Below are positions 1 to 64,000 of a DNA stretch of 64,000 nucleotides, piece after piece. The translations under genes and the position numbers were made by a program. Source of the DNA: Pengzhenrongella frigida (GTDB taxonomy: Bacteria; Actinomycetota; Actinomycetes; Actinomycetales; Cellulomonadaceae); the NCBI RefSeq assembly GCF_004168625.1, contig NZ_SDWW01000014.1:1-64000 (forward strand), written 5' to 3'. Below the pieces are notes generated by a model. That model saw only the letters and a list, made by a program, of their open reading frames with translations, was not told where the DNA came from and searched no databases. Numbering within the stretch: position 1 is the stretch's first letter; the number at the start of each line of letters is the position of its first letter.

Positions 1-644
1 TCCAGCACGACCTCGGCGCCGCAGGCCCGCGCCGCCTGGCGCGCCCCGGCCGACACGTCGAGCGCAACCACCTGGGCGCCGTCGGCCACGGCGATCATCA
101 CCGCCGACAGCCCGACGCCGCCGCAGCCGTGGACCGCGAGCCAGTCGCCGGCGCGGGGCCGGGCGTGCACGGTGACGGCGCGGTAGGCGGTCGCGAACCG
201 GCAACCGAGCGCGGCCGCGGTCACCGGCGACATGCCGACGGGCAGCCGGACCAGGTTGACGTCCGCGTGGTCCAGCGCCACGTACTGGGCGAACGACCCG
301 GCCTGCGTGAACCCGGGCTGGGTCTGGCACTCGCACACCTGCCCTTCCCCGGCCGCGCACGCCGCACACTCGCCGCACGCGCACACGAACGGCACGGTCA
401 CGTCGTCGCCCACACGCCAGTCGCGCACCGCCGGGCCGACCTCGGCCACGGTCCCGGCGAGCTCGTGCCCCGGCACGTGCGGGAGCGTGATCCCGTCGTC
501 GTGCCCCTGCCAGCCGTGCCAGTCGCTGCGGCACACGCCGGTCGCGGCGACGCGCACGACGACGCCGTCGGCCGGGCACCCGGGGATCGGCACCTCGCGG
601 ACCACCAGCGGGCCGCCGAACTCCTCGAACACGACCGCACGCAT
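1..644 (-). CDS. Zinc-dependent alcohol dehydrogenase, C-terminus cut off by window edge
   Basis: Medium-chain alcohol dehydrogenase that would oxidise an alcohol with NAD(P) and zinc. About 214 N-terminal residues are visible. They begin [12 protein letters not shown] and include [10 protein letters not shown] (catalytic zinc Cys), GHELAGTV, the four-Cys structural zinc lobe ([17 protein letters not shown]) and the start of the Rossmann fold (HGCGGVGLS). The family is usually about 340 residues, so roughly a third is missing. The start at 644 is chosen from homology. The frame stays open upstream to an ATG at 842 that overlaps the amidohydrolase stop as ATGA; this would add 66 residues rich in Pro, Thr and Ser. 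Neither start has a clear ribosome binding site. The substrate is unknown. Confidence 0.85.
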
Positions 645-785
645 CAGCGGAACGCCGAACGCGGCCGGGCTCGCCGTCCCGAGATCCGTGGCTCCCGGGC
701 TCGTCGACCCAGAATCGACAGCCTTCGGGTTCGTGGACCCGACCACCTGGCCCGTCGGGATCGTCGGCGAAGACGTCGGCGGGGG

Positions 786-815
786 AGTCGTCAGTGCGGG
801 ACTCGTCAGTGCGGG
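786..815. repeat. Two tandem copies of a 15-bp unit upstream of the alcohol dehydrogenase
   Basis: AGTCGTCAGTGCGGG (786-800) is followed directly by ACTCGTCAGTGCGGG (801-815), a match of 14 in 15. Read on the minus strand in the dehydrogenase frame, the unit gives [10 protein letters not shown], inside the possible N-terminal extension. It may equally be untranslated spacer DNA between the two genes. Confidence 0.7.
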
Positions 816-838
816 AGGCGTGGTGGCGGCGTCGGGCA

Positions 839-2449
839 TCATCGGGTCAGCGTGCACCAGGTCCACCGGCCGGCGAGCAGCGTTCCACTGACCGGCATGG
901 CTCGCAGCGTCGCGTCGTCGGCGTCGAACGGGTCGACGTCGACGATCGCGAGGTCCGCGACGTCCCCGACCTCGACGCCCGCCCGACCCCCGGTCGAGGC
1001 CGCGAGCGCGACGTCCAGCGGAAGCTCCTGCTCGGGGTGCCACGCCTCGCGGTCGTCGCGGGAGCGGTGCACCGCCGCGGCGATCGCGAGCCACGGATCG
1101 AGCGGCGCGACGGGCGCATCCGACCCGAGCACGAGCTCCGCGCCGGCCGCGAGCAGGTCGGCGTAGGCGAACGCGCGACCGGTCTGCCCGGGCCAGTGCC
1201 GGTCGGCGACATCCCGGTCGTCGAGGGCATGCTCGGGCTGGATGCTCGCGACGACGCCGAGCGCGGCGAACCGGACGAGGTCCGCGGGCGCGAGCAGCTG
1301 CGCGTGCTCGATGCTGCCCCGCGCGCCGGTCGCCTCGAACGCGTCGAGCGCGAGCCCGACCGCGCGATCGCCGATCGCGTGGATCGCACACGTCAGCCCG
1401 AACCGGGTCGCCGTGGCCATCAGCCGGGTGAGCTCTTCCGGGCCGACGGCGAGCACCCCGTGCGGCGCCGTCGTTCCCTCGAGACCGGGGTACACCTGGT
1501 GGCAGAACGCCGTGCGGGTGTTGAGCGAGCCGTCGCTGATCACCTTGAGCGGCCCCTGGGTGAGCAGCCCGTCCGAGCCGGGCACGACGTCACCGGTGGC
1601 GAACTCACGCAGTCCCGCCTGGTCGAGGTGCTCGGGCCAGGTACCCGCCGCGACCCGCAGCGCGTCCGCGCCCGCGTCGATCCGCCGACGCCAGGCGACC
1701 AGGTTGTCGGCCAGCTCGTAGTCGATGACCGAGACGACCCCGCGCGCGGCGGCAGCCCGCGCGGCCTCGTCGACCCAGGCGTCGAGCACGGGGGTCGGCA
1801 CCGCACTGATGGCCTCACTGAGCGCGAACCACTCCTGCTCGCGCATGATCCCGGTCGGGTGCCCGACGACGCCGTGACGCGCCAGCGCGGTCACGTTCAG
1901 CCACCCGCAGTGCAGGTCACCGGACACGAGCACGACCGGGGTGTCCGGCAGGCCGGCCGCGCGCAGGCCGTCGTCGAGCATCGCGGCGCTCGGGGCGTCC
2001 GGCCAGAGCCCGTCGCGAAACCCGAACCCGATGAGCGGCGCACCCGGGGCGAGCGGGCGGTCCCGCAGGCGCGCGACGACGAGCGCAACCGTGTCGGCCG
2101 CGGACCGTGCCCCCGACACGTCGAGCCGCTGCCTGGCCAGCGCCCACTGGGCGAAGTGCACGTGCGCATCCCGAAGCCCGCGCATCACGGTGCGCCCGCC
2201 GAGCTCCACGCGCTCGGGCTCGTCGGCGCCGTCAGACACGCCCGGCCCGCCCGAGCCGTCAGACCCGCCCGACCCGCCCGGACGACCAGCTGCCGCCGCG
2301 GCGATGCTCACCACCCGACCGTCTCGCACGAGCACATCGACGAGCTGGGTCGACCCCAGCAGCCGTCCACCGCTCAGCAGAACCGAACCACTCACCGTGA
2401 CCGCCACCCCGTCCTCCCCACGCCGCACCGGCTCTTCCGCGCGACTCAT
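839..2449 (-). CDS. Amidohydrolase family protein (YtcJ-like)
   Basis: Metal-dependent hydrolase of the amidohydrolase superfamily, closest in pattern to the YtcJ/amidohydrolase_3 group; substrate unknown. It is 536 residues from the ATG at 2449, where GGAG lies 7 bases upstream; the adjacent ATG at 2452 is nearly equivalent. Visible are the metal-binding DAHVHF motif, a long central barrel, [27 protein letters not shown] (the catalytic Asp region) and the terminal beta-domain [14 protein letters not shown]. Its TGA stop overlaps the upstream in-frame ATG of the alcohol dehydrogenase, so the two may be cotranscribed. The frame is open much further upstream, but that part is Arg-rich and does not look coding. 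Confidence 0.85.
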
Positions 2450-2672
2450 CATGACGCTCCGAGTTGTCATACCAATGCCCAGCCGCGACGACGCCGCATC
2501 CCCGACGCCGTTCGGTGCCCGGTGCTGACAGCCGCACCTGGGGCGAGAGTGGCCACCGGGGCAGATGAGACATCCCACCGACCACACGGCGACACTGCAG
2601 CCCCACGCGCGGCTGTCCACACCGCGCACCCTGCCCGAGCATGCGCCTGCGGACCCCGGACCCGGCCCGGGC

Positions 2673-3617
2673 CTACCGCAGGGGGTGGCCGGTGAGGCGC
2701 TCGTACGCCTCGTGGTACCTCGCCTGCGTGCGCTCGACGACCTCGGCCGGGAGCTCGGGCGGCGGCGTCGTGCCCGCACGGTCCCAGCCCGACGCCGACG
2801 ACGTCAGCCAGTCGCGCACGTACTGCTTGTCGAAGCTCGCCTGCGCGCGGCCCGGGGCCCACGTGTCCGCCGGCCAGAACCGCGACGAGTCGGGAGTGAG
2901 CACCTCGTCGCCGAGCACGATCGCGCCGGCGTACGGGCCCTGGGTCGCCCGGCCGAACTCGAACTTCGTGTCCGCCAGGATCAGTCCGCGTCCGCGGGCG
3001 ATCGCCTCGGCCCGGCCGTACACCGCCAGGGTGAGATCGCGCAGGCGCGCCGCGTCGTCGGCCCCGATCGCGCGCGCGACGACGTCGTAGCTCACGTTCT
3101 CGTCGTGCTCGCCGACGGCGGCCTTGGTCGCCGGGGTGAAGATCGCCGCGGGCAGCCGTGACCCGTCCACCAGACCGCCGGGCAGCGGGACCCCGCACAC
3201 GCTGCCGCCGTCGGGCCCGCCGCGGCGGTACTCCACCAGCCCGGAGCCGGTCAGGTAGCCGCGGGCGACGCACTCGACCGGGAACATCTCCAGGCGCTGG
3301 CAGATCATCGCGCGCCCGGCAACCTGCGCCGGGACGTCCAGGCTCACGACGTGGTTCGGCACGAGGTCGCTGAGCTGGTCGAACCACCACAGGCTGAGCT
3401 GGGTCAGCACGACGCCCTTGCCGGGGACGGGCGAGGGCAAGATGTGGTCGTACGCGCTGATCCGGTCGCTCGCGACCACGAGCACGACGTCGCCGTCGGG
3501 GTGCGGCGCGGCCGGCAGGTACAGGTCACGGACCTTGCCGGCGTAGGTGTGGGTCCAACCCGGCAGGTCGAGGGCGGTTCCGGGCACAGGCGCAGGTGGC
3601 TGGATCACGGGAGTCAT
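2673..3617 (-). CDS. purC: Phosphoribosylaminoimidazole-succinocarboxamide synthase
   Basis: SAICAR synthetase, the step of de novo purine synthesis that joins CAIR and aspartate using ATP. The 314-residue product fits the longer bacterial form. Visible are YAGKVRDLY near the N-terminus (ATP-binding Gly-Lys loop), VASDRISAYDHILP, the signature ECVARGYLTGSG, LILADTKFEFG and DSSRFWP. It starts at an ATG at 3617. It lies 112 bp downstream of purD on the same strand, so purD-purC may form one purine unit. The 220 bp that follow its 3' end, up to the amidohydrolase start, show no gene. Confidence 0.97.
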   Translation of the reverse strand: MTPVIQPPAPVPGTALDLPGWTHTYAGKVRDLYLPAAPHPDGDVVLVVASDRISAYDHILPSPVPGKGVVLTQLSLWWFDQLSDLVPNHVVSLDVPAQVAGRAMICQRLEMFPVECVARGYLTGSGLVEYRRGGPDGGSVCGVPLPGGLVDGSRLPAAIFTPATKAAVGEHDENVSYDVVARAIGADDAARLRDLTLAVYGRAEAIARGRGLILADTKFEFGRATQGPYAGAIVLGDEVLTPDSSRFWPADTWAPGRAQASFDKQYVRDWLTSSASGWDRAGTTPPPELPAEVVERTQARYHEAYERLTGHPLR

Positions 3618-3729
3618 CCTCCCGCATCGGCGGACGGCGGTGCAGCGCGCGCCACCTGCCGGTCGGCCGAAGCCGGTCCGGGACGAGGCGAGGCGCGGCG
3701 CGGCGAGCGAACCTTCGGCTCAGCGTCGG

Positions 3730-5004
3730 TCAGGACGCGGTCGACACCGCCAGGGCGATGTCCGACCGGTGGTGCGAGCCGGGCAGGGCGATCTGCTCGA
3801 CGCCGGCGTACGCCGCCGCGCGGGCCGCCGCCAGGTCCGGGCCGACACCGACCACGGAGAGCACGCGTCCCCCGGCGGCGACGAGCGAACCGCCGTCGGA
3901 GAGCGCCGTGCCCGCGTGCAGCACGTGCACCCCCTCGACCTGCTCGGCGGCCTCGATCCCGGTGATCGGGTCGCCGCCGCGGGCCGACTCGGGGTACCCG
4001 TGCGCGGCCACGACGACGGTCACCGCGGCCGCCTTGCGCCAGCGCAGCGGCGGCACGTCGGCGAGGTGCCCGGTCGCCGCGGCGTGCAGCACGCCCGCGA
4101 GCGGGGTCTTGAGCCGGGCGAGCACCACCTGCGTCTCGGGGTCGCCGAACCGGGCGTTGAACTCGACCACACGCATGCCCCGACTCGTCATCGCGAGGCC
4201 GACGTAGAGCACGCCGGTGAACGGGATCCCGCGGCGGGCCATCTCGTCGACGGTCGGCTGCGCGACGCGCTCGAGCACGTCGGCGACCAGGCCCTCGGGT
4301 GCCCACGGCAGCGGCGAGTACGCGCCCATGCCGCCGGTGTTCGGGCCGGCATCGCCGTCGTGCGCGCGCTTGAAGTCCTGCGCCGGCGCGAGCGGCACGA
4401 CCGTGACACCGTCGGTCAGGCAGAACAGCGAGATCTCCGGCCCGTCGAGGTACTCCTCGATCAGCACGGTCCCGCCGGGCTTGTCCAGGCAGGACGCGGC
4501 GTGCGCGAGCGCCTCGGCCCGGTCGGACGTGACCACCACGCCCTTGCCGGCGGCCAGACCGTCGTCCTTGACGACGTGCGGCGCGCCGAACGCGTCGAGC
4601 GCGTCGGCGACCTCGGCGAGGGTGGTGCACACGTGGGCCATCGCGGTGGGCACCCCGGCGAGGGCCATGACCTCCTTGGCGAAGGCCTTCGACCCCTCGA
4701 GCACGGCGGCCTCGGCGCTGGGGCCGAAGCACGCGATCCCGGCGTCGCGGACGGCGTCGGCCACCCCGGCGACCAGGGGCCCCTCGGGGCCGACGACGAC
4801 GAGATCGGCACCGAGGGACGTCGCCAGCGCGGCGACGGCGGCGCCGTCGAACGCGTCGACGTCGTGCAGCTCGGCGAGCTCGCCGATCCCCGGGTTGCCC
4901 GGGGCGGCGTGCAGCTCGTGGGGCGCACCCCCGTCGGGCCCGACGGCGAGTGCGCGGACGAGGGCGTGTTCGCGGGCGCCGGTCCCCACCACAAGAATCT
5001 TCAC
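3730..5004 (-). CDS. purD: Phosphoribosylamine-glycine ligase (GAR synthetase)
   Basis: Catalyses the second step of de novo purine synthesis, joining phosphoribosylamine and glycine with ATP. It has 424 residues, the usual monofunctional length. Visible are the N-terminal [29 protein letters not shown], the ATP-grasp segment [14 protein letters not shown], the signature [12 protein letters not shown] and RFGDPETQ. The start is GTG at 5004. It lies upstream of purC and 153 bp downstream of pckG, with a long inverted repeat in that gap that probably separates the transcripts. Confidence 0.97.
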
Positions 5005-5076
5005 CCGGACAACCTATCGGCCCGGCAGACCCCCGGCAGACCCCTGGCAGACCCTCAGCCGACTCCGAAAAGCCCC

Positions 5077-5140
5077 CGCCGAGAAGGTGAATCCCGTCCG
5101 AACACGCCGTTGTAGTCGGACGGGAATCACCCCCTCGGCG
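5077..5140. terminator. Long inverted repeat between pckG and purD, probable terminator
   Basis: Outer arms CGCCGAG (5077-5083) and CTCGGCG (5134-5140) enclose a 16-bp stem. Its arms are GGTGAATCCCGTCCGA (5086-5101) and TCGGACGGGAATCACC (5116-5131), with one A/A mismatch and a 14-base loop. It starts just after the pckG stop and ends about 70 bp before purD, which fits a pckG terminator. No U-tract is present, as is common in actinobacteria. The CGCCGAG ends resemble the arms of the repeat at 14902-14965. Confidence 0.65.
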
Positions 5141-5157
5141 AGGTGGGTCGAGGCGGG

Positions 5158-7053
<1,896 letters not shown>

Positions 7054-7143
7054 GCGATCGGCCTCTCACAGCGGGGGACATCTCGGCGTGTTGTTCTTCC
7101 ACCCTCCGCTCGAGGCGCACACTTTTCCACCCGAGTTGCCGAG

Positions 7144-7159
7144 AAGAATCGCCGTTCTT
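7144..7159. promoter_or_regulatory. Inverted repeat in the pckG/regulator intergenic region, candidate operator
   Basis: AAGAA-TCGCCG-TTCTT is a perfect 5-bp inverted repeat with a 6-base spacer, 17 bases before the regulator's ATG and about 90 bases before pckG. It lies in a locally AT-richer stretch between divergent genes. A role as autoregulatory or pckG operator is inferred from position only. Confidence 0.35.
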
Positions 7160-7175
7160 GCTCTAGCGTCAAGTC

Positions 7176-8687
7176 ATGGTCCCCACCCCGCGCTCCACCC
7201 CCCTGGCCGACGACGACGGCGCCGACGGCGACCCGGCGGTCGACGCGGGCGCTGCGGCACCCGACCTGATCACCCTCGGTCGCCGGATCCGACACTTCCG
7301 CACGGAACGATCCTTCACGCTCGACCGGCTGTCCGCCGCGGTCGGCACGGCCTCGAGCCAGCTCTCGCTGATCGAGAACGGGCACCGCGAGCCCCGCCTG
7401 TCGCTCCTGCGCGCCATCGCTGCCGCGCTCGACGTGCCGCTCGCGGACCTGCTGGCCGCCGAGCCGCCGAGCCGCCGGGCCGCGCTCGAGATCGCCCTCG
7501 ACCGGGCCCAGCGCGGCTCGCTGTACGCCTCCCTCGGCCTGCCGCCGGTCCGTCCGGGCCGCAAGCTGCCGGTCGAGGCGCTCGAGTCGCTCGTCGGGCT
7601 GCACACCGAGCTGGCCCGGCGCGCGAACCAGTCGATCGCCACCCCGGAGGAGGCGCGCCGGGCGAACACCGAGCTGCGGCTGTGGATGCGGAGCAAGGAC
7701 AACTACCTGCCCGACATCGAGCAGCTCGGCGAGGACATGGTGCGGGCAGCCGGGTACACCGTGGGGGCCGTCACGCACCGGGCGGTGGCACGGATGGCCG
7801 AACAGCTCGGGTTCACGATCATCCACGTGCGCGACCTGCCGCACTCGACCCGGACCGTCACCGACCTCGCGAACGGGCGGATCTACCTGCCGCCCGCGTC
7901 GATCCCGGGCGGGCACGGCCTGCGGTCGCTCGCGCTGCAGGCGGTCGCGCACCGGGTGCTCGGCCACGAGCGGCCGGCAAGCTACGCCGACTTCCTGCGG
8001 CAGCGGGTCGAGATCAACTACTTCGCCGCGGCCGCGCTCATCCCCCGCACCGCGGCGCTCGACTACCTGTCCGCGGCGAAGAAGGAGAAGGACCTGGCGA
8101 TCGAGGACTTCCGCGACGCGTTCGGCGTCACGCACGAGGCGGCCGCGCACCGGTTCACGAACCTCGCGACCGTCCACCTCGGTCTGCCTGTGCACTTCCT
8201 GCGGGTGGGCGACGACGGCGCGCTGTACCGCGGGTACGAGAACGACCGGGTGGGCTTCCGCACGGACCCGACCGGCGCGATCGAGGGGCAGCTGGTGTGC
8301 AAGCACTGGGCGGCGCGGGCGGCCTTCGCCCGGCGGGACCGCACCACCGAGTTCCACCAGTACACCGACACCCCGAACGGCACGTTCTGGTGCACCACCC
8401 AGACCGGGGCGACGTCGTCAGGCCCGTTCTCGATCACCGTGGGGGTGCCGTACGCGCACTCGAAGTGGTTCCGTGGCCGCGAGACGACCCGGCACACGGT
8501 GTCGCGCTGCCCGGACGACACCTGCTGCCGGCGCCCGCCGGCCGACCTGGCCTCGCGCTGGTCCGACCAGTCCTGGCCGAGCGCGCGCCTGCACTCGCAG
8601 ATCCTCGCGCCGCTGCCGCAGGGCAGGTTCCCGGGGGTCGACGACACGGACCTGTACGCCTTCCTCGAACGGCACGCCACGAGCTGA
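7176..8687 (+). CDS. RamB/ScfR-like transcriptional regulator (XRE HTH with IrrE-like and DUF2083 domains)
   Basis: Cytoplasmic DNA-binding regulator of 503 residues. An XRE-type helix-turn-helix (about residues 30-90: LGRRIRHFRTERSFTLDRLS to LSLIENGHREPRLSLLRAIA) is followed by a helical linker and an ImmA/IrrE-like domain. The protease motif of that domain is degenerate (AVAHRVLGHE rather than HExxH). The C-terminal short-chain-fatty-acid-regulator domain contains paired cysteines (CPDDTCC). Family members such as RamB of Corynebacterium control acetate and propionate metabolism genes. Its divergence from pckG suggests control of gluconeogenic carbon flow. No Shine-Dalgarno precedes the ATG and TCTAGCGT lies close upstream, so the mRNA may be leaderless. 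Confidence 0.85.
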   Translation: MVPTPRSTPLADDDGADGDPAVDAGAAAPDLITLGRRIRHFRTERSFTLDRLSAAVGTASSQLSLIENGHREPRLSLLRAIAAALDVPLADLLAAEPPSRRAALEIALDRAQRGSLYASLGLPPVRPGRKLPVEALESLVGLHTELARRANQSIATPEEARRANTELRLWMRSKDNYLPDIEQLGEDMVRAAGYTVGAVTHRAVARMAEQLGFTIIHVRDLPHSTRTVTDLANGRIYLPPASIPGGHGLRSLALQAVAHRVLGHERPASYADFLRQRVEINYFAAAALIPRTAALDYLSAAKKEKDLAIEDFRDAFGVTHEAAAHRFTNLATVHLGLPVHFLRVGDDGALYRGYENDRVGFRTDPTGAIEGQLVCKHWAARAAFARRDRTTEFHQYTDTPNGTFWCTTQTGATSSGPFSITVGVPYAHSKWFRGRETTRHTVSRCPDDTCCRRPPADLASRWSDQSWPSARLHSQILAPLPQGRFPGVDDTDLYAFLERHATS

Positions 8688-8715
8688 CCGCCGCCCCGCA
8701 CCCCACCGGCGGCGG
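8688..8715. terminator. Bidirectional hairpin between convergent regulator and purA
   Basis: CCGCCGCC (8688-8695) and GGCGGCGG (8708-8715) form a perfect 8-bp GC stem with a 12-base loop. It fills most of the 35-bp gap between the two convergent stop codons, the usual place for a shared terminator. Confidence 0.65.
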
Positions 8716-8722
8716 CCTGCGG

Positions 8723-10009
<1,287 letters not shown>

Positions 10010-10140
10010 CTGATTCCCACTCTCGCCCTGCCTTGGTGGCTGGCACCCGGTCGAACCGCGTCAGCCGGGGCCCGGACGGCAGTGGCCCGGAACCCCGGAT
10101 AGAGGTTACCTGAGGGCACGACGGCGGCGTGGGCCCCGTC

Positions 10141-10184
10141 TCAGCGCAGCGGCCGGTCAGCGCTGCGCAGCCGGTCAGCGCAGG
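10141..10184. repeat. Short direct repeats around the 3' end of the DUF3151 gene
   Basis: The element GCCGGTCAGCGC occurs twice within about 30 bp, and CAGCGCAG or close variants occur three times. The block spans the TGA of the DUF3151 gene. It looks like local tandem duplication; no function is evident. Confidence 0.5.
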
Positions 10185-10630
10185 GCGGCGACCTCCGCCG
10201 GGGTCGTGCCCGAGTCGAGCAGGAGCTGCGCGCACCGTTCGGCCTCCGGGGCCTCGCCGATCGCGGCGGCCGCCTCCGACAGGGCGAGCACGGCCCGCAG
10301 CACGCCCTGGTTCGGCACGTGGTCGACCGGGACGGGTCCCTGGCCGCGCCAGCCCGCGCGGCGCAGCGCGTCGAGACCGCGGTGGTACCCGGTGCGGGCA
10401 TAGGCGTAGGCGGCGACCGGGTCGGACGCACCGCCGCCGGCCGGCGCGAGGGCCTCCTCCGCGAGCAACGCCCACAGGTACGACGACGCCGGCTCGTGGC
10501 GGACGACGTCGCGCACCTCGGCCCCGGCCGCGAGCGCCGCGCGGGCCGCGGTATCGGGGTGCGTGGCAGGCAGGAGCACGGGGGCCGGGCCGTCGAGGAG
10601 GTTGCGGGAGGTCGGGTGTTCGAGGCTCAT
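10175..10630 (-). CDS. DUF3151 family protein
   Basis: Small cytoplasmic protein of 151 residues from an actinobacteria-specific family of unknown function. From the ATG at 10630 it reads MSLEHPTSRNLLDGP, then a helical Ala-rich region with family-like segments YLWALLAEEAL, AYAYARTGYHRGLDALRRAGW and VPVDHVPNQGVLRAVLAL. It lacks a signal peptide, membrane segments and cysteines. It is the next gene upstream of purA on the same strand, 165 bp away, which may be coincidental. The frame remains open 13 codons further upstream, but that extension looks non-coding. Confidence 0.85.
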   Translation of the reverse strand: MSLEHPTSRNLLDGPAPVLLPATHPDTAARAALAAGAEVRDVVRHEPASSYLWALLAEEALAPAGGGASDPVAAYAYARTGYHRGLDALRRAGWRGQGPVPVDHVPNQGVLRAVLALSEAAAAIGEAPEAERCAQLLLDSGTTPAEVAALR

Positions 10631-10808
10631 CGGGACAGTGTGGACCGTCGCAGGGCGGCGTGCGGCCACGTCCGGCCCCGGCGCGACCAGGATTCGCGGC
10701 CGAGAACCTGACCACGAGCGGCCCGGATCGTCTAGCGTGCGAGCGAGGTCCTATGTCCGAAAAGTGGTCGCGGACGCGGTCACGCAGCGCACCGACGTCA
10801 GGAGCACC

Positions 10809-11249
10809 GTGGCAGATGCAGACGGCCCGCCGGGCGACGCACCCGACCCCATCGACCCGGCCGCCCAGCCTGAGGTGGCCGACCCCGTCGAGACGGTCGC
10901 CCCGACGTTCGGCCCCGGCGCCGTCGAGCCGGGCACCGTGCACGTGTTCGTCGGCGCGGACCGGACCCGGATCGTGCTCGCGGGCGAGATCGACACCGAG
11001 CTGGCGGACGACCTCCATGACGCGGCCGCCGCCGCTGAGCACGCGCACCAACCGATCGAGATCGACGCGCACCACGTGACGTTCATGGACTCGTCCGGGG
11101 TCGCGTTCCTGGCTCGGCTCTCGACCCGCAGCACCACGCCGGTCCGGCTGATCCGCGTGCCGCCCACGGTTCGCTTCCTGCTCGAGGTCACCCGCATCGG
11201 CGAGCTGCTCGACGTCGTCGACGACGACGACCCCGGCACCGAGCTCTAG
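10809..11249 (+). CDS. STAS-domain protein (anti-sigma-factor antagonist-like)
   Basis: Likely an anti-anti-sigma or other STAS regulatory protein acting by partner switching. The GTG start at 10809 is preceded by GGAG 4 bases away, giving 146 residues. The first 40 or so are an acidic Pro/Ala-rich tail. The STAS domain follows: VFVGADRTRIVLAGEIDTEL, then the phosphorylation loop ITHHVTFMDSSGVAF-like segment (seen as VTFMDSSGVAF), with Ser available for a partner kinase, then a C-terminal helix and a very acidic end (VVDDDDPGTEL). No RsbW-type kinase or sigma factor gene lies next to it, so its partner is unknown. Confidence 0.8.
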   Translation: MADADGPPGDAPDPIDPAAQPEVADPVETVAPTFGPGAVEPGTVHVFVGADRTRIVLAGEIDTELADDLHDAAAAAEHAHQPIEIDAHHVTFMDSSGVAFLARLSTRSTTPVRLIRVPPTVRFLLEVTRIGELLDVVDDDDPGTEL

Positions 11250-11304
11250 CGCCGACGGCGCCTCGAGCACCGCCTGACCGCCTGATCGCCTGGACCTGAC
11301 ACGA

Positions 11305-11352
11305 CAACGTCCGAGCGCCGACGTCCTCTCGGACGCCCGCGCTCGGACGTTG
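11305..11352. terminator. Hairpin between convergent STAS gene and aldolase gene
   Basis: CAACGTCCGAGCG (11305-11317) and CGCTCGGACGTTG (11340-11352) form a perfect 13-bp stem. The loop itself contains a smaller inverted repeat. It lies between the stop codons of two convergent genes, consistent with a bidirectional terminator. Confidence 0.75.
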
Positions 11353-11386
11353 GTCGCGAGATGCGGTGCAGCTGGTGGGTACCAGG

Positions 11387-12406
<1,020 letters not shown>

Positions 12407-12480
12407 CGACGGATCTCCTCAGACGTGTTCGGGTGTGGTGATTTTCGCTTCGATTCTGGCACGGATGAACGCCGCGTGGC

Positions 12481-12492
12481 CGGGACGTCCCG
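12481..12492. repeat. 12-bp perfect palindrome upstream of the aldolase gene
   Basis: CGGGACGTCCCG lies about 75 bp upstream of the aldolase ATG and just after the methyltransferase stop. It may be an operator or a minor terminator stem; position is the only clue. Confidence 0.3.
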
Positions 12493-12525
12493 CCTATGGA
12501 CGCGCTGGTGAGCGCTCGAAGGAGC

Positions 12526-13227
12526 TCAGCCGACGTGCGCGTGCTGCGCGATCCACGCGTGCATCGCGATCGCGGCGGCCGCGCCCGCGTTGATCGAGCG
12601 GGTCGAGCCGAACTGCGCGATGTGCAGCACGTCCCGCGCCCCCGCCCGCGCCTCGTCGGACAGCCCCACGCTCTCCTGCCCGAACAGCAGCACGCACGCC
12701 CGCGGCAGGGCGTACCCCTCGAGCGGCACCGAACCGGGCAGGTTGTCGATCCCGAGGACCGGGATCCCGGCCCCATCCGCCCAGGTCAGCAGGTCGGCGA
12801 CGTCGGCGTGGTGGCGCAGGTGCTGGTAGCGGTCGGTGACCATCGCGCCGCGCCGATTCCAGCGGCGGCGCCCGACGATGTGCACCTCGGCGGCGGCGAA
12901 CGCGTTCGCGGTCCGCACGACCGACCCGATGTTCATGTCGTGCGCCCAGTTCTCGATGGCGACGTGGAACGGGTGCCGGCGGGTGTCGAGGTCGGCGACG
13001 ATCGCGTCCATCGACCAGTACCGGTAGCGGTCGACGACGTTGCGCCGGTCGCCGCATCCGAGGAGCTCGGGGTCGTAGCGGGGGTCGTCCGGCCACGCCT
13101 CCGGCCCACCGGGCCAGGGGCCGACGCCGACCTCCATCCGGACCTCCGCCGTCCCGTCCGGGCCGTCGGGGCCGCGGACCTGGGACGTCACGTCGAACGC
13201 GGTGCGCTCGCCCAGTGCCTCAGTCAT
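12526..13227 (-). CDS. SpoU/TrmH-family RNA methyltransferase
   Basis: SPOUT-class enzyme that uses S-adenosylmethionine to 2'-O-methylate tRNA or rRNA; the exact target is unknown. It has 233 residues from the ATG at 13227, which has GAGGGG 7 bases upstream. The three SPOUT motifs are clear: motif 1 around HDMNIGSVVRTANAF, motif 2 VLLFGQESVGLS and motif 3 STRSINAGAAAAIAMHAW. The first 55 residues (YDPELLGCGDRRNVVDRYRYW and before) form an extra N-terminal segment seen in actinobacterial members. A GTG six codons upstream is a less likely start. Confidence 0.88.
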   Translation of the reverse strand: MTEALGERTAFDVTSQVRGPDGPDGTAEVRMEVGVGPWPGGPEAWPDDPRYDPELLGCGDRRNVVDRYRYWSMDAIVADLDTRRHPFHVAIENWAHDMNIGSVVRTANAFAAAEVHIVGRRRWNRRGAMVTDRYQHLRHHADVADLLTWADGAGIPVLGIDNLPGSVPLEGYALPRACVLLFGQESVGLSDEARAGARDVLHIAQFGSTRSINAGAAAAIAMHAWIAQHAHVG

Positions 13228-13371
13228 CGACCCACCCCTCGACACCGGCCGCGGCGGCCACGTGCGGGGACGACCCTAACGAGAAACTGCGTGGGTGCTC
13301 CACGTCGGGGCGAGCCCCGGAGGCGGCGCACCGAATGGGGACGAGGGCGCGCCCCCCGTACTCTGGACGGT

Positions 13372-14100
13372 GTGCTTGAGCTGACGGCCTTCGCGGCCCC
13401 CCTGTCCAGCGGCCTGTCGTCCGGTCTCGTACCGGACTGGATGCATGCCGACTCGCTGATCGCGTCGTTCGGTCCGTATGCCCTGATCGGCATCGTGATC
13501 GTCGTCTTCATCGAGACGGGGCTGCTGTTCCCGTTCCTCCCCGGCGACTCGCTGCTGTTCACCGCCGGCCTGCTGGTGGCGCAGTCCGAGCTGGACTTCC
13601 CGCTCTGGCTGCTCTGCCTGCTGATCTTCCTCGCCGCGTTCCTGGGTGACCAGGTGGCCTACTTCATCGGCCGCACGATCGGCCCGAAGCTGTTCGACCG
13701 GCCCGACTCGCGGATCTTCAAGCAGCAGTACATCGATCACACCAACGCGTACTTCGAGAAGTACGGCGGGCGCACGATCATCATCGCCAGGTTCGTCCCG
13801 TTCGTGCGGACGTACGCCCCGGTGACCGCCGGCGTCGGCAAGATGAGCTACCGCCACTTCGTCTCGTTCAACGTCGTCGGAGCGCTGATGTGGGGCGTCG
13901 GCGTGACCGTGCTCGGGTACTTCCTCGGCAACGTCACCATCGTCAAGGACAACATCGAGCTCATCCTGGTGGGGATCGTCGGGGTCTCGGTCGTGCCGGT
14001 GGCGATCGAGCTGCTGCGGGCCCGCCTCGGAAAGGGCGCGAGCCCGGCCGACGGGTCGCAGGCGCACGCTCGGGTCGAGCCGACGGACGTCGAGGGATGA
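13372..14100 (+). CDS. DedA-family membrane protein
   Basis: Integral membrane protein of the DedA/VTT superfamily, whose members move lipids such as undecaprenyl phosphate across the membrane or support membrane homeostasis. It has 242 residues. Family features are FIETGLLFPFLPGDSLLF (the Glu and PGD re-entrant motif), FLGDQVAYFIGRTIGPKLF, FEKYGGRTIIIARFVPFVRTYAPVTAG (the RFxPxxR motif) and two C-terminal helices. The GTG start at 13372 has no Shine-Dalgarno; TACTCT lies just upstream, so the transcript may be leaderless. Its stop overlaps the next gene's start as ATGA, implying translational coupling. Confidence 0.9.
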   Translation: MLELTAFAAPLSSGLSSGLVPDWMHADSLIASFGPYALIGIVIVVFIETGLLFPFLPGDSLLFTAGLLVAQSELDFPLWLLCLLIFLAAFLGDQVAYFIGRTIGPKLFDRPDSRIFKQQYIDHTNAYFEKYGGRTIIIARFVPFVRTYAPVTAGVGKMSYRHFVSFNVVGALMWGVGVTVLGYFLGNVTIVKDNIELILVGIVGVSVVPVAIELLRARLGKGASPADGSQAHARVEPTDVEG

Positions 14101-14870
14101 CGCGCGAGATCCGCAGCTGGCTGTCCGACATGGACGGCGTGCTGGTGCACGAGGGGCACGCGATCCCGGGGGCGCCGGAGTTCGTCACCGCGCTGCGCGA
14201 CAAGGGCCTGCCGTTCCTGGTCCTGACGAACAACTCGATCTTCACGCCGCGCGACCTGCGGGCCCGGCTGGCCGTCTCGGGGATCGACGTGCCCGAGATC
14301 GCCCTGTGGACCTCGGCGCTGGCCACGGCCCAGTTCCTCAAGGACCAGATGCCGGGCGGCAGCGCCTACGTGATCGGCGAGGCGGGCCTGACGACCGCGC
14401 TCTACGAGGCCGGCTACACGCTCACCGACTCGGACCCCGACTACGTCGTGCTCGGCGAGACGCGCACCTACTCGTTCGAGTCGATCACGAAGGCGATCCG
14501 GCTCATCCAGGGCGGGTCCCGGTTCATCGCCACGAACCCGGACGCGACCGGGCCGAGCAAGGACGGCGACCTGCCGGCGACCGGCGCCGTCGCCGCGCTG
14601 ATCACCCGCGCGACCGGCCGGGACCCGTACTTCGTGGGCAAGCCGAACCCGATGATGTTCCGGTCGGCCCTGAACCGGATCGACGCGCACTCCGAGCACA
14701 CCGCGATGGTCGGCGACCGGATGGACACCGACATCGTCGCGGGCATCGAGGCCGGCCTGGCCACCTACCTCGTGCTCACCGGCTCGACCCGGGCGGAGGA
14801 CGTCGGCCGGTTCCCGTTTCGCCCGCACCACGTCGTCGACTCGATCGCCGACCTGGTCCCCCTGATCTGA
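14097..14870 (+). CDS. HAD-IIA family hydrolase (NagD-like phosphatase)
   Basis: Haloacid-dehalogenase phosphatase of the IIA subfamily, acting on an unknown sugar or nucleotide phosphate. It has 257 residues. Motif I is LSDMDGVLVHEG, motif II LVLTNNSIF, then the C2-type cap; the lysine motif lies in FVGKPNPMMF and motif IV is MVGDRMDTDIVAGIEAG. The ATG overlaps the DedA stop by four bases, so the two are probably co-translated. Confidence 0.92.
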   Translation: MTREIRSWLSDMDGVLVHEGHAIPGAPEFVTALRDKGLPFLVLTNNSIFTPRDLRARLAVSGIDVPEIALWTSALATAQFLKDQMPGGSAYVIGEAGLTTALYEAGYTLTDSDPDYVVLGETRTYSFESITKAIRLIQGGSRFIATNPDATGPSKDGDLPATGAVAALITRATGRDPYFVGKPNPMMFRSALNRIDAHSEHTAMVGDRMDTDIVAGIEAGLATYLVLTGSTRAEDVGRFPFRPHHVVDSIADLVPLI

Positions 14871-14901
14871 CCCCACCAGCCTGACCCACCAGCCCGCACC
14901 C

Positions 14902-14965
14902 CGCCGAGTGCGGGCGTTCGGTCGTTCCGGACCCGCCCGCACCAACCGATGTTCCGCACTCGGCG
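14902..14965. repeat. Intergenic inverted repeat, copy A
   Basis: CGCCGAGTGCGG (14902-14913) and CCGCACTCGGCG (14954-14965) are perfect 12-bp inverted arms separated by 40 bases. The left arm continues as GCGTTCGGTCGTT, which recurs inverted in copy B. Confidence 0.75.
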
Positions 14966-15046
14966 AGCTCCGCGGTCGGGAGTAGGTGTCCGGGGCGTCC
15001 GACGGTTCCGGACCCGCCCGGTCGAGCACGGGCGTCCGTACGGGGT

Positions 15047-15104
15047 CGAGTGCGGGCGTTCGGCTGCTCCCGGCTCCGCCACAACGACCGAACACCCGCA
15101 CTCG
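15047..15104. repeat. Intergenic inverted repeat, copy B
   Basis: CGAGTGCGGGCGTTCGG (15047-15063) pairs with CCGAACACCCGCACTCG (15088-15104) over 17 bp with one mismatch, which becomes a G-U wobble in a minus-strand transcript. Transcribed with lemA it would form a strong hairpin about 75 bp after the stop codon. The right arm is followed by GCGAG, matching the end of copy A. Confidence 0.75.
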
Positions 15105-15180
15105 GCGAGTTTGCCGGGTCCGGGCGTTCGGGCGGGTCGGTTGGCCGGGCTGGGCGGGCTGGGCGGGCCGGTGGGGCGGG

Positions 15181-15768
15181 TCAGTCGGTGGGGGTGCCGA
15201 AGGTGACGTTCGGGACGGCGCGGACGGCCGGGTCCTCGGTCTCGAAGTACTCCGCACGGCTGAAGCCGAACGCCGAGGCGATCAGGTTCGACGGGAACGA
15301 CTCGACCTTCGTGTTCAGCAGGCGCACGTTGGCGTTGTAGAACCGGCGGCCGGCCGCGATCCGGTCCTCGGTGTTCGTGAGCTCGAGCTGCAGCTGCTGG
15401 AAGTTCTCGCTCGCGCGCAGCACCGGGTAGTTCTCGGCGACCGCGAACAGGTGCCCGAGGGCCTGGCTCAGCACGTTCTCCTGCTGGGCCTGCGTGGCCG
15501 GGCTGGTCGGCCCACCGCCGACGGCGGCCGCCCGCGCCCGGGTGACCTCCTCGAACACGCCACGCTCGTGGGCGGCGTAGCCCTTGACCGTCTCGAGGAG
15601 GTTGGGGATCAGGTCGTGCCGGCGGTGCAGCTCGACGTCGATCTGCCGCCACGCCTCCTGGACCAGGTTCCGCAGCCGCACGAACCCGTTGTACGTGGCG
15701 ATCGCCCAGATCAGGGTGATGACGATGATCGCGACGATGACGATCACAGCGATGGTTACTGCAGTCAC
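15181..15768 (-). CDS. LemA family protein
   Basis: Membrane-anchored LemA protein of 195 residues; the family's function is not settled. An N-terminal transmembrane helix (residues 3-25) is followed by the LemA core: NGFVRLRNLVQEAWRQIDVE, LHRRHDLIPNLLETVKGYA, TRARAAA and FYNANVRLLNTKVESFPSNL. The start is GTG at 15768 with GGAG 5 bases upstream, overlapping the TGA of the preceding gene as GTGA. LemA is often paired with a second membrane protein, as here. Confidence 0.92.
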   Translation of the reverse strand: MTAVTIAVIVIVAIIVITLIWAIATYNGFVRLRNLVQEAWRQIDVELHRRHDLIPNLLETVKGYAAHERGVFEEVTRARAAAVGGGPTSPATQAQQENVLSQALGHLFAVAENYPVLRASENFQQLQLELTNTEDRIAAGRRFYNANVRLLNTKVESFPSNLIASAFGFSRAEYFETEDPAVRAVPNVTFGTPTD

Positions 15769-16469
15769 TTCTGCTCCTCGAACGGGGTGAACGTGGGGGG
15801 ACTCGGATCGTAGCCATGCTCCAGCCAGACGAAGCGCGGGACCGAGCGCACGACGGCGTCGAGCAGGCCCAGGCGGGAGGCGATGAGGTCGAGATCGGTG
15901 CTTCCGGCCGACCAGGTGAGGATCTCGGTGCCCTCGATGCGCAGGTTGGTGGCCGACCCGGGTCGCAGCAGCCGCTCCATCAGCCGCGGATGGACGACGT
16001 CGGACGCGAAGCGCGGCATGCGCGAGGTCACGCGCCAGGCCCGGTTGAAGTCCTCCGACTCGAACTGCAGGTCCTGACCCCCGATCGCCTTGGCCAGCCG
16101 GGCTCCCATCCCCTCGGGGGTGAGCTCGAGGGTCGGCAGGAACGCCGGCAGCCCGAGCAGGAGCACGTGGAACGTGTGCGTGGTCCGGTGCTCCCCGCCC
16201 TGGTCGGTGTACCGGTACCGGAACGACGTCGCCGGCCGGCCCTGCCACGTGCCCGACAGCACGTCGGTGGCCCGGCGCGAGCTCCCGATCCCGAACGGCA
16301 GCCCCCGCCACCGCTCGGTGAGCTCGGGTGCGGAGCTGCGGTACTCCCACCCGTTGAGGGCCGCCCAGGCTGCCAGGGCATGCGTCCGCCGGCGCTGCAG
16401 GACGAGGCCGACCACGCCGATCGCGGGCACGAGCAGGAACGCGACGGCGAACAGCAGAGAGATCTCCAT
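15765..16469 (-). CDS. Membrane-anchored protein of unknown function paired with LemA
   Basis: A 234-residue protein with one N-terminal transmembrane helix (about residues 4-25) and a soluble remainder of mixed alpha/beta appearance. Segments such as WEYRSSAPELTERWRGLPFG, RPATSFRYRYTD, FRYRYTDQGGEHRTTHTFHV and TEILTWSAGSTDLDLI resemble the DUF3137-like or other LemA-partner proteins, but I cannot assign a family with certainty. Its stop overlaps the lemA GTG start, so it is the first gene of a two-gene unit. No catalytic motif is seen. Confidence 0.7.
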   Translation of the reverse strand: MEISLLFAVAFLLVPAIGVVGLVLQRRRTHALAAWAALNGWEYRSSAPELTERWRGLPFGIGSSRRATDVLSGTWQGRPATSFRYRYTDQGGEHRTTHTFHVLLLGLPAFLPTLELTPEGMGARLAKAIGGQDLQFESEDFNRAWRVTSRMPRFASDVVHPRLMERLLRPGSATNLRIEGTEILTWSAGSTDLDLIASRLGLLDAVVRSVPRFVWLEHGYDPSPPTFTPFEEQK

Positions 16470-16496
16470 CGGCCCGGTCCCCTCGTCGCCCGGGCC

Positions 16497-17081
16497 CTAC
16501 AGGCCGAGATCCTGCAGGTCGAACAGGTAGTGGTACGGCACCCCGAGCGCCTCGATCTTCTCGCGCGCGCCGGTCGCCCGGTCGACGATCACCGCGACGC
16601 CGACGACGTCGGCCCCGGCCTCGCGCGCGGCCTCGACGGCCGCGATCGGTGAGGCGCCGGTGGTCGAGGTGTCCTCGAGGACGACGACGCGACGCCCGGC
16701 GATGTCGGGCCCCTCGACCCGGCGCTGCATGCCGTGCGCCTTGGCCTCCTTGCGCACCACGAACGCGTCGAGGTCCTGGCCGCGGGCGGCGGCCGCGTGC
16801 AGCAGGGCGGTCGCGACCGGGTCGGCACCGAGGGTCAGCCCGCCGACGGCGTCCACCTCGGCGGTGCCGAGCCCGACCTCCTCGAGCAGGTCGAGGAGCA
16901 CGTGCCCGACGAGGGGAGCGGCGCGGTGGTGCAGCGTGATCCGGCGCAGGTCGACGTAGTAGTCGGCCTCCGCGCCGGACGACAGCGTCACCCGACCACG
17001 CACGACGGCGAGCTCGCTGATCAGGTCGCGCAGCTGCTCGCGAGGCGTGGGGGACATCAGGGCGGGATCGGGTCCGGTCAC
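16497..17081 (-). CDS. pyrE: Orotate phosphoribosyltransferase
   Basis: Converts orotate and PRPP to OMP in pyrimidine synthesis. It has 194 residues. Visible are LSSGAEADYYVDLRRITLH, VDAVGGLTLGADPVATAL, AFVVRKEAKAHGMQ (catalytic Lys region) and the PRPP loop VVVLEDTSTTGASP. The start is the GTG at 17081; an ATG at 17057 (MSPTPRE) is an alternative that would shorten the product by 8 residues. It is divergent from the GH3 gene across 188 bp. No other pyr gene is nearby. Confidence 0.95.
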   Translation of the reverse strand: MTGPDPALMSPTPREQLRDLISELAVVRGRVTLSSGAEADYYVDLRRITLHHRAAPLVGHVLLDLLEEVGLGTAEVDAVGGLTLGADPVATALLHAAAARGQDLDAFVVRKEAKAHGMQRRVEGPDIAGRRVVVLEDTSTTGASPIAAVEAAREAGADVVGVAVIVDRATGAREKIEALGVPYHYLFDLQDLGL

Positions 17082-17144
17082 GCCCCCAGGCTACCGATCG
17101 ATCGCCCCGGCCAACGGGACCGGACGGGGGACACCGCCGTCGGG

Positions 17145-17176
17145 CCGGCGTCAGGCATCGGCGGCGTCAGGCATCG
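17145..17176. repeat. Tandem 16-bp repeat between pyrE and GH3 gene
   Basis: CCGGCGTCAGGCATCG (17145-17160) is directly repeated as GCGGCGTCAGGCATCG (17161-17176), followed by a partial third unit CCGGCGTC. It lies in the divergent promoter region and could be a regulator site or a simple duplication. Confidence 0.55.
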
Positions 17177-17269
17177 CCGGCGTCGGGGACGGCGACGTGC
17201 CCGTGGGACCCTGTTGGTCGAGGCCGGCACTCCAGCGCTGCAGGACCTACCCCACCCTTGAGGACCCTC

Positions 17270-19126
17270 ATGACCACCCCCCTGACGACCGTGATCGCGC
17301 CGGACGGCACCGTGTTCCGCGATCTGAACGGCAACGGCGTGCTGGACCCGTACGAGGACCCGCGGCTGCCGGTCGGCGCCCGCGTCGAGGACCTGCTCGG
17401 GCGGATGACGCTCGAGGACAAGGCCGGCCTGATGTTCCAGACGGTGATCGAGACGGGGGCGGACGGCTCGCTGGTCGAGGCGCTGGGCGTCATCAGCAAG
17501 TCCCCGACGACGCTCGTGGTGCAGGGCAAGCGGGTCAACCACTTCAACGTGCACAAGCTGCCGACCCCGCGGCTGGCCGCGCGCTGGCACAACGCCCTGC
17601 AGGTGCTCGCCGAGCACACGCCGCTCGGCATCCCGGTGACCGTCTCGACGGACCCCCGGCACGCGTTCCACGAGAACTCCGGGGTGTCGTTCGCCGCCGG
17701 CCACTTCTCGCAGTGGCCCGACTCGCTCGGCCTGGCCGCCATCGGCGACGTCGACCTCGTGCGCGAGTTCGCCGACGTCGCGCGCCAGGAGTACGCCGCG
17801 GTCGGGATCCGCGCCGCGCTGCACCCGTGCGTCGACCTGGCGACCGAGCCCCGGTGGGCCCGCCAGCTCGGCACCTTCGGTGAGGACACGCTCCTGACCA
17901 GCGAGTTCACCGCTGCCTATCTCGACGGCTTCCAGGGGCCCGGCGGGCTGCTCGGCACCGGCTCGGTCGCCTGCACCACCAAGCACTTCCCCGGCGGCGG
18001 CCCCCAGAAGGACGGCGAGGACGCGCACTTCCCGTACGGCCGCGAGCAGGTCTACCCGGGCGGACGGTTCGAGGAGCACCTCGCGCCGTTCCGGGTCGCG
18101 ATCGCGCACCGGACCGCGGCGATGATGCCGTACTACGGCATGCCGGTCGATCTGGTCGTCGACGGCGAGCCGATCGAGGAGGTCGGCTTCGGCTACAACC
18201 GCCAGATCGTCACCGGTCTGCTGCGCGAGAAGCTCGGGTACGACGGCGTCGTGGTGACCGACTGGGAGCTCGTCAACGACAACCTCGTCGCGAGCGGCCA
18301 GGTGCTCGCGGCGCGGGCGTGGGGCGCCGAGCACCTCGACGCCCCCGGGCGGATGGCGAAGATCCTCGACGCGGGCTGCGACCAGTTCGGCGGCGAGGAG
18401 TGCCCGGACCTGCTGATCGGCCTGGTGCGCGACGGCCAGGTCACCGAGGCCCGGCTCGACGAGTCCGTCCGCCGGTTGCTGCGGGTCAAGTTCGAGCTCG
18501 GGCTGTTCGACGACCCGTACGTCGACGAGGACGCCGCCGAGGCCGTCGTCGGGCGCGCGGACTTCGTCGCCGCCGGGCTGCGCGCGCAGAGCCGCGCGGT
18601 CACGGTGCTGACGAACGGCATGCTGACGAACGGCGCGATCCTGCCGCTCACCCCCGGGTCGCGCGTGCTCGCGATCGGGTTCTCGGCCGCGGAGGCCGCG
18701 CTTCTCGGCACCGTGGTCGACGACGTCTCGGACGCCGACGTCGCCGTCGTGCGCCTGGCCGGGCCGTTCGAGCCCCGCGACACGATGTTCCTCGAGGCGT
18801 GGTTCCACGCCGGCTCGCTGGAGTACTCGGACGAGGTCGTCGCCCAGGTGCGGGCACTGGCCGAGCGGGTCCCGGTGGTGCTCGACGTCAACCTCGAGCG
18901 TCCGTCGATCCTCACCCCGCTGGTCGGGCTGGCGACCGCGATCGTCGGCTCGTACGGCACGTCCGGTCCCGCGCTCGCGGACGCGCTCACCGGCGTCGTT
19001 GCGCCGCACGGGCGGCTGCCGTTCCAGCTGCCGCGCTCGATGGACGCCGTGCGCGCGTCGCGCCCGGATGTCCCGTCGGACACGATCGACCCGGTCTTCC
19101 CGGCGGGCCACGGCCTGACGCTCTGA
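17270..19126 (+). CDS. Glycoside hydrolase family 3 beta-glycosidase, cytoplasmic
   Basis: Retaining beta-glycosidase, likely a beta-glucosidase or related enzyme on cello- or xylo-oligosaccharides; the exact sugar is unknown. It has 618 residues from the ATG at 17270 with GAGGA upstream. Near the N-terminus is FRDLNGNGVLDPYED, an acidic calcium-loop-like sequence seen in some GH3 enzymes, then RMTLEDKAGLMFQ. Family markers are TKHFPGGG and the nucleophile in VVTDWELVND (Asp at about residue 331; Thr replaces the usual Ser). A GH3 C-terminal alpha/beta sandwich follows. There is no signal peptide and no fibronectin domain. Confidence 0.9.
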   Translation: MTTPLTTVIAPDGTVFRDLNGNGVLDPYEDPRLPVGARVEDLLGRMTLEDKAGLMFQTVIETGADGSLVEALGVISKSPTTLVVQGKRVNHFNVHKLPTPRLAARWHNALQVLAEHTPLGIPVTVSTDPRHAFHENSGVSFAAGHFSQWPDSLGLAAIGDVDLVREFADVARQEYAAVGIRAALHPCVDLATEPRWARQLGTFGEDTLLTSEFTAAYLDGFQGPGGLLGTGSVACTTKHFPGGGPQKDGEDAHFPYGREQVYPGGRFEEHLAPFRVAIAHRTAAMMPYYGMPVDLVVDGEPIEEVGFGYNRQIVTGLLREKLGYDGVVVTDWELVNDNLVASGQVLAARAWGAEHLDAPGRMAKILDAGCDQFGGEECPDLLIGLVRDGQVTEARLDESVRRLLRVKFELGLFDDPYVDEDAAEAVVGRADFVAAGLRAQSRAVTVLTNGMLTNGAILPLTPGSRVLAIGFSAAEAALLGTVVDDVSDADVAVVRLAGPFEPRDTMFLEAWFHAGSLEYSDEVVAQVRALAERVPVVLDVNLERPSILTPLVGLATAIVGSYGTSGPALADALTGVVAPHGRLPFQLPRSMDAVRASRPDVPSDTIDPVFPAGHGLTL

Positions 19127-19145
19127 CGCGGCGGCGCGGGGAACC

Positions 19146-19934
19146 TCAGTCGGTCGAGACGTCCTCGACGGGCTCGGTCTGCTTGCGGTACTTGCCGATC
19201 GAGCGGACCGCGGCCCGCGGCAGCAGGCGCATGACACCGGAGACCGCGCGGTAGCGCAGGCTCGGGGTCGAGATGACTGCACCGCGCCGCACGTCGGCCA
19301 GGGCGGTCGCCACGACGGCGTCGGCGTTGAGCCAGGCGATCTCGGGGTAGTCGGCCATGTCGATGTCGGCCCGCTCGTGGAACTCGGTGTGCACGAAGCC
19401 GGGGCACAGCACGGTCGCCGTGACCCCGGTGCCCTCGAGCGCCACCGCCAGCCCCTCGGTGAACGTCCGCACCCATGCCTTGTGCGCGGCGTACGTGCCG
19501 GTCGTGAACAGCGCAGCGATCGACGCCACGTTGAGGATGGCACCCCGCCCGCGGGCGGCCATCTGCTCGGCGGCGGCATGGGACAGCACCAGGACCGCGC
19601 GGACCATGACCTCGAGCGCACGTTCCTCGACCGCGAGGTCGCCGCCGACGAACTTCTGGTGCAGCGCGAACCCGGCGTTGTTGACGAGCAGGCTGACGGG
19701 CTTCTCGGTCGCGCGCAGCCGCTCGGCGACCCGCTCGACGTCGGCCCGCACGGACAGGTCCGCGGCCAGCACCTCGACGTTCACCCCGGCAGCGGCGTGC
19801 AGCTGCGAGGCGAGGCGCCCGAGGCGCTCGGCGTCCCGCGCCACGAGGACGAGGTCGTACCGCGCGGTGGCGAGCTGCCAGGCGAACTCGAGGCCGAGCC
19901 CGGCACTCGCACCAGTGATCAGAACGGTAGCCAT
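19146..19934 (-). CDS. Short-chain dehydrogenase/reductase
   Basis: NAD(P)-dependent SDR of 262 residues, classical type; substrate unknown. The cofactor loop is VLITGASAGLGLEFA, then LVNNAGFAL, the catalytic Ser in NVASIAALF and the YAAHK (YxxxK) motif. The Arg after the first strand (VLVARDAERL) suggests NADPH preference. The C-terminal 45 residues carry a basic segment RYRAVSGVMRLLPRAAVRSI. The ATG at 19934 is chosen; the frame is open far upstream but overlaps the divergent exonuclease gene. It is convergent with the GH3 gene with only 19 bp between stops. Confidence 0.92.
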   Translation of the reverse strand: MATVLITGASAGLGLEFAWQLATARYDLVLVARDAERLGRLASQLHAAAGVNVEVLAADLSVRADVERVAERLRATEKPVSLLVNNAGFALHQKFVGGDLAVEERALEVMVRAVLVLSHAAAEQMAARGRGAILNVASIAALFTTGTYAAHKAWVRTFTEGLAVALEGTGVTATVLCPGFVHTEFHERADIDMADYPEIAWLNADAVVATALADVRRGAVISTPSLRYRAVSGVMRLLPRAAVRSIGKYRKQTEPVEDVSTD

Positions 19935-20018
19935 GGGAGTCAGCCTACGGTGGACCGAACCCCGCGCGCCGCCGCCCGCGCGAAGGGCTCCGCACCTTTC
20001 GACGGTTAGCCTGACCGC

Positions 20019-20819
20019 ATGCGGCTGGCAACCTGGAACATCAACTCGATCCGCTCCCGAGCAGACCGTGTGCTCGCCTTTCTCGAGCGCAGCGGTACGG
20101 ACGTGCTCGCCCTGCAGGAGACCAAGTGCAAGGACGAGCAGTTCCCGCGCGCGGGGTTCGAGGCCGCCGGGTACGAGGTCGCGACGTTCGGCCTGAGCCA
20201 GTGGAACGGAGTCGCGATCGTCTCGCGCGTGGGCCTGGCCGACGTCGAACAGGGTTTCGCCGGGCAGCCGACGTTCGCCGCCCCGACCCTGGAGCCCGTC
20301 GTCGAGGCGCGCGCGATCGGCGCGACGTGCGGCGGCGTGCGCGTGTGGAGCCTGTACGTGCCCCACGGCCGCGCCGTCGAGGACCCGCATTTCGCCTACA
20401 AGCTCGAGTGGCTCGCCCAGCTCAAGGCCCAGGCCGAAGGCTGGCTCACCGGTGACCCGGCCGCCCAGATCGCCCTCGTGGGCGACTGGAACGTCGCCCC
20501 GAAGGACACCGACGTGTGGGACCTCGCCGCGTTCGCCGGGCTGACCCACATCACCCCGGCCGAACGCGCGGCGTTCGCCGCCTTCGCCGCAGCCGGGTAC
20601 ACCGAGGTCACCCGCGAGCACGTCCCGGAGGATCGCAAGTACACCTACTGGGACTACCAGCAGCTGCGCTTCCCCCGCAACGAGGGGATGCGGATCGACT
20701 TCGCGTACGCCTCCCCCGCCCTCGCGGCGCGGACCACGGGCGTGGAGATCGACCGCAACGAACGCAAGGGCAAGGGCGCCTCCGACCACGTCCCCGTGAT
20801 CCTCGACCTCGCCGACTGA
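20019..20819 (+). CDS. xthA: Exodeoxyribonuclease III
   Basis: Mg-dependent AP endonuclease and 3'-5' exonuclease of base-excision repair. It has 266 residues. Motifs are MRLATWNINSIRSR (metal Asn), LALQETKCKDEQFP (catalytic Glu), WSLYVPHGR, VGDWNVAPKDTDVW, RIDFAYAS and the terminal SDHVPVILDL with catalytic Asp-His. The start is ATG at 20019. A hairpin follows the stop. It is divergent from the SDR gene with 84 bp between starts. Confidence 0.96.
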   Translation: MRLATWNINSIRSRADRVLAFLERSGTDVLALQETKCKDEQFPRAGFEAAGYEVATFGLSQWNGVAIVSRVGLADVEQGFAGQPTFAAPTLEPVVEARAIGATCGGVRVWSLYVPHGRAVEDPHFAYKLEWLAQLKAQAEGWLTGDPAAQIALVGDWNVAPKDTDVWDLAAFAGLTHITPAERAAFAAFAAAGYTEVTREHVPEDRKYTYWDYQQLRFPRNEGMRIDFAYASPALAARTTGVEIDRNERKGKGASDHVPVILDLAD

Positions 20820-20839
20820 GCCCGTCGGCCGCGCTCGCC

Positions 20840-20865
20840 CCGACGCATTCGGGCGAACGCGTCGG
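20840..20865 (+). terminator. Hairpin after exodeoxyribonuclease III
   Basis: CCGACGC (20840-20846) pairs with GCGTCGG (20859-20865), and the inner TTCG pairs with CGAA, with one mismatch between the two stems and a 2-base centre. It begins 21 bases after the xthA stop and 33 bases before the next gene, so it is a likely terminator. Confidence 0.6.
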
Positions 20866-20897
20866 AGCCGGCTCCCCGCGCCACTAGGTTCGAGCCC

Positions 20898-21557
20898 ATG
20901 AGCACGCCACCCGCCTGGTCCCCCGGCCGCCTCGACGACAGCTGGCCGGCGCCGCCGCCGCCGAGCGGTTTCGAGGCGAAGCTCGACGTGGTCGCACCCA
21001 CCCCGCCCAACCCCTTCCGAGCGCCCGAGCCGGGGGCACCCGAGCCCGACCCGCGATTCACGGCGAGCCCGTACGACGCCGCCCCGTTCGGGAGCCGCCA
21101 GGGTTCCGGTCAGGCATACGCCGGCCAGGCATACGCCGGCCACCAGGGCCCCGGGTCGCAGTACGCCGGGGCGCAGTACGGAGCCGGGGCTCAGGTCAGC
21201 GCCGACCCGTACGGCGCCCCCGCGCCCGGAACCACCGCGGGGATGACGGCCCCCGGATACGGGGACGGGTACGGGTACGCCTACGGACCGGGGAACGCCT
21301 ACGCGGTCCAGACCACCAGCGGCCTGGCGATCGCGTCCCTCGTCACGAGCATCTCGGCCATCTTCCTGGGGATCACGGCACCGGTCGGGTTGATCCTCGG
21401 CTTCTTCGCGCTGTCCGGGATCAAGCGGAACGGGACCAAGGGCCGCGGACTCGCCATCGCGGGCATCGTCGTCGGGGGCCTCTTCACCCTCATCCTCCTC
21501 TTCGCGGTCGCCGCCATGGTCCTGATGATGATCGCCTTTGCCGGGGCGGGCATGTGA
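20898..21557 (+). CDS. DUF4190 membrane protein with Pro/Gly/Tyr-rich N-terminus
   Basis: A 219-residue protein. The first 130 or so residues are disordered and rich in Pro, Gly, Ala, Tyr and Gln, with YAGQ/YAGA repeats (QAYAGQAYAGH, YAGAQYGAGAQ). The last 80 form two transmembrane helices of the DUF4190 type: LAIASLVTSISAIFLGIT, then FFALSGIKRNGTKGRGLAIAGIVVGGL. The function is unknown; related proteins are common in actinobacterial envelopes. Its stop overlaps the GTG of the next gene, which carries the same domain, so the pair is translationally coupled and probably arose by duplication. Confidence 0.85.
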   Translation: MSTPPAWSPGRLDDSWPAPPPPSGFEAKLDVVAPTPPNPFRAPEPGAPEPDPRFTASPYDAAPFGSRQGSGQAYAGQAYAGHQGPGSQYAGAQYGAGAQVSADPYGAPAPGTTAGMTAPGYGDGYGYAYGPGNAYAVQTTSGLAIASLVTSISAIFLGITAPVGLILGFFALSGIKRNGTKGRGLAIAGIVVGGLFTLILLFAVAAMVLMMIAFAGAGM

Positions 21558-22207
21558 GTCAACCGCCTCTGGCCGCGCCCGACGGGCCGTACTACGCGCC
21601 GGGCTGGCAACCGCCCCGGCCGCCGACCGACGCGTTCGCTATCGCGGCACTCGTGACCGGCGTCCTCGGTCTCGGGCTCGTCGCCGTGGTGCTGGGCATC
21701 GCCGCGCTGGTCCGGATCGGCCGGGACGGCACGCGGGGACGCTGGCTCGCGATCGCGGGCGTCGCGCTCGGGACGATCTCCACGCTCGTGGTCGCCGGAC
21801 TCCTCGTCGTCGCCGTGAACGGGGTGCTCGAGACCCGCCCGCTGCCGCCCGACGTCACGGCGGCCCGCGATGCGCACGCCCGCCAGCTGGTCACGGGCAA
21901 CTGCCTGGACCCGCTGCCCGACGACGGTGAGGTGAACGACGTGCGCGTCGTCCCCTGCACCGACCCGCACGCCGCCCAGGTGATCTCGCAGTACGAGTTC
22001 GAGTCCGACGCGATCTGGCCCGGCCAGGCCGCGGCGGACCGCCGGGTGGCCACCGCGTGCCAGGTCAGCGCCGCCGAGACCGAGGCCGGCCTGACGCCGG
22101 TGACCTGGGCGCCGACGGAGCAGTCGTGGGAGGACGGCGACCGCACCGGACTGTGCCTGCTGCACCGCGCGGACGGCACCCCCCTGACCGGCTCGCTCCT
22201 GCCCTGA
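21554..22207 (+). CDS. DUF4190 and septum-formation-like domain membrane protein
   Basis: A 217-residue protein with a short Pro-rich cytoplasmic N-terminus and two transmembrane helices of DUF4190 type (AIAALVTGVLGLGLVAVVLG and RWLAIAGVALGTISTLVVAG). An extracytoplasmic domain follows (from about residue 95) with three cysteines in a pattern like the septum-formation family: GNCLDPLPDDGEVNDVRVVPCTDPHAAQV, split here as GNCLDPL and VVPCTDPHAAQVI, later ATACQVSA and GLCLLHRADG. The GTG start overlaps the stop of the preceding gene. It is convergent with clpB, ten bases apart. Confidence 0.8.
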   Translation: MSQPPLAAPDGPYYAPGWQPPRPPTDAFAIAALVTGVLGLGLVAVVLGIAALVRIGRDGTRGRWLAIAGVALGTISTLVVAGLLVVAVNGVLETRPLPPDVTAARDAHARQLVTGNCLDPLPDDGEVNDVRVVPCTDPHAAQVISQYEFESDAIWPGQAAADRRVATACQVSAAETEAGLTPVTWAPTEQSWEDGDRTGLCLLHRADGTPLTGSLLP

Positions 22208-22217
22208 CCCCACCACC

Positions 22218-24860
22218 TCAGCGGACCGAGAGCACCAGACCCTGCGCATCCCCGGGGGCACGATCGACCACGACCGTCTGGCCGTCGTGCGCGTCGCCCG
22301 CGAGCAGCAGCCGGGCCAGCCGGTCACCGATCTCGCGCTGCACGAGCCGACGCAACGGTCGCGCACCGTACGCGGGGTCGAAGCCCTCGATCGCGAGCCA
22401 TTCGCTCGCCGCCGGGCTGACCTCGAGCGTGAGACGCCGGTCGGCGAGCCGCGCCCCGAGGTTCGCCACCTGCAGGTCGACGATCCGGCCGAGCTCGGTG
22501 AGGGTCAGCGCGTCGAACAGCACGACGTCGTCGAGCCGGTTGAGGAACTCGGGCTTGAACGCGGACCGGACCGCGCTCATCACGGCCTCCCGCTTGGCCT
22601 CGTCGCTCAGCATCGGGTCCACCAGGAACTGTGAGCCGAGGTTCGAGGTGAGCACGAGGATGACGTTGCGGAAGTCGACCGTGCGGCCCTGGCCGTCGGT
22701 GAGGCGGCCGTCGTCGAGCACCTGGAGCAGCACGTCGAAGACCTCCGGGTGCGCCTTCTCGATCTCGTCGAGCAGCACGACCGAGTACGGCCGCCGCCGC
22801 ACGGCCTCGGTGAGCTGACCGCCCTCCTCGTACCCGACGTACCCGGGTGGCGCCCCGACGAGCCGAGCGACGGTGTGCTTCTCGGCGTACTCGGACATGT
22901 CGATGCGGACCATGGCGCGCTCGTCGTCGAACAGGAAGTCCGCGAGCGCCTTGGCGAGCTCGGTCTTGCCGACGCCGGTGGGTCCGAGGAACAGGAACGA
23001 ACCGGTCGGCCGATCGGGGTCCGAGACGCCGGCCCGGGCCCGGCGAACGGCGTCGGACACCGCGGCCACGGCCTGGCCCTGGCCGATGAGCCGACGCCCG
23101 ATCGCGTCCTCCATCCGCAGGAGCTTGCCGCTCTCACCCTCGAGCAGGCGGCCGGCCGGGATGCCGGTCCACGCCGCCACGACGTCGGCGATCTCGTCCG
23201 CGCCGACCTTGTCGGCGATCATCGGCGCGAGCGCGGGGCCGACGACGTCGACCGAGACGTCCTGACCGGCGGTCGCGGCCTCGGCGAGCGTGGCGCTGTG
23301 CTCGCGCTCCTCCGCCTCGGCGATCTCCTTCTCGACCGCGGGGATCTCGCCGTACATGAGCTGGCTGGCGCGCGCGAGGTCGTTCTCGCGCAGGGCCCGC
23401 TCGGCCACGCCGCGCAGCTCGTCCAGGCGCGCGCGGAGCTCACCCACCCGGTTGTGGCCGGCCGTCTCGGCCTCCCAGCGCATGGTGAGGGCTGCGAGCT
23501 CCTCCTTGCGGTCGGCCAGGTCGGCACGGATCTTCGCGAGCCGCTCGATCGAGGCGTCGTCGTCGGAGTGCCCCAGCGCGAGCTCCTCCATGAGCAGCCG
23601 GTCGACGGCCCGGCGGAGCACATCGATCTCCACCGGCGAGGAGTCCATCTCCATCCGCAGCCGGGAGGCGGCCTCGTCGACCAGGTCGATCGCCTTGTCC
23701 GGCAGCTGCCGACCGGGGATGTACCGGTTCGACAGGGTCGCCGCTGCGACGAGCGCGGCGTCGGAGATCCCGACCTTGTGGTGCGCCTCGTACCGCTCCT
23801 TCAGCCCGCGCAGGATCGCGATCGTGTCCTCGACGCTCGGCTCACCGACGAAGATCTGCTGGAACCGCCGCTCCAGGGCCGGGTCCTTCTCGATCCGCTG
23901 GCGGTACTCGTCGAGCGTCGTCGCCCCGACCAGCCGCAGCTCACCGCGCGCGAGCATGGGCTTGAGCATGTTGCCCGCGTCCATGCTGCCCTCGGCCGCG
24001 CCGGCGCCGACGACGGTGTGCAGCTCGTCGATGAAGGTGACGATCTGGCCCTCGGAAGCCTTGATCTCCTCCAGCACGGCCTTGAGCCGCTCCTCGAACT
24101 CCCCCCGGTACTTGGCCCCGGCGACCATCGCCGCGAGGTCGAGCGCGATCAGTCGCTTGTCGGTCAGGGAGGCCGGGACGTCCCCGGCGACCATGCGCTG
24201 GGCCAGTCCCTCCACGACGGCGGTCTTGCCCACCCCGGGCTCGCCGATCAGCACGGGGTTGTTCTTGGTGCGGCGCGAGAGCACCTGGACCACCCGGCGG
24301 ATCTCGTTGTCGCGCCCGATCACCGGGTCGAGCTTGCCGTCCCGGGCCGCCTGCGTGAGGTCCACGCCGTACTTCTCGAGCGCCTTGTACGTGTTCTCGG
24401 GGTTCGGGCTCGTGACCTTCGCCGTCCCGCGCACCGCGGGCAGCGCCGCGAACAGCGTCTCCCGGGTCGCGCCGGCCGACCGCAGCGCCTCGGCCGCGGG
24501 GGACTGACCCGCAGCGATGCCGAGCAGCAGGTGCTCGGTCGAGATGTACTCGTCGCCGAGCGCCTGCGCCTCGGTGCGCGCCGTCTCGAGCACGGCAGAC
24601 GTCGCCCGGGACGGGGTCGGCTGCGCGACGGCGGTCCCGCTGGCCGCCGGGAGGGCGACGAGGGCCGCGCGCACGCGCCGACCGAGGGCGCTGCGGTCCG
24701 CGCCGACAGCGTCCAGCAGACCCGACGCCACACCACCCTCCTGGGCGAGCAGCGCGTTCAGGAGGTGCGCCGGCTCGAGCTCGGGGCTGCCGGCGGCGGA
24801 CGCCTGCTGGATCGCGTCCCCGAGGGCTTCCTGGGTGCGGGTGGTGAGCTTGTCGGCCAC
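22218..24860 (-). CDS. clpB: ATP-dependent disaggregase ClpB
   Basis: Hexameric AAA+ chaperone that, with DnaK, extracts proteins from aggregates. It has 880 residues from the GTG at 24860, with GGAGG about 6 bases upstream. The Clp N domain is at 1-145, the first AAA module has Walker A GEPGVGKT (206-213), and the coiled-coil middle domain follows. The second module has [14 protein letters not shown] and [28 protein letters not shown] and the C-terminal small domain [13 protein letters not shown] are also seen. No ClpP-binding IGF/L loop was noticed, consistent with ClpB rather than ClpC. No CIRCE or HAIR box was found within 200 bp upstream. Confidence 0.96.
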
Positions 24861-24900
24861 GGGGTCCTCCACTGATTGCCGTTTGGTCTGAGTGTGGCCC

Positions 24901-24955
24901 GTCTCGGCGGGCGCCGCGCGCACGCCCAACGTCTCAGGGGCGCCGCGCGCACGCC
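24901..24955. repeat. Imperfect direct repeat between clpB and universal stress gene
   Basis: GGCGCCGCGCGCACGCC occurs at 24910-24926 and 24939-24955. Each copy is preceded by GTCTC followed by a G-rich spacer, so the repeat unit is about 25 bp with a 29-30 bp period. It lies between two divergent stress-related genes and could bind a regulator; it matches no heat-shock operator I know. Confidence 0.5.
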
Positions 24956-25071
24956 GCCCTGCGCCCTGCGTTCACCGGATGCGGATTGCCGGCACGGATT
25001 GCTGGCAAGATCATCGCGAACACGGCGTCGTCTTCGCTCGGCGCCCCAGCACGCACGAGAGGACCGAGCGC

Positions 25072-25458
25072 ATGCCGATCATTGTCGGGTACACGACCAA
25101 GCCCGAGGGCAAAGCAGCGCTGCAGCACGCGCTCACGGAGGCCCGCGCGCACGGGGAGTCCCTCGTCGTGGTGAACATCGGCACCGGCCCGCACCCCGAG
25201 AACACGCTGGCGGGGGAGGAAGACCTCGCCGAGGTCAGCCGGATGCTCAAGGCGACCGGCATCGAGCACCAGGTCCGCCAGCTCGTGCGCGGCAAGGAGC
25301 CGTCCCAGGAGATCGTCGACCTCGCCGACGAGATCGGCGCCACGATGATCGTCATCGGCCTGCGCCGCCGGAGCCCGGTCGGCAAGCTGCTGCTCGGCAG
25401 CAACGCGCAACAGATCCTGCTCGACGCGAGCTGCCCCGTCGTCGCCGTCAAGGCCTGA
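25072..25458 (+). CDS. Universal stress protein family
   Basis: Small cytoplasmic UspA-fold protein of 128 residues, a single USP domain. It begins MPIIVGYTTKPEGKAALQHAL. The C-terminus holds the ATP-binding pattern G-x2-G-x9-G-S in variant form: VIGLRRRSPVGKLLLGSNAQQ, seen as GLRRRSPVG then LLLGSNAQQILL, ending CPVVAVKA. The ATG at 25072 has GAGAGGA about 8 bases upstream. Usp proteins help survival under stress or growth arrest. It is divergent from clpB. Confidence 0.93.
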   Translation: MPIIVGYTTKPEGKAALQHALTEARAHGESLVVVNIGTGPHPENTLAGEEDLAEVSRMLKATGIEHQVRQLVRGKEPSQEIVDLADEIGATMIVIGLRRRSPVGKLLLGSNAQQILLDASCPVVAVKA

Positions 25459-25511
25459 CCTCACCCGCAATCACCGGGCACCCGGCCGTGCACGGTGGGA
25501 CGATCGGCCTC

Positions 25512-26549
25512 ATGACGCACCTGTCGGACCGCCCCGCCCCCGAGATCGACGAGCCCGTCCCGGACGTCCTGGGCCCGGGCTGGACCGCCCGCACGATCCA
25601 CTTGCGACCCGACGACGAGGGCGACGTGGTGGCCACGCTGGTGCGACGCACCCCGCCCGCCGAACCGACCCGGCGGGCCGTGCTGTACGTCCACGGCTTC
25701 GACGACTACTTCTTCCAGTCCCATCTCGGTGACGCGTGGGCGGAGCAGGGCTTCGACTTCTACGCGCTGGACCTGCGCAAGTACGGCCGGTCGCTGCGCC
25801 CTGGACAGTCCCCCAACTACGTCACCGACCTGCGGGACTACCTCGAGGAGCTCGACGCCGCCGCGCAGGTCATCCGGGACCAGGACGACCACGACGTGAT
25901 GGTCGTCCTGGGGCACTCCACGGGTGGACTGCTTGCGAGCCTGTGGGCGCACTCGGAGCGGGGCAGCGGCCTGATCGACGCGGTCGTGCTCAACAGCCCG
26001 TGGTTCGACCTCGACCGGGGCTGGTTCGAGCGGGTCGCGCTCACCCGCACGGTCGACGTCGTCGGCCGCTTCGTCCCGCGGCTGCCCATCGGCGCGACCG
26101 GGTCGGACTACGGCCGCAGCCTGCACCGCGAGACCGGCGGCGCCTGGGACTACGACCTCACGTGGAAGCCCCACGAGGGTTTCCCGGTGCGCGCCGGCTG
26201 GCTGCGCACGATCCGCCGCGGCCACGCCCGGATCGCCCAGGGGCTCGACATCGACTGCCCCGTGCTCGTGTGCTGCTCGACGGCCAGCGGGCCGCACGAC
26301 CGGCTGCATCCCGACATCGGCACCACCGACAGCGTCCTCGGCGTCGAGCAGATCGTCGCGCGCTCGACCGGGCTGGGCGCCGAGGTCACGGTCGCGCAGA
26401 TCCCGGGCGGCGTGCACGACCTCGCCCTGTCCGGCCCCGTCGCGCGGCAGCACTACTTCGACGTGATGTTCGACTGGGTCCGCACGCACGTCCCGGGCGG
26501 CGACCTCGCGCCGACGAGCCATTCCCCGCAGCCCCCCGTGGTGGTCTGA
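25512..26549 (+). CDS. Alpha/beta hydrolase (serine hydrolase, lysophospholipase-like)
   Basis: A 345-residue alpha/beta hydrolase of unknown substrate. Visible are the oxyanion-region YVHGFDDYFFQ, FDFYALDLRKYGRS, the nucleophile elbow LGHSTGG (Ser), NSPWFDLDRGW and the late QIPGGVHDLALSG supplying the catalytic His. The pattern resembles serine aminopeptidase S33 or monoglyceride-lipase-like proteins. There is no signal peptide, so it is cytoplasmic. The ATG at 25512 is chosen because it lies 53 bp after the universal stress gene; the longer open frame upstream is antisense or Arg-rich and not credible. Confidence 0.88.
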   Translation: MTHLSDRPAPEIDEPVPDVLGPGWTARTIHLRPDDEGDVVATLVRRTPPAEPTRRAVLYVHGFDDYFFQSHLGDAWAEQGFDFYALDLRKYGRSLRPGQSPNYVTDLRDYLEELDAAAQVIRDQDDHDVMVVLGHSTGGLLASLWAHSERGSGLIDAVVLNSPWFDLDRGWFERVALTRTVDVVGRFVPRLPIGATGSDYGRSLHRETGGAWDYDLTWKPHEGFPVRAGWLRTIRRGHARIAQGLDIDCPVLVCCSTASGPHDRLHPDIGTTDSVLGVEQIVARSTGLGAEVTVAQIPGGVHDLALSGPVARQHYFDVMFDWVRTHVPGGDLAPTSHSPQPPVVV

Positions 26550-26599
26550 TAGGGCTGCTGCCGCCGCTCGGGCGGCGCCCGTAGGGAGAGGAGTGCCCC

Positions 26600-27406
26600 A
26601 TGATCCGCCAAGAGGCCTGGCCCGAGGGAACCCCCGCCTGGATCGACCTGATGATTCCCGACCGGCTCGTCGCGCAGGCGTTCTACGGCCCGCTGCTGGG
26701 GTGGGACTTCGCCGTCGGCGGCCCGGAGACGGGGTACTACACGATGGCGCTCAAGCACGGGCAGCCGGTCGCGGGGCTCGGCGAGCCGATGGGCAACGAG
26801 GCTGCGCCGGCCTCGGCCTGGACCACCTACCTCGCGGTGGACGACATCGAGGCGACGGTCGAGCTCGCCCGCGCGGCGGGCGGGACCGTCCTCCTGGAGC
26901 CGATGGCGGCGATGGAGTTCGGCCGGATGGCCGTGCTCACGGACCCGACCGGCGCGGTCGTCGGCCTGTGGCAGGCCGGGACGCACACCGGCGCGAACCT
27001 CGTCAACGAACCCGGCACCATGATCTGGAGCGAGGCGCTCAGCGACGACCTCGCGGCGGCGCGCGCCTTCTACGGGGCGGTGTTCGGGTACGAGGTCGCC
27101 GACATGTCGGGACCCGGCTTCGAGTACGCCTCCGTGAGCCTGCCGGGCACGACACCCGACGAGGCCGTCGGCGGCCTGGGCGGTGTTGGCACCCAGCCCG
27201 AGGGCACACCCCCGCACTGGCAGACCTACTTCGCGGTCGCCGACACGGACGCGGCGACCGCCCTCGTGCTCGAGCTCGGCGGACACGTCCTGGACGGACC
27301 GAGCGACACCCCGTACGGCCGCGTGGCACGCGTGAGCGGACCCGCGGGGGAGCAGTTCTCGTTGATGTCGACCACCGAGCCTGAGAGCGCCGACGGGCCG
27401 GTCTAG
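26600..27406 (+). CDS. Two-domain VOC (glyoxalase/bleomycin-resistance) family protein
   Basis: A 268-residue protein with two tandem VOC folds (about 10-125 and 140-260), each starting with a domain-opening strand (PAWIDLMIPDRLVAQAFYG; MIWSEALSDDLAAARAFYG). Each ends with a conserved PTGAVVGLWQ- or PAGEQFSLM-like strand. Metal-ligand candidates are weak, so a binding or hydroxylase-like role rather than glyoxalase activity is possible. The ATG at 26600 has a strong GGAGAGGAG 6 bases upstream. It stands alone between the hydrolase and DUF457 genes on the same strand. Confidence 0.85.
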   Translation: MIRQEAWPEGTPAWIDLMIPDRLVAQAFYGPLLGWDFAVGGPETGYYTMALKHGQPVAGLGEPMGNEAAPASAWTTYLAVDDIEATVELARAAGGTVLLEPMAAMEFGRMAVLTDPTGAVVGLWQAGTHTGANLVNEPGTMIWSEALSDDLAAARAFYGAVFGYEVADMSGPGFEYASVSLPGTTPDEAVGGLGGVGTQPEGTPPHWQTYFAVADTDAATALVLELGGHVLDGPSDTPYGRVARVSGPAGEQFSLMSTTEPESADGPV

Positions 27407-27487
27407 GTCGGCACGTACCCTCGGCCCTCTTCGACGAAGGGGCCTGCTCACGATGCGCCGCACGACCTGCCCACCGGGCTGCCCCAC

Positions 27488-28252
27488 ATGATGGGTGGGC
27501 ACCACGCGATCAGCGGCGCCGCCGCGTGGGTGGCGGTCACCGCCGCCGCTCCGTTCACCCTGGGCCTGAACCCGCTGCCCGCGTCGTCGGTCCTGCTCGG
27601 TGCCGTCGTGACCGCCGGGGCCGCCCTCCTGCCCGACCTCGACCACCGCAGCGCCACGATCGCCCGCTCGGGCGGGATGGTGACCTGGGGCGTCTCGACG
27701 GCGGCCAGCGTGACCTCCGGCGGGCACCGGCACGGTCTGCACTCGCTGCTGGCGGTGGTCGGGTTCACCTTCGGCACGACCCTGGCGGGCCGCTGGGAGG
27801 CGGTCGTCCCGGTCTTCGGCCTGATCCCGGCCGGCTCGGCGCTCCTGCTGCTGGCCCTGGTCGCGTTCTCCACGAGGGCCCTGGACATCACGCGCGGCGG
27901 GGACGTCGTGCTGTGGCTCAGCGCCGCCGTCGCGGTGGTCGTCGTCCTCGCGGTGGCACCGGAGCAGCTGGAGTGGCTGCCGACGTCGGTCATGATCGGG
28001 GTCGTCGTGCACCTGCTCGGGGATCTGATCACCACCGGCGGGATCCCGCTGCTGTGGCCGTGGATGCCGCGGCCACCGCGGGCCGTGTCGCGGATCCCCG
28101 GGATGCGCAAGGTGTGGAGGTCCGGCGGGTATCTGGCCCTCCCGGTGCTCGGGAACGCCGGCTCGAAGCGCGAGTGGGTGCTGTGTGCAGGGCTGTCCGT
28201 CTACGCGCTGTACGGGCTGGCGGCGTCGGCCGGGGTGCTCGGGGCCCCCTGA
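27488..28252 (+). CDS. DUF457/YdjM-like membrane-bound metal-dependent hydrolase family
   Basis: A 254-residue integral membrane protein. The N-terminus GGHHAISGAAAWVA and the segments LLPDLDHRSATIAR and SGGHRHGLHSLLA carry the conserved His/Asp set typical of the LexA-inducible YdjM (DUF457) family, which may bind metal in the membrane. Five or so hydrophobic helices follow, with VHLLGDLITTGGIPLLWPW. The function is unknown. Either of two adjacent ATGs (27488, 27491) may be the start. A LexA box was not found upstream. Confidence 0.85.
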   Translation: MMGGHHAISGAAAWVAVTAAAPFTLGLNPLPASSVLLGAVVTAGAALLPDLDHRSATIARSGGMVTWGVSTAASVTSGGHRHGLHSLLAVVGFTFGTTLAGRWEAVVPVFGLIPAGSALLLLALVAFSTRALDITRGGDVVLWLSAAVAVVVVLAVAPEQLEWLPTSVMIGVVVHLLGDLITTGGIPLLWPWMPRPPRAVSRIPGMRKVWRSGGYLALPVLGNAGSKREWVLCAGLSVYALYGLAASAGVLGAP

Positions 28253-28306
28253 GGGGACGTCGGCCGGGGCCTCGGGTTCGGCACCGAGGCCCCGGCCGGG
28301 GCGACC

Positions 28307-29944
28307 TCAGTAGGTGAAGGCCGCCAGACCCTCACGCAGGCCGGCCGAGAGCAGGGCGAGCTCGTCGACCGAGGCGCCCATCTGCGCGAGCACCTCGCTC
28401 GAGGTTGCTGCCCCGGCGGCGAGGCCGACGATGTTGGCCGCGATCTCCCCCGAGCCCGTCGCGGCCTCGGAGACCGACCGGGACATCTCGTTGGTGGTGG
28501 CCGTCTGCTCCTCGACGGCGGCGGCGATCGTCGTCTGGTAGTCGTTGATCGAGGCGATGATGTCGCCGATCTCCCCGATGGCGACCACCGCGCCGGTGGT
28601 GTCGACCTGGATCGCCTCGACCCGGCGCGTGATCTCCTCGGTCGCCCGCGCGGTCTCCCGGGCGAGCTCCTTGACCTCGCCGGCCACGACGGCGAATCCC
28701 TTGCCGGCCTCACCGGCGCGGGCGGCCTCGATCGTGGCGTTCAGGGCGAGCAGGTTGGTCTGCTCGGCGATCGACGCGATCGCCTTGACGACCGCCCCGA
28801 TCTCCGCGGTGGACATCCCCAGCTTGGTGACCGTGTCGTTCGTGGTGGTCGCCACTCCCGTCGCGCGGCTCGCGACCCTGGCGGCCTCGTTCGCGTTCTG
28901 GGCGATCTCCCGGATCGAGGCGCCCATCTGCTCAGCCCCGGCGGCGACCGTCTGCACGTCGCGCGAGACCTGCTCCGAGGCGGCCGCGACCACGCCTGCC
29001 TGTGCGCTGGTCTCCTCCGACCCGGCGGCGACCTGGGTGTTGGCCGCCGACAGCTCCTCCGCCGCGGCGGCGACCGTCTGGGCGGTCTCACCGACCCCGG
29101 TGAGCATGGAGCGCAAGGACCGCTGGGCGGCGGCCAGGGCCTGCGCCATCTGCCCGATCTCGTCGCGGCTGGTCACGTCGGCCGGCACGGTCAGGTCCCC
29201 GGACGCGAGCGCGTCGAGCGACACCCGCACCTTGGCCACGCCACGGCGGATGGTGCCCGCGGTCACGAACCCGAGCGTGATCGCGATCACCAGGCCGGTC
29301 GAGAGCGAGATCACCAGGGTGCGCACGGCCGAGTCGGCCTCGGCCGCGGCCGCCACCGCGAGGTTGTCCGTCACTTCGGTCAGCTCGATCTCAAGCTGGT
29401 CGAGGTTGGCCACGAACGCGGCGATCAACGGGACGCTCACATCGTTGAGCACCGCCTCGAACCCGCCGTCGGTGCTGTTGGCCAGCGCGGCCGGGACGAT
29501 CTCGGCATCCCGTGCGTCCACCCAGTCCGCGTAGGTCGCCAGGAACAGCTCCCAGCTCGGCAGCTCGGCGCCCTCGCTCGCCGCGAACTCGTCGAGCACA
29601 CCCTGGAGGCCTGCGTCGTTGTCGGTCTGCTTCTGCACCCAGATGTCCTTCGACTCCTGGGTGCTCAGGCCGGCGATGTTGCCGACGATCTGCCGGGCCA
29701 CCACCTGCTTGATGTGGATCTGGCCGCGGAGGTAGGCCGGCCCGGACTGGATGGTCGCGAGGTGCTCCGTGTCGGCGGCGATCGACCGCATCGAGGCGAT
29801 GGACAGCACGCCCGACCCGATCGCGACGACCGCCAACGTGGCGACGACCGCCAGGATCTTCGTGCGGATCGACCGGTCCGCGATCCAACGGGTCCGGCCG
29901 GTGCTCCCGCTCGGCAGGCTTGCGGCGGGATAGGTGTTGCTCAT
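28307..29944 (-). CDS. Methyl-accepting chemotaxis protein
   Basis: Transmembrane chemoreceptor of 545 residues. TM1 is at about 29-50, then a periplasmic-side four-helix ligand domain (about 51-200), TM2 at about 205-228, HAMP ([16 protein letters not shown]) and the long cytoplasmic coiled coil. The hairpin tip, around residues 395-430, reads [18 protein letters not shown] then [15 protein letters not shown]. There is no CheR-tethering pentapeptide at the end (GLAAFTY). The ATG at 29944 has GAAGGA upstream. No other che or fla gene is in the window, so its array partners must be elsewhere. Confidence 0.93.
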
Positions 29945-30115
29945 GGACGGATCCTTCAGCGATGGGCGGGGACCCACGCGATCGGGGGCCGAGGAGCCAA
30001 TCGGCCACGGATGCCGCGCATGAGCGTTGACGGACGAGTGCTTGCACACGTTTCTCACAGGAACCCGCGGGAAGGCCCCCGCGCCGGGGTGGGCAGGGGC
30101 CTGGGGGCGCGGCGC

Positions 30116-30469
30116 TCAACCCTCCTGCTGGGCCGCCTGGAGGAGACCGATCACGTTGCCGTCGGCATCGGTCACCGAGGCGATGAGCCTGCCGCCGACA
30201 TCGGTGACCGGCTGCTGCGCGGTGGCCCCCGCCGTGAGCAGCCGGGCGACCGTGTCGGCCAGGTCCGCGACGTGCCAGTAGTTGACCGGGCCGGTCATGC
30301 CCTTGCTGTGCCCGTGGGGGTCGAGCCCGACCTCCTGAGTCGCGGTGTTGAACTGGACGTAGTAGGCCTCGTCGAGGATGGGCTCGCTGCCCAGGAGCGT
30401 GGCGTACAGCGCCTTGGCCTGGGCGAGGTCGGAGACGGGGTGGATGACGGTCTTGAGGATGGGGGTCAC
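30116..30469 (-). CDS. Small VOC family protein divergent from an ECF sigma factor
   Basis: A 117-residue single VOC domain beginning MTPILKTVIHPVSDLAQAKALY and ending DADGNVIGLLQAAQQEG, with HVADLADTVARLL in the middle; activity is unknown. The GTG start at 30469 has GAGGAG 6 bases upstream. It is transcribed away from the ECF41-like sigma factor across 82 bp containing a perfect palindrome, so it may be that sigma factor's target, as ECF41 genes commonly sit beside small enzymes of oxidoreductase, epimerase or decarboxylase type. Confidence 0.85.
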   Translation of the reverse strand: MTPILKTVIHPVSDLAQAKALYATLLGSEPILDEAYYVQFNTATQEVGLDPHGHSKGMTGPVNYWHVADLADTVARLLTAGATAQQPVTDVGGRLIASVTDADGNVIGLLQAAQQEG

Positions 30470-30512
30470 GAGAGCTCCTCGGGTCGCGGGTCACATCGGC
30501 GAGGTTTCGCCG

Positions 30513-30526
30513 GTCATCTAGATGAC
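30513..30526. promoter_or_regulatory. 14-bp perfect palindrome in the VOC/sigma factor divergent promoter region
   Basis: GTCATCTAGATGAC reads the same on both strands and contains CTAG, rare in such GC-rich DNA. It is 44 bases from the VOC start and 26 from the sigma factor start. This position suits an operator for both genes. The cognate regulator is not evident in the window. Confidence 0.55.
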
Positions 30527-30551
30527 AGTCCGGAACGGAGGAGTGTGACGA

Positions 30552-31451
30552 GTGGACGATGACGACTGGCTCGCGCAGCGATTCGAGGCGCACCGCCCCC
30601 ACCTGCGGGCCGTGGCGTTCCGCATCCTCGGCTCGCTGAGCGACGCCGAGGACGCCGTTCAGGAAGCGTGGCTGCGCCTGAGCCGCTCCGACACGAGCGA
30701 GGTCGAGAACCTCGGCGGCTGGCTCACCACGGTGGTCGCCCGGGTGTCGCTCAACCTGCTGCAGACCCGCAGGTCCCGGCGCGAGGACCCCCAGGGCGCA
30801 CGCGTGCCGGACGAGCTCGCCGGCTGGGCGGGCACCGCCCAACCCGAGGATGAGGCGCTGCTGAGCGACTCCGTGGGCCCCGCCCTCCTGGTCATCCTCG
30901 ACAGCCTCGAACCCGCCGAGCGGCTCGCGTTCGTGCTGCACGACCTGTTTGCGGTGCCGTTCGACGAGATCGCCCCCATCGTGGGCCGGTCGCCGGCGGC
31001 GGCCCGTCAGCTCGCCAGCCGCGCGCGTCGACGGGTCCGGGGCGCCGAGCCTCCTCGTGACGCAGACCGCCGTCGCCAGCGGGAGGTCGTGGCCGCTTTC
31101 CTCACGGCCTCCCGCAACGGCCAGTTCGACGCCCTCCTGGCGCTGCTCGATCCACGCATCACGCTGCGCGCCGACGACGCCACCGTCCGGATGGGTGCGT
31201 CGAGCGAGGTGCTCGGGGCGCGGGCCGTCGCCGAGACCTTCTCCGGGCGGGCCCGAGGCGCCCGGCTGGCGCTCATCGACGGGGCGCCGGGCGCGTTGTG
31301 GGCGGTGGACGGTCGACCGCGCGTCGCGTTCCGGTTCACCGTCGCCGCCGGAAAGATCCTCGCGATCACGATGACGTCCGACCCGGCGACCCTGAGCACG
31401 CTCGACATGGAGGTCCTCACCGACGAGATCCTCACCGACCCGGCGGGCTGA
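30552..31451 (+). CDS. ECF41-type RNA polymerase sigma factor with SnoaL-like C-terminal domain
   Basis: A 299-residue sigma-70 family protein. Region 2 is FEAHRPHLRAVAFRILGSLSDAEDAVQEAWLR (seen as LRAVAFRILG, DAEDAVQEAWLRL), then region 4 (LDSLEPAERLAFVLHDLF, FDEIAPIVGRSPAAARQLAS). A C-terminal extension of about 125 residues resembles SnoaL/NTF2 (FLTASRNGQFDALLALLDP). In ECF41 sigma factors this extension modulates activity in place of a separate anti-sigma. The GTG at 30552 is the start. There is no anti-sigma gene next to it, as expected for the group. Confidence 0.9.
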   Translation: MDDDDWLAQRFEAHRPHLRAVAFRILGSLSDAEDAVQEAWLRLSRSDTSEVENLGGWLTTVVARVSLNLLQTRRSRREDPQGARVPDELAGWAGTAQPEDEALLSDSVGPALLVILDSLEPAERLAFVLHDLFAVPFDEIAPIVGRSPAAARQLASRARRRVRGAEPPRDADRRRQREVVAAFLTASRNGQFDALLALLDPRITLRADDATVRMGASSEVLGARAVAETFSGRARGARLALIDGAPGALWAVDGRPRVAFRFTVAAGKILAITMTSDPATLSTLDMEVLTDEILTDPAG

Positions 31452-31502
31452 CGTCCCCTTCGCGCGGGTGGCCGGGGGGCGAGGTCAGGCCCGGAGGCGA
31501 GG

Positions 31503-31973
31503 TCAGGCCCCGGGACCGCCGGTCAGGGCCTGGCGCACGCGCGCCGAGAGCGCCTTGCCGTCGACCCGCCCCACGGCCGCCGCCGCGGCGGTGGCGGACT
31601 TCATCACGGTGCCCATGTCCTTGATGGTGGCAGCGCCGGTGGCGGCGATTGCCTCGGTGACGATCGTGTCCAGCTGTTCCGGGGTGAGGGCGGCCGGCAG
31701 GTAGGCCTCGATCAGGTCGGCCTCGGTGTTCTCCGTGGTCGCCCGGTCGGTGGCGCCCGCGGCGAGGTAGATCGCGGCGCTCTCGCGGCGCTTCTTGACC
31801 TCGGCTCCGAGCACGGCCTGGACCTCTTCCTCGGTCAGGTCGTGCGCGGCGGTCCCGGACTTCTCCGCGACTCGGACCGCGGCGATCATCTGTCGCACGG
31901 TGTTGGTCCGGAAGGCGGTGCGGGCCTTCATGGAGGTCGTCAGATCGGCTGTGAGTCGTTCGATCGTGGTCAT
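31503..31973 (-). CDS. GatB/YqeY domain protein
   Basis: A 156-residue stand-alone YqeY-like protein related to the tRNA-binding tail of GatB; the precise role is unknown, perhaps tRNA interaction. Visible are MTTIERLTADLTTSMKAR, VRQMIAAVRVAEK, EVKKRRESAAIYLAAG, ENTEADLIEAYLPAALT and IKDMGTVMKSA, which span the whole family pattern. The ATG at 31973 is used; another ATG three codons upstream is possible. It lies just upstream, in genome order, of a tRNA cluster. Confidence 0.93.
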   Translation of the reverse strand: MTTIERLTADLTTSMKARTAFRTNTVRQMIAAVRVAEKSGTAAHDLTEEEVQAVLGAEVKKRRESAAIYLAAGATDRATTENTEADLIEAYLPAALTPEQLDTIVTEAIAATGAATIKDMGTVMKSATAAAAAVGRVDGKALSARVRQALTGGPGA

Positions 31974-32103
31974 GGGTCCCATCGTGCTCCACTCCGGGTT
32001 CGGTCCCGACGTCACGCGGGCCTCGGAGTCATGGCTGTGCCCCGTGGGATCGACCCAATCAGGCCGGTGCGGCTCCTGCGGTCTCTGCACCGGGTGCGGC
32101 ACG

Positions 32104-32144
32104 AAAAAGCCGGAACCTCGGGAGTGAATACCCGTGATTCCGGC
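32104..32144 (-). terminator. Rho-independent terminator after tRNA-Arg
   Basis: On the minus strand GCCGGAATCACGGG pairs with CCCGAGGTTCCGGC (one mismatched pair and an offset base) and is followed by TTTTT. It begins 14 bases after the tRNA 3' end. This is the only U-tract terminator seen in the window. Confidence 0.85.
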
Positions 32145-32157
32145 TGCTCGAACTGTG

Positions 32158-32230
32158 TGCGCCCGAAGGGATTCGAACCCCCAACCTTCTGATCCGTAGT
32201 CAGATGCTCTATCCGTTGAGCTACGGGCGC
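32158..32230 (-). tRNA. tRNA-Arg (anticodon ACG)
   Basis: The cloverleaf reads from the minus strand: acceptor GCGCCCG pairs with CGGGCGC, a D-arm with AGCTCAACGGATAGAGC, and anticodon loop CTACGGA flanked by TCTGA/TCAGA giving ACG. The T-arm is GGGGGTTCGAATCCC. The discriminator is A and CCA is not encoded. ACG is read as ICG and decodes CGU, CGC and CGA. Confidence 0.95.
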
Positions 32231-32321
32231 GTGGCCTTACGGCCGGAGTCGAGGATAGCGCCCTTGGGGCCGATGCCCAAACCGGCTCCCAGATCCACCC
32301 CTCGGAGGGACAAATGCAGAG

Positions 32322-32350
32322 GGCCCCGACTCCACCAGGGAATCGGGGCC
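32322..32350 (-). terminator. Hairpin after tRNA-Ser(GCT)
   Basis: GGCCCCGA (32322-32329) and TCGGGGCC (32343-32350) form an 8-bp perfect stem, 9 bases beyond the tRNA 3' end on the minus strand. Only a weak T-rich stretch follows (CTCTGCATTT). Confidence 0.65.
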
Positions 32351-32358
32351 TTGCGATG

Positions 32359-32447
32359 CGGAGACGGTGGGATTTGAACCCACGGAAGGGTTGCCCCTTC
32401 ACGACCTTAGCAGGGTCGCGCACTAGACCGGACTATGCGACATCTCC
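32359..32447 (-). tRNA. tRNA-Ser (anticodon GCT)
   Basis: Type II tRNA of 89 bases on the minus strand. Acceptor is GGAGATG with CGTCTCC (one G-T pair). Anticodon loop CTGCTAA lies between CGACC and GGTCG, giving GCT for AGC/AGU. It has a long variable arm GTGAAGGGGCAACCCTTCC, T-arm GTGGGTTCAAATCCCAC and discriminator G. CCA is not encoded. Confidence 0.95.
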
Positions 32448-32510
32448 AGGCGGAGACAGGGTACCTGCCCGGTGCACCGTGCTGCAAAGCGTCCTCACCA
32501 GCGGCTTTGG

Positions 32511-33782
32511 CTATCGCTCGAATGCCCACGCGCGGTCGGTCAGCATGCGCGCCCCCGCCAGCCCGATGGCGATGGCGACGACGACCAGTCCCGCCTGCAG
32601 ACCGTACGAGATGGCCTGCGTCATGTCACCGTTGTTGAGGAAGAACACCGCGCGGTACGCCGCCGCACCGGGCACCATGATGACCACCGCCGGCACGGAG
32701 ACCGTGATGCGCGGCACGTGCATCCGGGGCGCCAGCCAGGCCGCCATCAGCCCGACGGAGAGCGCGGCCGCGGCGGCGCCGGCCTGGGGTGCCGCACCGA
32801 CGTCGACGAGCTGGATCCGCACGACGTTCGCGACCATGCCGATGCTGGCCGCCGTCAACGCCATCTTGGCCGGCGAGTTGAACATCAGCGCGAACCCGAG
32901 CACCCCGAGGAAGCTGGCCAGCGCCTGCAGAGCGATCATCGCGACCGGCGCGAGCACGATCGGCTCGACCGGATCCGGGCTCAGCCCGGCCAGCGACGAC
33001 ACGGCCCAGACGCTCAGGGCGGCCGACGTGAGGATCATCAGCGCATACGTGAGCCGCGCGACCCCCGCGCTGAAGTCGAGCTTGGCCAGGTCGAGCGCCG
33101 CGGTGACGAGCGGGAAGCCGGGGATGAGGAACAGGACCGCCGAGACGTACCCGATCTCGTGGCGCGGATCGACCACCCCGAGGGCCTCCAGCCCGAGGAT
33201 GAAGGCCAGGTACCCGAGGCAGGCCACCGCCGCCGCGACCATGGCCGCGCCGAACTGGTTGTAGCGACGGTGCGCGAACGCGCGGCGGACGTACTGCCCC
33301 AACCCCGCGCCGACCAGGACCCCGAGTATCTCCACCGGGCCACCGTTGTTGAGGAACGCGAACGCCCCGCAGGCGATCGAGCTCCAGAGCGCGTTGAGCA
33401 GCGGGCGGTACAGCGGCGGTTTGCGCTCTATCCGGTCCAGCTCGGCCGACACCTCATCGACCGTGACCTTGGGCGGCAGCGCACGCGTGAGGCGCTCGAG
33501 CTCCGCGAGCCGGTCCGAGTTCACCCCGATGGAGCGCACCTCGGTGACCTCCGTGCGGAAGATGGACCCCCGGTGCGACGTGGCCGTGATCTCGGTGAGC
33601 GTCACGTGGGCGTGGTGCCGGTCGAGACCGAGCGCCAGGGCCACCCGCTGCATCGCGTTCTTGACCCGGTAGGACCCCGTACCCGCGGAGAGCATCAGCT
33701 GACCGGTGCGCAGCACGACGCCGGACTGACGGATCAGCTCGACGGGTTCGAGGGTCTCTTCGGCGGGTGGTTGCGCGGTCAC
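32511..33782 (-). CDS. ThrE-type threonine/serine exporter family protein
   Basis: A 423-residue protein of the ThrE family, which exports threonine and serine in corynebacteria. The N-terminal ~150 residues are a soluble hydrolase-like domain (GQLMLSAGTGSYRVKNAMQR, DRHHAHVTLTEITAT). The rest is about ten transmembrane helices with GYVSAVLFLIPGFPLVTAALDL and a second set near the C-terminus (MVPGAAAYRAVFFLNNGDM). The start is taken as the GTG at 33782, because no in-frame ATG lies near the family's normal N-terminus and the longer frame runs into tRNA-Ser. It sits between two tRNA-Ser genes, a neat but probably chance link to serine. Confidence 0.88.
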   Translation of the reverse strand: MTAQPPAEETLEPVELIRQSGVVLRTGQLMLSAGTGSYRVKNAMQRVALALGLDRHHAHVTLTEITATSHRGSIFRTEVTEVRSIGVNSDRLAELERLTRALPPKVTVDEVSAELDRIERKPPLYRPLLNALWSSIACGAFAFLNNGGPVEILGVLVGAGLGQYVRRAFAHRRYNQFGAAMVAAAVACLGYLAFILGLEALGVVDPRHEIGYVSAVLFLIPGFPLVTAALDLAKLDFSAGVARLTYALMILTSAALSVWAVSSLAGLSPDPVEPIVLAPVAMIALQALASFLGVLGFALMFNSPAKMALTAASIGMVANVVRIQLVDVGAAPQAGAAAAALSVGLMAAWLAPRMHVPRITVSVPAVVIMVPGAAAYRAVFFLNNGDMTQAISYGLQAGLVVVAIAIGLAGARMLTDRAWAFER

Positions 33783-33860
33783 GCGACAATCATGACGGCG
33801 CGCCGCGGCTGTCGGTAATCCGGGTATCCGCGGAGCGGACGATATTGCTTTCGTGCTTGG

Positions 33861-33951
33861 CGGAGGGCGTGGGATTCGAACCCACGAGAACGGGGTTACC
33901 CGCTCCAACGGTTTTCAAGACCGTCTCTTTCGGCCGCTCAGACAGCCCTCC
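33861..33951 (-). tRNA. tRNA-Ser (anticodon TGA)
   Basis: Type II tRNA of 91 bases on the minus strand. Acceptor GGAGGGC pairs with GCCCTCC. Anticodon loop CTTGAAA between ACGGT and ACCGT gives TGA for UCA/UCG. It has a long variable arm TGGAGCGGGTAACCCCGTTC, T-arm GTGGGTTCGAATCCCAC and discriminator G. CCA is not encoded. Confidence 0.95.
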
Positions 33952-33980
33952 CGTACGCAGGCATTGTGCCGCACCCGCGC

Positions 33981-34391
33981 CTACCGCTCCCACCACCCGT
34001 CCACCGATCCCGGACTCACCACGGTGAGCCCGTAGATCGCCGCCACCCGCGCCAACAGCTTGTCGTAGGTCGCGAGCGTGGAGATCTCCGGATCGGACGA
34101 CGCCACCCCCAGGTGCAGGGCCCCGAACGGAGACAGGACGGTCAGGGCCATCGCCGCAGTCCTGATCGCCTGGTCGGAGAAGCGCCTCACGGCGATCGTC
34201 TCGCGGACCTCGAAGGCACGCGTCCGGCGCGCGGCGTCGAGCCCGTCGGCCGCACGGTGGAACTCCATCAGGCCGAGCGGGGAGGTCACGAACGACGTCT
34301 CGTGCGTGGCCGCCCAGGCGCGCCACTCGGCGGCGCCGGGGACGTCAACCAGGTAGCGCCGCAACGACGAACCGTCGACGTAGACCTGCAT
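33981..34391 (-). CDS. PIN-domain protein, VapC-like, no adjacent antitoxin
   Basis: A 136-residue PIN-fold protein. Acidic residues expected for the nuclease centre are Asp6 (MQVYVDGSSLRRYL), Glu43 (LGLMEFHRA) and Asp110 (TLATYDKLLA). The position normally filled by Asp in DALHLA is Gly90 here (GALHLGVA), so metal binding may be impaired. The ATG at 34391 is chosen over the GTG one codon upstream. The 122 bp between it and cvnD hold no antitoxin-sized frame, and none lies downstream before the tRNA. It may be a decayed or repurposed VapC, or an orphan RNase. Confidence 0.8.
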   Translation of the reverse strand: MQVYVDGSSLRRYLVDVPGAAEWRAWAATHETSFVTSPLGLMEFHRAADGLDAARRTRAFEVRETIAVRRFSDQAIRTAAMALTVLSPFGALHLGVASSDPEISTLATYDKLLARVAAIYGLTVVSPGSVDGWWER

Positions 34392-34513
34392 CACGCCCCG
34401 ATCCCGACGATGCGCCCGTGGGCGCCCTGATGGTCAGGAAGCCTATCGGGCGCACCTCGGTAGCCTCGCACCGCGAACGGCGCGAACCGCCCTTGGCGCA
34501 CTCCAGCGTCGCG

Positions 34514-35125
34514 TCAGGCGCCGTGCAGACGCTGCATCGCGAGCTGGACGAGCTTGATCAGCGACTGCTTCGTGGCGGCGCGAGACCGCGCATCCGTGTA
34601 GAGCACGGGGACGTGCGCCGGGATCTGCAGCGCCTCACGGACGTCGTCGAGCTCGTGCTTGGCGACACCGTCGAAGCAGTTGACTCCGACGACGAACGGG
34701 ATGCCGCGGCTCTCGAAGTAGTCGATCGCCGGGAAGCACTGCTCGAGCCGGTCGGTGTCCACCAGCACGACGGCGCCGATCGCGCCCCGCACGATGTCGT
34801 CCCACATGAACAGGAAGCGGTCCTGGCCGGGGGTGCCGAACAGGTACAGCCAGAGGGCGCCCGGGAGCTCGATCCGACCGAAGTCCATGGCGACGGTCGT
34901 GGTGGTCTTGCGTGCGGACCGACCCCCGGCGTCATCGACCCCCACCGAGTGCTCCGTCATGGCCGCCTCGGTGTTGAGGGGCTCGATGTCGGAGATCGAC
35001 CCGATGAAGGTCGTCTTGCCGACGGCGAAGCCACCGGCGACGACGATCTTGACGACGGTCGGCGCGACGCGCAGCCCCGCGGCCGTGGGCGCGACCACCG
35101 TGGTATCAGAGGGCGGATAGGCCAT
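34514..35125 (-). CDS. cvnD: CvnD-type small GTPase of a conservon
   Basis: A 203-residue Ras-like ATP/GTP-binding protein, the fourth gene of a Streptomyces-type conservon. The P-loop is VVAGGFAVGKTTFIGSIS. Switch-like TTTTVAMDFGRIEL and LFGTPGQDRFLFMWDD are the family's hallmark, with GTPGQ as the Walker B/G3 motif. The guanine motif is atypical (VVGVNCFDG instead of NKxD). The ATG at 35125 lies 20 bp inside the end of cvnC, so it is tightly coupled. By analogy it responds to CvnA at the membrane together with CvnB and CvnC. Confidence 0.93.
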   Translation of the reverse strand: MAYPPSDTTVVAPTAAGLRVAPTVVKIVVAGGFAVGKTTFIGSISDIEPLNTEAAMTEHSVGVDDAGGRSARKTTTTVAMDFGRIELPGALWLYLFGTPGQDRFLFMWDDIVRGAIGAVVLVDTDRLEQCFPAIDYFESRGIPFVVGVNCFDGVAKHELDDVREALQIPAHVPVLYTDARSRAATKQSLIKLVQLAMQRLHGA

Positions 35126-35516
35126 TGAGAACACTCTCCAGCACGCTCATGGACATGGCAGGGAGCCCGTTGCGGACGTCCGCCGGCGTCGAGGTGTGGA
35201 CGCGAACATATTTCGCGTCCGCAAGGTCGGCCACGATGACGCGGACGACCCCGATGGGCAGATGAAGCAGCGCCGAGAGCTCGACGACGGTGACAAACGT
35301 GTGCGCAGCATGCTGCAGGATCGCCCGCTTCTCGGCGGGCAGACCTTGGCCGCCGACGGCGCCGGGCAGGACCTCGACGAGCGCCTCGAGAGGCATGTCG
35401 GGGGTTGCGGAGCGGACCCGGCCGCCCGTGACGGAGTACGGCCGGACCGACCGGGTCTCGAACTCCTCGTGTGGCGCGAGCGAGGCGTCATCCCATGGGG
35501 GCACGGGTCGCTCCAT
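35106..35516 (-). CDS. cvnC: CvnC, DUF742 protein of the conservon
   Basis: A 136-residue cytoplasmic DUF742 protein. The N-terminus carries the typical VRPYSVTGGRVR motif. The C-terminal half looks like a winged helix: EKRAILQHAAHTFVTVVELSALLHLPIGVVRVIVADLADAKYV, visible in parts as TVVELSALLHLPIGVVRVIV. Family members are thought to act as adaptors in the membrane complex with CvnA, B and D. It starts 29 bp before the cvnB stop and its own end overlaps cvnD by 20 bp, so all are one operon. Confidence 0.93.
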   Translation of the reverse strand: MERPVPPWDDASLAPHEEFETRSVRPYSVTGGRVRSATPDMPLEALVEVLPGAVGGQGLPAEKRAILQHAAHTFVTVVELSALLHLPIGVVRVIVADLADAKYVRVHTSTPADVRNGLPAMSMSVLESVLNGLSAL

Positions 35517-35937
35517 CGGTCGGCAGCTGGCCGCGCATCTCGGTGATGAGCTGGGGGGTCAGGGTGGCTTCCGTGCGCGAGACCAGCATCGCCATCTCGT
35601 AGCCGATCAGGCCCACGTCGCAGCTCGAGTCCGCGACCACCGCGAGCACCGAGCCGTTCGACACGCTCATGAGGAAGAGGAAGAGCTCGTCCATCTCGAC
35701 GATCGCCTGCCGGACCTCGCCCGCCTTCAGCTGCCGCGCAGCGCTTCGGGTCAGGCTGGACATCCCCGACACGATGGCCGCGAGCTGATCCCCGCTGGTC
35801 CGGTCGAGCTGCTCCGACATGGCCATGAGCAGCCCGTCAGCCGAGACCACCATGGTGTGGCGCGTGCCCGGGATCGTGCGGACGAAGTTGTCCAGGAGCC
35901 AGCCGAAGTTGGCTGCCTCGGTGCTGAGCGCTGTCAC
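35488..35937 (-). CDS. cvnB: CvnB, roadblock/LC7-domain protein of the conservon
   Basis: A 149-residue roadblock/LC7 protein. The core is FGWLLDNFVRTIPGTRHTMVV, SADGLLMAMSEQLDR, DQLAAIVSGMSSLTRSA and a strand pair ending LAVVADSSCDVGLIGYEM. Roadblock proteins typically partner small GTPases, here CvnD. The GTG start overlaps the cvnA stop as GTGA, coupling its translation to the sensor. Confidence 0.94.
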   Translation of the reverse strand: MTALSTEAANFGWLLDNFVRTIPGTRHTMVVSADGLLMAMSEQLDRTSGDQLAAIVSGMSSLTRSAARQLKAGEVRQAIVEMDELFLFLMSVSNGSVLAVVADSSCDVGLIGYEMAMLVSRTEATLTPQLITEMRGQLPTDGATRAPMG

Positions 35938-38900
35938 TCTTCCTCCTCGTGTGTGGCCCTGGGCGCGTCTGCTGCGCGGGGCCGCGTGATGACCGTTCCG
36001 GTGTCGGACGGCGCTTCAGCGTCACCCGTCGCCTCGACGGGCTGCTCAGCCGCGGCCCGACCGCGACTCGTTCCGGACTGGAAGCTCGACAGCCGCGAAC
36101 GCAGCTGATCGGGGTCCCGGGTTGTGGGGCCTGCCTCGTCGATCGGCGGGGCCTGGGCAGGCATCGCGGTGGGGACGCGGCGAGTGAGGGAGTTGCCGCC
36201 GTTGGACCCGACAGCGCTGGGCCGATAGGCGGCCAGCTGACCGAGCTCCGCGAACGCCTGCTCCTGGATGTCGGACCGAAGCGCGAGCATGGCCGCGACA
36301 TCGGCGTCCAGCACGCCCGACGAGGGCGGCCGGTGAACGATCACCGGCGGCGGCGCCGGAGAAGGAACCCCGCGGGTGTCTGCGGGGTCGGCGGCCCGAT
36401 CGGCATCCGACGTGCTGTCGGGGCCAGTCTCTGCCCACACCGGCGCGCCCCACCCGCTGGACGGGACGCTCGGGATGGCATCGACAGGCACGTACGCCAC
36501 GGGCTCGGGCTGATCCCGCTGGGGGGTCCACCGCGGTGCCGCGTCAGCGAGGGGCGGCACGACGGCGGGTGCTTCCCACGCGGAGATCCGCGGCGGAAGT
36601 ACGGAGCTTGGGTCGACCGCAGCTGGCGCCTGCTTGCGCCCCCGCCAGCCACGCTTGACGCGTGGGCTGGGTTCGGCGGGGCCGGCCGCAGCCTGGCTCC
36701 GCTCCGGCTCCGGCTGTGGGTCGAGCGCGGCGCCGATGATCTCGCCGAACGACGTCGGGGCCCAGGCCACCTTCGGCAGCGGCGGGTCCGTCGGGTCAGC
36801 CATCGCGGGATCGGCGACCGGTGCGGGATCGGCGACCGGTGCGGGATCGGGCTCGGTCGCGGCGACGACGGCGATCGCAGCCGTCCGCGGACGCCGCGCA
36901 TCACTGCGCTTGACGAGGGCGCCGGTCTCCGACCCGCCGACGACGGGCGCCACCCACTGCGGCTCCTCGTGGAGCGCGGCCAGGGCAGCGGCCGCGGCGT
37001 TCTCCTCGAGGGTCGGCCAGCTCTCGACCGCACCCTGGCGGCTGTGACGCCCCGACCTGGGGGCGGCGGGCGCGAGCGGCTCGCCGACGACGGCCGCGGC
37101 GGCTTCGGCTGCGGGAGCTGCGGGCGCTTGGGGCTCGGGCAGGAACGGCTTCGGCAGGACGGACGTGCGTTCGGGCACGATCGCGACTGGCTCGACCGCC
37201 GCGGCAGAAGCAGGTTCGACCGCCGCGAGAGGTTCGGCCGGCACCCAGGGCGCGGCCACAGCCGGCTTGGCCGACCGACGACCGAACCAGCCGCGCTTGG
37301 CCGGCTTGGCCGGCGCGGTGGCCTCGGCGTCGGGCGTCGGCGCATAGACGACCGCCGACGGAACCGGCAGGATCTCGACTGCTGGCGCCGGAACGACGTC
37401 GGGCACCGGAACGACGTCAGGCACCGAAGCGCCGTCGGGCACCGACCACGCTGCGGAGACCTTGTGCTCGACTGCGACCTCGGGCTGGACCTGCTCGTCC
37501 ACGACCGGGGCCGGATGCAGCTCGGGCGCGCTCCACTGCCCGGCGCCGGGCGCAGGCACCGGCTCGACCTGGGGTGCGGGCTTCCAGGAGGAGACGTCGT
37601 CCTCGCCCCAGGCACGGGCCTCGTTCAAGATCGGGAAGACGACGGGGGCGTCGCCGGCAATCGTGGCTGCTGGTGTGGGGGCCGACGGCGTGACTGCGAC
37701 CGGCGGCGTGGCCGCAGCAACCTCGACCTGGGTCACCGGCGCGACGGCTTCCGCCGGCGCAACGAGCGGCTCGCCGACGGACATCTGCGGCGCCCAGGGC
37801 TCCTCGTCGGGCTCCAGCTGGGGCACCACGAAGTCGAACCGCGGCTCGGGGCTCGCGACAACGGGGGGCACGACGGCGGTCTCGGTCTCCGACACGTCGT
37901 GCGCGCCAGGGATCGTGCGCCGGTCGAGCGGCGGCCGGTCGATCGACGGCGGCGCGTCGGCAGCCCGTCCGCGGAACCCGCCGAAGAGCGCGCCCCGGTC
38001 GGGCTTGGAGACCCGGGGGGCGGTCGAGCGGGTGCCGATGCCATGGTCCTCGCCCACGACCGTCCGCGGCGCGTTCGCGCGGTTCGGGAGCTGCGAGGCG
38101 GACGTGGTGGAACGGGAGGCGGACACCTCGGGCGCCCAGCCGGCCTCGGGGACCGACAGCTCCGGCGTCAGCCGGGCCTCCTCGAGGGGCGGCAGCACGA
38201 ACAGGCGGCCGTCCCGGTCGACGACGGACTCCGGCGGCAGCGCGCCGGTCGGCAGGTCGGACTCGTCCGGGCGGAGCGCGGCGGCGTCCCCGGACGCGGA
38301 CTCGGGTGCCCCGGGAGTGACCGCTGACCCGTCCGGCGCAGCCGCTCCGGCCTCGACGCGCGGGCGACGGCGCGGAAGCCCGAGAGAGGTCTCCCCGTCA
38401 GTCAGGGCCGCCAGGTCGACCGGCACGACAACCGGCGGCTCGGGCTCGGCGAGCGCAGGGCTCAACCCCAGCTCGGACGTGGACGGCGTGGTCGAGTCGT
38501 CCGTCAGCGCGGTCGTCCCCTCGAACAGCCGGGCCGGGAAGCGCACCGTGATGACGGTGCCGATCCCGTTCGGGCTCTTCGCGATGACGACGTCGGCGCT
38601 GAGCCGGGCTGCGAGGCGGCCCACGACGTAGAACCCGAGGTGCTGAGCGCCGAGCACATCACCGGCGGCGGTGGACCGGATCTTCAGGTGTGCCGCCTCG
38701 ATCTCGGCGTCGGACATCCCCAGACCGAGGTCACGCACGACCACCTGGACGTCGTCGCCGTCGATCGACGTGGCGACCTCGACCGGGGTGCCAGGCTCGG
38801 AGAACATGGTGGCGTTCTCGAGCAGCTCGGCGAGCAGGTGAGCGCCGGCGAGCGCGCTGAACCCGATCATGTTCGGGTCGACCCCGAGCTCGAGCTGGAT

Positions 38901-40385
38901 CCGGTCGTACTGCTCGATCTCGGACGAGGCGGTGCGGATCACGTCGGACAGGGACATCGCGTCGCGCACCCGGCGTCCGGACTCGATCCCGGCGAGCACC
39001 AGGAGGGACTCGGCGTTGCGGCGCATCCGGGTCGCGAGGTGGTCGAGGCGGAAGAGGTTGCTCAGGACGTTCGGGTCCTCTTCACTCCGCTCGAGCGCAT
39101 CGATGAACGAGATCTGCCGGTTCAGCAGCACCTGGTCGCGGCGGGCGACGTTGACGAACATCTCAGCGATCGAGCCACGCAGGGCGGCCTGCTCCTGCGC
39201 GATCTGGATCGTGGTCGCGTTGACGTCGTTGAAGGCCCGCGCCAGTCGGCCGACCTCGTCGCGCGAGGTCACGGGAATCTGCACGAGCGAGAGCTGGGGT
39301 GCGTCACCGGGCACCGAGACCTGCTCGACGAGCCGCGGCAGGGCTTCACGCACATCGCCGACGGCCTTGGTCAGGCGGCGCAGCGGGACGACGATCTGAC
39401 CGGCGATGAGCAGCGCGATCGCGATCGACAGCAGCACGATGAGACCGGTGGCCCCGATGGTCAACCGGGCCGAACGGATGGTCGCGGCCTCGTTGACGGC
39501 GGCCTTGTCGACGCTGATCTGGCGCACCTGCTCGGCGATCCCCGCCAGCTCATCGATCTCCGCCGCCGAGGCTTCCTGGAACGTCGCGAGGTCGACGTTC
39601 GACACGCTCAAGGCGTTGCCAGAGGAGAGCAGGAGCCGCTGGCCCGCGTAGGCCGCGTCCTGGCTCGTGAGCTGGATGTTGGTCAGACGGAGCTGATTGA
39701 CGGCGGTCCGCGCCTGCGCCCGAAGGGCCGTGGTCACGGCGATCGAGGGTGCGACGTTGACGACCTCGCGCACGTCGGCGCCGTCGGTGCTGATCACCTT
39801 GACGGCCGATGGCAGCTCGTGAACGATCCTCTCGCGCGCCTCGCCGACGAGGCCGTACGCGTCCAGGTACTTCGCGAGCGCGCGATCCGACAGCGCGTCC
39901 GCGACCGCGCGGGCCGTCTCGACGTGCAGCTTGATGATCGCGGTGTACTCGGCGTCGACGACCGTGGGCAGCAGGGCTGCGGTGACGTCCCACCGTGCCG
40001 GCAACGTCGGCAGAGTGTCGCGGGACTTCTTGGCCAGCGCGAGGTACTCGCCGACCGAGGCATCCAGAACGTCGACGTTGATCGGGGCGATCGCCACCGC
40101 ATACTCGGCGGACCTGGTGTCCGTCTCGGTGCGGGCGGCGTACAGGGCCTCACGAGGAGCGGCCGGATCGGCGAGGAACGCGAGCGTCTCCTGGCGTTCG
40201 ACCTGCAATGCCGCGGTGAACGCCCCGAGCTCGTCGGCAGTGCTGACCAGGCTGTCCACGGCACGCGCGACCTGGCTCGCCTCGATCGACTGCGACGAGA
40301 TCACGGAAGCGGCACCGAAAAGCACAAGTACGGGTACGGCGAGTGCCGCGAGCACTTTCCCGCGGATGCCCAACCTGCGCAGCAT
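35934..40385 (-). CDS. cvnA: CvnA, receptor-like sensor histidine kinase with very long C-terminal tail
   Basis: A 1,483-residue membrane sensor heading the conservon. TM1 is at 8-32, an extracellular nitrate/nitrite-sensing-like helical domain at 33-306 (VERQETLAFLADPAA), TM2 at 307-332 and HAMP at 333-396. A phosphoacceptor-like helix is at about 443-465 (LFRLDHLATRMRRNAESL, His449 region), and an HATPase domain at about 510-617 has N-box LLAELLENATMFSEPG and G-box VRDLGLGMSD. From about 620 the chain is low-complexity, rich in Pro, Ala, Val and Glu, with Trp-containing short motifs and a basic KRGWFGRRSAKP-type patch repeated in variant form (VKRGWRGRKQAP). The ATG at 40385 has GAGAGG 5 bases upstream. 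Confidence 0.92.
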   Translation of the reverse strand: MLRRLGIRGKVLAALAVPVLVLFGAASVISSQSIEASQVARAVDSLVSTADELGAFTAALQVERQETLAFLADPAAPREALYAARTETDTRSAEYAVAIAPINVDVLDASVGEYLALAKKSRDTLPTLPARWDVTAALLPTVVDAEYTAIIKLHVETARAVADALSDRALAKYLDAYGLVGEARERIVHELPSAVKVISTDGADVREVVNVAPSIAVTTALRAQARTAVNQLRLTNIQLTSQDAAYAGQRLLLSSGNALSVSNVDLATFQEASAAEIDELAGIAEQVRQISVDKAAVNEAATIRSARLTIGATGLIVLLSIAIALLIAGQIVVPLRRLTKAVGDVREALPRLVEQVSVPGDAPQLSLVQIPVTSRDEVGRLARAFNDVNATTIQIAQEQAALRGSIAEMFVNVARRDQVLLNRQISFIDALERSEEDPNVLSNLFRLDHLATRMRRNAESLLVLAGIESGRRVRDAMSLSDVIRTASSEIEQYDRIQLELGVDPNMIGFSALAGAHLLAELLENATMFSEPGTPVEVATSIDGDDVQVVVRDLGLGMSDAEIEAAHLKIRSTAAGDVLGAQHLGFYVVGRLAARLSADVVIAKSPNGIGTVITVRFPARLFEGTTALTDDSTTPSTSELGLSPALAEPEPPVVVPVDLAALTDGETSLGLPRRRPRVEAGAAAPDGSAVTPGAPESASGDAAALRPDESDLPTGALPPESVVDRDGRLFVLPPLEEARLTPELSVPEAGWAPEVSASRSTTSASQLPNRANAPRTVVGEDHGIGTRSTAPRVSKPDRGALFGGFRGRAADAPPSIDRPPLDRRTIPGAHDVSETETAVVPPVVASPEPRFDFVVPQLEPDEEPWAPQMSVGEPLVAPAEAVAPVTQVEVAAATPPVAVTPSAPTPAATIAGDAPVVFPILNEARAWGEDDVSSWKPAPQVEPVPAPGAGQWSAPELHPAPVVDEQVQPEVAVEHKVSAAWSVPDGASVPDVVPVPDVVPAPAVEILPVPSAVVYAPTPDAEATAPAKPAKRGWFGRRSAKPAVAAPWVPAEPLAAVEPASAAAVEPVAIVPERTSVLPKPFLPEPQAPAAPAAEAAAAVVGEPLAPAAPRSGRHSRQGAVESWPTLEENAAAAALAALHEEPQWVAPVVGGSETGALVKRSDARRPRTAAIAVVAATEPDPAPVADPAPVADPAMADPTDPPLPKVAWAPTSFGEIIGAALDPQPEPERSQAAAGPAEPSPRVKRGWRGRKQAPAAVDPSSVLPPRISAWEAPAVVPPLADAAPRWTPQRDQPEPVAYVPVDAIPSVPSSGWGAPVWAETGPDSTSDADRAADPADTRGVPSPAPPPVIVHRPPSSGVLDADVAAMLALRSDIQEQAFAELGQLAAYRPSAVGSNGGNSLTRRVPTAMPAQAPPIDEAGPTTRDPDQLRSRLSSFQSGTSRGRAAAEQPVEATGDAEAPSDTGTVITRPRAADAPRATHEEEE

Positions 40386-40561
40386 GGGTACCTCTCCGTC
40401 ACAGACCGGCGAACGCGCCGATAGTCGACCTGACCTGAGCGGTCGGGTGCCGTTCACATTTCATCGGCGCCAAGTGGGTCGGAGATTAGGGCCCACGGCG
40501 AACTTTATCTGCCGGGCTTCCCATCCGTCCGATTCGTCCCCGTGAGGTTAGGCTCCAGAAC

Positions 40562-41539
40562 GTGCGCGCCGTCGTCATTTCCTCCCCCGGGGGGCCCGAC
40601 GTCCTCGTCGAGCGCACCCTGCCCGACCCCACCCCTGGCCGCGGCGAGGTGCTGATCGACGTCGCCGCGGCGGGCGTGAACCGCGCCGATCTGCTGCAGC
40701 GGCAAGGAAAGTACCCGCCACCGCCCGGCGCTCCGACCTGGCCGGGCCTGGAGGTGTCGGGCACGATCGCGGCCATGGGTCCCGGTGCGGTGTCCTGGTC
40801 GGTCGGGACGCGGGTGTGCGCCCTGCTCGGCGGTGGGGGCTACGCCGACCTCGTCGTCGCGCCCGCGGCCCAGCTCCTGCCCGTGCCGCCGGGGCTGGAC
40901 CTCGGGGCGGCCGCCGCGCTCCCCGAGGCCGTCTGCACCGCGTGGTCGAACCTGGTCGACGCCGGCCGGCTGCGGGCCGGGGAGTGGGTCCTCGTCCAGG
41001 GCGGCTCCGGCGGTGTCGGTTCGGTCGCCATCCAGCTCGCCGTCGCGCTCGGGGCCCGCGTGGCGACGACCGCCGGCGGTCCCGAGCGCACCGCTCGGTG
41101 CGCCGCGCTCGGGGCCGAGCTCGTGATCGACCACCGGACCCAGGACGTCACCCGCACCGTGCTCGAGGCCACCGGTGGCCGGGGCGTCGACGTCGTGCTC
41201 GACGTGCTCGGCGCCGGCGCGCTGGCCGCGAACCTCGAGTCGCTCGCGATCGGCGGGCGGCTCGTGGTGATCGGGCTGCAGCAGGGCCGCCGCGCCGAGC
41301 TCGACCTCGGCCTGCTCCTCACCCGGCGCGCCTCGGTCATCGGGACCACGCTGCGCGCGCGCTCGACCGCGGAGAAGACCGCTCTCGTCGCCGCGTTGTG
41401 CGCCCACGCCTGGCCGATGCTCGACGACGGTCGGCTGCGCCCGATCGTGCACGCCCGGATCCCGTTCGATCGGGCCCGTGAGGCGCACGAGCTGCTCGAG
41501 TCCGGCGAGGTGTTCGGCAAGGTGCTGCTCGTCCCCTGA
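40562..41539 (+). CDS. NAD(P)H-quinone oxidoreductase, zinc-free MDR family
   Basis: A 325-residue medium-chain reductase of the quinone oxidoreductase (PIG3/QOR-like) type, which reduces quinones or enones with NADPH. Visible are MRAVVISSPGGPDVL, AAGVNRADLLQRQGKYPPPPGAP (the PIG3-like signature, in parts), ALPEAVCTAWSNL, the Rossmann VLVQGGSGGVGSVAIQLA and the closing GKVLLVP. No zinc ligands are present. The start is GTG at 40562. It is divergent from cvnA across 176 bp that hold no gene but are locally AT-richer, fitting two promoters. Confidence 0.92.
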   Translation: MRAVVISSPGGPDVLVERTLPDPTPGRGEVLIDVAAAGVNRADLLQRQGKYPPPPGAPTWPGLEVSGTIAAMGPGAVSWSVGTRVCALLGGGGYADLVVAPAAQLLPVPPGLDLGAAAALPEAVCTAWSNLVDAGRLRAGEWVLVQGGSGGVGSVAIQLAVALGARVATTAGGPERTARCAALGAELVIDHRTQDVTRTVLEATGGRGVDVVLDVLGAGALAANLESLAIGGRLVVIGLQQGRRAELDLGLLLTRRASVIGTTLRARSTAEKTALVAALCAHAWPMLDDGRLRPIVHARIPFDRAREAHELLESGEVFGKVLLVP

Positions 41540-41571
41540 CCGGCCGACCCGGACCGCCGTTCGCGGGCGGA

Positions 41572-41586
41572 CCCGCCGCCGGCGGG
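41572..41586. terminator. Small GC hairpin after the oxidoreductase
   Basis: CCCGCC (41572-41577), a 3-base loop and GGCGGG (41581-41586), placed 33 bases after the oxidoreductase stop and 13 before the next start. It could be a weak terminator or could fold near the ribosome binding site of the bpa gene. Confidence 0.35.
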
Positions 41587-41599
41587 CAATGATGGGCGG

Positions 41600-42220
41600 A
41601 TGATCGACAGCGACGACGGCCCCGCAGTGCACCCGACGGATCCGGACACGCCCGTGGCCCGAGGCATCGTCGTCGGCCCCGACGACCGGGGCTGGGACGA
41701 GGCGCGGCCCGGCGATCGCGCGGCGGTCGCCCGGAGCGAGGACTCGAGCGGCGCTGCCGGGGCCGGCGACGAGCCGGGCGAGAACCCGGCCGAGCTGGTC
41801 GACCAGCCCGCGAAGGTGATGCGGATCGGGACGATGATCAAGCAGCTGCTCGAGGAGGTCCGGAGCGCCCCGCTCGACGAGGCCGCCCGGACCCGGCTGG
41901 CCGCCGTGCACGAGCGCTCGCTGCACGAGCTGGAAGACGGCCTGTCCCCCGAGCTGGTCGCCGAGCTGCACCGCATCACCCTGCCGCTGGGGGCGGACGG
42001 CATCCCGTCGGACGCGGAGCTCCGCATCGCCCAGGCGCAGCTCGTCGGTTGGCTCGAGGGCCTGTTCCACGGCATCCAGACCGCGCTCGTCGCGCAGCAG
42101 ATGGCCGCGCAGAGCCAGCTCGCCCACATGCGTCGCGGGCTGCCGCCGGGCCTGGAGCTCGCCCCGGGGACCGCCCCGGCGCTCCCGCAGGCGGCCGACG
42201 GCCCCGGCCAGTACCTCTGA
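41600..42220 (+). CDS. bpa: Bacterial proteasome activator Bpa (PafE-like, DUF2587)
   Basis: A 206-residue protein. The first 65 residues are acidic and disordered. The helical core follows: KVMRIGTMIKQLLEEVRSAPLDE, in parts RIGTMIKQLLEEV and LHELEDGLSPELVAEL, then QLVGWLEGLFHGIQTALVAQQ. The chain ends GQYL, the C-terminal motif by which Bpa of Mycobacterium docks to the 20S proteasome and opens its gate independently of ATP. It implies a proteasome core elsewhere in the genome; no prcA/prcB is in this window. Confidence 0.92.
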   Translation: MIDSDDGPAVHPTDPDTPVARGIVVGPDDRGWDEARPGDRAAVARSEDSSGAAGAGDEPGENPAELVDQPAKVMRIGTMIKQLLEEVRSAPLDEAARTRLAAVHERSLHELEDGLSPELVAELHRITLPLGADGIPSDAELRIAQAQLVGWLEGLFHGIQTALVAQQMAAQSQLAHMRRGLPPGLELAPGTAPALPQAADGPGQYL

Positions 42221-42236
42221 CCCGCTGACGCGGGCT

Positions 42237-43136
42237 CTACGCGGCGGGCTCGGTCCGCGGTCGACGCGGGGACGGTGCGGTGGTGAGCGCGATCGCCCCC
42301 GAGACCGCGAGGAGGCCCGCGATCTCGAGCGGGGTCGGCAGCTGGCGCAGGACGACGGCGCCCACGACCGCCGCCGTCGCCGGCAGCAGGGCGAGCATGA
42401 CCGCGAACGTCGCCGCGCTGACCCGCCGCAGCACGACCTGCTCGATCGCGTAGGGGATCACCGACGAGAGCACCGCGATCCCGAACACGGCGGCCGCCAG
42501 TCGCCAGTCGCCCAGGACGGGCGCGGCTCCGGCCGCGAGGAACGGCGCGAACACGATCGCGCCTGCGGTCATGGCCAGCGAGAGCGACGTCACCCCGGAC
42601 CCCTTCAGCGCGACGCGGCGCCCCAGCACGATGTAGCAGGCCCAGCACACGGCCGCCGCGCCGATCGCGACGAGACCGATGACGACGTCGGGCCCGCCAC
42701 CCTGCGTGAGCGTGACGCCCGCGAGCAGGGCCACCCCGGCCGCCGCGAGGATGATCCCGATCCGCTCCCGCCGACCCCGGCCGGTGATGGTCGCGACGGC
42801 GATCGGCCCGATGAACTCGATCGCGACCGCCGTCCCGAGCGGCAGGTGGTCGATGGCGATGTAGAACGTCACGTTCATGGCGGCGAGCACCGAACCGAAG
42901 ACGGCCACCGCGACCAGGTCGCGGCGCGACCACCTCGTCCGCCACGGCCGACGCCACCCGAGCAGCACCCCGGCGGCGACGACGATGCGCAGCCACGCGA
43001 CGTTCGGCGCCGCGAGCACGGTGAACAGGCCGACGGCCAGCGCGGCACCGAGGTACTGGGTCAGTCCCGAGACGACGAACAGGGCCAGCGCGGGCACCCG
43101 GTCGAGGGGGGAGCCGGGGCCGGGTCGGGGTTGCAC
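42237..43136 (-). CDS. EamA-family transporter (RhtA/DMT type)
   Basis: A 299-residue integral membrane protein with ten predicted helices in two EamA halves (about 12-140 and 150-285). It includes NVTFYIAIDHLPLGTAVAIEFIGPI, seen as AIDHLPLGTAVAIEFIGP, which is characteristic of the RhtA-like threonine/homoserine exporters. A second half has SSVIPYAIEQVVLRRVSAATFAV. The basic tail RRPRTEP is cytoplasmic. The start is uncertain: GTG at 43136 or 43142, both without a good ribosome binding site. It follows sucrose phosphorylase on the same strand, 65 bp away, but is probably unrelated in function. Confidence 0.88.
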   Translation of the reverse strand: MQPRPGPGSPLDRVPALALFVVSGLTQYLGAALAVGLFTVLAAPNVAWLRIVVAAGVLLGWRRPWRTRWSRRDLVAVAVFGSVLAAMNVTFYIAIDHLPLGTAVAIEFIGPIAVATITGRGRRERIGIILAAAGVALLAGVTLTQGGGPDVVIGLVAIGAAAVCWACYIVLGRRVALKGSGVTSLSLAMTAGAIVFAPFLAAGAAPVLGDWRLAAAVFGIAVLSSVIPYAIEQVVLRRVSAATFAVMLALLPATAAVVGAVVLRQLPTPLEIAGLLAVSGAIALTTAPSPRRPRTEPAA

Positions 43137-43201
43137 GCCCACACCGTAGTGCGCCGACGCCGCACCCCCGCCGGCCCAGCTCTCGGTCCGAGCTGCCGGT
43201 C

Positions 43202-44713
43202 TCAGCTGCCGGAAGGGTCGACCGTCGCCAGCTCGCGCAGATCGGTGCAGGTGCGCGCGGTGCCGTCCGGCCCGGTCCAGGTCAGGGTCGCCTCCTTGGT
43301 GGCGAAGGCGACGTCCAGCGCGGCGGTGTGCGCGCCCTCGGTCCAGGTCAGGGTCAGGCGGTCGCCGCCGCCACCGACCGTGCACTCGCCGGCGAAGGCC
43401 GGGTGGGTGTTGCGGAACCGGATCAGCCCGGACAGCGCGGCCACGACAGGTCGGGCCAGGTCGCTGTCGATCTCGGCGCGCGTGTAGCTGTGCCGGTTGA
43501 TGTCGCGGCCGACGCCGGAGCGGGCCAGCAGGTCCATGTCGTTGCCGCCGGCCAGCAGCCCGACGTAGTACACCTGCGGGATCCCCGGCGTAAAGAACTG
43601 CACGGCGCGGGCGATGAGGTAGGCGCGGTCGTCCCGGCCGAGCGCGTCGTAGTAGGTGCAGTTGACCTGATAGACGTCGAGGTTGGACGCGGCCCAGCCG
43701 GTCGCCTTGCGCGAGCTTCCACCGGAGCGCTCGTGGATGCCCTCGACGAGATCGTGCACCTGGTCGGGGGTGAGCAGGCCGGGGCGGCCGTCGCCCATCT
43801 GGTCGGGGCCGACGTCGATCACCCCGATCCCGTCGTGGGTGTCGAGCACCGTGACGGCGTTCGCCGGGCGCACGTCGAGCCACCGGTGCAACGGGGCGGC
43901 GTCGCCCGTGGACAACGAGTGCAGCAGCAGGGGCGGCAGTGCGAAGTCGTACACCCGGTCCACCGCGGAACCGATGGCGATCTGACGCTCGAAGTGGGCG
44001 TGGATCTCGACCAGCACCTGCACCCCCAGCTCCCGCGCCCGAGCCGTGAGCTCATCGATGAACCCGAACGTCTGCGGGGTCATGAACGACGACGTGCCGG
44101 CCGACTTGATCGCGTAGCCCACCGCGTCGAGCCGCACCATGGACACACCGCCCTGCGCCAGCGTCGTCAGCACCCGGTCGAGGTAGGCGCGAGCCGTCGG
44201 GTTGGCAAGGTTGAGGTCGATCTGCTGGCTGGTGAAGGTCGTCCACACGAGGCGCTTGCGCCTTCCGAGCGTGAGGACGGCGAACGGCAGGCCCGGGCGT
44301 GGGCGGTAGATCCCGACCAGGTCGGCCTCGGTCGCGCCCAGCGGGTAGACGTCGTCCATGGTGAGGAACATCCCCGCGTGCGGGGACTCGTCGCCGCGGG
44401 CCACCACGTCCCGGAACTCCGCCGAGTCGGCCGAGACGTGGTTGACGATGAGGTCGACCATCAGCGTGTACTCGGCACCCAGCGCGCGCACGTCGTCCCA
44501 GGTACCGAGCCGCGGGTCGACCGCCGCATGGTCCATCGGGTCGAAGCCGGCATCGGCGCCGTCGAACGGGGTGAAGAACGGCAGGATGTGCACCCCCGTG
44601 AACAGCCCCGCCATCGGCCCGTCCAGGATCTCCCGGAGCTGCGCGAGGCTGCCCCCGAGCCGGTCCGCATACGCAATCAGCTGGACGCCTTCGCGTGCCT
44701 GTGCCGTGTCCAT
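43202..44713 (-). CDS. Sucrose phosphorylase (GH13_18)
   Basis: Splits sucrose with phosphate to glucose-1-phosphate and fructose in the cytoplasm. It has 503 residues, the normal length. GH13 catalytic residues are visible: nucleophile Asp196 (MVRLDAVGYA), acid/base Glu236 (VLVEIHAHFE) and Asp294 (VLDTHDGIGVID). These are offset by 4 from the Bifidobacterium enzyme (192/232/290). Further markers are LPFFTPFDGADAGFDPMDH and PQVYYVGLLAGGNDMDLL. It is the last gene of the sugar operon after two permeases. Related GH13_18 enzymes act on sucrose-6-phosphate or glucosylglycerate, so the substrate should be treated as likely rather than proven. Confidence 0.92.
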   Translation of the reverse strand: MDTAQAREGVQLIAYADRLGGSLAQLREILDGPMAGLFTGVHILPFFTPFDGADAGFDPMDHAAVDPRLGTWDDVRALGAEYTLMVDLIVNHVSADSAEFRDVVARGDESPHAGMFLTMDDVYPLGATEADLVGIYRPRPGLPFAVLTLGRRKRLVWTTFTSQQIDLNLANPTARAYLDRVLTTLAQGGVSMVRLDAVGYAIKSAGTSSFMTPQTFGFIDELTARARELGVQVLVEIHAHFERQIAIGSAVDRVYDFALPPLLLHSLSTGDAAPLHRWLDVRPANAVTVLDTHDGIGVIDVGPDQMGDGRPGLLTPDQVHDLVEGIHERSGGSSRKATGWAASNLDVYQVNCTYYDALGRDDRAYLIARAVQFFTPGIPQVYYVGLLAGGNDMDLLARSGVGRDINRHSYTRAEIDSDLARPVVAALSGLIRFRNTHPAFAGECTVGGGGDRLTLTWTEGAHTAALDVAFATKEATLTWTGPDGTARTCTDLRELATVDPSGS

Positions 44714-44772
44714 GCCACTCGCTTTCGGTGCCGAAGGTCAATGGGCGATGCGCGTGAGCGGGCGCAAGATCC

Positions 44773-44812
44773 GCGCGCCTGCGCGGTGTCGGTCGTGCGC
44801 GCCTGCGCGGTG
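44773..44812. repeat. 24-bp-period direct repeat between permease and sucrose phosphorylase genes
   Basis: GCGCGCCTGCGCGGTG occurs at 44773-44788 and 44797-44812, separated by TCGGTCGT. The copies lie in the 162-bp intercistronic gap, immediately after the hairpin below in transcript order. Confidence 0.6.
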
Positions 44813-44821
44813 AAACAGCGA

Positions 44822-44860
44822 TCGGCCCGCGCTCCGCACTCGATGCGGGACGCGGACCGA
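44822..44860 (-). terminator. Intercistronic stem-loop after the second permease gene
   Basis: TCGG/CCGA, CGCG/CGCG and CCGCA/TGCGG stack into one interrupted stem with a 5-base loop, 15 bases after the permease stop. It may partly terminate or stabilise the mRNA so that sucrose phosphorylase is expressed at a different level from the permeases. Confidence 0.5.
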
Positions 44861-44875
44861 CCGGTTGAGCCGGGG

Positions 44876-45811
44876 TCAGCCCTTGAGCCCGCCCGCGAGC
44901 AGGCCGCGGACGAAGTACCGCTGCAGGGCGATGAACACCACGACCGGGACGATGATCGCGACGAACGAGCCCGCGGAGAGCAGGTGCCACGCGGTGTCGC
45001 GGGTACCGCTCAGGTTGGCCAGGCCCACCGTGATCGGCGCAACCGCCGTCCCGCCACCCGCGAAGGTGAGCGCGACGAGCAGGTCGTTCCAGACCCAGAG
45101 GAACTGGAAGATGCCGAAAGCCGCGATCGCCGGCTTCATGAGCGGCAGCAGCACCCGGAACAGGATCTTCACGTGTCCGGCGCCATCCATGCGCGCCGCC
45201 TCGATGAGCTCCTTCGGGATCTCCTTCATGAAGTTGTGCAGGATGAAGATCGCCAGCGGGAGCGCGAAGATCGAGTGGGACAGCCAGATCGTCCAGAACG
45301 TCCCTGCGAGCCCGGCGTCCACGTACAGGGTGAGCAGCGGGATCAGGGTGACCTGGATGGGCACGATCTGCAGCGCGAAGACGGCCACGAACAGCGCGTT
45401 CCGACCGCGGAAGTCGATCCAGGCGAACGCGTACGCCGCCAGGATCGCGAGGCAGATCGGGATGATCACTGCCGGGATGACGATGACGAACGAGTTGACG
45501 AAGTAGGCCCCCAGCCCCGAGGAACCCTCGGTGCTGAGCACCGCCTTGTAGTTGTCCAGGGTCGTCTCGGGATTGGCGAAGAAGGTCCACCACCCGGAGG
45601 TCTTGATCGCGAGCTCCGGACGGAAGGACGTGACCAGCAGTCCGAACGTCGGGACCGTCCAGAGGAACGCGAGGACCACGGCGACGAAGGACGCCCACGG
45701 CGACGTGAGCTTCTTCTTGGCATTGATCGCTGCTCGACCGGCAGCCGACCGGGCCTGGAGCGCGGCCCGCTCCTCAGGCGTGAGATCGAGCTGGGGCGTG
45801 ACGGTGCTCAT
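44876..45811 (-). CDS. Carbohydrate ABC transporter permease (MalG/CUT1 type)
   Basis: Second membrane subunit of the sugar importer, 311 residues with six predicted helices after a 35-residue cytoplasmic N-terminus. The EAA loop that contacts the ATPase is EAARMDGAGHVKILFRVLLP. The C-terminus ends in QRYFVRGLLAGGLKG, typical of CUT1 permeases. Its ATG overlaps the stop of the first permease as ATGA. Confidence 0.94.
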   Translation of the reverse strand: MSTVTPQLDLTPEERAALQARSAAGRAAINAKKKLTSPWASFVAVVLAFLWTVPTFGLLVTSFRPELAIKTSGWWTFFANPETTLDNYKAVLSTEGSSGLGAYFVNSFVIVIPAVIIPICLAILAAYAFAWIDFRGRNALFVAVFALQIVPIQVTLIPLLTLYVDAGLAGTFWTIWLSHSIFALPLAIFILHNFMKEIPKELIEAARMDGAGHVKILFRVLLPLMKPAIAAFGIFQFLWVWNDLLVALTFAGGGTAVAPITVGLANLSGTRDTAWHLLSAGSFVAIIVPVVVFIALQRYFVRGLLAGGLKG

Positions 45812-46773
45812 CGTGCCTCCGATGCGCGCAGCTGGTGGACGTTGTAGACCACGATGGGAACGACCAGGACGAAGAGCAGCACGGCCAGCGCGGCACCGAG
45901 CCCCTGGTTGTCGCTGCGGAAGCTCTGCGAGTAGAACTCGTTCGCCACCACACTGGTGTCGAACTGCCCACCGGTCATCGTGCGGACGATGTCGAAGACC
46001 TTCAGCGTGGCGATCGAGATCGTGGTCATCACCACGACGACCGACGGGCGGATGGCGGGCAGCGTCACGAACCGGAACATCTCGAACGGGTTCACCCCGT
46101 CGAGGCGGGCGGCTTCGATGACGTCGTCAGGGATCGCCTTGATCGACGCCGACAGGATGGTCATCGCAAACCCGGCCTGGATCCAGATCATCACCACGAT
46201 GAGGAAGAGGGTGTTGAACGGGGTGCTGATCAAGAATTGTTGGGGTGGTAGCCCGACCCACACCAGAATCTGGTTGAGCAGGCCGATCTGGTTGACGTTG
46301 GGCTGGTCGGGCCGGAAGGCGTAGACGAACTTCCAGATGACCGAGGCGGCGACGAACGAGATGGCCATCGGCAGGAAGATGAGGGCCTTCGCCGGTCCCT
46401 CCCCGCGGGCACCGTCCACGAGGATCGCGTAGAGCAGCCCGATGGCGGTCGCGACGAAGGGGGTGATCAACACCCAGATCGCGGTGTTCCGCAGCACGAT
46501 GAGCTGCTCGGCCGAACCGAAGATCGTCTCGTAGTTGCCGAGCCCGATGAACGACGTGCCGGCCGCGTCGAAGAAGGAATAGAAGATCGTGCGAACTGCG
46601 GGGTAGAGCAGCCCGACCGTCAGCATGATGGCGGTCGGCAGGAGAAACAGGAATGCCACCCGCTTACCGCTGGTGCGCTCTGATCGCCCGGCGATGAAGA
46701 GGATGACCCCCACCACGGCGACGAAAATCAGAATCGCGAGAGCCATGGTCAGGAACTTCGTTGCGATGTCCAT
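45808..46773 (-). CDS. Carbohydrate ABC transporter permease (MalF/CUT1 type)
   Basis: First membrane subunit of the importer, 321 residues with about seven helices. The EAA loop is EAARLDGVNPFEMFRFVTLP, and family markers VWPALGLA-like and GQFDTSVVANEFYSQSF occur in sequence. It follows the binding-protein gene after a 111-bp gap with a strong hairpin, and its stop overlaps the next permease. Confidence 0.94.
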   Translation of the reverse strand: MDIATKFLTMALAILIFVAVVGVILFIAGRSERTSGKRVAFLFLLPTAIMLTVGLLYPAVRTIFYSFFDAAGTSFIGLGNYETIFGSAEQLIVLRNTAIWVLITPFVATAIGLLYAILVDGARGEGPAKALIFLPMAISFVAASVIWKFVYAFRPDQPNVNQIGLLNQILVWVGLPPQQFLISTPFNTLFLIVVMIWIQAGFAMTILSASIKAIPDDVIEAARLDGVNPFEMFRFVTLPAIRPSVVVVMTTISIATLKVFDIVRTMTGGQFDTSVVANEFYSQSFRSDNQGLGAALAVLLFVLVVPIVVYNVHQLRASEAR

Positions 46774-46809
46774 CTGAGCCCATCACCTCCTCGTGAGAGC
46801 GAACGGGTG

Positions 46810-46847
46810 CCCGGGCGTGCACGCTGCGCTAGCCGTGCACGCCCGGG
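46810..46847 (-). promoter_or_regulatory. Intercistronic stem-loop between binding-protein and permease genes
   Basis: CCCGGGCGTGCACG (46810-46823) and CGTGCACGCCCGGG (46834-46847) form a perfect 14-bp stem with a 10-base loop, 37 bases after the binding-protein stop. In many ABC operons such a structure protects the upstream mRNA and limits read-through, so that binding protein exceeds permease. That role is inferred here. Confidence 0.75.
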
Positions 46848-46884
46848 TTGTCCCGAAGATCAGTCAATCAGGGTGGTCAAACGA

Positions 46885-48243
46885 TCAGGAAGCGGGCCAC
46901 GCCGCTTCGATGTTGTCGACCGTCTCCTTCGTGCTCTGACCGGTGATCCAGTTGGTGGACTGCTTCCAGAACGCGTTCGAGCCGATGGCCGCCGGCATCA
47001 TGTCGGAACCATCGAAACGGAAGACCGCGTTCGGGTCCTGGAGAATCGTCGCCGCGAGCTTGTCGACGGGGCTCACCAGGTTGGCGACCTCAAGGCCCTT
47101 GTTGGCGCTGACCCAGCCACCGGCCGGGCTTGCGATGGCCTTGTTGTTGGCCCAGAGATCGGTCGAGAGGTAGGTCTGGAAGGCCGCGACCTCGGGCCGG
47201 TCGGCGAATGCGAGCACGAACTCGCCACCACCGAGAACCGGCTTGACGTCTTCGGTCTCACCCGGGAGGTAGAACGCGAACACGTCGCCGTCCTCGGAGA
47301 CGTTCGTCCCTTCCGGGAAGTTGGCCGCGTAGAAGCTGGCCTGACGGTGCAGCGAGCAGGTGCCCTCGAGGATCGGCAGTCCGCCGTCCTGGAACGCCGT
47401 CGCCGCGATGCTGTTCACGTCGCCGAGCCCACCGTTCACGAACGCCGGGTTCTTCAGGTAGGCACCGACGCCGTCGAGCGCTGCGGTCGGGGCCTCCGAG
47501 TTGAACGCGATCTCGTGGTTGACCCACTGGTCGTAGACGTCCGGCCCGGACAGACGGAGCATGAAGTCCTCCATCCAGTCGGTGATCGGCCAACCGGTGG
47601 CCTCACCGCTGCCGATGCCGGCGCACCACGGCACCTTGCCGTCCGCCACCATCTGCTCCGTGAGAGCCATCAGGTCGTCGAGCGTCGTCGGGATCTCGTA
47701 GCCGGCGTCGGCGAACTCGGTCGGGGAGTACCAGACGAGCGACTTCACGTTGGCACCGAGGGGCGCCGCGTAGACCTTGCCGTCGACCGTGGCGTAGCCC
47801 TTCCAGTCCTCGCCCCAGAACTCGTCGATGTTGTCGACGACGGTCTGCGGGGCCTCAACTGCGGCGCCGGTCGCGACCAGCTGGTTGAGCAGACCCGGCT
47901 GCGGCACGTATGCGATGTCGGGCGGGTTGCCCGCCTTGGCGCGGACCAGGACCTGGGTCTCGAACGCCTTGTCGCCCACGTACTCGATCGTGGCGCCGGT
48001 GCACTCTTCGAACGGCTTGTAGGAATCGATCTGGGGCGTGTCCTCGGGGGTCACGATGCTCGTGTAGACGCTGACCGTCTTTCCGGACAGGTCGCCGTAC
48101 GACTCGTAGGCCGCGCAGTCCCCACTGGCAGCGGTCGTTTCGTCACCGCCGGAATCCCCGCCGGAACACGCCGTCAGGACGAGGGCGAACCCCAGCCCCC
48201 CTGATACCGCCGCAAGAATGCGACGAGAGCGAATGCTGGACAT
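46885..48243 (-). CDS. Extracellular solute-binding lipoprotein, sugar ABC transporter
   Basis: Captures the sugar, probably sucrose or a related glucoside, outside the membrane. It has 452 residues. The signal peptide ends in the lipobox ALVLTAC, with the lipidated Cys at about residue 26 followed by a Ser/Gly/Asp-rich linker. The mature part is a family 1 solute-binding fold (VLVRAKAGNPPDIAYVPQPGLL, PAGGWVSANKGLE). The ATG at 48243 has GGAGG 9 bases upstream. It is the first gene of the operon after the LacI gene, with the operator in between. A matching ATPase is not present in the window. Confidence 0.93.
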   Translation of the reverse strand: MSSIRSRRILAAVSGGLGFALVLTACSGGDSGGDETTAASGDCAAYESYGDLSGKTVSVYTSIVTPEDTPQIDSYKPFEECTGATIEYVGDKAFETQVLVRAKAGNPPDIAYVPQPGLLNQLVATGAAVEAPQTVVDNIDEFWGEDWKGYATVDGKVYAAPLGANVKSLVWYSPTEFADAGYEIPTTLDDLMALTEQMVADGKVPWCAGIGSGEATGWPITDWMEDFMLRLSGPDVYDQWVNHEIAFNSEAPTAALDGVGAYLKNPAFVNGGLGDVNSIAATAFQDGGLPILEGTCSLHRQASFYAANFPEGTNVSEDGDVFAFYLPGETEDVKPVLGGGEFVLAFADRPEVAAFQTYLSTDLWANNKAIASPAGGWVSANKGLEVANLVSPVDKLAATILQDPNAVFRFDGSDMMPAAIGSNAFWKQSTNWITGQSTKETVDNIEAAWPAS

Positions 48244-48318
48244 CTGGTGACCTCCACTGCGTTGTGGTCTTCGGCGGCTCGTACGGAACGATCTTGGTCC
48301 CGTAAGTGCCTTCGCCCC

Positions 48319-48334
48319 ATGTAAGCGCTTACAT
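48319..48334. promoter_or_regulatory. LacI-family operator upstream of the sugar operon
   Basis: ATGTAAGCGCTTACAT is a perfect 16-bp palindrome with the central AAGCGCTT typical of LacI-family sites. It lies 75 bases before the binding-protein ATG and about 46 bases after the lacI-type stop. A -35-like TTGCGC upstream on the minus strand, with 17-base spacing to TTACAT, would place the operator over the -10 region, so binding should repress. Confidence 0.85.
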
Positions 48335-48380
48335 CGCAACGGCGCAAGCCAGAACACGCCACAACTGGATAACAATTCGG

Positions 48381-49448
48381 TCACATTCCGTGGGCCGCCC
48401 GGGGAGGGCCGGTCGAACCCCGATCCAGGAGGGTGGTCTGGTAGACGACGTCGCCCGGCACAGCCCCCCCGGCGATCAGCTCGAGCAGCAGGGTCGCAGC
48501 CTTGGCGCCCTCCTCGACGGCCGGCTGGACCATCGTCGTCAGCCGTACCAGCTCGCCCAGGTCGTGGCCGTCGACCCCCACCACGGACAGGTCCTGGGGC
48601 ACCTGCAGACCCAGGTCCCGCGCCGCGAGGATCGCGCCCATCGCCATCTCGTCGGACGCGGCGAAGATCGCGGTCACGTCCGGGCACTGCCGAAAGAGCT
48701 GGTGCATCGACTCGCGACCGCCGTCGAGGTCGAAGTGCCCGTGCACCTCGAGCTGCGGGTCGGCGGGGATCCCGGCGTCCGCGAGCGCGGCGAGCCAACC
48801 GCGGCGTCGGGCCACGGGCGGTGAGAACGGCGTGATGTCGTCGGGCGATCCGCTGATGTGCCCGATCCGCCGATGCCCCAGGTCGATGAGGTGCTGGGTC
48901 GCCGTGCGACCGGTGGCGAGGTCGTCGAGGCGGACGGTGACCTGACCCGGGACGCTGGACCCGATGAAGATCATCGGGTGCCCCAGGCCCAGCAGGGAGA
49001 CGACCTCGGAGTCGTCGAGCGGGAATCCCACCACGAGGATGCCGTCGACCCGACGACGCAGCACGTCCGGGTCGACCCGCAGCCGGGGGACCTTTCGGGA
49101 GACCTCGAAGGTGTGCAGGAGCGCGTCGTAGCCCTGCGCGCGCAGCGCCTGCTCCGCGCCCTCGATCACGTTCGAGAAGAACCAGTGGTTGACCCACGGG
49201 GTCAGCAGGCCGATCGTCCGGGTCCGCCCGGAGGCGAGGGAGGCGGCCGACGGCGACGCGACGTACCCGAGCTGTGCGGCCGCGGACCGGACCCGCTCAC
49301 GCGTGGCCACCGAGACGTTCGGGAGTCCACGAAGCGCACGGGAGACGGTCGCCGTCGAGACTCCGGCAACCCGGGCAACTTCATCGATGCCATGCGCCAC
49401 GTTCGCGACTGTGCCACTCGCCAGGGGCAGCCGTCCACCCGGATCCAC
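48381..49448 (-). CDS. LacI-family transcriptional regulator of the sugar operon
   Basis: A dimeric repressor with an N-terminal LacI helix-turn-helix (IDEVARVAGVSTATVSRALR) and a periplasmic-binding-like sensor domain (TIGLLTPWVNHWFFSNVIEG, VSVVGVDGHDLGELV). Length is up to 355 residues with GTG at 49448. A GTG at 49400 (VAHGIDEVAR, 339 residues) fits the usual distance to the HTH better, but neither has a clear ribosome binding site. It probably binds the palindrome at 48319-48334 and releases it when the sugar or a phosphorylated product binds. Confidence 0.92.
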   Translation of the reverse strand: MDPGGRLPLASGTVANVAHGIDEVARVAGVSTATVSRALRGLPNVSVATRERVRSAAAQLGYVASPSAASLASGRTRTIGLLTPWVNHWFFSNVIEGAEQALRAQGYDALLHTFEVSRKVPRLRVDPDVLRRRVDGILVVGFPLDDSEVVSLLGLGHPMIFIGSSVPGQVTVRLDDLATGRTATQHLIDLGHRRIGHISGSPDDITPFSPPVARRRGWLAALADAGIPADPQLEVHGHFDLDGGRESMHQLFRQCPDVTAIFAASDEMAMGAILAARDLGLQVPQDLSVVGVDGHDLGELVRLTTMVQPAVEEGAKAATLLLELIAGGAVPGDVVYQTTLLDRGSTGPPRAAHGM

Positions 49449-49454
49449 GGGGGT

Positions 49455-50315
49455 TCAGCGCAGCAGGCTACGGAGCACGTCGAGCGCGCCGTCGTCGTCG
49501 ATCGTGCCCGTGACCTCGTCAGCGACCTCGCGGACCGGCTGCGGGGCATGCCCCATCGCGACCCCGCGGGCGGCCCAGTCGATCATCTGCAGGTCGTTGC
49601 TGCCGTCCCCGATCGCGACCGTGCGGGCGGGCTCGACGCCCAGCCGTCGCCGGACCACCTCGAGCGCGCTGGCCTTCGTGACCCCCTTCGGGGCGATGTC
49701 CATCCAGGCCGTCCAGCCGACCGCGTAGGTCACCTCGTCGAGGCCCATCCGGTGGACGAGGTCGTGGAAGTCGGTGCTCGTGTGGTCCGGGCTCCGCACG
49801 ACGAGGCGGGTGACGTGCTCGCTCCAGAGGTCCTCGAGATCGACGACCTCGTGGTGCCCGCTGAGCTCACCCGTGGGGAAGAGCTTGTTCATCCGGAACC
49901 CCGAGTCGAGGTCCTCGACCGCGAAGTGCGCGTCCGGCAGCTCGGCGTGCATGAGCCGCAGCGCCGGGCCGGGATCGAACGTGATGCGGTCCGTGACCTC
50001 GTACCCGGTCTCGGCCCCGGGGTCGAGACGCAGCGTGACCGCCCCGTTGGACGACACCGCCCAGCCGTCGGTGAGCCCGAGCTCGTGCGCGACGGGCACG
50101 GTCGCGTGGACCGATCGCCCGGTCGCCAGCACGAGGTGCGCGCCGGCGTGCCGCAGCTCGGCGACCACGCCGCGCAGGTCGGCGGAGATCTCGCCGTCGT
50201 ACGTCATCAGGGTGCCGTCGATGTCCAGCGCGACGAGCATCGGGCCGGAGCCGACCAGCCCGGCGCGGCCCACGCCCTGACCGACGTCCGGTCGCTCGCC
50301 CCGGGGTGGGCTCAT
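49455..50315 (-). CDS. Cof-type HAD-IIB hydrolase
   Basis: A haloacid-dehalogenase phosphatase of 286 residues, Cof subfamily; substrate unknown, probably a sugar phosphate or cofactor phosphate. Motif I is [15 protein letters not shown], motif [11 protein letters not shown], the Lys motif lies in [11 protein letters not shown] and motif IV is [12 protein letters not shown]. The ATG at 50315 overlaps the serS stop as ATGA; an internal ATG (MLVALDID) is an alternative that would drop about 25 poorly conserved residues. Confidence 0.9.
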
Positions 50316-51598
50316 CGCCCGACCGGCTCGAGGACCTCGAGCCCGCCGAGGTATCCGCGCAGGCCTTCGGGCACCCGCACGGAGCCGTCGGCCTGCTGGT
50401 GGTTCTCGAGGATGGCGACGATCCACCGCGTGGTGCCGAGCGTGCCGTTGACCGTCGCGACCGGGCGCGTCTCGCCCGCCGACGTCCGCTCCCGGGTGTT
50501 CAGCCGGCGGGCCTGGAACGTGGTGCAGTTCGACGTCGAGGTGAGCTCGAGGTAGCGGTTCTGCGTGGGCAGCCAGGCCTCGCAGTCGAACTTGCGCGCG
50601 GCGCTCATCCCCAGGTCACCGGCCGCGGTGTCGATGACGCGGTACGGCAGCTCGACCTTGGCCAGCATGGCCTCCTCGAACCCGAGCAGGCGCCGGTGCT
50701 CGGCCGCGGCGTCCTCGACCGAGGTGTAGCTGAACATCTCGACCTTGTGGAACTGGTGCACCCGGATGATCCCGCGGGTGTCCTTGCCGTACGAGCCGGC
50801 CTCGCGCCGGTAGCAGGCCGACCAGCCGGCGTAGCGCTTGGCACCGGCGGTCAGGTCGAGGATCTCGTTCGAGTGGTACCCGGCGAGCGCGACCTCGCTG
50901 GTGCCGGTGAGGTACAGGTCGTCGGCCTCGAGCCGGTAGATCTCGTCCGCGTGCGCGCCGAGGAACCCGGTGCCGGCCATCATCTCGGGCCGGACCATCG
51001 TCGGAGTGATCATCGGGGTGAACCCGGCCGCGAGCGCGGTGTCCATGGCCGCGTTGAGCAGCGCGAGCTCGAGCCGCGCACCGATGCCCGTGAGGAAGTA
51101 GAACCGCGAACCGGACACCTTCGCGCCGCGCTCGGTGTCGATCGCCCCGAGCATCTCGCCGAGGGAGAGATGGTCGCGGAGCTTGAAGTCGGGGCCGTAC
51201 TCGCCCGCGAAGTCGCGCGGGGTGCCTTCGGTGCGCAGCACGACGAAGTCGTCCTCGCCCCCGACGGGCACGCCGTCCTCGACCACGTTGGCGATCTTGT
51301 ACGCGGTCTCGGTGAGCAGTGCGTCCGCGGCGTCGGCGTCGACCTGGCGGGCCTTGACCTCCTGGGAGAGCGCCTTGGTCCGCGCCAGCAGCGCAGCCTT
51401 GGCCTCCCCCTGCGCGACGGCGACCTGCTTGCCGAGGGTCTTCTGCTCAGCGCGGAGGCGTTCGAAGTCGCCGAGCGCCGCCCGGCGGCGTGAGTCGGCG
51501 TCGAGCACCGCGTCCACGAGGGCAGGGTCGTCGCCGCGCGCACGCTGGCTCGCGCGGACGAGATCGGGGTTTTCACGGAGGAGGCGCAGATCGATCAC
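50312..51598 (-). CDS. serS: Seryl-tRNA synthetase
   Basis: Charges tRNA-Ser (two of which are in this window) with serine. It has 428 residues. The N-terminal coiled-coil arm (about 25-105) binds the long variable arm of the tRNA. Class II motif 2 is [20 protein letters not shown] (in part), then HQFHKVEMF, the signature [14 protein letters not shown] and motif 3 [18 protein letters not shown], in the form found in actinobacteria. The start is GTG at 51598. It is divergent from the lipid kinase gene across 93 bp and coupled to a downstream HAD gene. Confidence 0.97.
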
Positions 51599-51691
51599 CC
51601 CCTGAGGGTAACGACCCGAACCGGCACCCCTGCGCTACCGCCGACACCGGTCAGGACACATCGAAGCCCGTCGGGGCCCTACCGTTACGCC

Positions 51692-52984
51692 ATGTCGTGG
51701 TCCGAATGGCTCAGTCTCATCGCCCTGGTGCTCGCCGGCGGGGCGCTCCTGCTCTCGTTGTCGACCCGTCGCACGGCCGGGGAGCAGGCGGCTCGACGCC
51801 TCCTGGCGCCGCGGTCCGGGCCCGGCGCGGCGGCCACCGAGCCGCCCCTGCCCCCGCCGCCGCCGGCCGGCGACCTGGTCGCCTTCATCGCCAACCCGAC
51901 CAAGCCGGGGGCGAGCGAGCTGCGCGAGGCCGCCATCAAGGAGTGCACCGGGCGGTCCATGCCCGAGCCCCTGTGGCTCGAGACGACGGCCGAGGACCCG
52001 GGAGTCGGTCAGGCGCGCCACGCGATCGAGCTCGGCGCGGTCGCGGTGGTCGCGGTGGGCGGCGACGGTACGGTCCGCGCGGTCGCGGAGGCCCTCGCCG
52101 GCACCGGCGTGCCGATGGGGCTCATCCCGCAGGGCACCGGAAACCTGCTTGCCCGCAACCTGGATCTGCCGCTCACCGACACCCCCGAGCTCCTGCGACT
52201 CGCGCTGACGGGCGCGGGCCGCGCGATCGACGTCGGCTGGCTACGCGTCATCCGCGAGGCCCCGGACGAGCCGGACGACGACACCGAGCCCGAGGACGAC
52301 GCCGTGTCGGACGACGGCCCGGATTCCGAGAGCACCAGATCTGATGACGGCGCTGAGTCTGATGACGGCGCTAGGTCTGATGACGGCACTGAGTCTGATG
52401 ACGGCACGGTGTCGGGCGACAGCGCACCGCCCGCGGCGGACGCACCCGCCGAGCCGGCGCGCGAGCACATCTTCCTGGTCATCGCGGGCCTGGGGTTCGA
52501 CGCCGCGATGGTGGCGGACACCGACGAGGACCTCAAGGCGCGGGTCGGGTGGATCGCGTACTTCGTCGCCGGAGCGCGTCACCTGCACGGTCGTCGGCCG
52601 CGGCTGACGATCAAGATCGACGACGATCCGGTCGTCTCCCGCCGGGTGCGGAGCCTGCTGATCGGGAACTGCGGGCGCCTGCCGGGCGGCATCACGCTGC
52701 TCCCCGACGCCGTGCTCGACGACGGCTGGCTCGACATCGCGGCGATCGACACGCGGGGCGGGCTCGCCGGCTGGGCCCAGCTGCTCGGCGAGGTCGTCCT
52801 CCAGGGTGTCGGGATGCGCAACGATCTCCGGGGCAAGATCGGCCGGATCGACCACGTGCGGGCCCGTCGCATCCACGTGGTCGCCGACCGCGCGGAGGCG
52901 GTCCAGGTCGACGGCGACGTCCTCGGCCGCGCCCTGGAGATCATCGCGAGAGTGGACGCCGGCGCGCTGATCGTCCGCGCCTGA
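51692..52984 (+). CDS. Diacylglycerol-kinase-like lipid kinase with N-terminal membrane helix and acidic insert
   Basis: A DagK/YegS-family lipid or sphingosine-type kinase of 430 residues. It begins with a membrane anchor (WLSLIALVLAGGALLLSLS), a Pro-rich linker (PPLPPPPP), then the catalytic fold: FIANPTKPG, VVAVGGDGTVRAVAEALAG (nucleotide loop) and MGLIPQGTGNLLARNL. An acidic segment of about 70 residues (roughly 191-262), containing [AERT]-S-D-D-G-[AT] repeats, interrupts the usual substrate domain before IFLVIAGLGFDAAMV. The C-terminus VQVDGDVLG is conserved. The insert probably loops out of the fold. Confidence 0.88.
   Translation: MSWSEWLSLIALVLAGGALLLSLSTRRTAGEQAARRLLAPRSGPGAAATEPPLPPPPPAGDLVAFIANPTKPGASELREAAIKECTGRSMPEPLWLETTAEDPGVGQARHAIELGAVAVVAVGGDGTVRAVAEALAGTGVPMGLIPQGTGNLLARNLDLPLTDTPELLRLALTGAGRAIDVGWLRVIREAPDEPDDDTEPEDDAVSDDGPDSESTRSDDGAESDDGARSDDGTESDDGTVSGDSAPPAADAPAEPAREHIFLVIAGLGFDAAMVADTDEDLKARVGWIAYFVAGARHLHGRRPRLTIKIDDDPVVSRRVRSLLIGNCGRLPGGITLLPDAVLDDGWLDIAAIDTRGGLAGWAQLLGEVVLQGVGMRNDLRGKIGRIDHVRARRIHVVADRAEAVQVDGDVLGRALEIIARVDAGALIVRA
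52337..52408 (+). repeat. Four tandem 18-bp units inside the lipid kinase gene
   Basis: Units 52337-52354, 52355-52372, 52373-52390 and 52391-52408 each contain GTCTGATGACGGC or GATCTGATGACGGC with small changes. They encode six-residue repeats around SDDG. The length is a multiple of 3, so copy-number change would keep the frame. The TCTGATGA core is visibly less GC-rich than the flanking gene. Confidence 0.9.
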
Positions 52985-52999
52985 CCCGCCTCGACCGGT

Positions 53000-53953
53000 T
53001 CAGCAACCCCTGCGCAGGGTGGCCAGCCAGTCACGGGCGGCAGCGAAGTCGGCGTCGTTGGTGCCCGGGGCGACCTCGGTCACCGCGCCGTCGGCCCTGG
53101 GGTAGGACCCGAGGAAGCGCACGTGCGGGCACACGCGGTGCAACCCGATCAGCGCCTCCGCGACCCGCTCGTCGGCGAGGTGGCCCTCGGCGTCGATCGA
53201 GAACGAGTACCGGCCGAGCAGGTCGCCGAGCGGCCGCGACTCGATCCGCGACAGGTTGACCCCGCGCGCGGCGAACTGCTCGAGCATCGCGAGCAGGGCG
53301 CCCGACTCGTTGCTGGCCAGGTGCACCACGAGGGAGGTCTTGTCCGCGCCGGTCGGGGCCGGCAGGGCGCCGGGCAGGCCGACGACGACGAACCGGGTCA
53401 CGGCCGACTCGTTGTCCGCGACGTGCTCGGCGAGGATCTCGAGCCCGTAGAGCTCGGCGCTGAGCGGTGCGACCAGCGCCGCGTCGAACCCGGGGTCGTG
53501 CTCCGGCGCGAGGTCCGCGAGCAGCGCGCCCGCAGCGGCGGTCGAGGTCGCCGGGACGTGCACGGCGACCGGGAGGTTCACGTTGAACCAGCGCCGGCAC
53601 TGCGCCCAGGCGTGCGGGTGGGTCGACACCCGCGTGACGTCGGCGAGCACCGTCCCCGGCCGGGCCGCGAGCACGAACGACACCGGGACCACCACCTCGC
53701 GCAGCAGCACGAGCGCGTCCCCGGTCGCGAGCGTGTCGAGGGTCGCGGTGACGCCACCCTCGACGGAGTTCTCGATGGGCACGACGGCGAAGTCCGCGCG
53801 CCCCGAGCGCACGGCCTCGAGCGCGGAGATGACGTCGACCATCGGGACGTACTCGGCCTCGTCCGGCCCGGCGAACTGCCGCAGCGCCGCCTCGGTGAAC
53901 GTCCCCGCAGGTCCGAGGTAGGCGTAGCGCGGCAGGCGGGTCGGACCGGACAT
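53000..53953 (-). CDS. pheA: Prephenate dehydratase
   Basis: Converts prephenate to phenylpyruvate in phenylalanine synthesis. A stand-alone PDT of 317 residues with no chorismate mutase domain. Visible are YLGPAGTFTEAAL, VPIENSVEGGVTATLD, the catalytic TRF motif in ESAVTRFVVVG and an ACT regulatory domain with LSRIESRPLGDLLGRYSF (the phenylalanine-binding ESRP). The ATG at 53953 has AAGGAG 8 bases upstream. A very stable stem-loop lies in its leader. Confidence 0.96.
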   Translation of the reverse strand: MSGPTRLPRYAYLGPAGTFTEAALRQFAGPDEAEYVPMVDVISALEAVRSGRADFAVVPIENSVEGGVTATLDTLATGDALVLLREVVVPVSFVLAARPGTVLADVTRVSTHPHAWAQCRRWFNVNLPVAVHVPATSTAAAGALLADLAPEHDPGFDAALVAPLSAELYGLEILAEHVADNESAVTRFVVVGLPGALPAPTGADKTSLVVHLASNESGALLAMLEQFAARGVNLSRIESRPLGDLLGRYSFSIDAEGHLADERVAEALIGLHRVCPHVRFLGSYPRADGAVTEVAPGTNDADFAAARDWLATLRRGC

Positions 53954-53974
53954 CAGCGGTCTCCTTCAGAAGCG

Positions 53975-54002
53975 GAACGTCGGCGGGGTGCCGCCGACGT
54001 TC
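53975..54002 (-). promoter_or_regulatory. Stable stem-loop in the pheA leader
   Basis: GAACGTCGGCGG (53975-53986), GGTG and CCGCCGACGTTC (53991-54002) form a perfect 12-bp stem with a 4-base loop. On the pheA transcript it ends about 22 bases before the ATG and 10 before the AAGGAG. It could control pheA translation or end read-through. No Phe-rich leader peptide was seen, and no U-run follows. Confidence 0.65.
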
Positions 54003-54049
54003 GCGCCGGAGGCGGGCCGAGCCTAACGCGCCGCCCGTAGGCTGGGCCG

Positions 54050-56497
54050 ATGCCCCGTCCCCCCGGCCTCGTCCGTGCCGTCTCCGCCGCGGCGGCAGTG
54101 ACGGTCGGGGTGCTGGCGGTCTTCGGCGGGGCCCTGCCGGCCGGCGCTGTTGGTGCCACGGCCGGCGACACGGTGGCCGCCGCGGTTGCCGCCGCGGAGA
54201 GCGAGCCGAACCCCGTCGTCGTCATCGGCGCGACCGGGCTGCGCTGGGAGGACGTCGGCGCGCTCACCACCCCCGCGCTGTGGGACCTCTCCCGCACCGG
54301 AGCGGTGGGCACGATCGCGGCGCGCAGCCTGCGTCCGTCCGCCTGCCCGGCCGACGGCTGGCTCGCCGTCTCCGCCGGTGCCCGCGCCTCCGACCTGGCC
54401 AGCGACCCCTACGGCACGTGTCGACGGCTCCGCGAGCCGGGTACCGACCTTCTCGTCCCCGGCTGGGCCGACTACCTCGAGTCCGCCGCCCAGGGGAACT
54501 ACGGCGCGCAGCCCGGTCTGCTCGGGGACACCCTGGCCTCGGCCGGCGTGACCGCCACCGGGGTCGGACCCGGGGCCGCCGTCGCGCTGGCCGACTCGGA
54601 CGGCCGACCGGTCGGCGAGCACGTGCGCCTGCCGGCGACGGCCAATGGGCTGACCAAGACCGTCGAGACGGCCCTCGAGACGTCCCAGCTCGTGGTGATC
54701 GACGTCGGCACGGTCCGCGACCCCGGCCAGCTCACCGTCGACCGACCGGCGTCCGCCCTGGACACCGACGGCGACGGCCAGCCCGACCCGGGGGCCACCG
54801 CGCTCCCCGAGCCCGGCGAGATCCTCGAAGGTGACCTCACCGCCCCCGACGCGGTGACCGAACCGGCGCGCTCGGAACAGGTCCGGACCATCGACGAGCG
54901 CATCCGCGCCGTGCTCGAGGCCGTCGACGAGTCCGGTCAGGACACCACCGTGCTCGTCGCGTCGCTCGCCGACTCGGGCCGACAGCCGCACCTGCAGCTC
55001 GCGGCCGCAGCCGGGCCGAGCGCGCTCGCGACCGGGGAGCCGTACGAGGAGAACCTGCTCGAGTCGCGCTCGACCCGCCAGCCCGGGTACCTCATGCCGA
55101 CGGACATCACGCCGACCATCCTGTCCGCGCTCGACCTCCGGGACCAGGTGACCCCCGGTGCCCTGGTGGGGTCACCCGCGACCGGTGTGCCCGGCCCGCC
55201 GCTCGCGAGCCAACGGGTCGCCGCGATGGTCGACCAGGACCGGCACGCCTGGGCGGTCCGGCCCCTGGTGGCGCCGTTCTTCATGCTCCTCATCGTCATC
55301 AACCTCATCCTGTACGGCCTGGTGACCCTCGGCCTGAACGGCGTCGTCCTCGCGCGGCTGAGCAGCGGACTGAGCCGCGCGCTGCCGGGCCGGATCGGGC
55401 GCGCGGTCGCGGACGGGATGACGAGCCAGCCGGGGATGGTCCTCGGCGCGCTCCGGATCGCCGGCGTCGCCGTCGCGTCCATCCCCGTGGCGACGTTCCT
55501 GGCCAACCTCACGCCGTGGTGGCGCGTCCAGCCGGCGTCGTACGCGCTGACCGCGCTCATCATCGGCTGGGTCGCCGTCATCACGGCGCTCGCGCTGCTG
55601 CCGCGCTGGAAGTCGTGGCTGCTCGGACCGCTCGGGGTCGTCGCGGCGATCACCGCCGCCGTCATCGCCGTCGACATCGCCACCGGCGCGCGGCTCCAGA
55701 TCTCTGCGCTGATGGGTGTCCAACCGCTGGTGGGCGCCCGGTTCTACGGGTTCAACAACCAGGCATTCGCGTTGTTCGCCGCGTCGACCGTCCTGCTCGC
55801 CGTCGCGTTCGCCAACCCGCTGGTCAAACGCGGACGGCCGGGCTGGGCGGCGGCGGTCGTCGCCATCGTCGGCGTGGTGGCCACCGCGCTCGACGGACTT
55901 CCGAGCGTCGGCGCCGACTTCGGCGGCCCCCCGGCGCTCGTGCCCGCGTTCGCGGTGCTGGCCCTGCTCGCCGGGGGGATCCGGATCGGCTGGGTCAAGG
56001 CGCTGGGAATCCTCGGTGCCGCGGCCGCCGTCGTCATCAGCTTCGCGGTGGTCGACTGGCTGCGGCCCGCCGACTCCCAGACGCACCTCGGTCGCTTCGT
56101 GCAGACCGTGCTCGACGGCGGGATCTGGCCGGTGATCACCCGCAAGGCCTCCCAGAACATCGAGATCCTGTTCGGCAACGCGCTGACCCTGCTCGCCATC
56201 GCGGGCATCGCGCTCGTCGTCCTCGTGCTCGGCCGGCCGTTGCGGGCCATCGCGAGCGCGCCCGACGGCGGGCCGTTCGGCTGGCTCTCGGCCGGCGCGC
56301 CGCTCACACAGCTCGGCACCGATGCGCCGATGCTCCGTCCGGGGCTGGTCGCGCTGGCGATCGCCCTCGGGATCGGCTTCGCCCTCAACGACTCGGGCGT
56401 CGTCATCCCCGCGGTGGGCATCACGGTGGTCGTCCCGCTGCTGGTGGCCGCCTGCGCGGGCTGGATGCTGAGCGTCCGCCCCCGCCAGCCGCGCTGA
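54050..56497 (+). CDS. Large membrane protein with alkaline-phosphatase-like extracellular domain
   Basis: An 815-residue protein. A signal-anchor (about 8-35) leads to an extracytoplasmic domain of about 370 residues resembling an alkaline-phosphatase/sulfatase fold. It opens PVVVIGATGLRWEDVGAL, has RPSACPADGWLAVSAGARA, and closes TDITPTILSALDLRDQ. From about residue 405 to the end come 10 or so transmembrane helices. I cannot name the function; related proteins occur in actinobacteria near cell-envelope glycan genes. The neighbouring family 2 glycosyltransferase, convergent with it, hints at an envelope polymer or lipid role. Confidence 0.75.
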   Translation: MPRPPGLVRAVSAAAAVTVGVLAVFGGALPAGAVGATAGDTVAAAVAAAESEPNPVVVIGATGLRWEDVGALTTPALWDLSRTGAVGTIAARSLRPSACPADGWLAVSAGARASDLASDPYGTCRRLREPGTDLLVPGWADYLESAAQGNYGAQPGLLGDTLASAGVTATGVGPGAAVALADSDGRPVGEHVRLPATANGLTKTVETALETSQLVVIDVGTVRDPGQLTVDRPASALDTDGDGQPDPGATALPEPGEILEGDLTAPDAVTEPARSEQVRTIDERIRAVLEAVDESGQDTTVLVASLADSGRQPHLQLAAAAGPSALATGEPYEENLLESRSTRQPGYLMPTDITPTILSALDLRDQVTPGALVGSPATGVPGPPLASQRVAAMVDQDRHAWAVRPLVAPFFMLLIVINLILYGLVTLGLNGVVLARLSSGLSRALPGRIGRAVADGMTSQPGMVLGALRIAGVAVASIPVATFLANLTPWWRVQPASYALTALIIGWVAVITALALLPRWKSWLLGPLGVVAAITAAVIAVDIATGARLQISALMGVQPLVGARFYGFNNQAFALFAASTVLLAVAFANPLVKRGRPGWAAAVVAIVGVVATALDGLPSVGADFGGPPALVPAFAVLALLAGGIRIGWVKALGILGAAAAVVISFAVVDWLRPADSQTHLGRFVQTVLDGGIWPVITRKASQNIEILFGNALTLLAIAGIALVVLVLGRPLRAIASAPDGGPFGWLSAGAPLTQLGTDAPMLRPGLVALAIALGIGFALNDSGVVIPAVGITVVVPLLVAACAGWMLSVRPRQPR

Positions 56498-56584
56498 CTC
56501 ACGGCGGCGCGGACTCACCCGACCTCGCGGGCACGACGACACGCGGGTGCGACGACGCAGGCGTGACCGGCGTGCGAGTCGGCG

Positions 56585-57598
56585 CTATCGGTGGGTCGGG
56601 GGGACGTGCGGCGGGGCGACCTTGTCCCGGATAGCGCCCGCGGCGCCGCGCACGCGTCGGTTCGTCACCGCGAGCATGACGTCGCGGTACTGGGCTGCGC
56701 GGTGCAGCTGGCCCTTCAGATCGGTGCCCGACGGGCGGTGCCGCAGCTCGCACGGCACCTCGACCGCCACGTAGCCCTGCCGGAGCAGGTCGATCGTCAT
56801 CCCGGTCTCGACGCCCCAGCCGCGTGCGAGCGGCGTGGCGGCCTCGAAGGCTTCGCGGGTCAGGCAACGCATCCCGGACAGCGGCTGCGTCGGCGTCCAG
56901 CCGGTGAGCGACGCGATCGCCCGACGTGCGGCGCCGACGACGATCCCACGCCCGCCCGCCCCGACCTGCGGCGGCAGCAGCGCGATGGACAGGTCGGCGG
57001 CGTGCTCGAACACGGGCGGAACCAGGGGTGCGGTGTTCACGGCGCTGTCACCCAGGTCGCCGTCGATGAACAGCAGCAGCCGCGGCGGCCGGTCCTCGGT
57101 GTCACGCATCGCGACGATCGCCGCGCCCGTCTCCATGGCGGCGGCCTTGCCGCGGTTGTGCGAGTGGCGCACCACGACGGCGCCCGCCTCGCGTGCGACG
57201 TGCTGCGTGTTGTCCGCGCTGCCGTCGTCGACGACGAGCACGAGGTCGACGTGGGGGATCGCGCGTGCCGACCGGACCGTCGCGGCGATCCGGCGGGCCT
57301 CGTCCTTGGCCGGGATGATCACGGCGACCCGCTGACGGGGTCGACCGGCGTGGGCGACCTTGTGCGTCGGGGAGGTGATGCCCGGGCCCGGGGCCGCCGC
57401 GCCGCGCGCAGCCTTGCGCAGCTTGCGACCGCGCCTGCCCTTGACCGGAGTCGACTCGGCCGCGCCGTCGGCGAGACTCTCGTCGGCGCCGCTCTCAAGT
57501 CCGGCGCTCTCAGGTCCGGGAGCCCCGACCTCGGCGGCGTCGACCGCCCGGTCCCCTGCCCCCGCACCCTCGCCGGTTCCGGCCGTCTCCCCAGTCAC
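56585..57598 (-). CDS. Family 2 glycosyltransferase, DPG/dolichyl-phosphate-like
   Basis: A 337-residue GT-A glycosyltransferase. The first 85 residues are low-complexity (Gly/Ala/Glu, then a basic KGRRGRKLRKAARG patch). The catalytic domain follows with VAVIIPAKDEARRIAATV, LVLVVDDGSADNTQHVAR, HNRGKAAAMETG, LLLFIDGDLGDS (the DxD-like metal site) and PLSGMRCLTREAF. There are no transmembrane helices; the basic patch may bind membrane. The pattern is like glucosyl-3-phosphoglycerate or polyprenyl-phosphate sugar transferases. The start is the GTG at 57598, with AGGG 10 or so bases upstream; another GTG lies 3 codons upstream. Confidence 0.85.
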   Translation of the reverse strand: MTGETAGTGEGAGAGDRAVDAAEVGAPGPESAGLESGADESLADGAAESTPVKGRRGRKLRKAARGAAAPGPGITSPTHKVAHAGRPRQRVAVIIPAKDEARRIAATVRSARAIPHVDLVLVVDDGSADNTQHVAREAGAVVVRHSHNRGKAAAMETGAAIVAMRDTEDRPPRLLLFIDGDLGDSAVNTAPLVPPVFEHAADLSIALLPPQVGAGGRGIVVGAARRAIASLTGWTPTQPLSGMRCLTREAFEAATPLARGWGVETGMTIDLLRQGYVAVEVPCELRHRPSGTDLKGQLHRAAQYRDVMLAVTNRRVRGAAGAIRDKVAPPHVPPTHR

Positions 57599-57660
57599 GA
57601 GTTCCACCCTAGCCACGCGTGCCGGCTGGGCCGTGCCGCCGCGCTCCCGGTCGGCACCGA

Positions 57661-58488
57661 TCAGCGCAGGGTGACCTGGCGGGAGACGAGCCCCGCGCGG
57701 GCCCGACGGGCGTTGGAGTCGAGCGGGGACGTGTCCGCGAGCGCCGCCTCGAGCCGGGTGAGGAACTCGCGCGCGGGCTCCTCCACGTCGGCCGCCTCGG
57801 TGCCGGGCGTGAGGTCCCAGACGGGGACGACGACGCCGGTCGAACGGAAGTACCCGACGAGCTTGCCGCCGGCGATCCCGGCCTCGCGGGCCCCGTGCAG
57901 CCGGGCGAGCGCGTCGACGAGCTGCTGCTCGTCGTACGGCATGGCCCACCGCAGGTACTCGCGGTCGCGCATGCGGCACCAGTACGCGGAGTCCACGCCG
58001 GAGAGCTTGGTCGTCGGGATGATGGACTCGTTCGCCTGCTCGAGCGACGCCCGGACCTCATCGTTGACGTCGGTGTCAGGCGCGAGCCAGTAGTCGAAGC
58101 CGTCGTGGACGGTGACGTCGAACGGCACGGTCGGGTCGAGCACGTCCTGGAGCCGCGGGCCGGGGCCGGGGGCGGTCGCCGTGTCGACCGGCGTCCCGGG
58201 CTCGAGCTCGAGCGCCTCGAGCAGCACGGCGGCGACGTCGCGGCTCGGGTCGCCGAACCCGGAGCTGGTCTGCAGGGCGACGAGCACGACGCCGTCGGCC
58301 CGGTGCAGGGCAGGCCACGCCATCGGCAGCACGGTGGTGATGACGACGTCGCGGGAGCCGTACTCCGCGGTCGTGCGTGCGGTCGCGGTGGCGGCGGGGA
58401 CGACCTCGCGCATCGCGACCCAGTCGGGCTCGCCGGCGAGCCCCTCGAACGGGCGCAGCACGAACTCGACAGAAGGTTTCTTGGCCAT
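57661..58488 (-). CDS. DUF5926-like conserved actinobacterial protein
   Basis: A 275-residue soluble protein, MAKKPSVEFVLRPFEGLAG at the start. It contains EPDWVAMREVVPAATATA, VVITTVLPMAWPALHRADG, HDGFDYWLAPD and YWCRMRDREYLRWAMPYDE; I recognise the pattern as the DUF5926 family, whose function is unknown. No cysteine-rich SEC-C tail is present in this copy. It is the gene upstream of the glycosyltransferase on the same strand, 62 bp apart, so the two may be cotranscribed. Confidence 0.75.
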   Translation of the reverse strand: MAKKPSVEFVLRPFEGLAGEPDWVAMREVVPAATATARTTAEYGSRDVVITTVLPMAWPALHRADGVVLVALQTSSGFGDPSRDVAAVLLEALELEPGTPVDTATAPGPGPRLQDVLDPTVPFDVTVHDGFDYWLAPDTDVNDEVRASLEQANESIIPTTKLSGVDSAYWCRMRDREYLRWAMPYDEQQLVDALARLHGAREAGIAGGKLVGYFRSTGVVVPVWDLTPGTEAADVEEPAREFLTRLEAALADTSPLDSNARRARAGLVSRQVTLR

Positions 58489-58541
58489 CCCCGCAGCGTA
58501 CCGGCGTCCTGCCCGACCCCACCCATCCGCCCCCGAGGGGT

Positions 58542-58880
58542 CTAGGTGACGGGGAGGCCGGCGCGGGCCCAGGCGACCATGCCGCCGTCGAGGTTCGCCG
58601 CGTCGTACCCGGCGCCGTTGAGCCAGGCCGTGGCGCGTGCGGAGCGGGTGCCGGAGTGGCACACGAGGAGCAGGCGCCCGCCGACGGGGAGCTCGCCCAC
58701 GCGTGCCGTCAGGTCGCCGAGCGGGACGTGCACCGCACCCGGCGCGTGCCCCTCGTCCCACTCGCTCCGCTCGCGCACGTCCACCAGCGTCGTGCCGGTC
58801 GCGATGGGCGCGGTCGGGTCGAGGTCGGCAGGGACGACGGCGGGAACCGGCGAGAGCATCGGGACCAGAGGCGAGGACAT
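58542..58880 (-). CDS. Rhodanese-like domain protein
   Basis: A single rhodanese domain of 112 residues, likely a sulfurtransferase. The active loop is [13 protein letters not shown] with Cys74, and [22 protein letters not shown] is the CH2A-like opening; [15 protein letters not shown] closes the fold. It has no signal peptide. It is 53 bp upstream of the DUF5926-like gene on the same strand and divergent from pgm. Confidence 0.92.
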
Positions 58881-58942
58881 CGCGCCAGACTACGGGTCGG
58901 ACGCTGCGGCGCTCCCGGCACAGGAGTGAGAGCATCGACGCC

Positions 58943-60628
<1,686 letters not shown>

Positions 60629-60641
60629 GCGCGCTGGCCTG

Positions 60642-60661
60642 AGCGACCAGCACCGGTCGCT
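60642..60661 (+). terminator. Hairpin after pgm
   Basis: AGCGACC (60642-60648) and GGTCGCT (60655-60661) form a perfect 7-bp stem with a 6-base loop, 14 bases after the pgm stop and before the MFS gene. Confidence 0.6.
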
Positions 60662-60690
60662 GTCTCGACCGGATGGGAGAGAATGGCCGC

Positions 60691-61989
60691 GTGCACCGGC
60701 CCTACAGCGAGATCCTCAAGACACCGGGCTCGTTGGCTTTCTCGGCTGCTGGCGTGCTCGCGAGACTGCCGATCTCGATGGTCGGGATCGGGATCGTGCT
60801 CATGGTCTCCGCGATCTACGACTCGTACGGGCTGGCCGGGCGGATCTCGGCGGTGTACGTGATCGCGAACGCCGTCTGCGGTCCCCAGCTCGCGCGCTAC
60901 GTGGACCGGTACGGCCAGGCGCGGATCATGCGCCCGGCCATCGCGGTCGCCGTCGTCGGGATCGCGGCCCTCGTGCTGGTCGCCTCGGCGCAGGCCCACC
61001 CGGTCTGGCTCTACGCCACGGCGATCGTCGCGGGCGTCCCGGCCGGCTCGTTCGGCTCGCTGGTGCGGGCCCGCTGGTCGTACGTGCTCCACGATCCCCG
61101 CCAGCTGCACACCGCCTACTCGCTCGAGTCGGCGCTCGACGAGGCCGTGTTCGTCATCGGCCCCGTGCTCGCCACGGTGCTGGCCACCTCGGTCGCCCCG
61201 TCCGCCGGCCTGATCGTGCCGATGGTCGCGCTGATCGTCGGGGGGTACCTGTTCCTGTCGCTGCACCGGACCGAGCCGCCCGCGTATCAGGCCGTCCTGG
61301 CCGCATCTCAAACCGTTCCGGCCGCGCCCGGCGTCCCGGGCGCGCAGACCGACTCCCTCGGGACGGCCGCGCAACCCGCACCACGCCGCACGCGGGCCCG
61401 CAGCGTCCTGCGGTCCCCCGGCATGCTGGTGCTGGCCATCGTCTTCGTCGCGATGGGTGGCATCTTCGGCGCGACCGACGTCTCGACGGTCGCGTTCGCG
61501 CAGGAACAGGGCTCGAAGGCCTCAGCCGGTTTCGTGCTCGCCTCGTTCGCGCTGGGCTCGATGATCTCCGGCCTCGGCTACGGCGCGCGGCACTGGCTGA
61601 CGCCGCTGTGGAAGCGGTTCGCGATCGGGATGGTCGCCCTCGCGTTCGGGGTCTCGCTCTTCTTCCTGGTCAACAGCATCCCGATGCTCGCCCTGGTGAT
61701 GTTCGTGACCGGCTTCGCGATCGCCCCGACGCTGATCAACGGCAACGGGCTGGTCCAGTACTTCGTGCCGCCCGAACGGCTGACCGAGGGGCTGACCTGG
61801 GTGGGCACGACGCTCGGGATCGGCGTCTCGTTCGGTTCCTCGATCGCCGGGATGCTGATCGATCGCCAGGGCTCCCGCGGCGGGTTCGCCGTGGTCGCCT
61901 TCTGCGGCGGGTTCGCCGTGCTCGCCACGTTGGCCTCGCTCCGCGCGCTGCGGGCCGGCAACCCCGCGGTCGTCGTCGTCGGCCCGTAG
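60691..61989 (+). CDS. MFS transporter
   Basis: A 12-helix major facilitator of 432 residues from the GTG at 60691; GGGAGAGA lies 9 bases upstream. An ATG at 60673 would add six residues but lacks a ribosome binding site. The first half has LARYVDRYGQARIMRP (the A-motif loop). The central cytoplasmic loop is long and Pro/Ala/Arg-rich. The second half has ASFALGSMISGLGYGARHW and FVTGFAIAPTLINGNGLVQ, like the SetA/arabinose-efflux type. Substrate unknown. It is convergent with the FadR-type regulator. Confidence 0.88.
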   Translation: MHRPYSEILKTPGSLAFSAAGVLARLPISMVGIGIVLMVSAIYDSYGLAGRISAVYVIANAVCGPQLARYVDRYGQARIMRPAIAVAVVGIAALVLVASAQAHPVWLYATAIVAGVPAGSFGSLVRARWSYVLHDPRQLHTAYSLESALDEAVFVIGPVLATVLATSVAPSAGLIVPMVALIVGGYLFLSLHRTEPPAYQAVLAASQTVPAAPGVPGAQTDSLGTAAQPAPRRTRARSVLRSPGMLVLAIVFVAMGGIFGATDVSTVAFAQEQGSKASAGFVLASFALGSMISGLGYGARHWLTPLWKRFAIGMVALAFGVSLFFLVNSIPMLALVMFVTGFAIAPTLINGNGLVQYFVPPERLTEGLTWVGTTLGIGVSFGSSIAGMLIDRQGSRGGFAVVAFCGGFAVLATLASLRALRAGNPAVVVVGP

Positions 61990-62030
61990 GCACGAGGCAC
62001 CGCGTCGCGAACGAGGATCCAACCGCCGAG

Positions 62031-62726
62031 CTAGAAGCCGTTGAGGTCGCGGATGTGGGCGCGGGCGGCGGTCATGATCTCGCGCATGACGCGCTCGGCC
62101 TCGTCCGCATCGCCGATCAGGATCGCGTGCGCGACGGCGTCGTGCCCGTCCAGCGACTCGGTGCCCGGCTCGCGCTGCGCCTGCCCCTCATGGGTGCGCC
62201 CCACGAGGACCTCCGCGAAGACGTCGGTCAGGGCGGCGAACATCTCGTTGCCGCTCGCGCGGAGCACCGCGGTGTGGAAGGCGACGTCGAGGGCGAGGTA
62301 CTCCTCGCTCAGCCGGGCCTCGCCCGCCGCCCGCATCCGGCCGGCGATCACGACGAGCTCGGCGCGCTGGGCGTCCGTCGCGTGCCGCGCCGCGGCGCTC
62401 GCCGCGAGCGGTTCGACCGCGACCCGGAGCTCGTTCAGGGAGCGCAGCTGCGCGGAGCGCCCCGGACCCCCCAGCCGCCAGCGGATGATCCGCGGGTCGA
62501 GGACGTCCCACTCCTCGGTCGGCCGGACCACGATGCCGACCCGTCGACCCGACGTCACCAGCTGGAGCTGCTCGAGCAGGCGCATGCACTCGCGCGCCAC
62601 GGTCCGGGAGACTCCGAACCGCTGCTGCAGCCGCTCGAGGGTGAGGACGCTGCCCGCGACCAGCTCACCGGCGGTGATCTCCCGCCCGAGCGTGTCGAGC
62701 ACTGAAGTGTGCAGCCCTTCGGACAT
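62031..62726 (-). CDS. FadR-subfamily GntR transcriptional regulator
   Basis: A 231-residue regulator. The winged HTH is VLDTLGREITAGELVAGSVLT, LERLQQRFGVSRTVARECMRLL and LVTSGRRVGIVV. It is followed by an FCD ligand domain whose metal-binding Asp/His set lies around LALDVAFHTAVLRASGNEMF and HDAVAHAILIGD. Such FadR-type proteins often sense sugar acids or other carboxylates. It is convergent with the MFS gene, so it may regulate that gene or another; the target is not shown by the sequence. Confidence 0.92.
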   Translation of the reverse strand: MSEGLHTSVLDTLGREITAGELVAGSVLTLERLQQRFGVSRTVARECMRLLEQLQLVTSGRRVGIVVRPTEEWDVLDPRIIRWRLGGPGRSAQLRSLNELRVAVEPLAASAAARHATDAQRAELVVIAGRMRAAGEARLSEEYLALDVAFHTAVLRASGNEMFAALTDVFAEVLVGRTHEGQAQREPGTESLDGHDAVAHAILIGDADEAERVMREIMTAARAHIRDLNGF

Positions 62727-62968
62727 TTCGGCCCTTCGCTACCCCCGATGGAGCGTTCTGTATCAGTTTGTCTACTCTGACCCAGTTGCGCATTATTACC
62801 GTCGCGCGACTTTACACCGAGATGGCGCAATCCGGACGAGAATCTCACCGGAGCCGCAGGTTGAGCGCCGAAAAGTCCCCCGGACGGACCAGAAGCAGAC
62901 GATTTCCACACAAATGCCCATCGCTGCCGCAGCGATCAGCCGCCCGGGATGGTCGTCCGCGCGGGTCG
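62727..62968. other. Gene-free stretch upstream of the FadR-type regulator
   Basis: About 240 bp without a credible gene. The part next to the regulator (62755-62825) is much less GC-rich than the rest of the window (for example CGCATTATTACCG), which suits a promoter and operator. No convincing palindrome was found; TGTATCAGTTTGTCTACTC is the most site-like sequence. Confidence 0.5.
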
Positions 62969-63274
62969 TCAGTTCGTTCCGGGACCACTCTCGCGGGAGT
63001 CGACGACGTATTCGACCGTGCCGGCGAGCTTTTCCTTGAACGTCGAGCCCTCGGACTTGGCGAACTCGGCCACCCGGTCCTTGAGCGCCGCGCCCTCGGT
63101 CTTGGCGAACTCGGTCGCCTTGCTGCTGAGGTCGGTGACCTGGGCCTGGACCCGTGGATCCGACCAGGCATCCTGGGTCCAGCCGCGGACCTTCTCCACC
63201 TGCTCCCGCCCCGCCTTGGTCCCGAGGAGGTACCCGAGCCCTGCACCGACGATGAATGCCGCTTTCGACCCCAT
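62969..63274 (-). CDS. YtxH-like small membrane-associated protein
   Basis: A 101-residue protein. A short hydrophobic N-terminus, SKAAFIVGAGLGYLLGTKAG, is followed by REQVEKVRGW, the YtxH-type signature, then an amphipathic helix with FAKTEGAALKDRVAEFAKSE-type repeats (EFAKTEGAALKDRV and EFAKSEGSTFKEKL, an internal 14-residue duplication). YtxH proteins are stress-related membrane proteins of unclear role. The ATG at 63274 has GGAG 8 bases upstream; a TTG two codons earlier is possible. Confidence 0.82.
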   Translation of the reverse strand: MGSKAAFIVGAGLGYLLGTKAGREQVEKVRGWTQDAWSDPRVQAQVTDLSSKATEFAKTEGAALKDRVAEFAKSEGSTFKEKLAGTVEYVVDSRESGPGTN

Positions 63275-63347
63275 GTTCAACTCCCCGTGTGTGCGTTGGT
63301 GCGTCCGTGTCGTTGCGGTCGAGCCTACGGCGTGGGTCCCGGCGAGG

Positions 63348-64000
63348 TCAGCCGACCGTGGCCCCGAACGCCAACCCGAGCAGATACGTCACCGCCGCGG
63401 CGCCGTAGCCGATCGCGAGCTGGCGCAGCGCGCGCCGGACCGGCGGCCCGCCCGAGAGGATCCCGACCGTCGCCCCCGTCAGCAGGAGCGCCAGCCCGAC
63501 GAGCGCGGACGCGAGCAGCACGGCGGCCAGCCCCTCGAGCCCGAACAGGTAGGGCAGCACGGGGATGAGCGCACCCGAGGCGAAGAAGCAGAAGCTCGAG
63601 GCGGCCGCGCCCGCTCCGGTGCCGATCGCCTCGTGCTCGTCGGGCGGGGACGACGACGGCGGCTCCACCACCCCCGCGAGCACGCCTCGGGCATGCTCGA
63701 CGGCGTCGTCCTCCGCCATCCCGCGGGCCCGGTACACCAGCGCCAGCTCGTTGGCGTCGACGTCCAGGTAGGGGACGGCGCCCTGCGCGTACAGGTTCGA
63801 CGACGAGGCCTCGAGCAGCTCGCGCTGGGAGCGGACCGACACGTACTCCCCGGCCGCCATCGACAACGCTCCCGCGAGCAGGCCGGCGAAGCCGGTGAGC
63901 AGCACGGTCGCGGGCCCGACGCCGCTCGCGCCGATCCCGAGGATCAGGGCCAGGTTGCTCACGAGCCCGTCGTTCGCCCCGAAGACCGCGGCCCGGAAGG
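63348..64000 (-). CDS. VIT1/CCC1 family iron/manganese transporter, N-terminus beyond window
   Basis: Truncated at its 5' end by the window edge; 217 codons are visible. The family signature FRAAVFGANDGLVSNLALILG is at the very edge (seen as AVFGANDGLVSNLA), then GLLAGALSMAAGEYVSVRSQRELL, the cytoplasmic metal-binding helices (VYRARGMAEDDAVEHARGVL) and three C-terminal helices ending in GLAFGATVG. Family members move Fe2+ or Mn2+ across membranes; bacterial roles are less certain. A GTG at 63962 is in frame but falls inside the conserved domain and is not the real start. Confidence 0.9.
   Translation of the reverse strand, partial: FRAAVFGANDGLVSNLALILGIGASGVGPATVLLTGFAGLLAGALSMAAGEYVSVRSQRELLEASSSNLYAQGAVPYLDVDANELALVYRARGMAEDDAVEHARGVLAGVVEPPSSSPPDEHEAIGTGAGAAASSFCFFASGALIPVLPYLFGLEGLAAVLLASALVGLALLLTGATVGILSGGPPVRRALRQLAIGYGAAAVTYLLGLAFGATVG

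Follow-up and report, generated by a model that had tools for sequence, protein, structure and literature searches.

In the window, the whole 64,000-nucleotide stretch of DNA analysed here, a forward-strand ORF with an ATG start (ORF list with translations) encodes a protein of 815 aa. Its AlphaFold2 model (mean pLDDT 88.8, pTM 0.89) comprises one N-terminal helix, an α/β domain spanning residues 50–383 and 11 membrane helices, as read from the helix list; the C-terminal helix bundle described in an earlier note on this DNA is thus present, with 11 rather than about 10 helices. No family match was obtained for the protein with Pfam (E up to 1) or the NCBIfam models, and a promoter and terminator scan of 53900–57800 found none. 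The features of the locus are collected in Table 1.

Table 1. Features of the locus encoding the 815-aa protein (positions are those of the window)
Feature	Position	Strand	Basis
YegS/DAGK-type lipid kinase, recurrent neighbour	51692..52984	+	PF00781, E 6e-17
815-aa protein: N-terminal anchor, ALP-like outer domain, 11-TM membrane domain	54050..56497	+	ORF, AF2 model, homologues
N-terminal hydrophobic helix (residues 9–26), anchor or signal peptide	54074..54127	+	AF2 secondary structure; fusions
ALP-superfamily outer domain (residues 50–383), zinc ligands lost	54197..55198	+	Fold, residue counts
Membrane domain (residues 384–815), GT-C_B-like by VIA-align	55199..56494	+	AF2 model, VIA-align; no significant Foldseek match
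RFYGxxN motif (residues 564–570), predicted outer loop TM4/TM5	55739..55759	+	Residue counts, 129 sequences
GADFGG motif (residues 621–626), short predicted outer loop, includes D623	55910..55927	+	Residue counts, 129 sequences
THLGRF...RK (residues 678–699), part of long predicted outer loop	56081..56146	+	H679, R698, K699 counts
NDSG motif (residues 780–783), between TM10 and TM11, predicted outer face	56387..56398	+	Residue counts, 129 sequences
Family 2 glycosyltransferase ORF, convergent partner	56585..57979	-	ORF list, PF00535, neighbourhood, fusions

The gene belongs to a large membrane-protein family that is widespread in Actinomycetota. Of 59 relatives, the genome itself included, 51 have a homologue, with 69–76% identity to those in the four other genomes of the genus, and at least 101 of 296 genomes sampled across the phylum (own counted, up to three candidates scored per genome) match at E ≤ 1e-5; homologues in relatives and across the phylum rule out a chance ORF. 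The family includes tandem-fused two-copy versions. A search of plasmids gave one record with a match, from Nonomuraea.

The convergent neighbour is indeed a family 2 glycosyltransferase, as the earlier note had claimed (GT2; PF00535, E 1.4e-13, stops 87 bp apart). Its GT2 domain occupies about 56588–57352, and the real start probably lies at or below about 57660; the first 105 aa or so of the ORF, which overlap an adjacent ORF read in a different frame, are probably noncoding. The basic patch previously placed at its N-terminus (KGRRGRKLRKAAR) is present just upstream of the GT2 domain. The GT2 link is conserved in 38 of 40 fetched regions, taken from the 50 other relatives that carry the gene for the 815-aa protein (hereafter the ALP gene), and 14 genomes encode GT2, ALP and membrane domains as a one-gene fusion, which confirms the linkage the note had proposed to check. 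These fusions also imply that their equivalent of the N-terminal helix is an uncleaved TM helix. Synteny through mere relatedness was set aside, the link surviving changed orientation and occurring as fusions. ALP and GT2 genes also co-occur, in counts that leave shared ancestry aside. There are 38 ALP-positive genomes without GT2 at E ≤ 1e-20 and 22 GT2-positive genomes without an ALP match; the latter include false negatives, because at least one of them (G240) does hold an ALP gene near GT2, and they were set aside as counter-evidence.

Outside its class, the ALP gene is often flanked by steA-steB and pyrG, together with genes for a WecA/MraY-like phosphoglycosyl transferase (PGT), a MurJ-type flippase and a GT4. 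At 60 wider-phylum loci (20 chosen, nine of them because GT2 was nearby, and 40 selected manually in hit-list order with many short-contig ones omitted), 58 of which are from other classes, we counted PGT at 33, GT4 at 33, SteB at 32, PyrG at 31, SteA at 29, MurJ at 22, GT2 at 14 and a YegS/DAGK-type kinase at 5, counts that are partly circular because sequences from the first 20 loci supplied most of the search profiles. The 40 hit-list loci alone gave PGT 20, SteB 19, MurJ 16 and GT2 5. The full string steB-murJ-GT4-ALP-PGT-pyrG occurs on one strand in 12 of the 60 loci, and neither SteB nor PyrG in 26. In the genome of the window, steA-steB-PGT-MurJ is found on another contig, so that the pathway genes are spread over two contigs with no single operon. 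Among the relatives, ALP and PGT are both present in 49, ALP only in 2, PGT only in none and neither in 8 (49/51 versus 0/8), in tests that do not account for shared ancestry; PGT was scored as absent where nothing matched below 1e-5, and three ALP-negative relatives with weak partial matches (E 6e-4 to 8e-4) were counted as lacking it. MraY/WecA enzymes carry DD, NxxN and GDxG motifs. The PGT has the corresponding residues D86, D87, N170, N173, D176, G224, D225 and G227 invariant in 15 sequences, 8 of which match PF00953 at E ≤ 0.01 (best 2.4e-7), and is thus of the MraY/WecA (PNPT) type. SteAB is described as a regulator of wall hydrolases (PMC6705760, PMC12977500) and steAB lies downstream of spo0A in Clostridia (PMC12977500); neither of these two papers uses the word "glycosyltransferase" anywhere in its main text.

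The outer domain has an alkaline-phosphatase-superfamily (ALP) fold. Profile matches were obtained to the NPP 7mw8 (E 4e-5) and the sulfatase 9fvt (E 0.009), and its α/β core superposes over most of the domain on iPGM and NPP-type enzymes (Z up to 19.9, 3.1–3.6 Å, 226–248 residues), in agreement with the ALP-like domain proposed in the earlier note and at odds with an unrelated outer fold. The catalytic set of the superfamily, namely the strand-1 metal Asp, a Thr/Ser/Cys nucleophile and the Asp-His second-metal motif, is not conserved. In 129 sequences, which are weighted to Cellulomonadaceae and come from partly overlapping genomes, the zinc-Asp position is D in 2, replaced in 126 and X in one, the second-metal His is found in none, and the nucleophile position is T in 57, A in 36, S in 21 and P in 11; the doubt raised previously about the metal site therefore holds for the whole family. 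C99 and C124, a probable disulfide, are both present in 90 of the 129, both missing in 37 and one alone in 2. The protein of the window does not match PF00884 (LtaS/sulfatase-type phosphoglycerol transferases) or PF04987 (PIG-N type GPI-EtNP transferases) at E up to 1, and 28 family members searched at E up to 0.01 gave only PF16347, PF01663 and PF04199, neither of these two being listed. The LtaS-type order, TM helices followed by sulfatase domain, is reversed here.

An active LtaS-, EptA- or PIG-N-like phospho-transferase or phosphatase in the outer domain is suggested by the fold itself, by the partial retention of D218 and D308 (D in 117 and 90 of 129, respectively), and by the precedent of YejM, which was once judged inactive and later reported to be a Mg-dependent phosphatase (PMC7576196). 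We nevertheless regard it as very improbable, given the replaced zinc Asp, the second-metal His absent from all 129 sequences and the mixed nucleophile position, and since the strongest conservation is found more in the membrane part (21 positions at least 95% conserved) than in the outer domain (9). The role put forward in the earlier note, phospho-group release or transfer, is disfavoured by this conservation, by the lipid-PP-glycan transferases that rank first among the structural neighbours of the membrane part, and by the lipid-linked glycan cassette that often makes up the wider neighbourhood.

In the membrane part, D542 (128/129), R564, N570, D623, D669, H679, R698, K699, N780 and D781 are near-invariant. 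The conserved motifs are RFYGxxN (R564 and G567 in all 129 sequences, N570 in 127), GADFGG (D623 in 124), HLGR...RK (H679 in 126, R698 in 125, K699 in 119) and NDSG (N780, D781 and S782 in 125, 126 and 125, respectively). In the topology predicted from the helix list, the fusions (GT2 inside, ALP outside) and the K/R bias (13/95 in inside loops, 7/87 in outside loops), the near-invariant polar residues sit on the outer face. A regulatory or scaffolding pseudoenzyme, which would sense an outside glycan and control GT2 inside or SteAB/RipA-type hydrolases without catalysis, could account for the dead-looking ALP domain, the GT2 fusion across the membrane and the neighbourhood of SteA-SteB, itself part of a wall-hydrolase regulator (PMC6705760, PMC12977500). 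However, ten polar residues that stay near-invariant from class to class are not what a mere scaffold would lead one to expect, and conservation is stronger in the membrane part than in the outer domain; we consider this explanation improbable.

The membrane domain folded alone (AF2 pLDDT 87.7, pTM 0.89) looks GT-C_B-like by VIA-align. The best 7 of the 50 VIA-align rows listed are WaaL, RodA or FtsW, with Z scores of 7.8–8.7 in a range, below about 13 for helix bundles, that can reflect a common arrangement; families missing from the listed rows, such as GT-C_A and MFS, are not thereby excluded. The top row is 7tpg (Z 8.7, 5.0 Å, 251 residues), followed by 6bar (8.6), 6bas (8.5), 6pl6 (7.9), 8tj3 (7.9), 6pl5 (7.8) and 8p1u (7.8). 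A published superposition of a GT126 model on 7TPG gave 5.3 Å over 192 residues (PMC10920833). The features given there for GT-C_B, namely conserved outer-face residues, a long outer loop near the C-terminus and a conserved Arg with Asp/Glu/His, fit the helix list and residue counts of the membrane domain, where the conserved residues lie at the predicted outer face and the long conserved loop comprises residues 671–710 with H679, R698 and K699.

Foldseek of the membrane domain against the PDB gave no significant match (best E 0.48, an ABC transporter), with no WaaL or SEDS protein among the best 50 matches listed, and an HMM-profile search of the PDB a single chance-level match (E 1.2). Against BFVD nothing was significant, the best match being a protein of Arthrobacter phage Faja (E 0.059), a phage not among the listed tblastn matches to phage records. 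With hhalign, the domain scored 4.6% with WaaL and 0.4% with SEDS, and 1.0%, 0.1% and 0.1% with the controls MFS, MurJ and PMT_2, an uninformative comparison, as it missed its SEDS-WaaL positive control too (4.9%; SEDS-MFS 2.4%). The sets came from relatives (SEDS 25/30, WaaL/PF04932 26/30, MurJ 18/25, PMT_2 18/25 and MFS 21/25 fetched loci, shorter ORFs dropped). With no match from Foldseek or HMM comparison, GT-C_B kinship is likely rather than firm. A transporter, flippase or scramblase that moves a lipid-linked glycan beneath an ALP-like cap, with no bond made, would be consistent with conservation beside GT2 and lipid-glycan genes and with the many transporters among the weak top Foldseek rows. 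It is unlikely, though, as 22 of the 60 loci and the window genome already have a flippase of MurJ type, the conserved polar cluster does not span the bilayer but lies on the predicted outer face, and VIA-align ranks GT-C_B enzymes first.

We lean towards the 815-aa protein being a transferase that works at the outer face in a pathway for a lipid-linked envelope glycan. On this best reading it carries out glycosyl transfer, as polymerase or ligase, in a pathway not yet described, with the ALP domain as a non-catalytic cap. In such a pathway, PGT would start a polyprenyl-PP-sugar, GT2/GT4 would extend it on the inside and MurJ would flip it. The 11-TM GT-C_B-like domain may then bind the diphosphate via its conserved Arg/Lys and pass the glycan on to a wall acceptor or a chain under extension, H679 or an Asp serving as base; the ALP cap would hold the acceptor, glycan or wall protein. 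The weakest step is use at the division septum, as the SteA-SteB link may suggest. A wider and more tentative proposal, possible though doubtful, is a lipid-linked glycan pathway, widespread in Actinomycetota and so far undescribed, coupled to SteA-SteB, with a PNPT starter, GT2/GT4, a dedicated MurJ paralogue and the founder of a new GT-C_B-like polymerase/ligase family bearing a dead ALP acceptor clamp, whose product, decorating the septal wall, would guide SteAB/RipA-type hydrolases to their sites of cleavage; tandem-fused versions would act as built-in dimers. Should the outer-face transferase reading hold, SEDS and O-antigen ligases would be joined by a further family of glycosyltransferases that use lipid diphosphates, steps missing from the making of an unknown envelope glycan could be named, and the SteA-SteB division genes would gain a biochemical partner outside Mycobacteriales.

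Among known systems, WaaL (GT121) and the SEDS proteins RodA/FtsW (GT119) of clan GT-C1/GT-C_B are alike in their 10–12 TM helices, outer-face conserved residues, long C-terminal-side outer loop and Arg with acidic/His residues (PMC10920833). They differ in that no sequence kinship is detectable by profile search or hhalign, the ALP-like domain here precedes the membrane part with GT2 fused or adjacent, and the family has its own motifs (RFYGxxN, HLGR...RK, NDSG). NPPs and iPGM share the fold of residues 50–383 (Z about 20, profile E 4e-5), but the family has not conserved their metal ligands and nucleophile and is fused to 11 TM helices. LtaS, EptA and YejM/PbgA are likewise bacterial envelope proteins that combine a membrane domain with an outer domain of ALP fold. 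LtaS and EptA have their TM helices ahead of the ALP domain, an order reversed in our family; the threonine/metal site reported intact in these envelope proteins is also lost here. The eukaryotic GPI ethanolamine-phosphate transferases PIG-N/O/G have an N-terminal ALP domain and then a many-TM domain, as here, but they need an intact metal site, and the family has no Pfam match or detected sequence kinship to them. In YejM, five TM helices precede the ALP domain (PMC7576196). Finally, the SteA-SteB cell-separation genes adjoin the ALP family in other classes and PGT-MurJ in the window genome.

The stops of the ALP protein ORF and of the neighbouring family 2 glycosyltransferase (GT2) ORF lie 87 bp apart, the window being part of contig C32 in a genome of 4.3 Mb and 99.94% completeness. 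As annotated, the GT2 ORF shares 57661-57979 with the next ORF, in a different frame; GT2 translation probably begins at about 57660 or lower. Against Pfam the window ALP protein gave nothing better than E 0.17, and it had no NCBIfam match and no PDB match by sequence. Homologues are present in 51 of the 59 relatives and in 101 of the 296 phylum-sample genomes (window genome included in both counts). A genome scan with a single peptide pattern (CP..GWL type) returned 423 stretches, 400 of them relatives, with the best 80 kept. Among named organisms, the closest relatives found are Cellulomonas. A relative with 51% identity is encoded on a contig titled Proteobacteria (L127, JAKBFW010000136.1), most likely a misnamed actinobacterial MAG.

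Coordinates of the ORFs, gene strings and two-copy loci discussed in the text
Feature	Position	Strand	Source
ALP protein ORF, 815 aa	54050-56497	+	ORF call
GT2 ORF	56585-57979	-	ORF call
ORF next to GT2	57661-58992	-	
steA-steB-PGT-MurJ, window genome (L455)	G000:C51:42043-45843		
L463 ALP-family gene	8010-10209	+	
L463 GT2	11658-12459	-	
L194 first ALP-family gene	4046-6142	-	
L194 second ALP-family gene	6269-8389	+	
Two-copy ORFs, relatives: L051, L052, L053, L056, L059, L066, L067, L074, L075, L076			
Two-copy ORFs, peptide-pattern scan loci: L161, L164, L167, L170			

The AlphaFold2 model of the whole ALP protein, built on 67 sequences (pLDDT 88.8, pTM 0.89), runs from a helix (9-26) through an alpha/beta domain (50-383) into a helix bundle, which we read from the model as 11 TM helices. 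By our side assignment and with the ALP domain excluded, Lys and Arg make up 13 of 95 inside-loop residues versus 7 of 87 outside, and five of these seven are conserved (R564, R672, R682, R698 and K699). The same topology follows from the GT2 fusions described below, in which an enzyme of cytoplasmic type precedes the first helix.

In an alignment of 129 sequences, weighted to Cellulomonadaceae, the near-invariant polar positions of the membrane domain are R564 (129), D542 (128), N570 (127), H679 and D781 (126 each), followed by N780, R698 and S782 (125 each), D623 and D669 (124 each) and R672 (123); K699 is Lys in 119 and Lys or Arg in 125. All near-invariant polar positions are predicted to lie in outer loops or adjoining outer helix ends. 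Foldseek found nothing significant in the PDB for the membrane domain modelled alone (pLDDT 87.7, pTM 0.89). When 993 candidate chains were compared by VIA-align, WaaL came first (7tpg, Z 8.7, 5.0 Å, 251 residues), then RodA (6bar, Z 8.6; 6bas, 8.5), RodA-PBP2 (6pl6, 7.9; 8tj3, 7.9; 6pl5, 7.8) and FtsW (8p1u, 7.8), Z values in the range where helix bundles may agree by chance. The likeness is argued because these first seven rows belong to one superfamily; they align 218-252 residues, within 11-425 of 432. The row after them is a designed pore (Z 7.6, 109 residues), and next come unrelated folds, GPCRs being frequent, at Z 6.8 and below. HMM-HMM comparison of the membrane domain did not discriminate, since it also missed the SEDS-WaaL pair (4.9%). 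A weak fold match was also seen to an uncharacterised 434-aa protein of Arthrobacter phage Faja (BFVD A0A3G2KG04, E 0.059, probability 0.87).

For the outer domain, profile search detected an NPP (7mw8, E 4e-5) and a sulfatase (9fvt, E 0.009), Foldseek gave 25 matches with E no higher than 0.001, the best at 8e-5, and VIA-align superposed NPPs, iPGMs and one sulfamidase (Z 19-20, 226-253 residues, 3.0-4.4 Å); at E<=0.01, PF01663 was matched by 2 and SGSH_C by 3 of 28 family members. In the HMMER alignment T62 stands opposite the zinc-binding Asp D54 of Xanthomonas NPP, and D308-S309 opposite its second-metal Asp-His. Of the 129 sequences, 43 have T at position 62, 36 P, 20 G, 18 A, 7 S, 2 R, 2 D and 1 X (both with Asp being GT2 fusions); at position 98, opposite the nucleophile, 57 have T, 36 A, 21 S, 11 P, 3 R and 1 N, and none has His at 309. 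Judged from this residue mix and the missing His, the outer domain is therefore unlikely to be a two-metal hydrolase. Both C99 and C124 are present in 90 sequences, neither is in 37, and 2 have one of them; being nearly always both present or both absent, they would form a disulfide rather than supply a nucleophile. YejM, once labelled non-enzymatic, was later reported as a Mg phosphatase (available part of PMC7576196), but it keeps the threonine and Asp.

Two ALP plus membrane copies are joined in a single ORF in 10 of 40 relatives (1424-1565 aa) and likewise in 4 of the best 80 peptide-pattern scan loci (1424-1566 aa over all 14), which suggests that the ALP protein works as a pair. D542, R564, H679, K699, N780 and D781 are mostly kept in both copies; D669 or R698 is lost in some N-terminal copies, and two N-terminal copies are truncated.

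Linkage to GT2 was surveyed in 40 regions fetched out of 50 other ALP-positive relatives. Of these, 38 contain GT2: in 35 it is convergent with ALP on the opposite strand (adjoining to about 7 kb distant), and in three (L056, L058 and L059) the two are co-directional; it was not found in the stretches of L054 and L069. The phylum sample of 296 genomes contains 63 with both genes, 38 with ALP alone, 22 with GT2 alone and 173 with neither (Fisher p 1e-19, ancestry ignored), and the two lie <=10 kb apart, in varying orientations, in 18 of the 63. The strongest evidence for the link is fusion: the taxonomic order to which genome G328 belongs has a protein with GT2, TM, ALP and membrane domain in one ORF. 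Of 59 genomes searched, 41 matched, many of them just by their GT2 portion; among the 20 best loci, 14 (from 14 genera) have all parts in one frame. Gene calling in 40 further regions around phylum-sample GT2 matches recovered GT2 in 22 and no additional fusion. The GT2 core resembles the AglJ, GpgS and PpgS models at scores below cut-off. A human-faecal record labelled 'Bacteriophage sp.' and flagged as unverified (L463, MT835771.1) carries an ALP-family gene and a convergent GT2 in the bacterial order, and is probably a mislabelled bacterial contig.

Profiles over 60 ALP-positive wider-phylum loci (20 chosen, nine for a nearby GT2, and 40 hand-picked down the hit list; counts partly circular, as profiles came mainly from the first 20) detected the WecA/MraY-like phosphoglycosyl transferase (PGT) in 33, GT4 in 33, SteB in 32, PyrG in 31, SteA in 29, RecN and MurJ in 22 each, GT2 in 14 and the lipid kinase DAGK in 5. 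The 40 hit-list loci alone gave GT4 24, PGT 20, SteB 19, PyrG 19, SteA 18, MurJ 16, RecN 14, GT2 5 and DAGK 4. The complete one-strand string steB-murJ-GT4-ALP-PGT-pyrG occurs in 12 of the 60, and SteB and PyrG are both absent in 26, so the family also occurs in other settings. Pfam identified SteA-like_C, MctB (SteB), MurJ, glycosyl transferases group 1 and CTP synthase at one example locus, whose PGT matched PF00953 weakly; PNPT-type motifs are invariant in 15 PGT sequences. Another locus, L194, has two divergent ALP-family genes flanked by steB-GT2 and GT4-PGT-pyrG. The string is split in the window's relatives, with ALP-GT2 near serS-DAGK-pheA (GT2, DAGK and ALP closely successive on one strand in L059) and steA-steB-PGT-MurJ at another site, found in 15 of 15 best loci of relatives and on contig C51 of the window genome. 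The MurJ there is a second paralogue, another being on contig C40. PGT, counted absent when no match was better than 1e-5, is present in 49 of 51 ALP-positive versus 0 of 8 ALP-negative relatives; three of the latter have weak partial matches (E 6e-4 to 8e-4), and both positives without a match are draft genomes, G031 being 91% and G047 89% complete.

What the analysis shows is fold, conservation, linkage, fusion and co-occurrence; substrate, product and catalysis are proposals. PGT would form a polyprenyl-PP-sugar, GT4/GT2 would lengthen it and MurJ would flip the linked glycan, which the ALP protein may then transfer or polymerise outside. R564 and R698/K699 may contact the diphosphate, H679 or an Asp may act as base, and the ALP cap may hold the acceptor. 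No description of the family or its cassette was found among the titles and abstract openings that literature searches listed; PMC6705760 and PMC12977500 concern steA-steB, and the word 'glycosyltransferase' has no occurrence in the main text of either. The ALP protein family is widespread and unnamed, with a testable role and a proposed mechanism.

Und-PP is bound in both RodA and WaaL by an Arg that sits on a short helix parallel to the membrane (available part of PMC10449877), and R698, on helix 692-709, is by analogy a candidate counterpart. A GT126 model was superposed on WaaL at 5.3 Å over 192 residues in PMC10920833, the available part of which lists outer-face residues, a long C-terminal outer loop, one or two Arg and an Asp/Glu/His; as far as sequence and predicted model allow the comparison, the ALP protein membrane domain shows these features.
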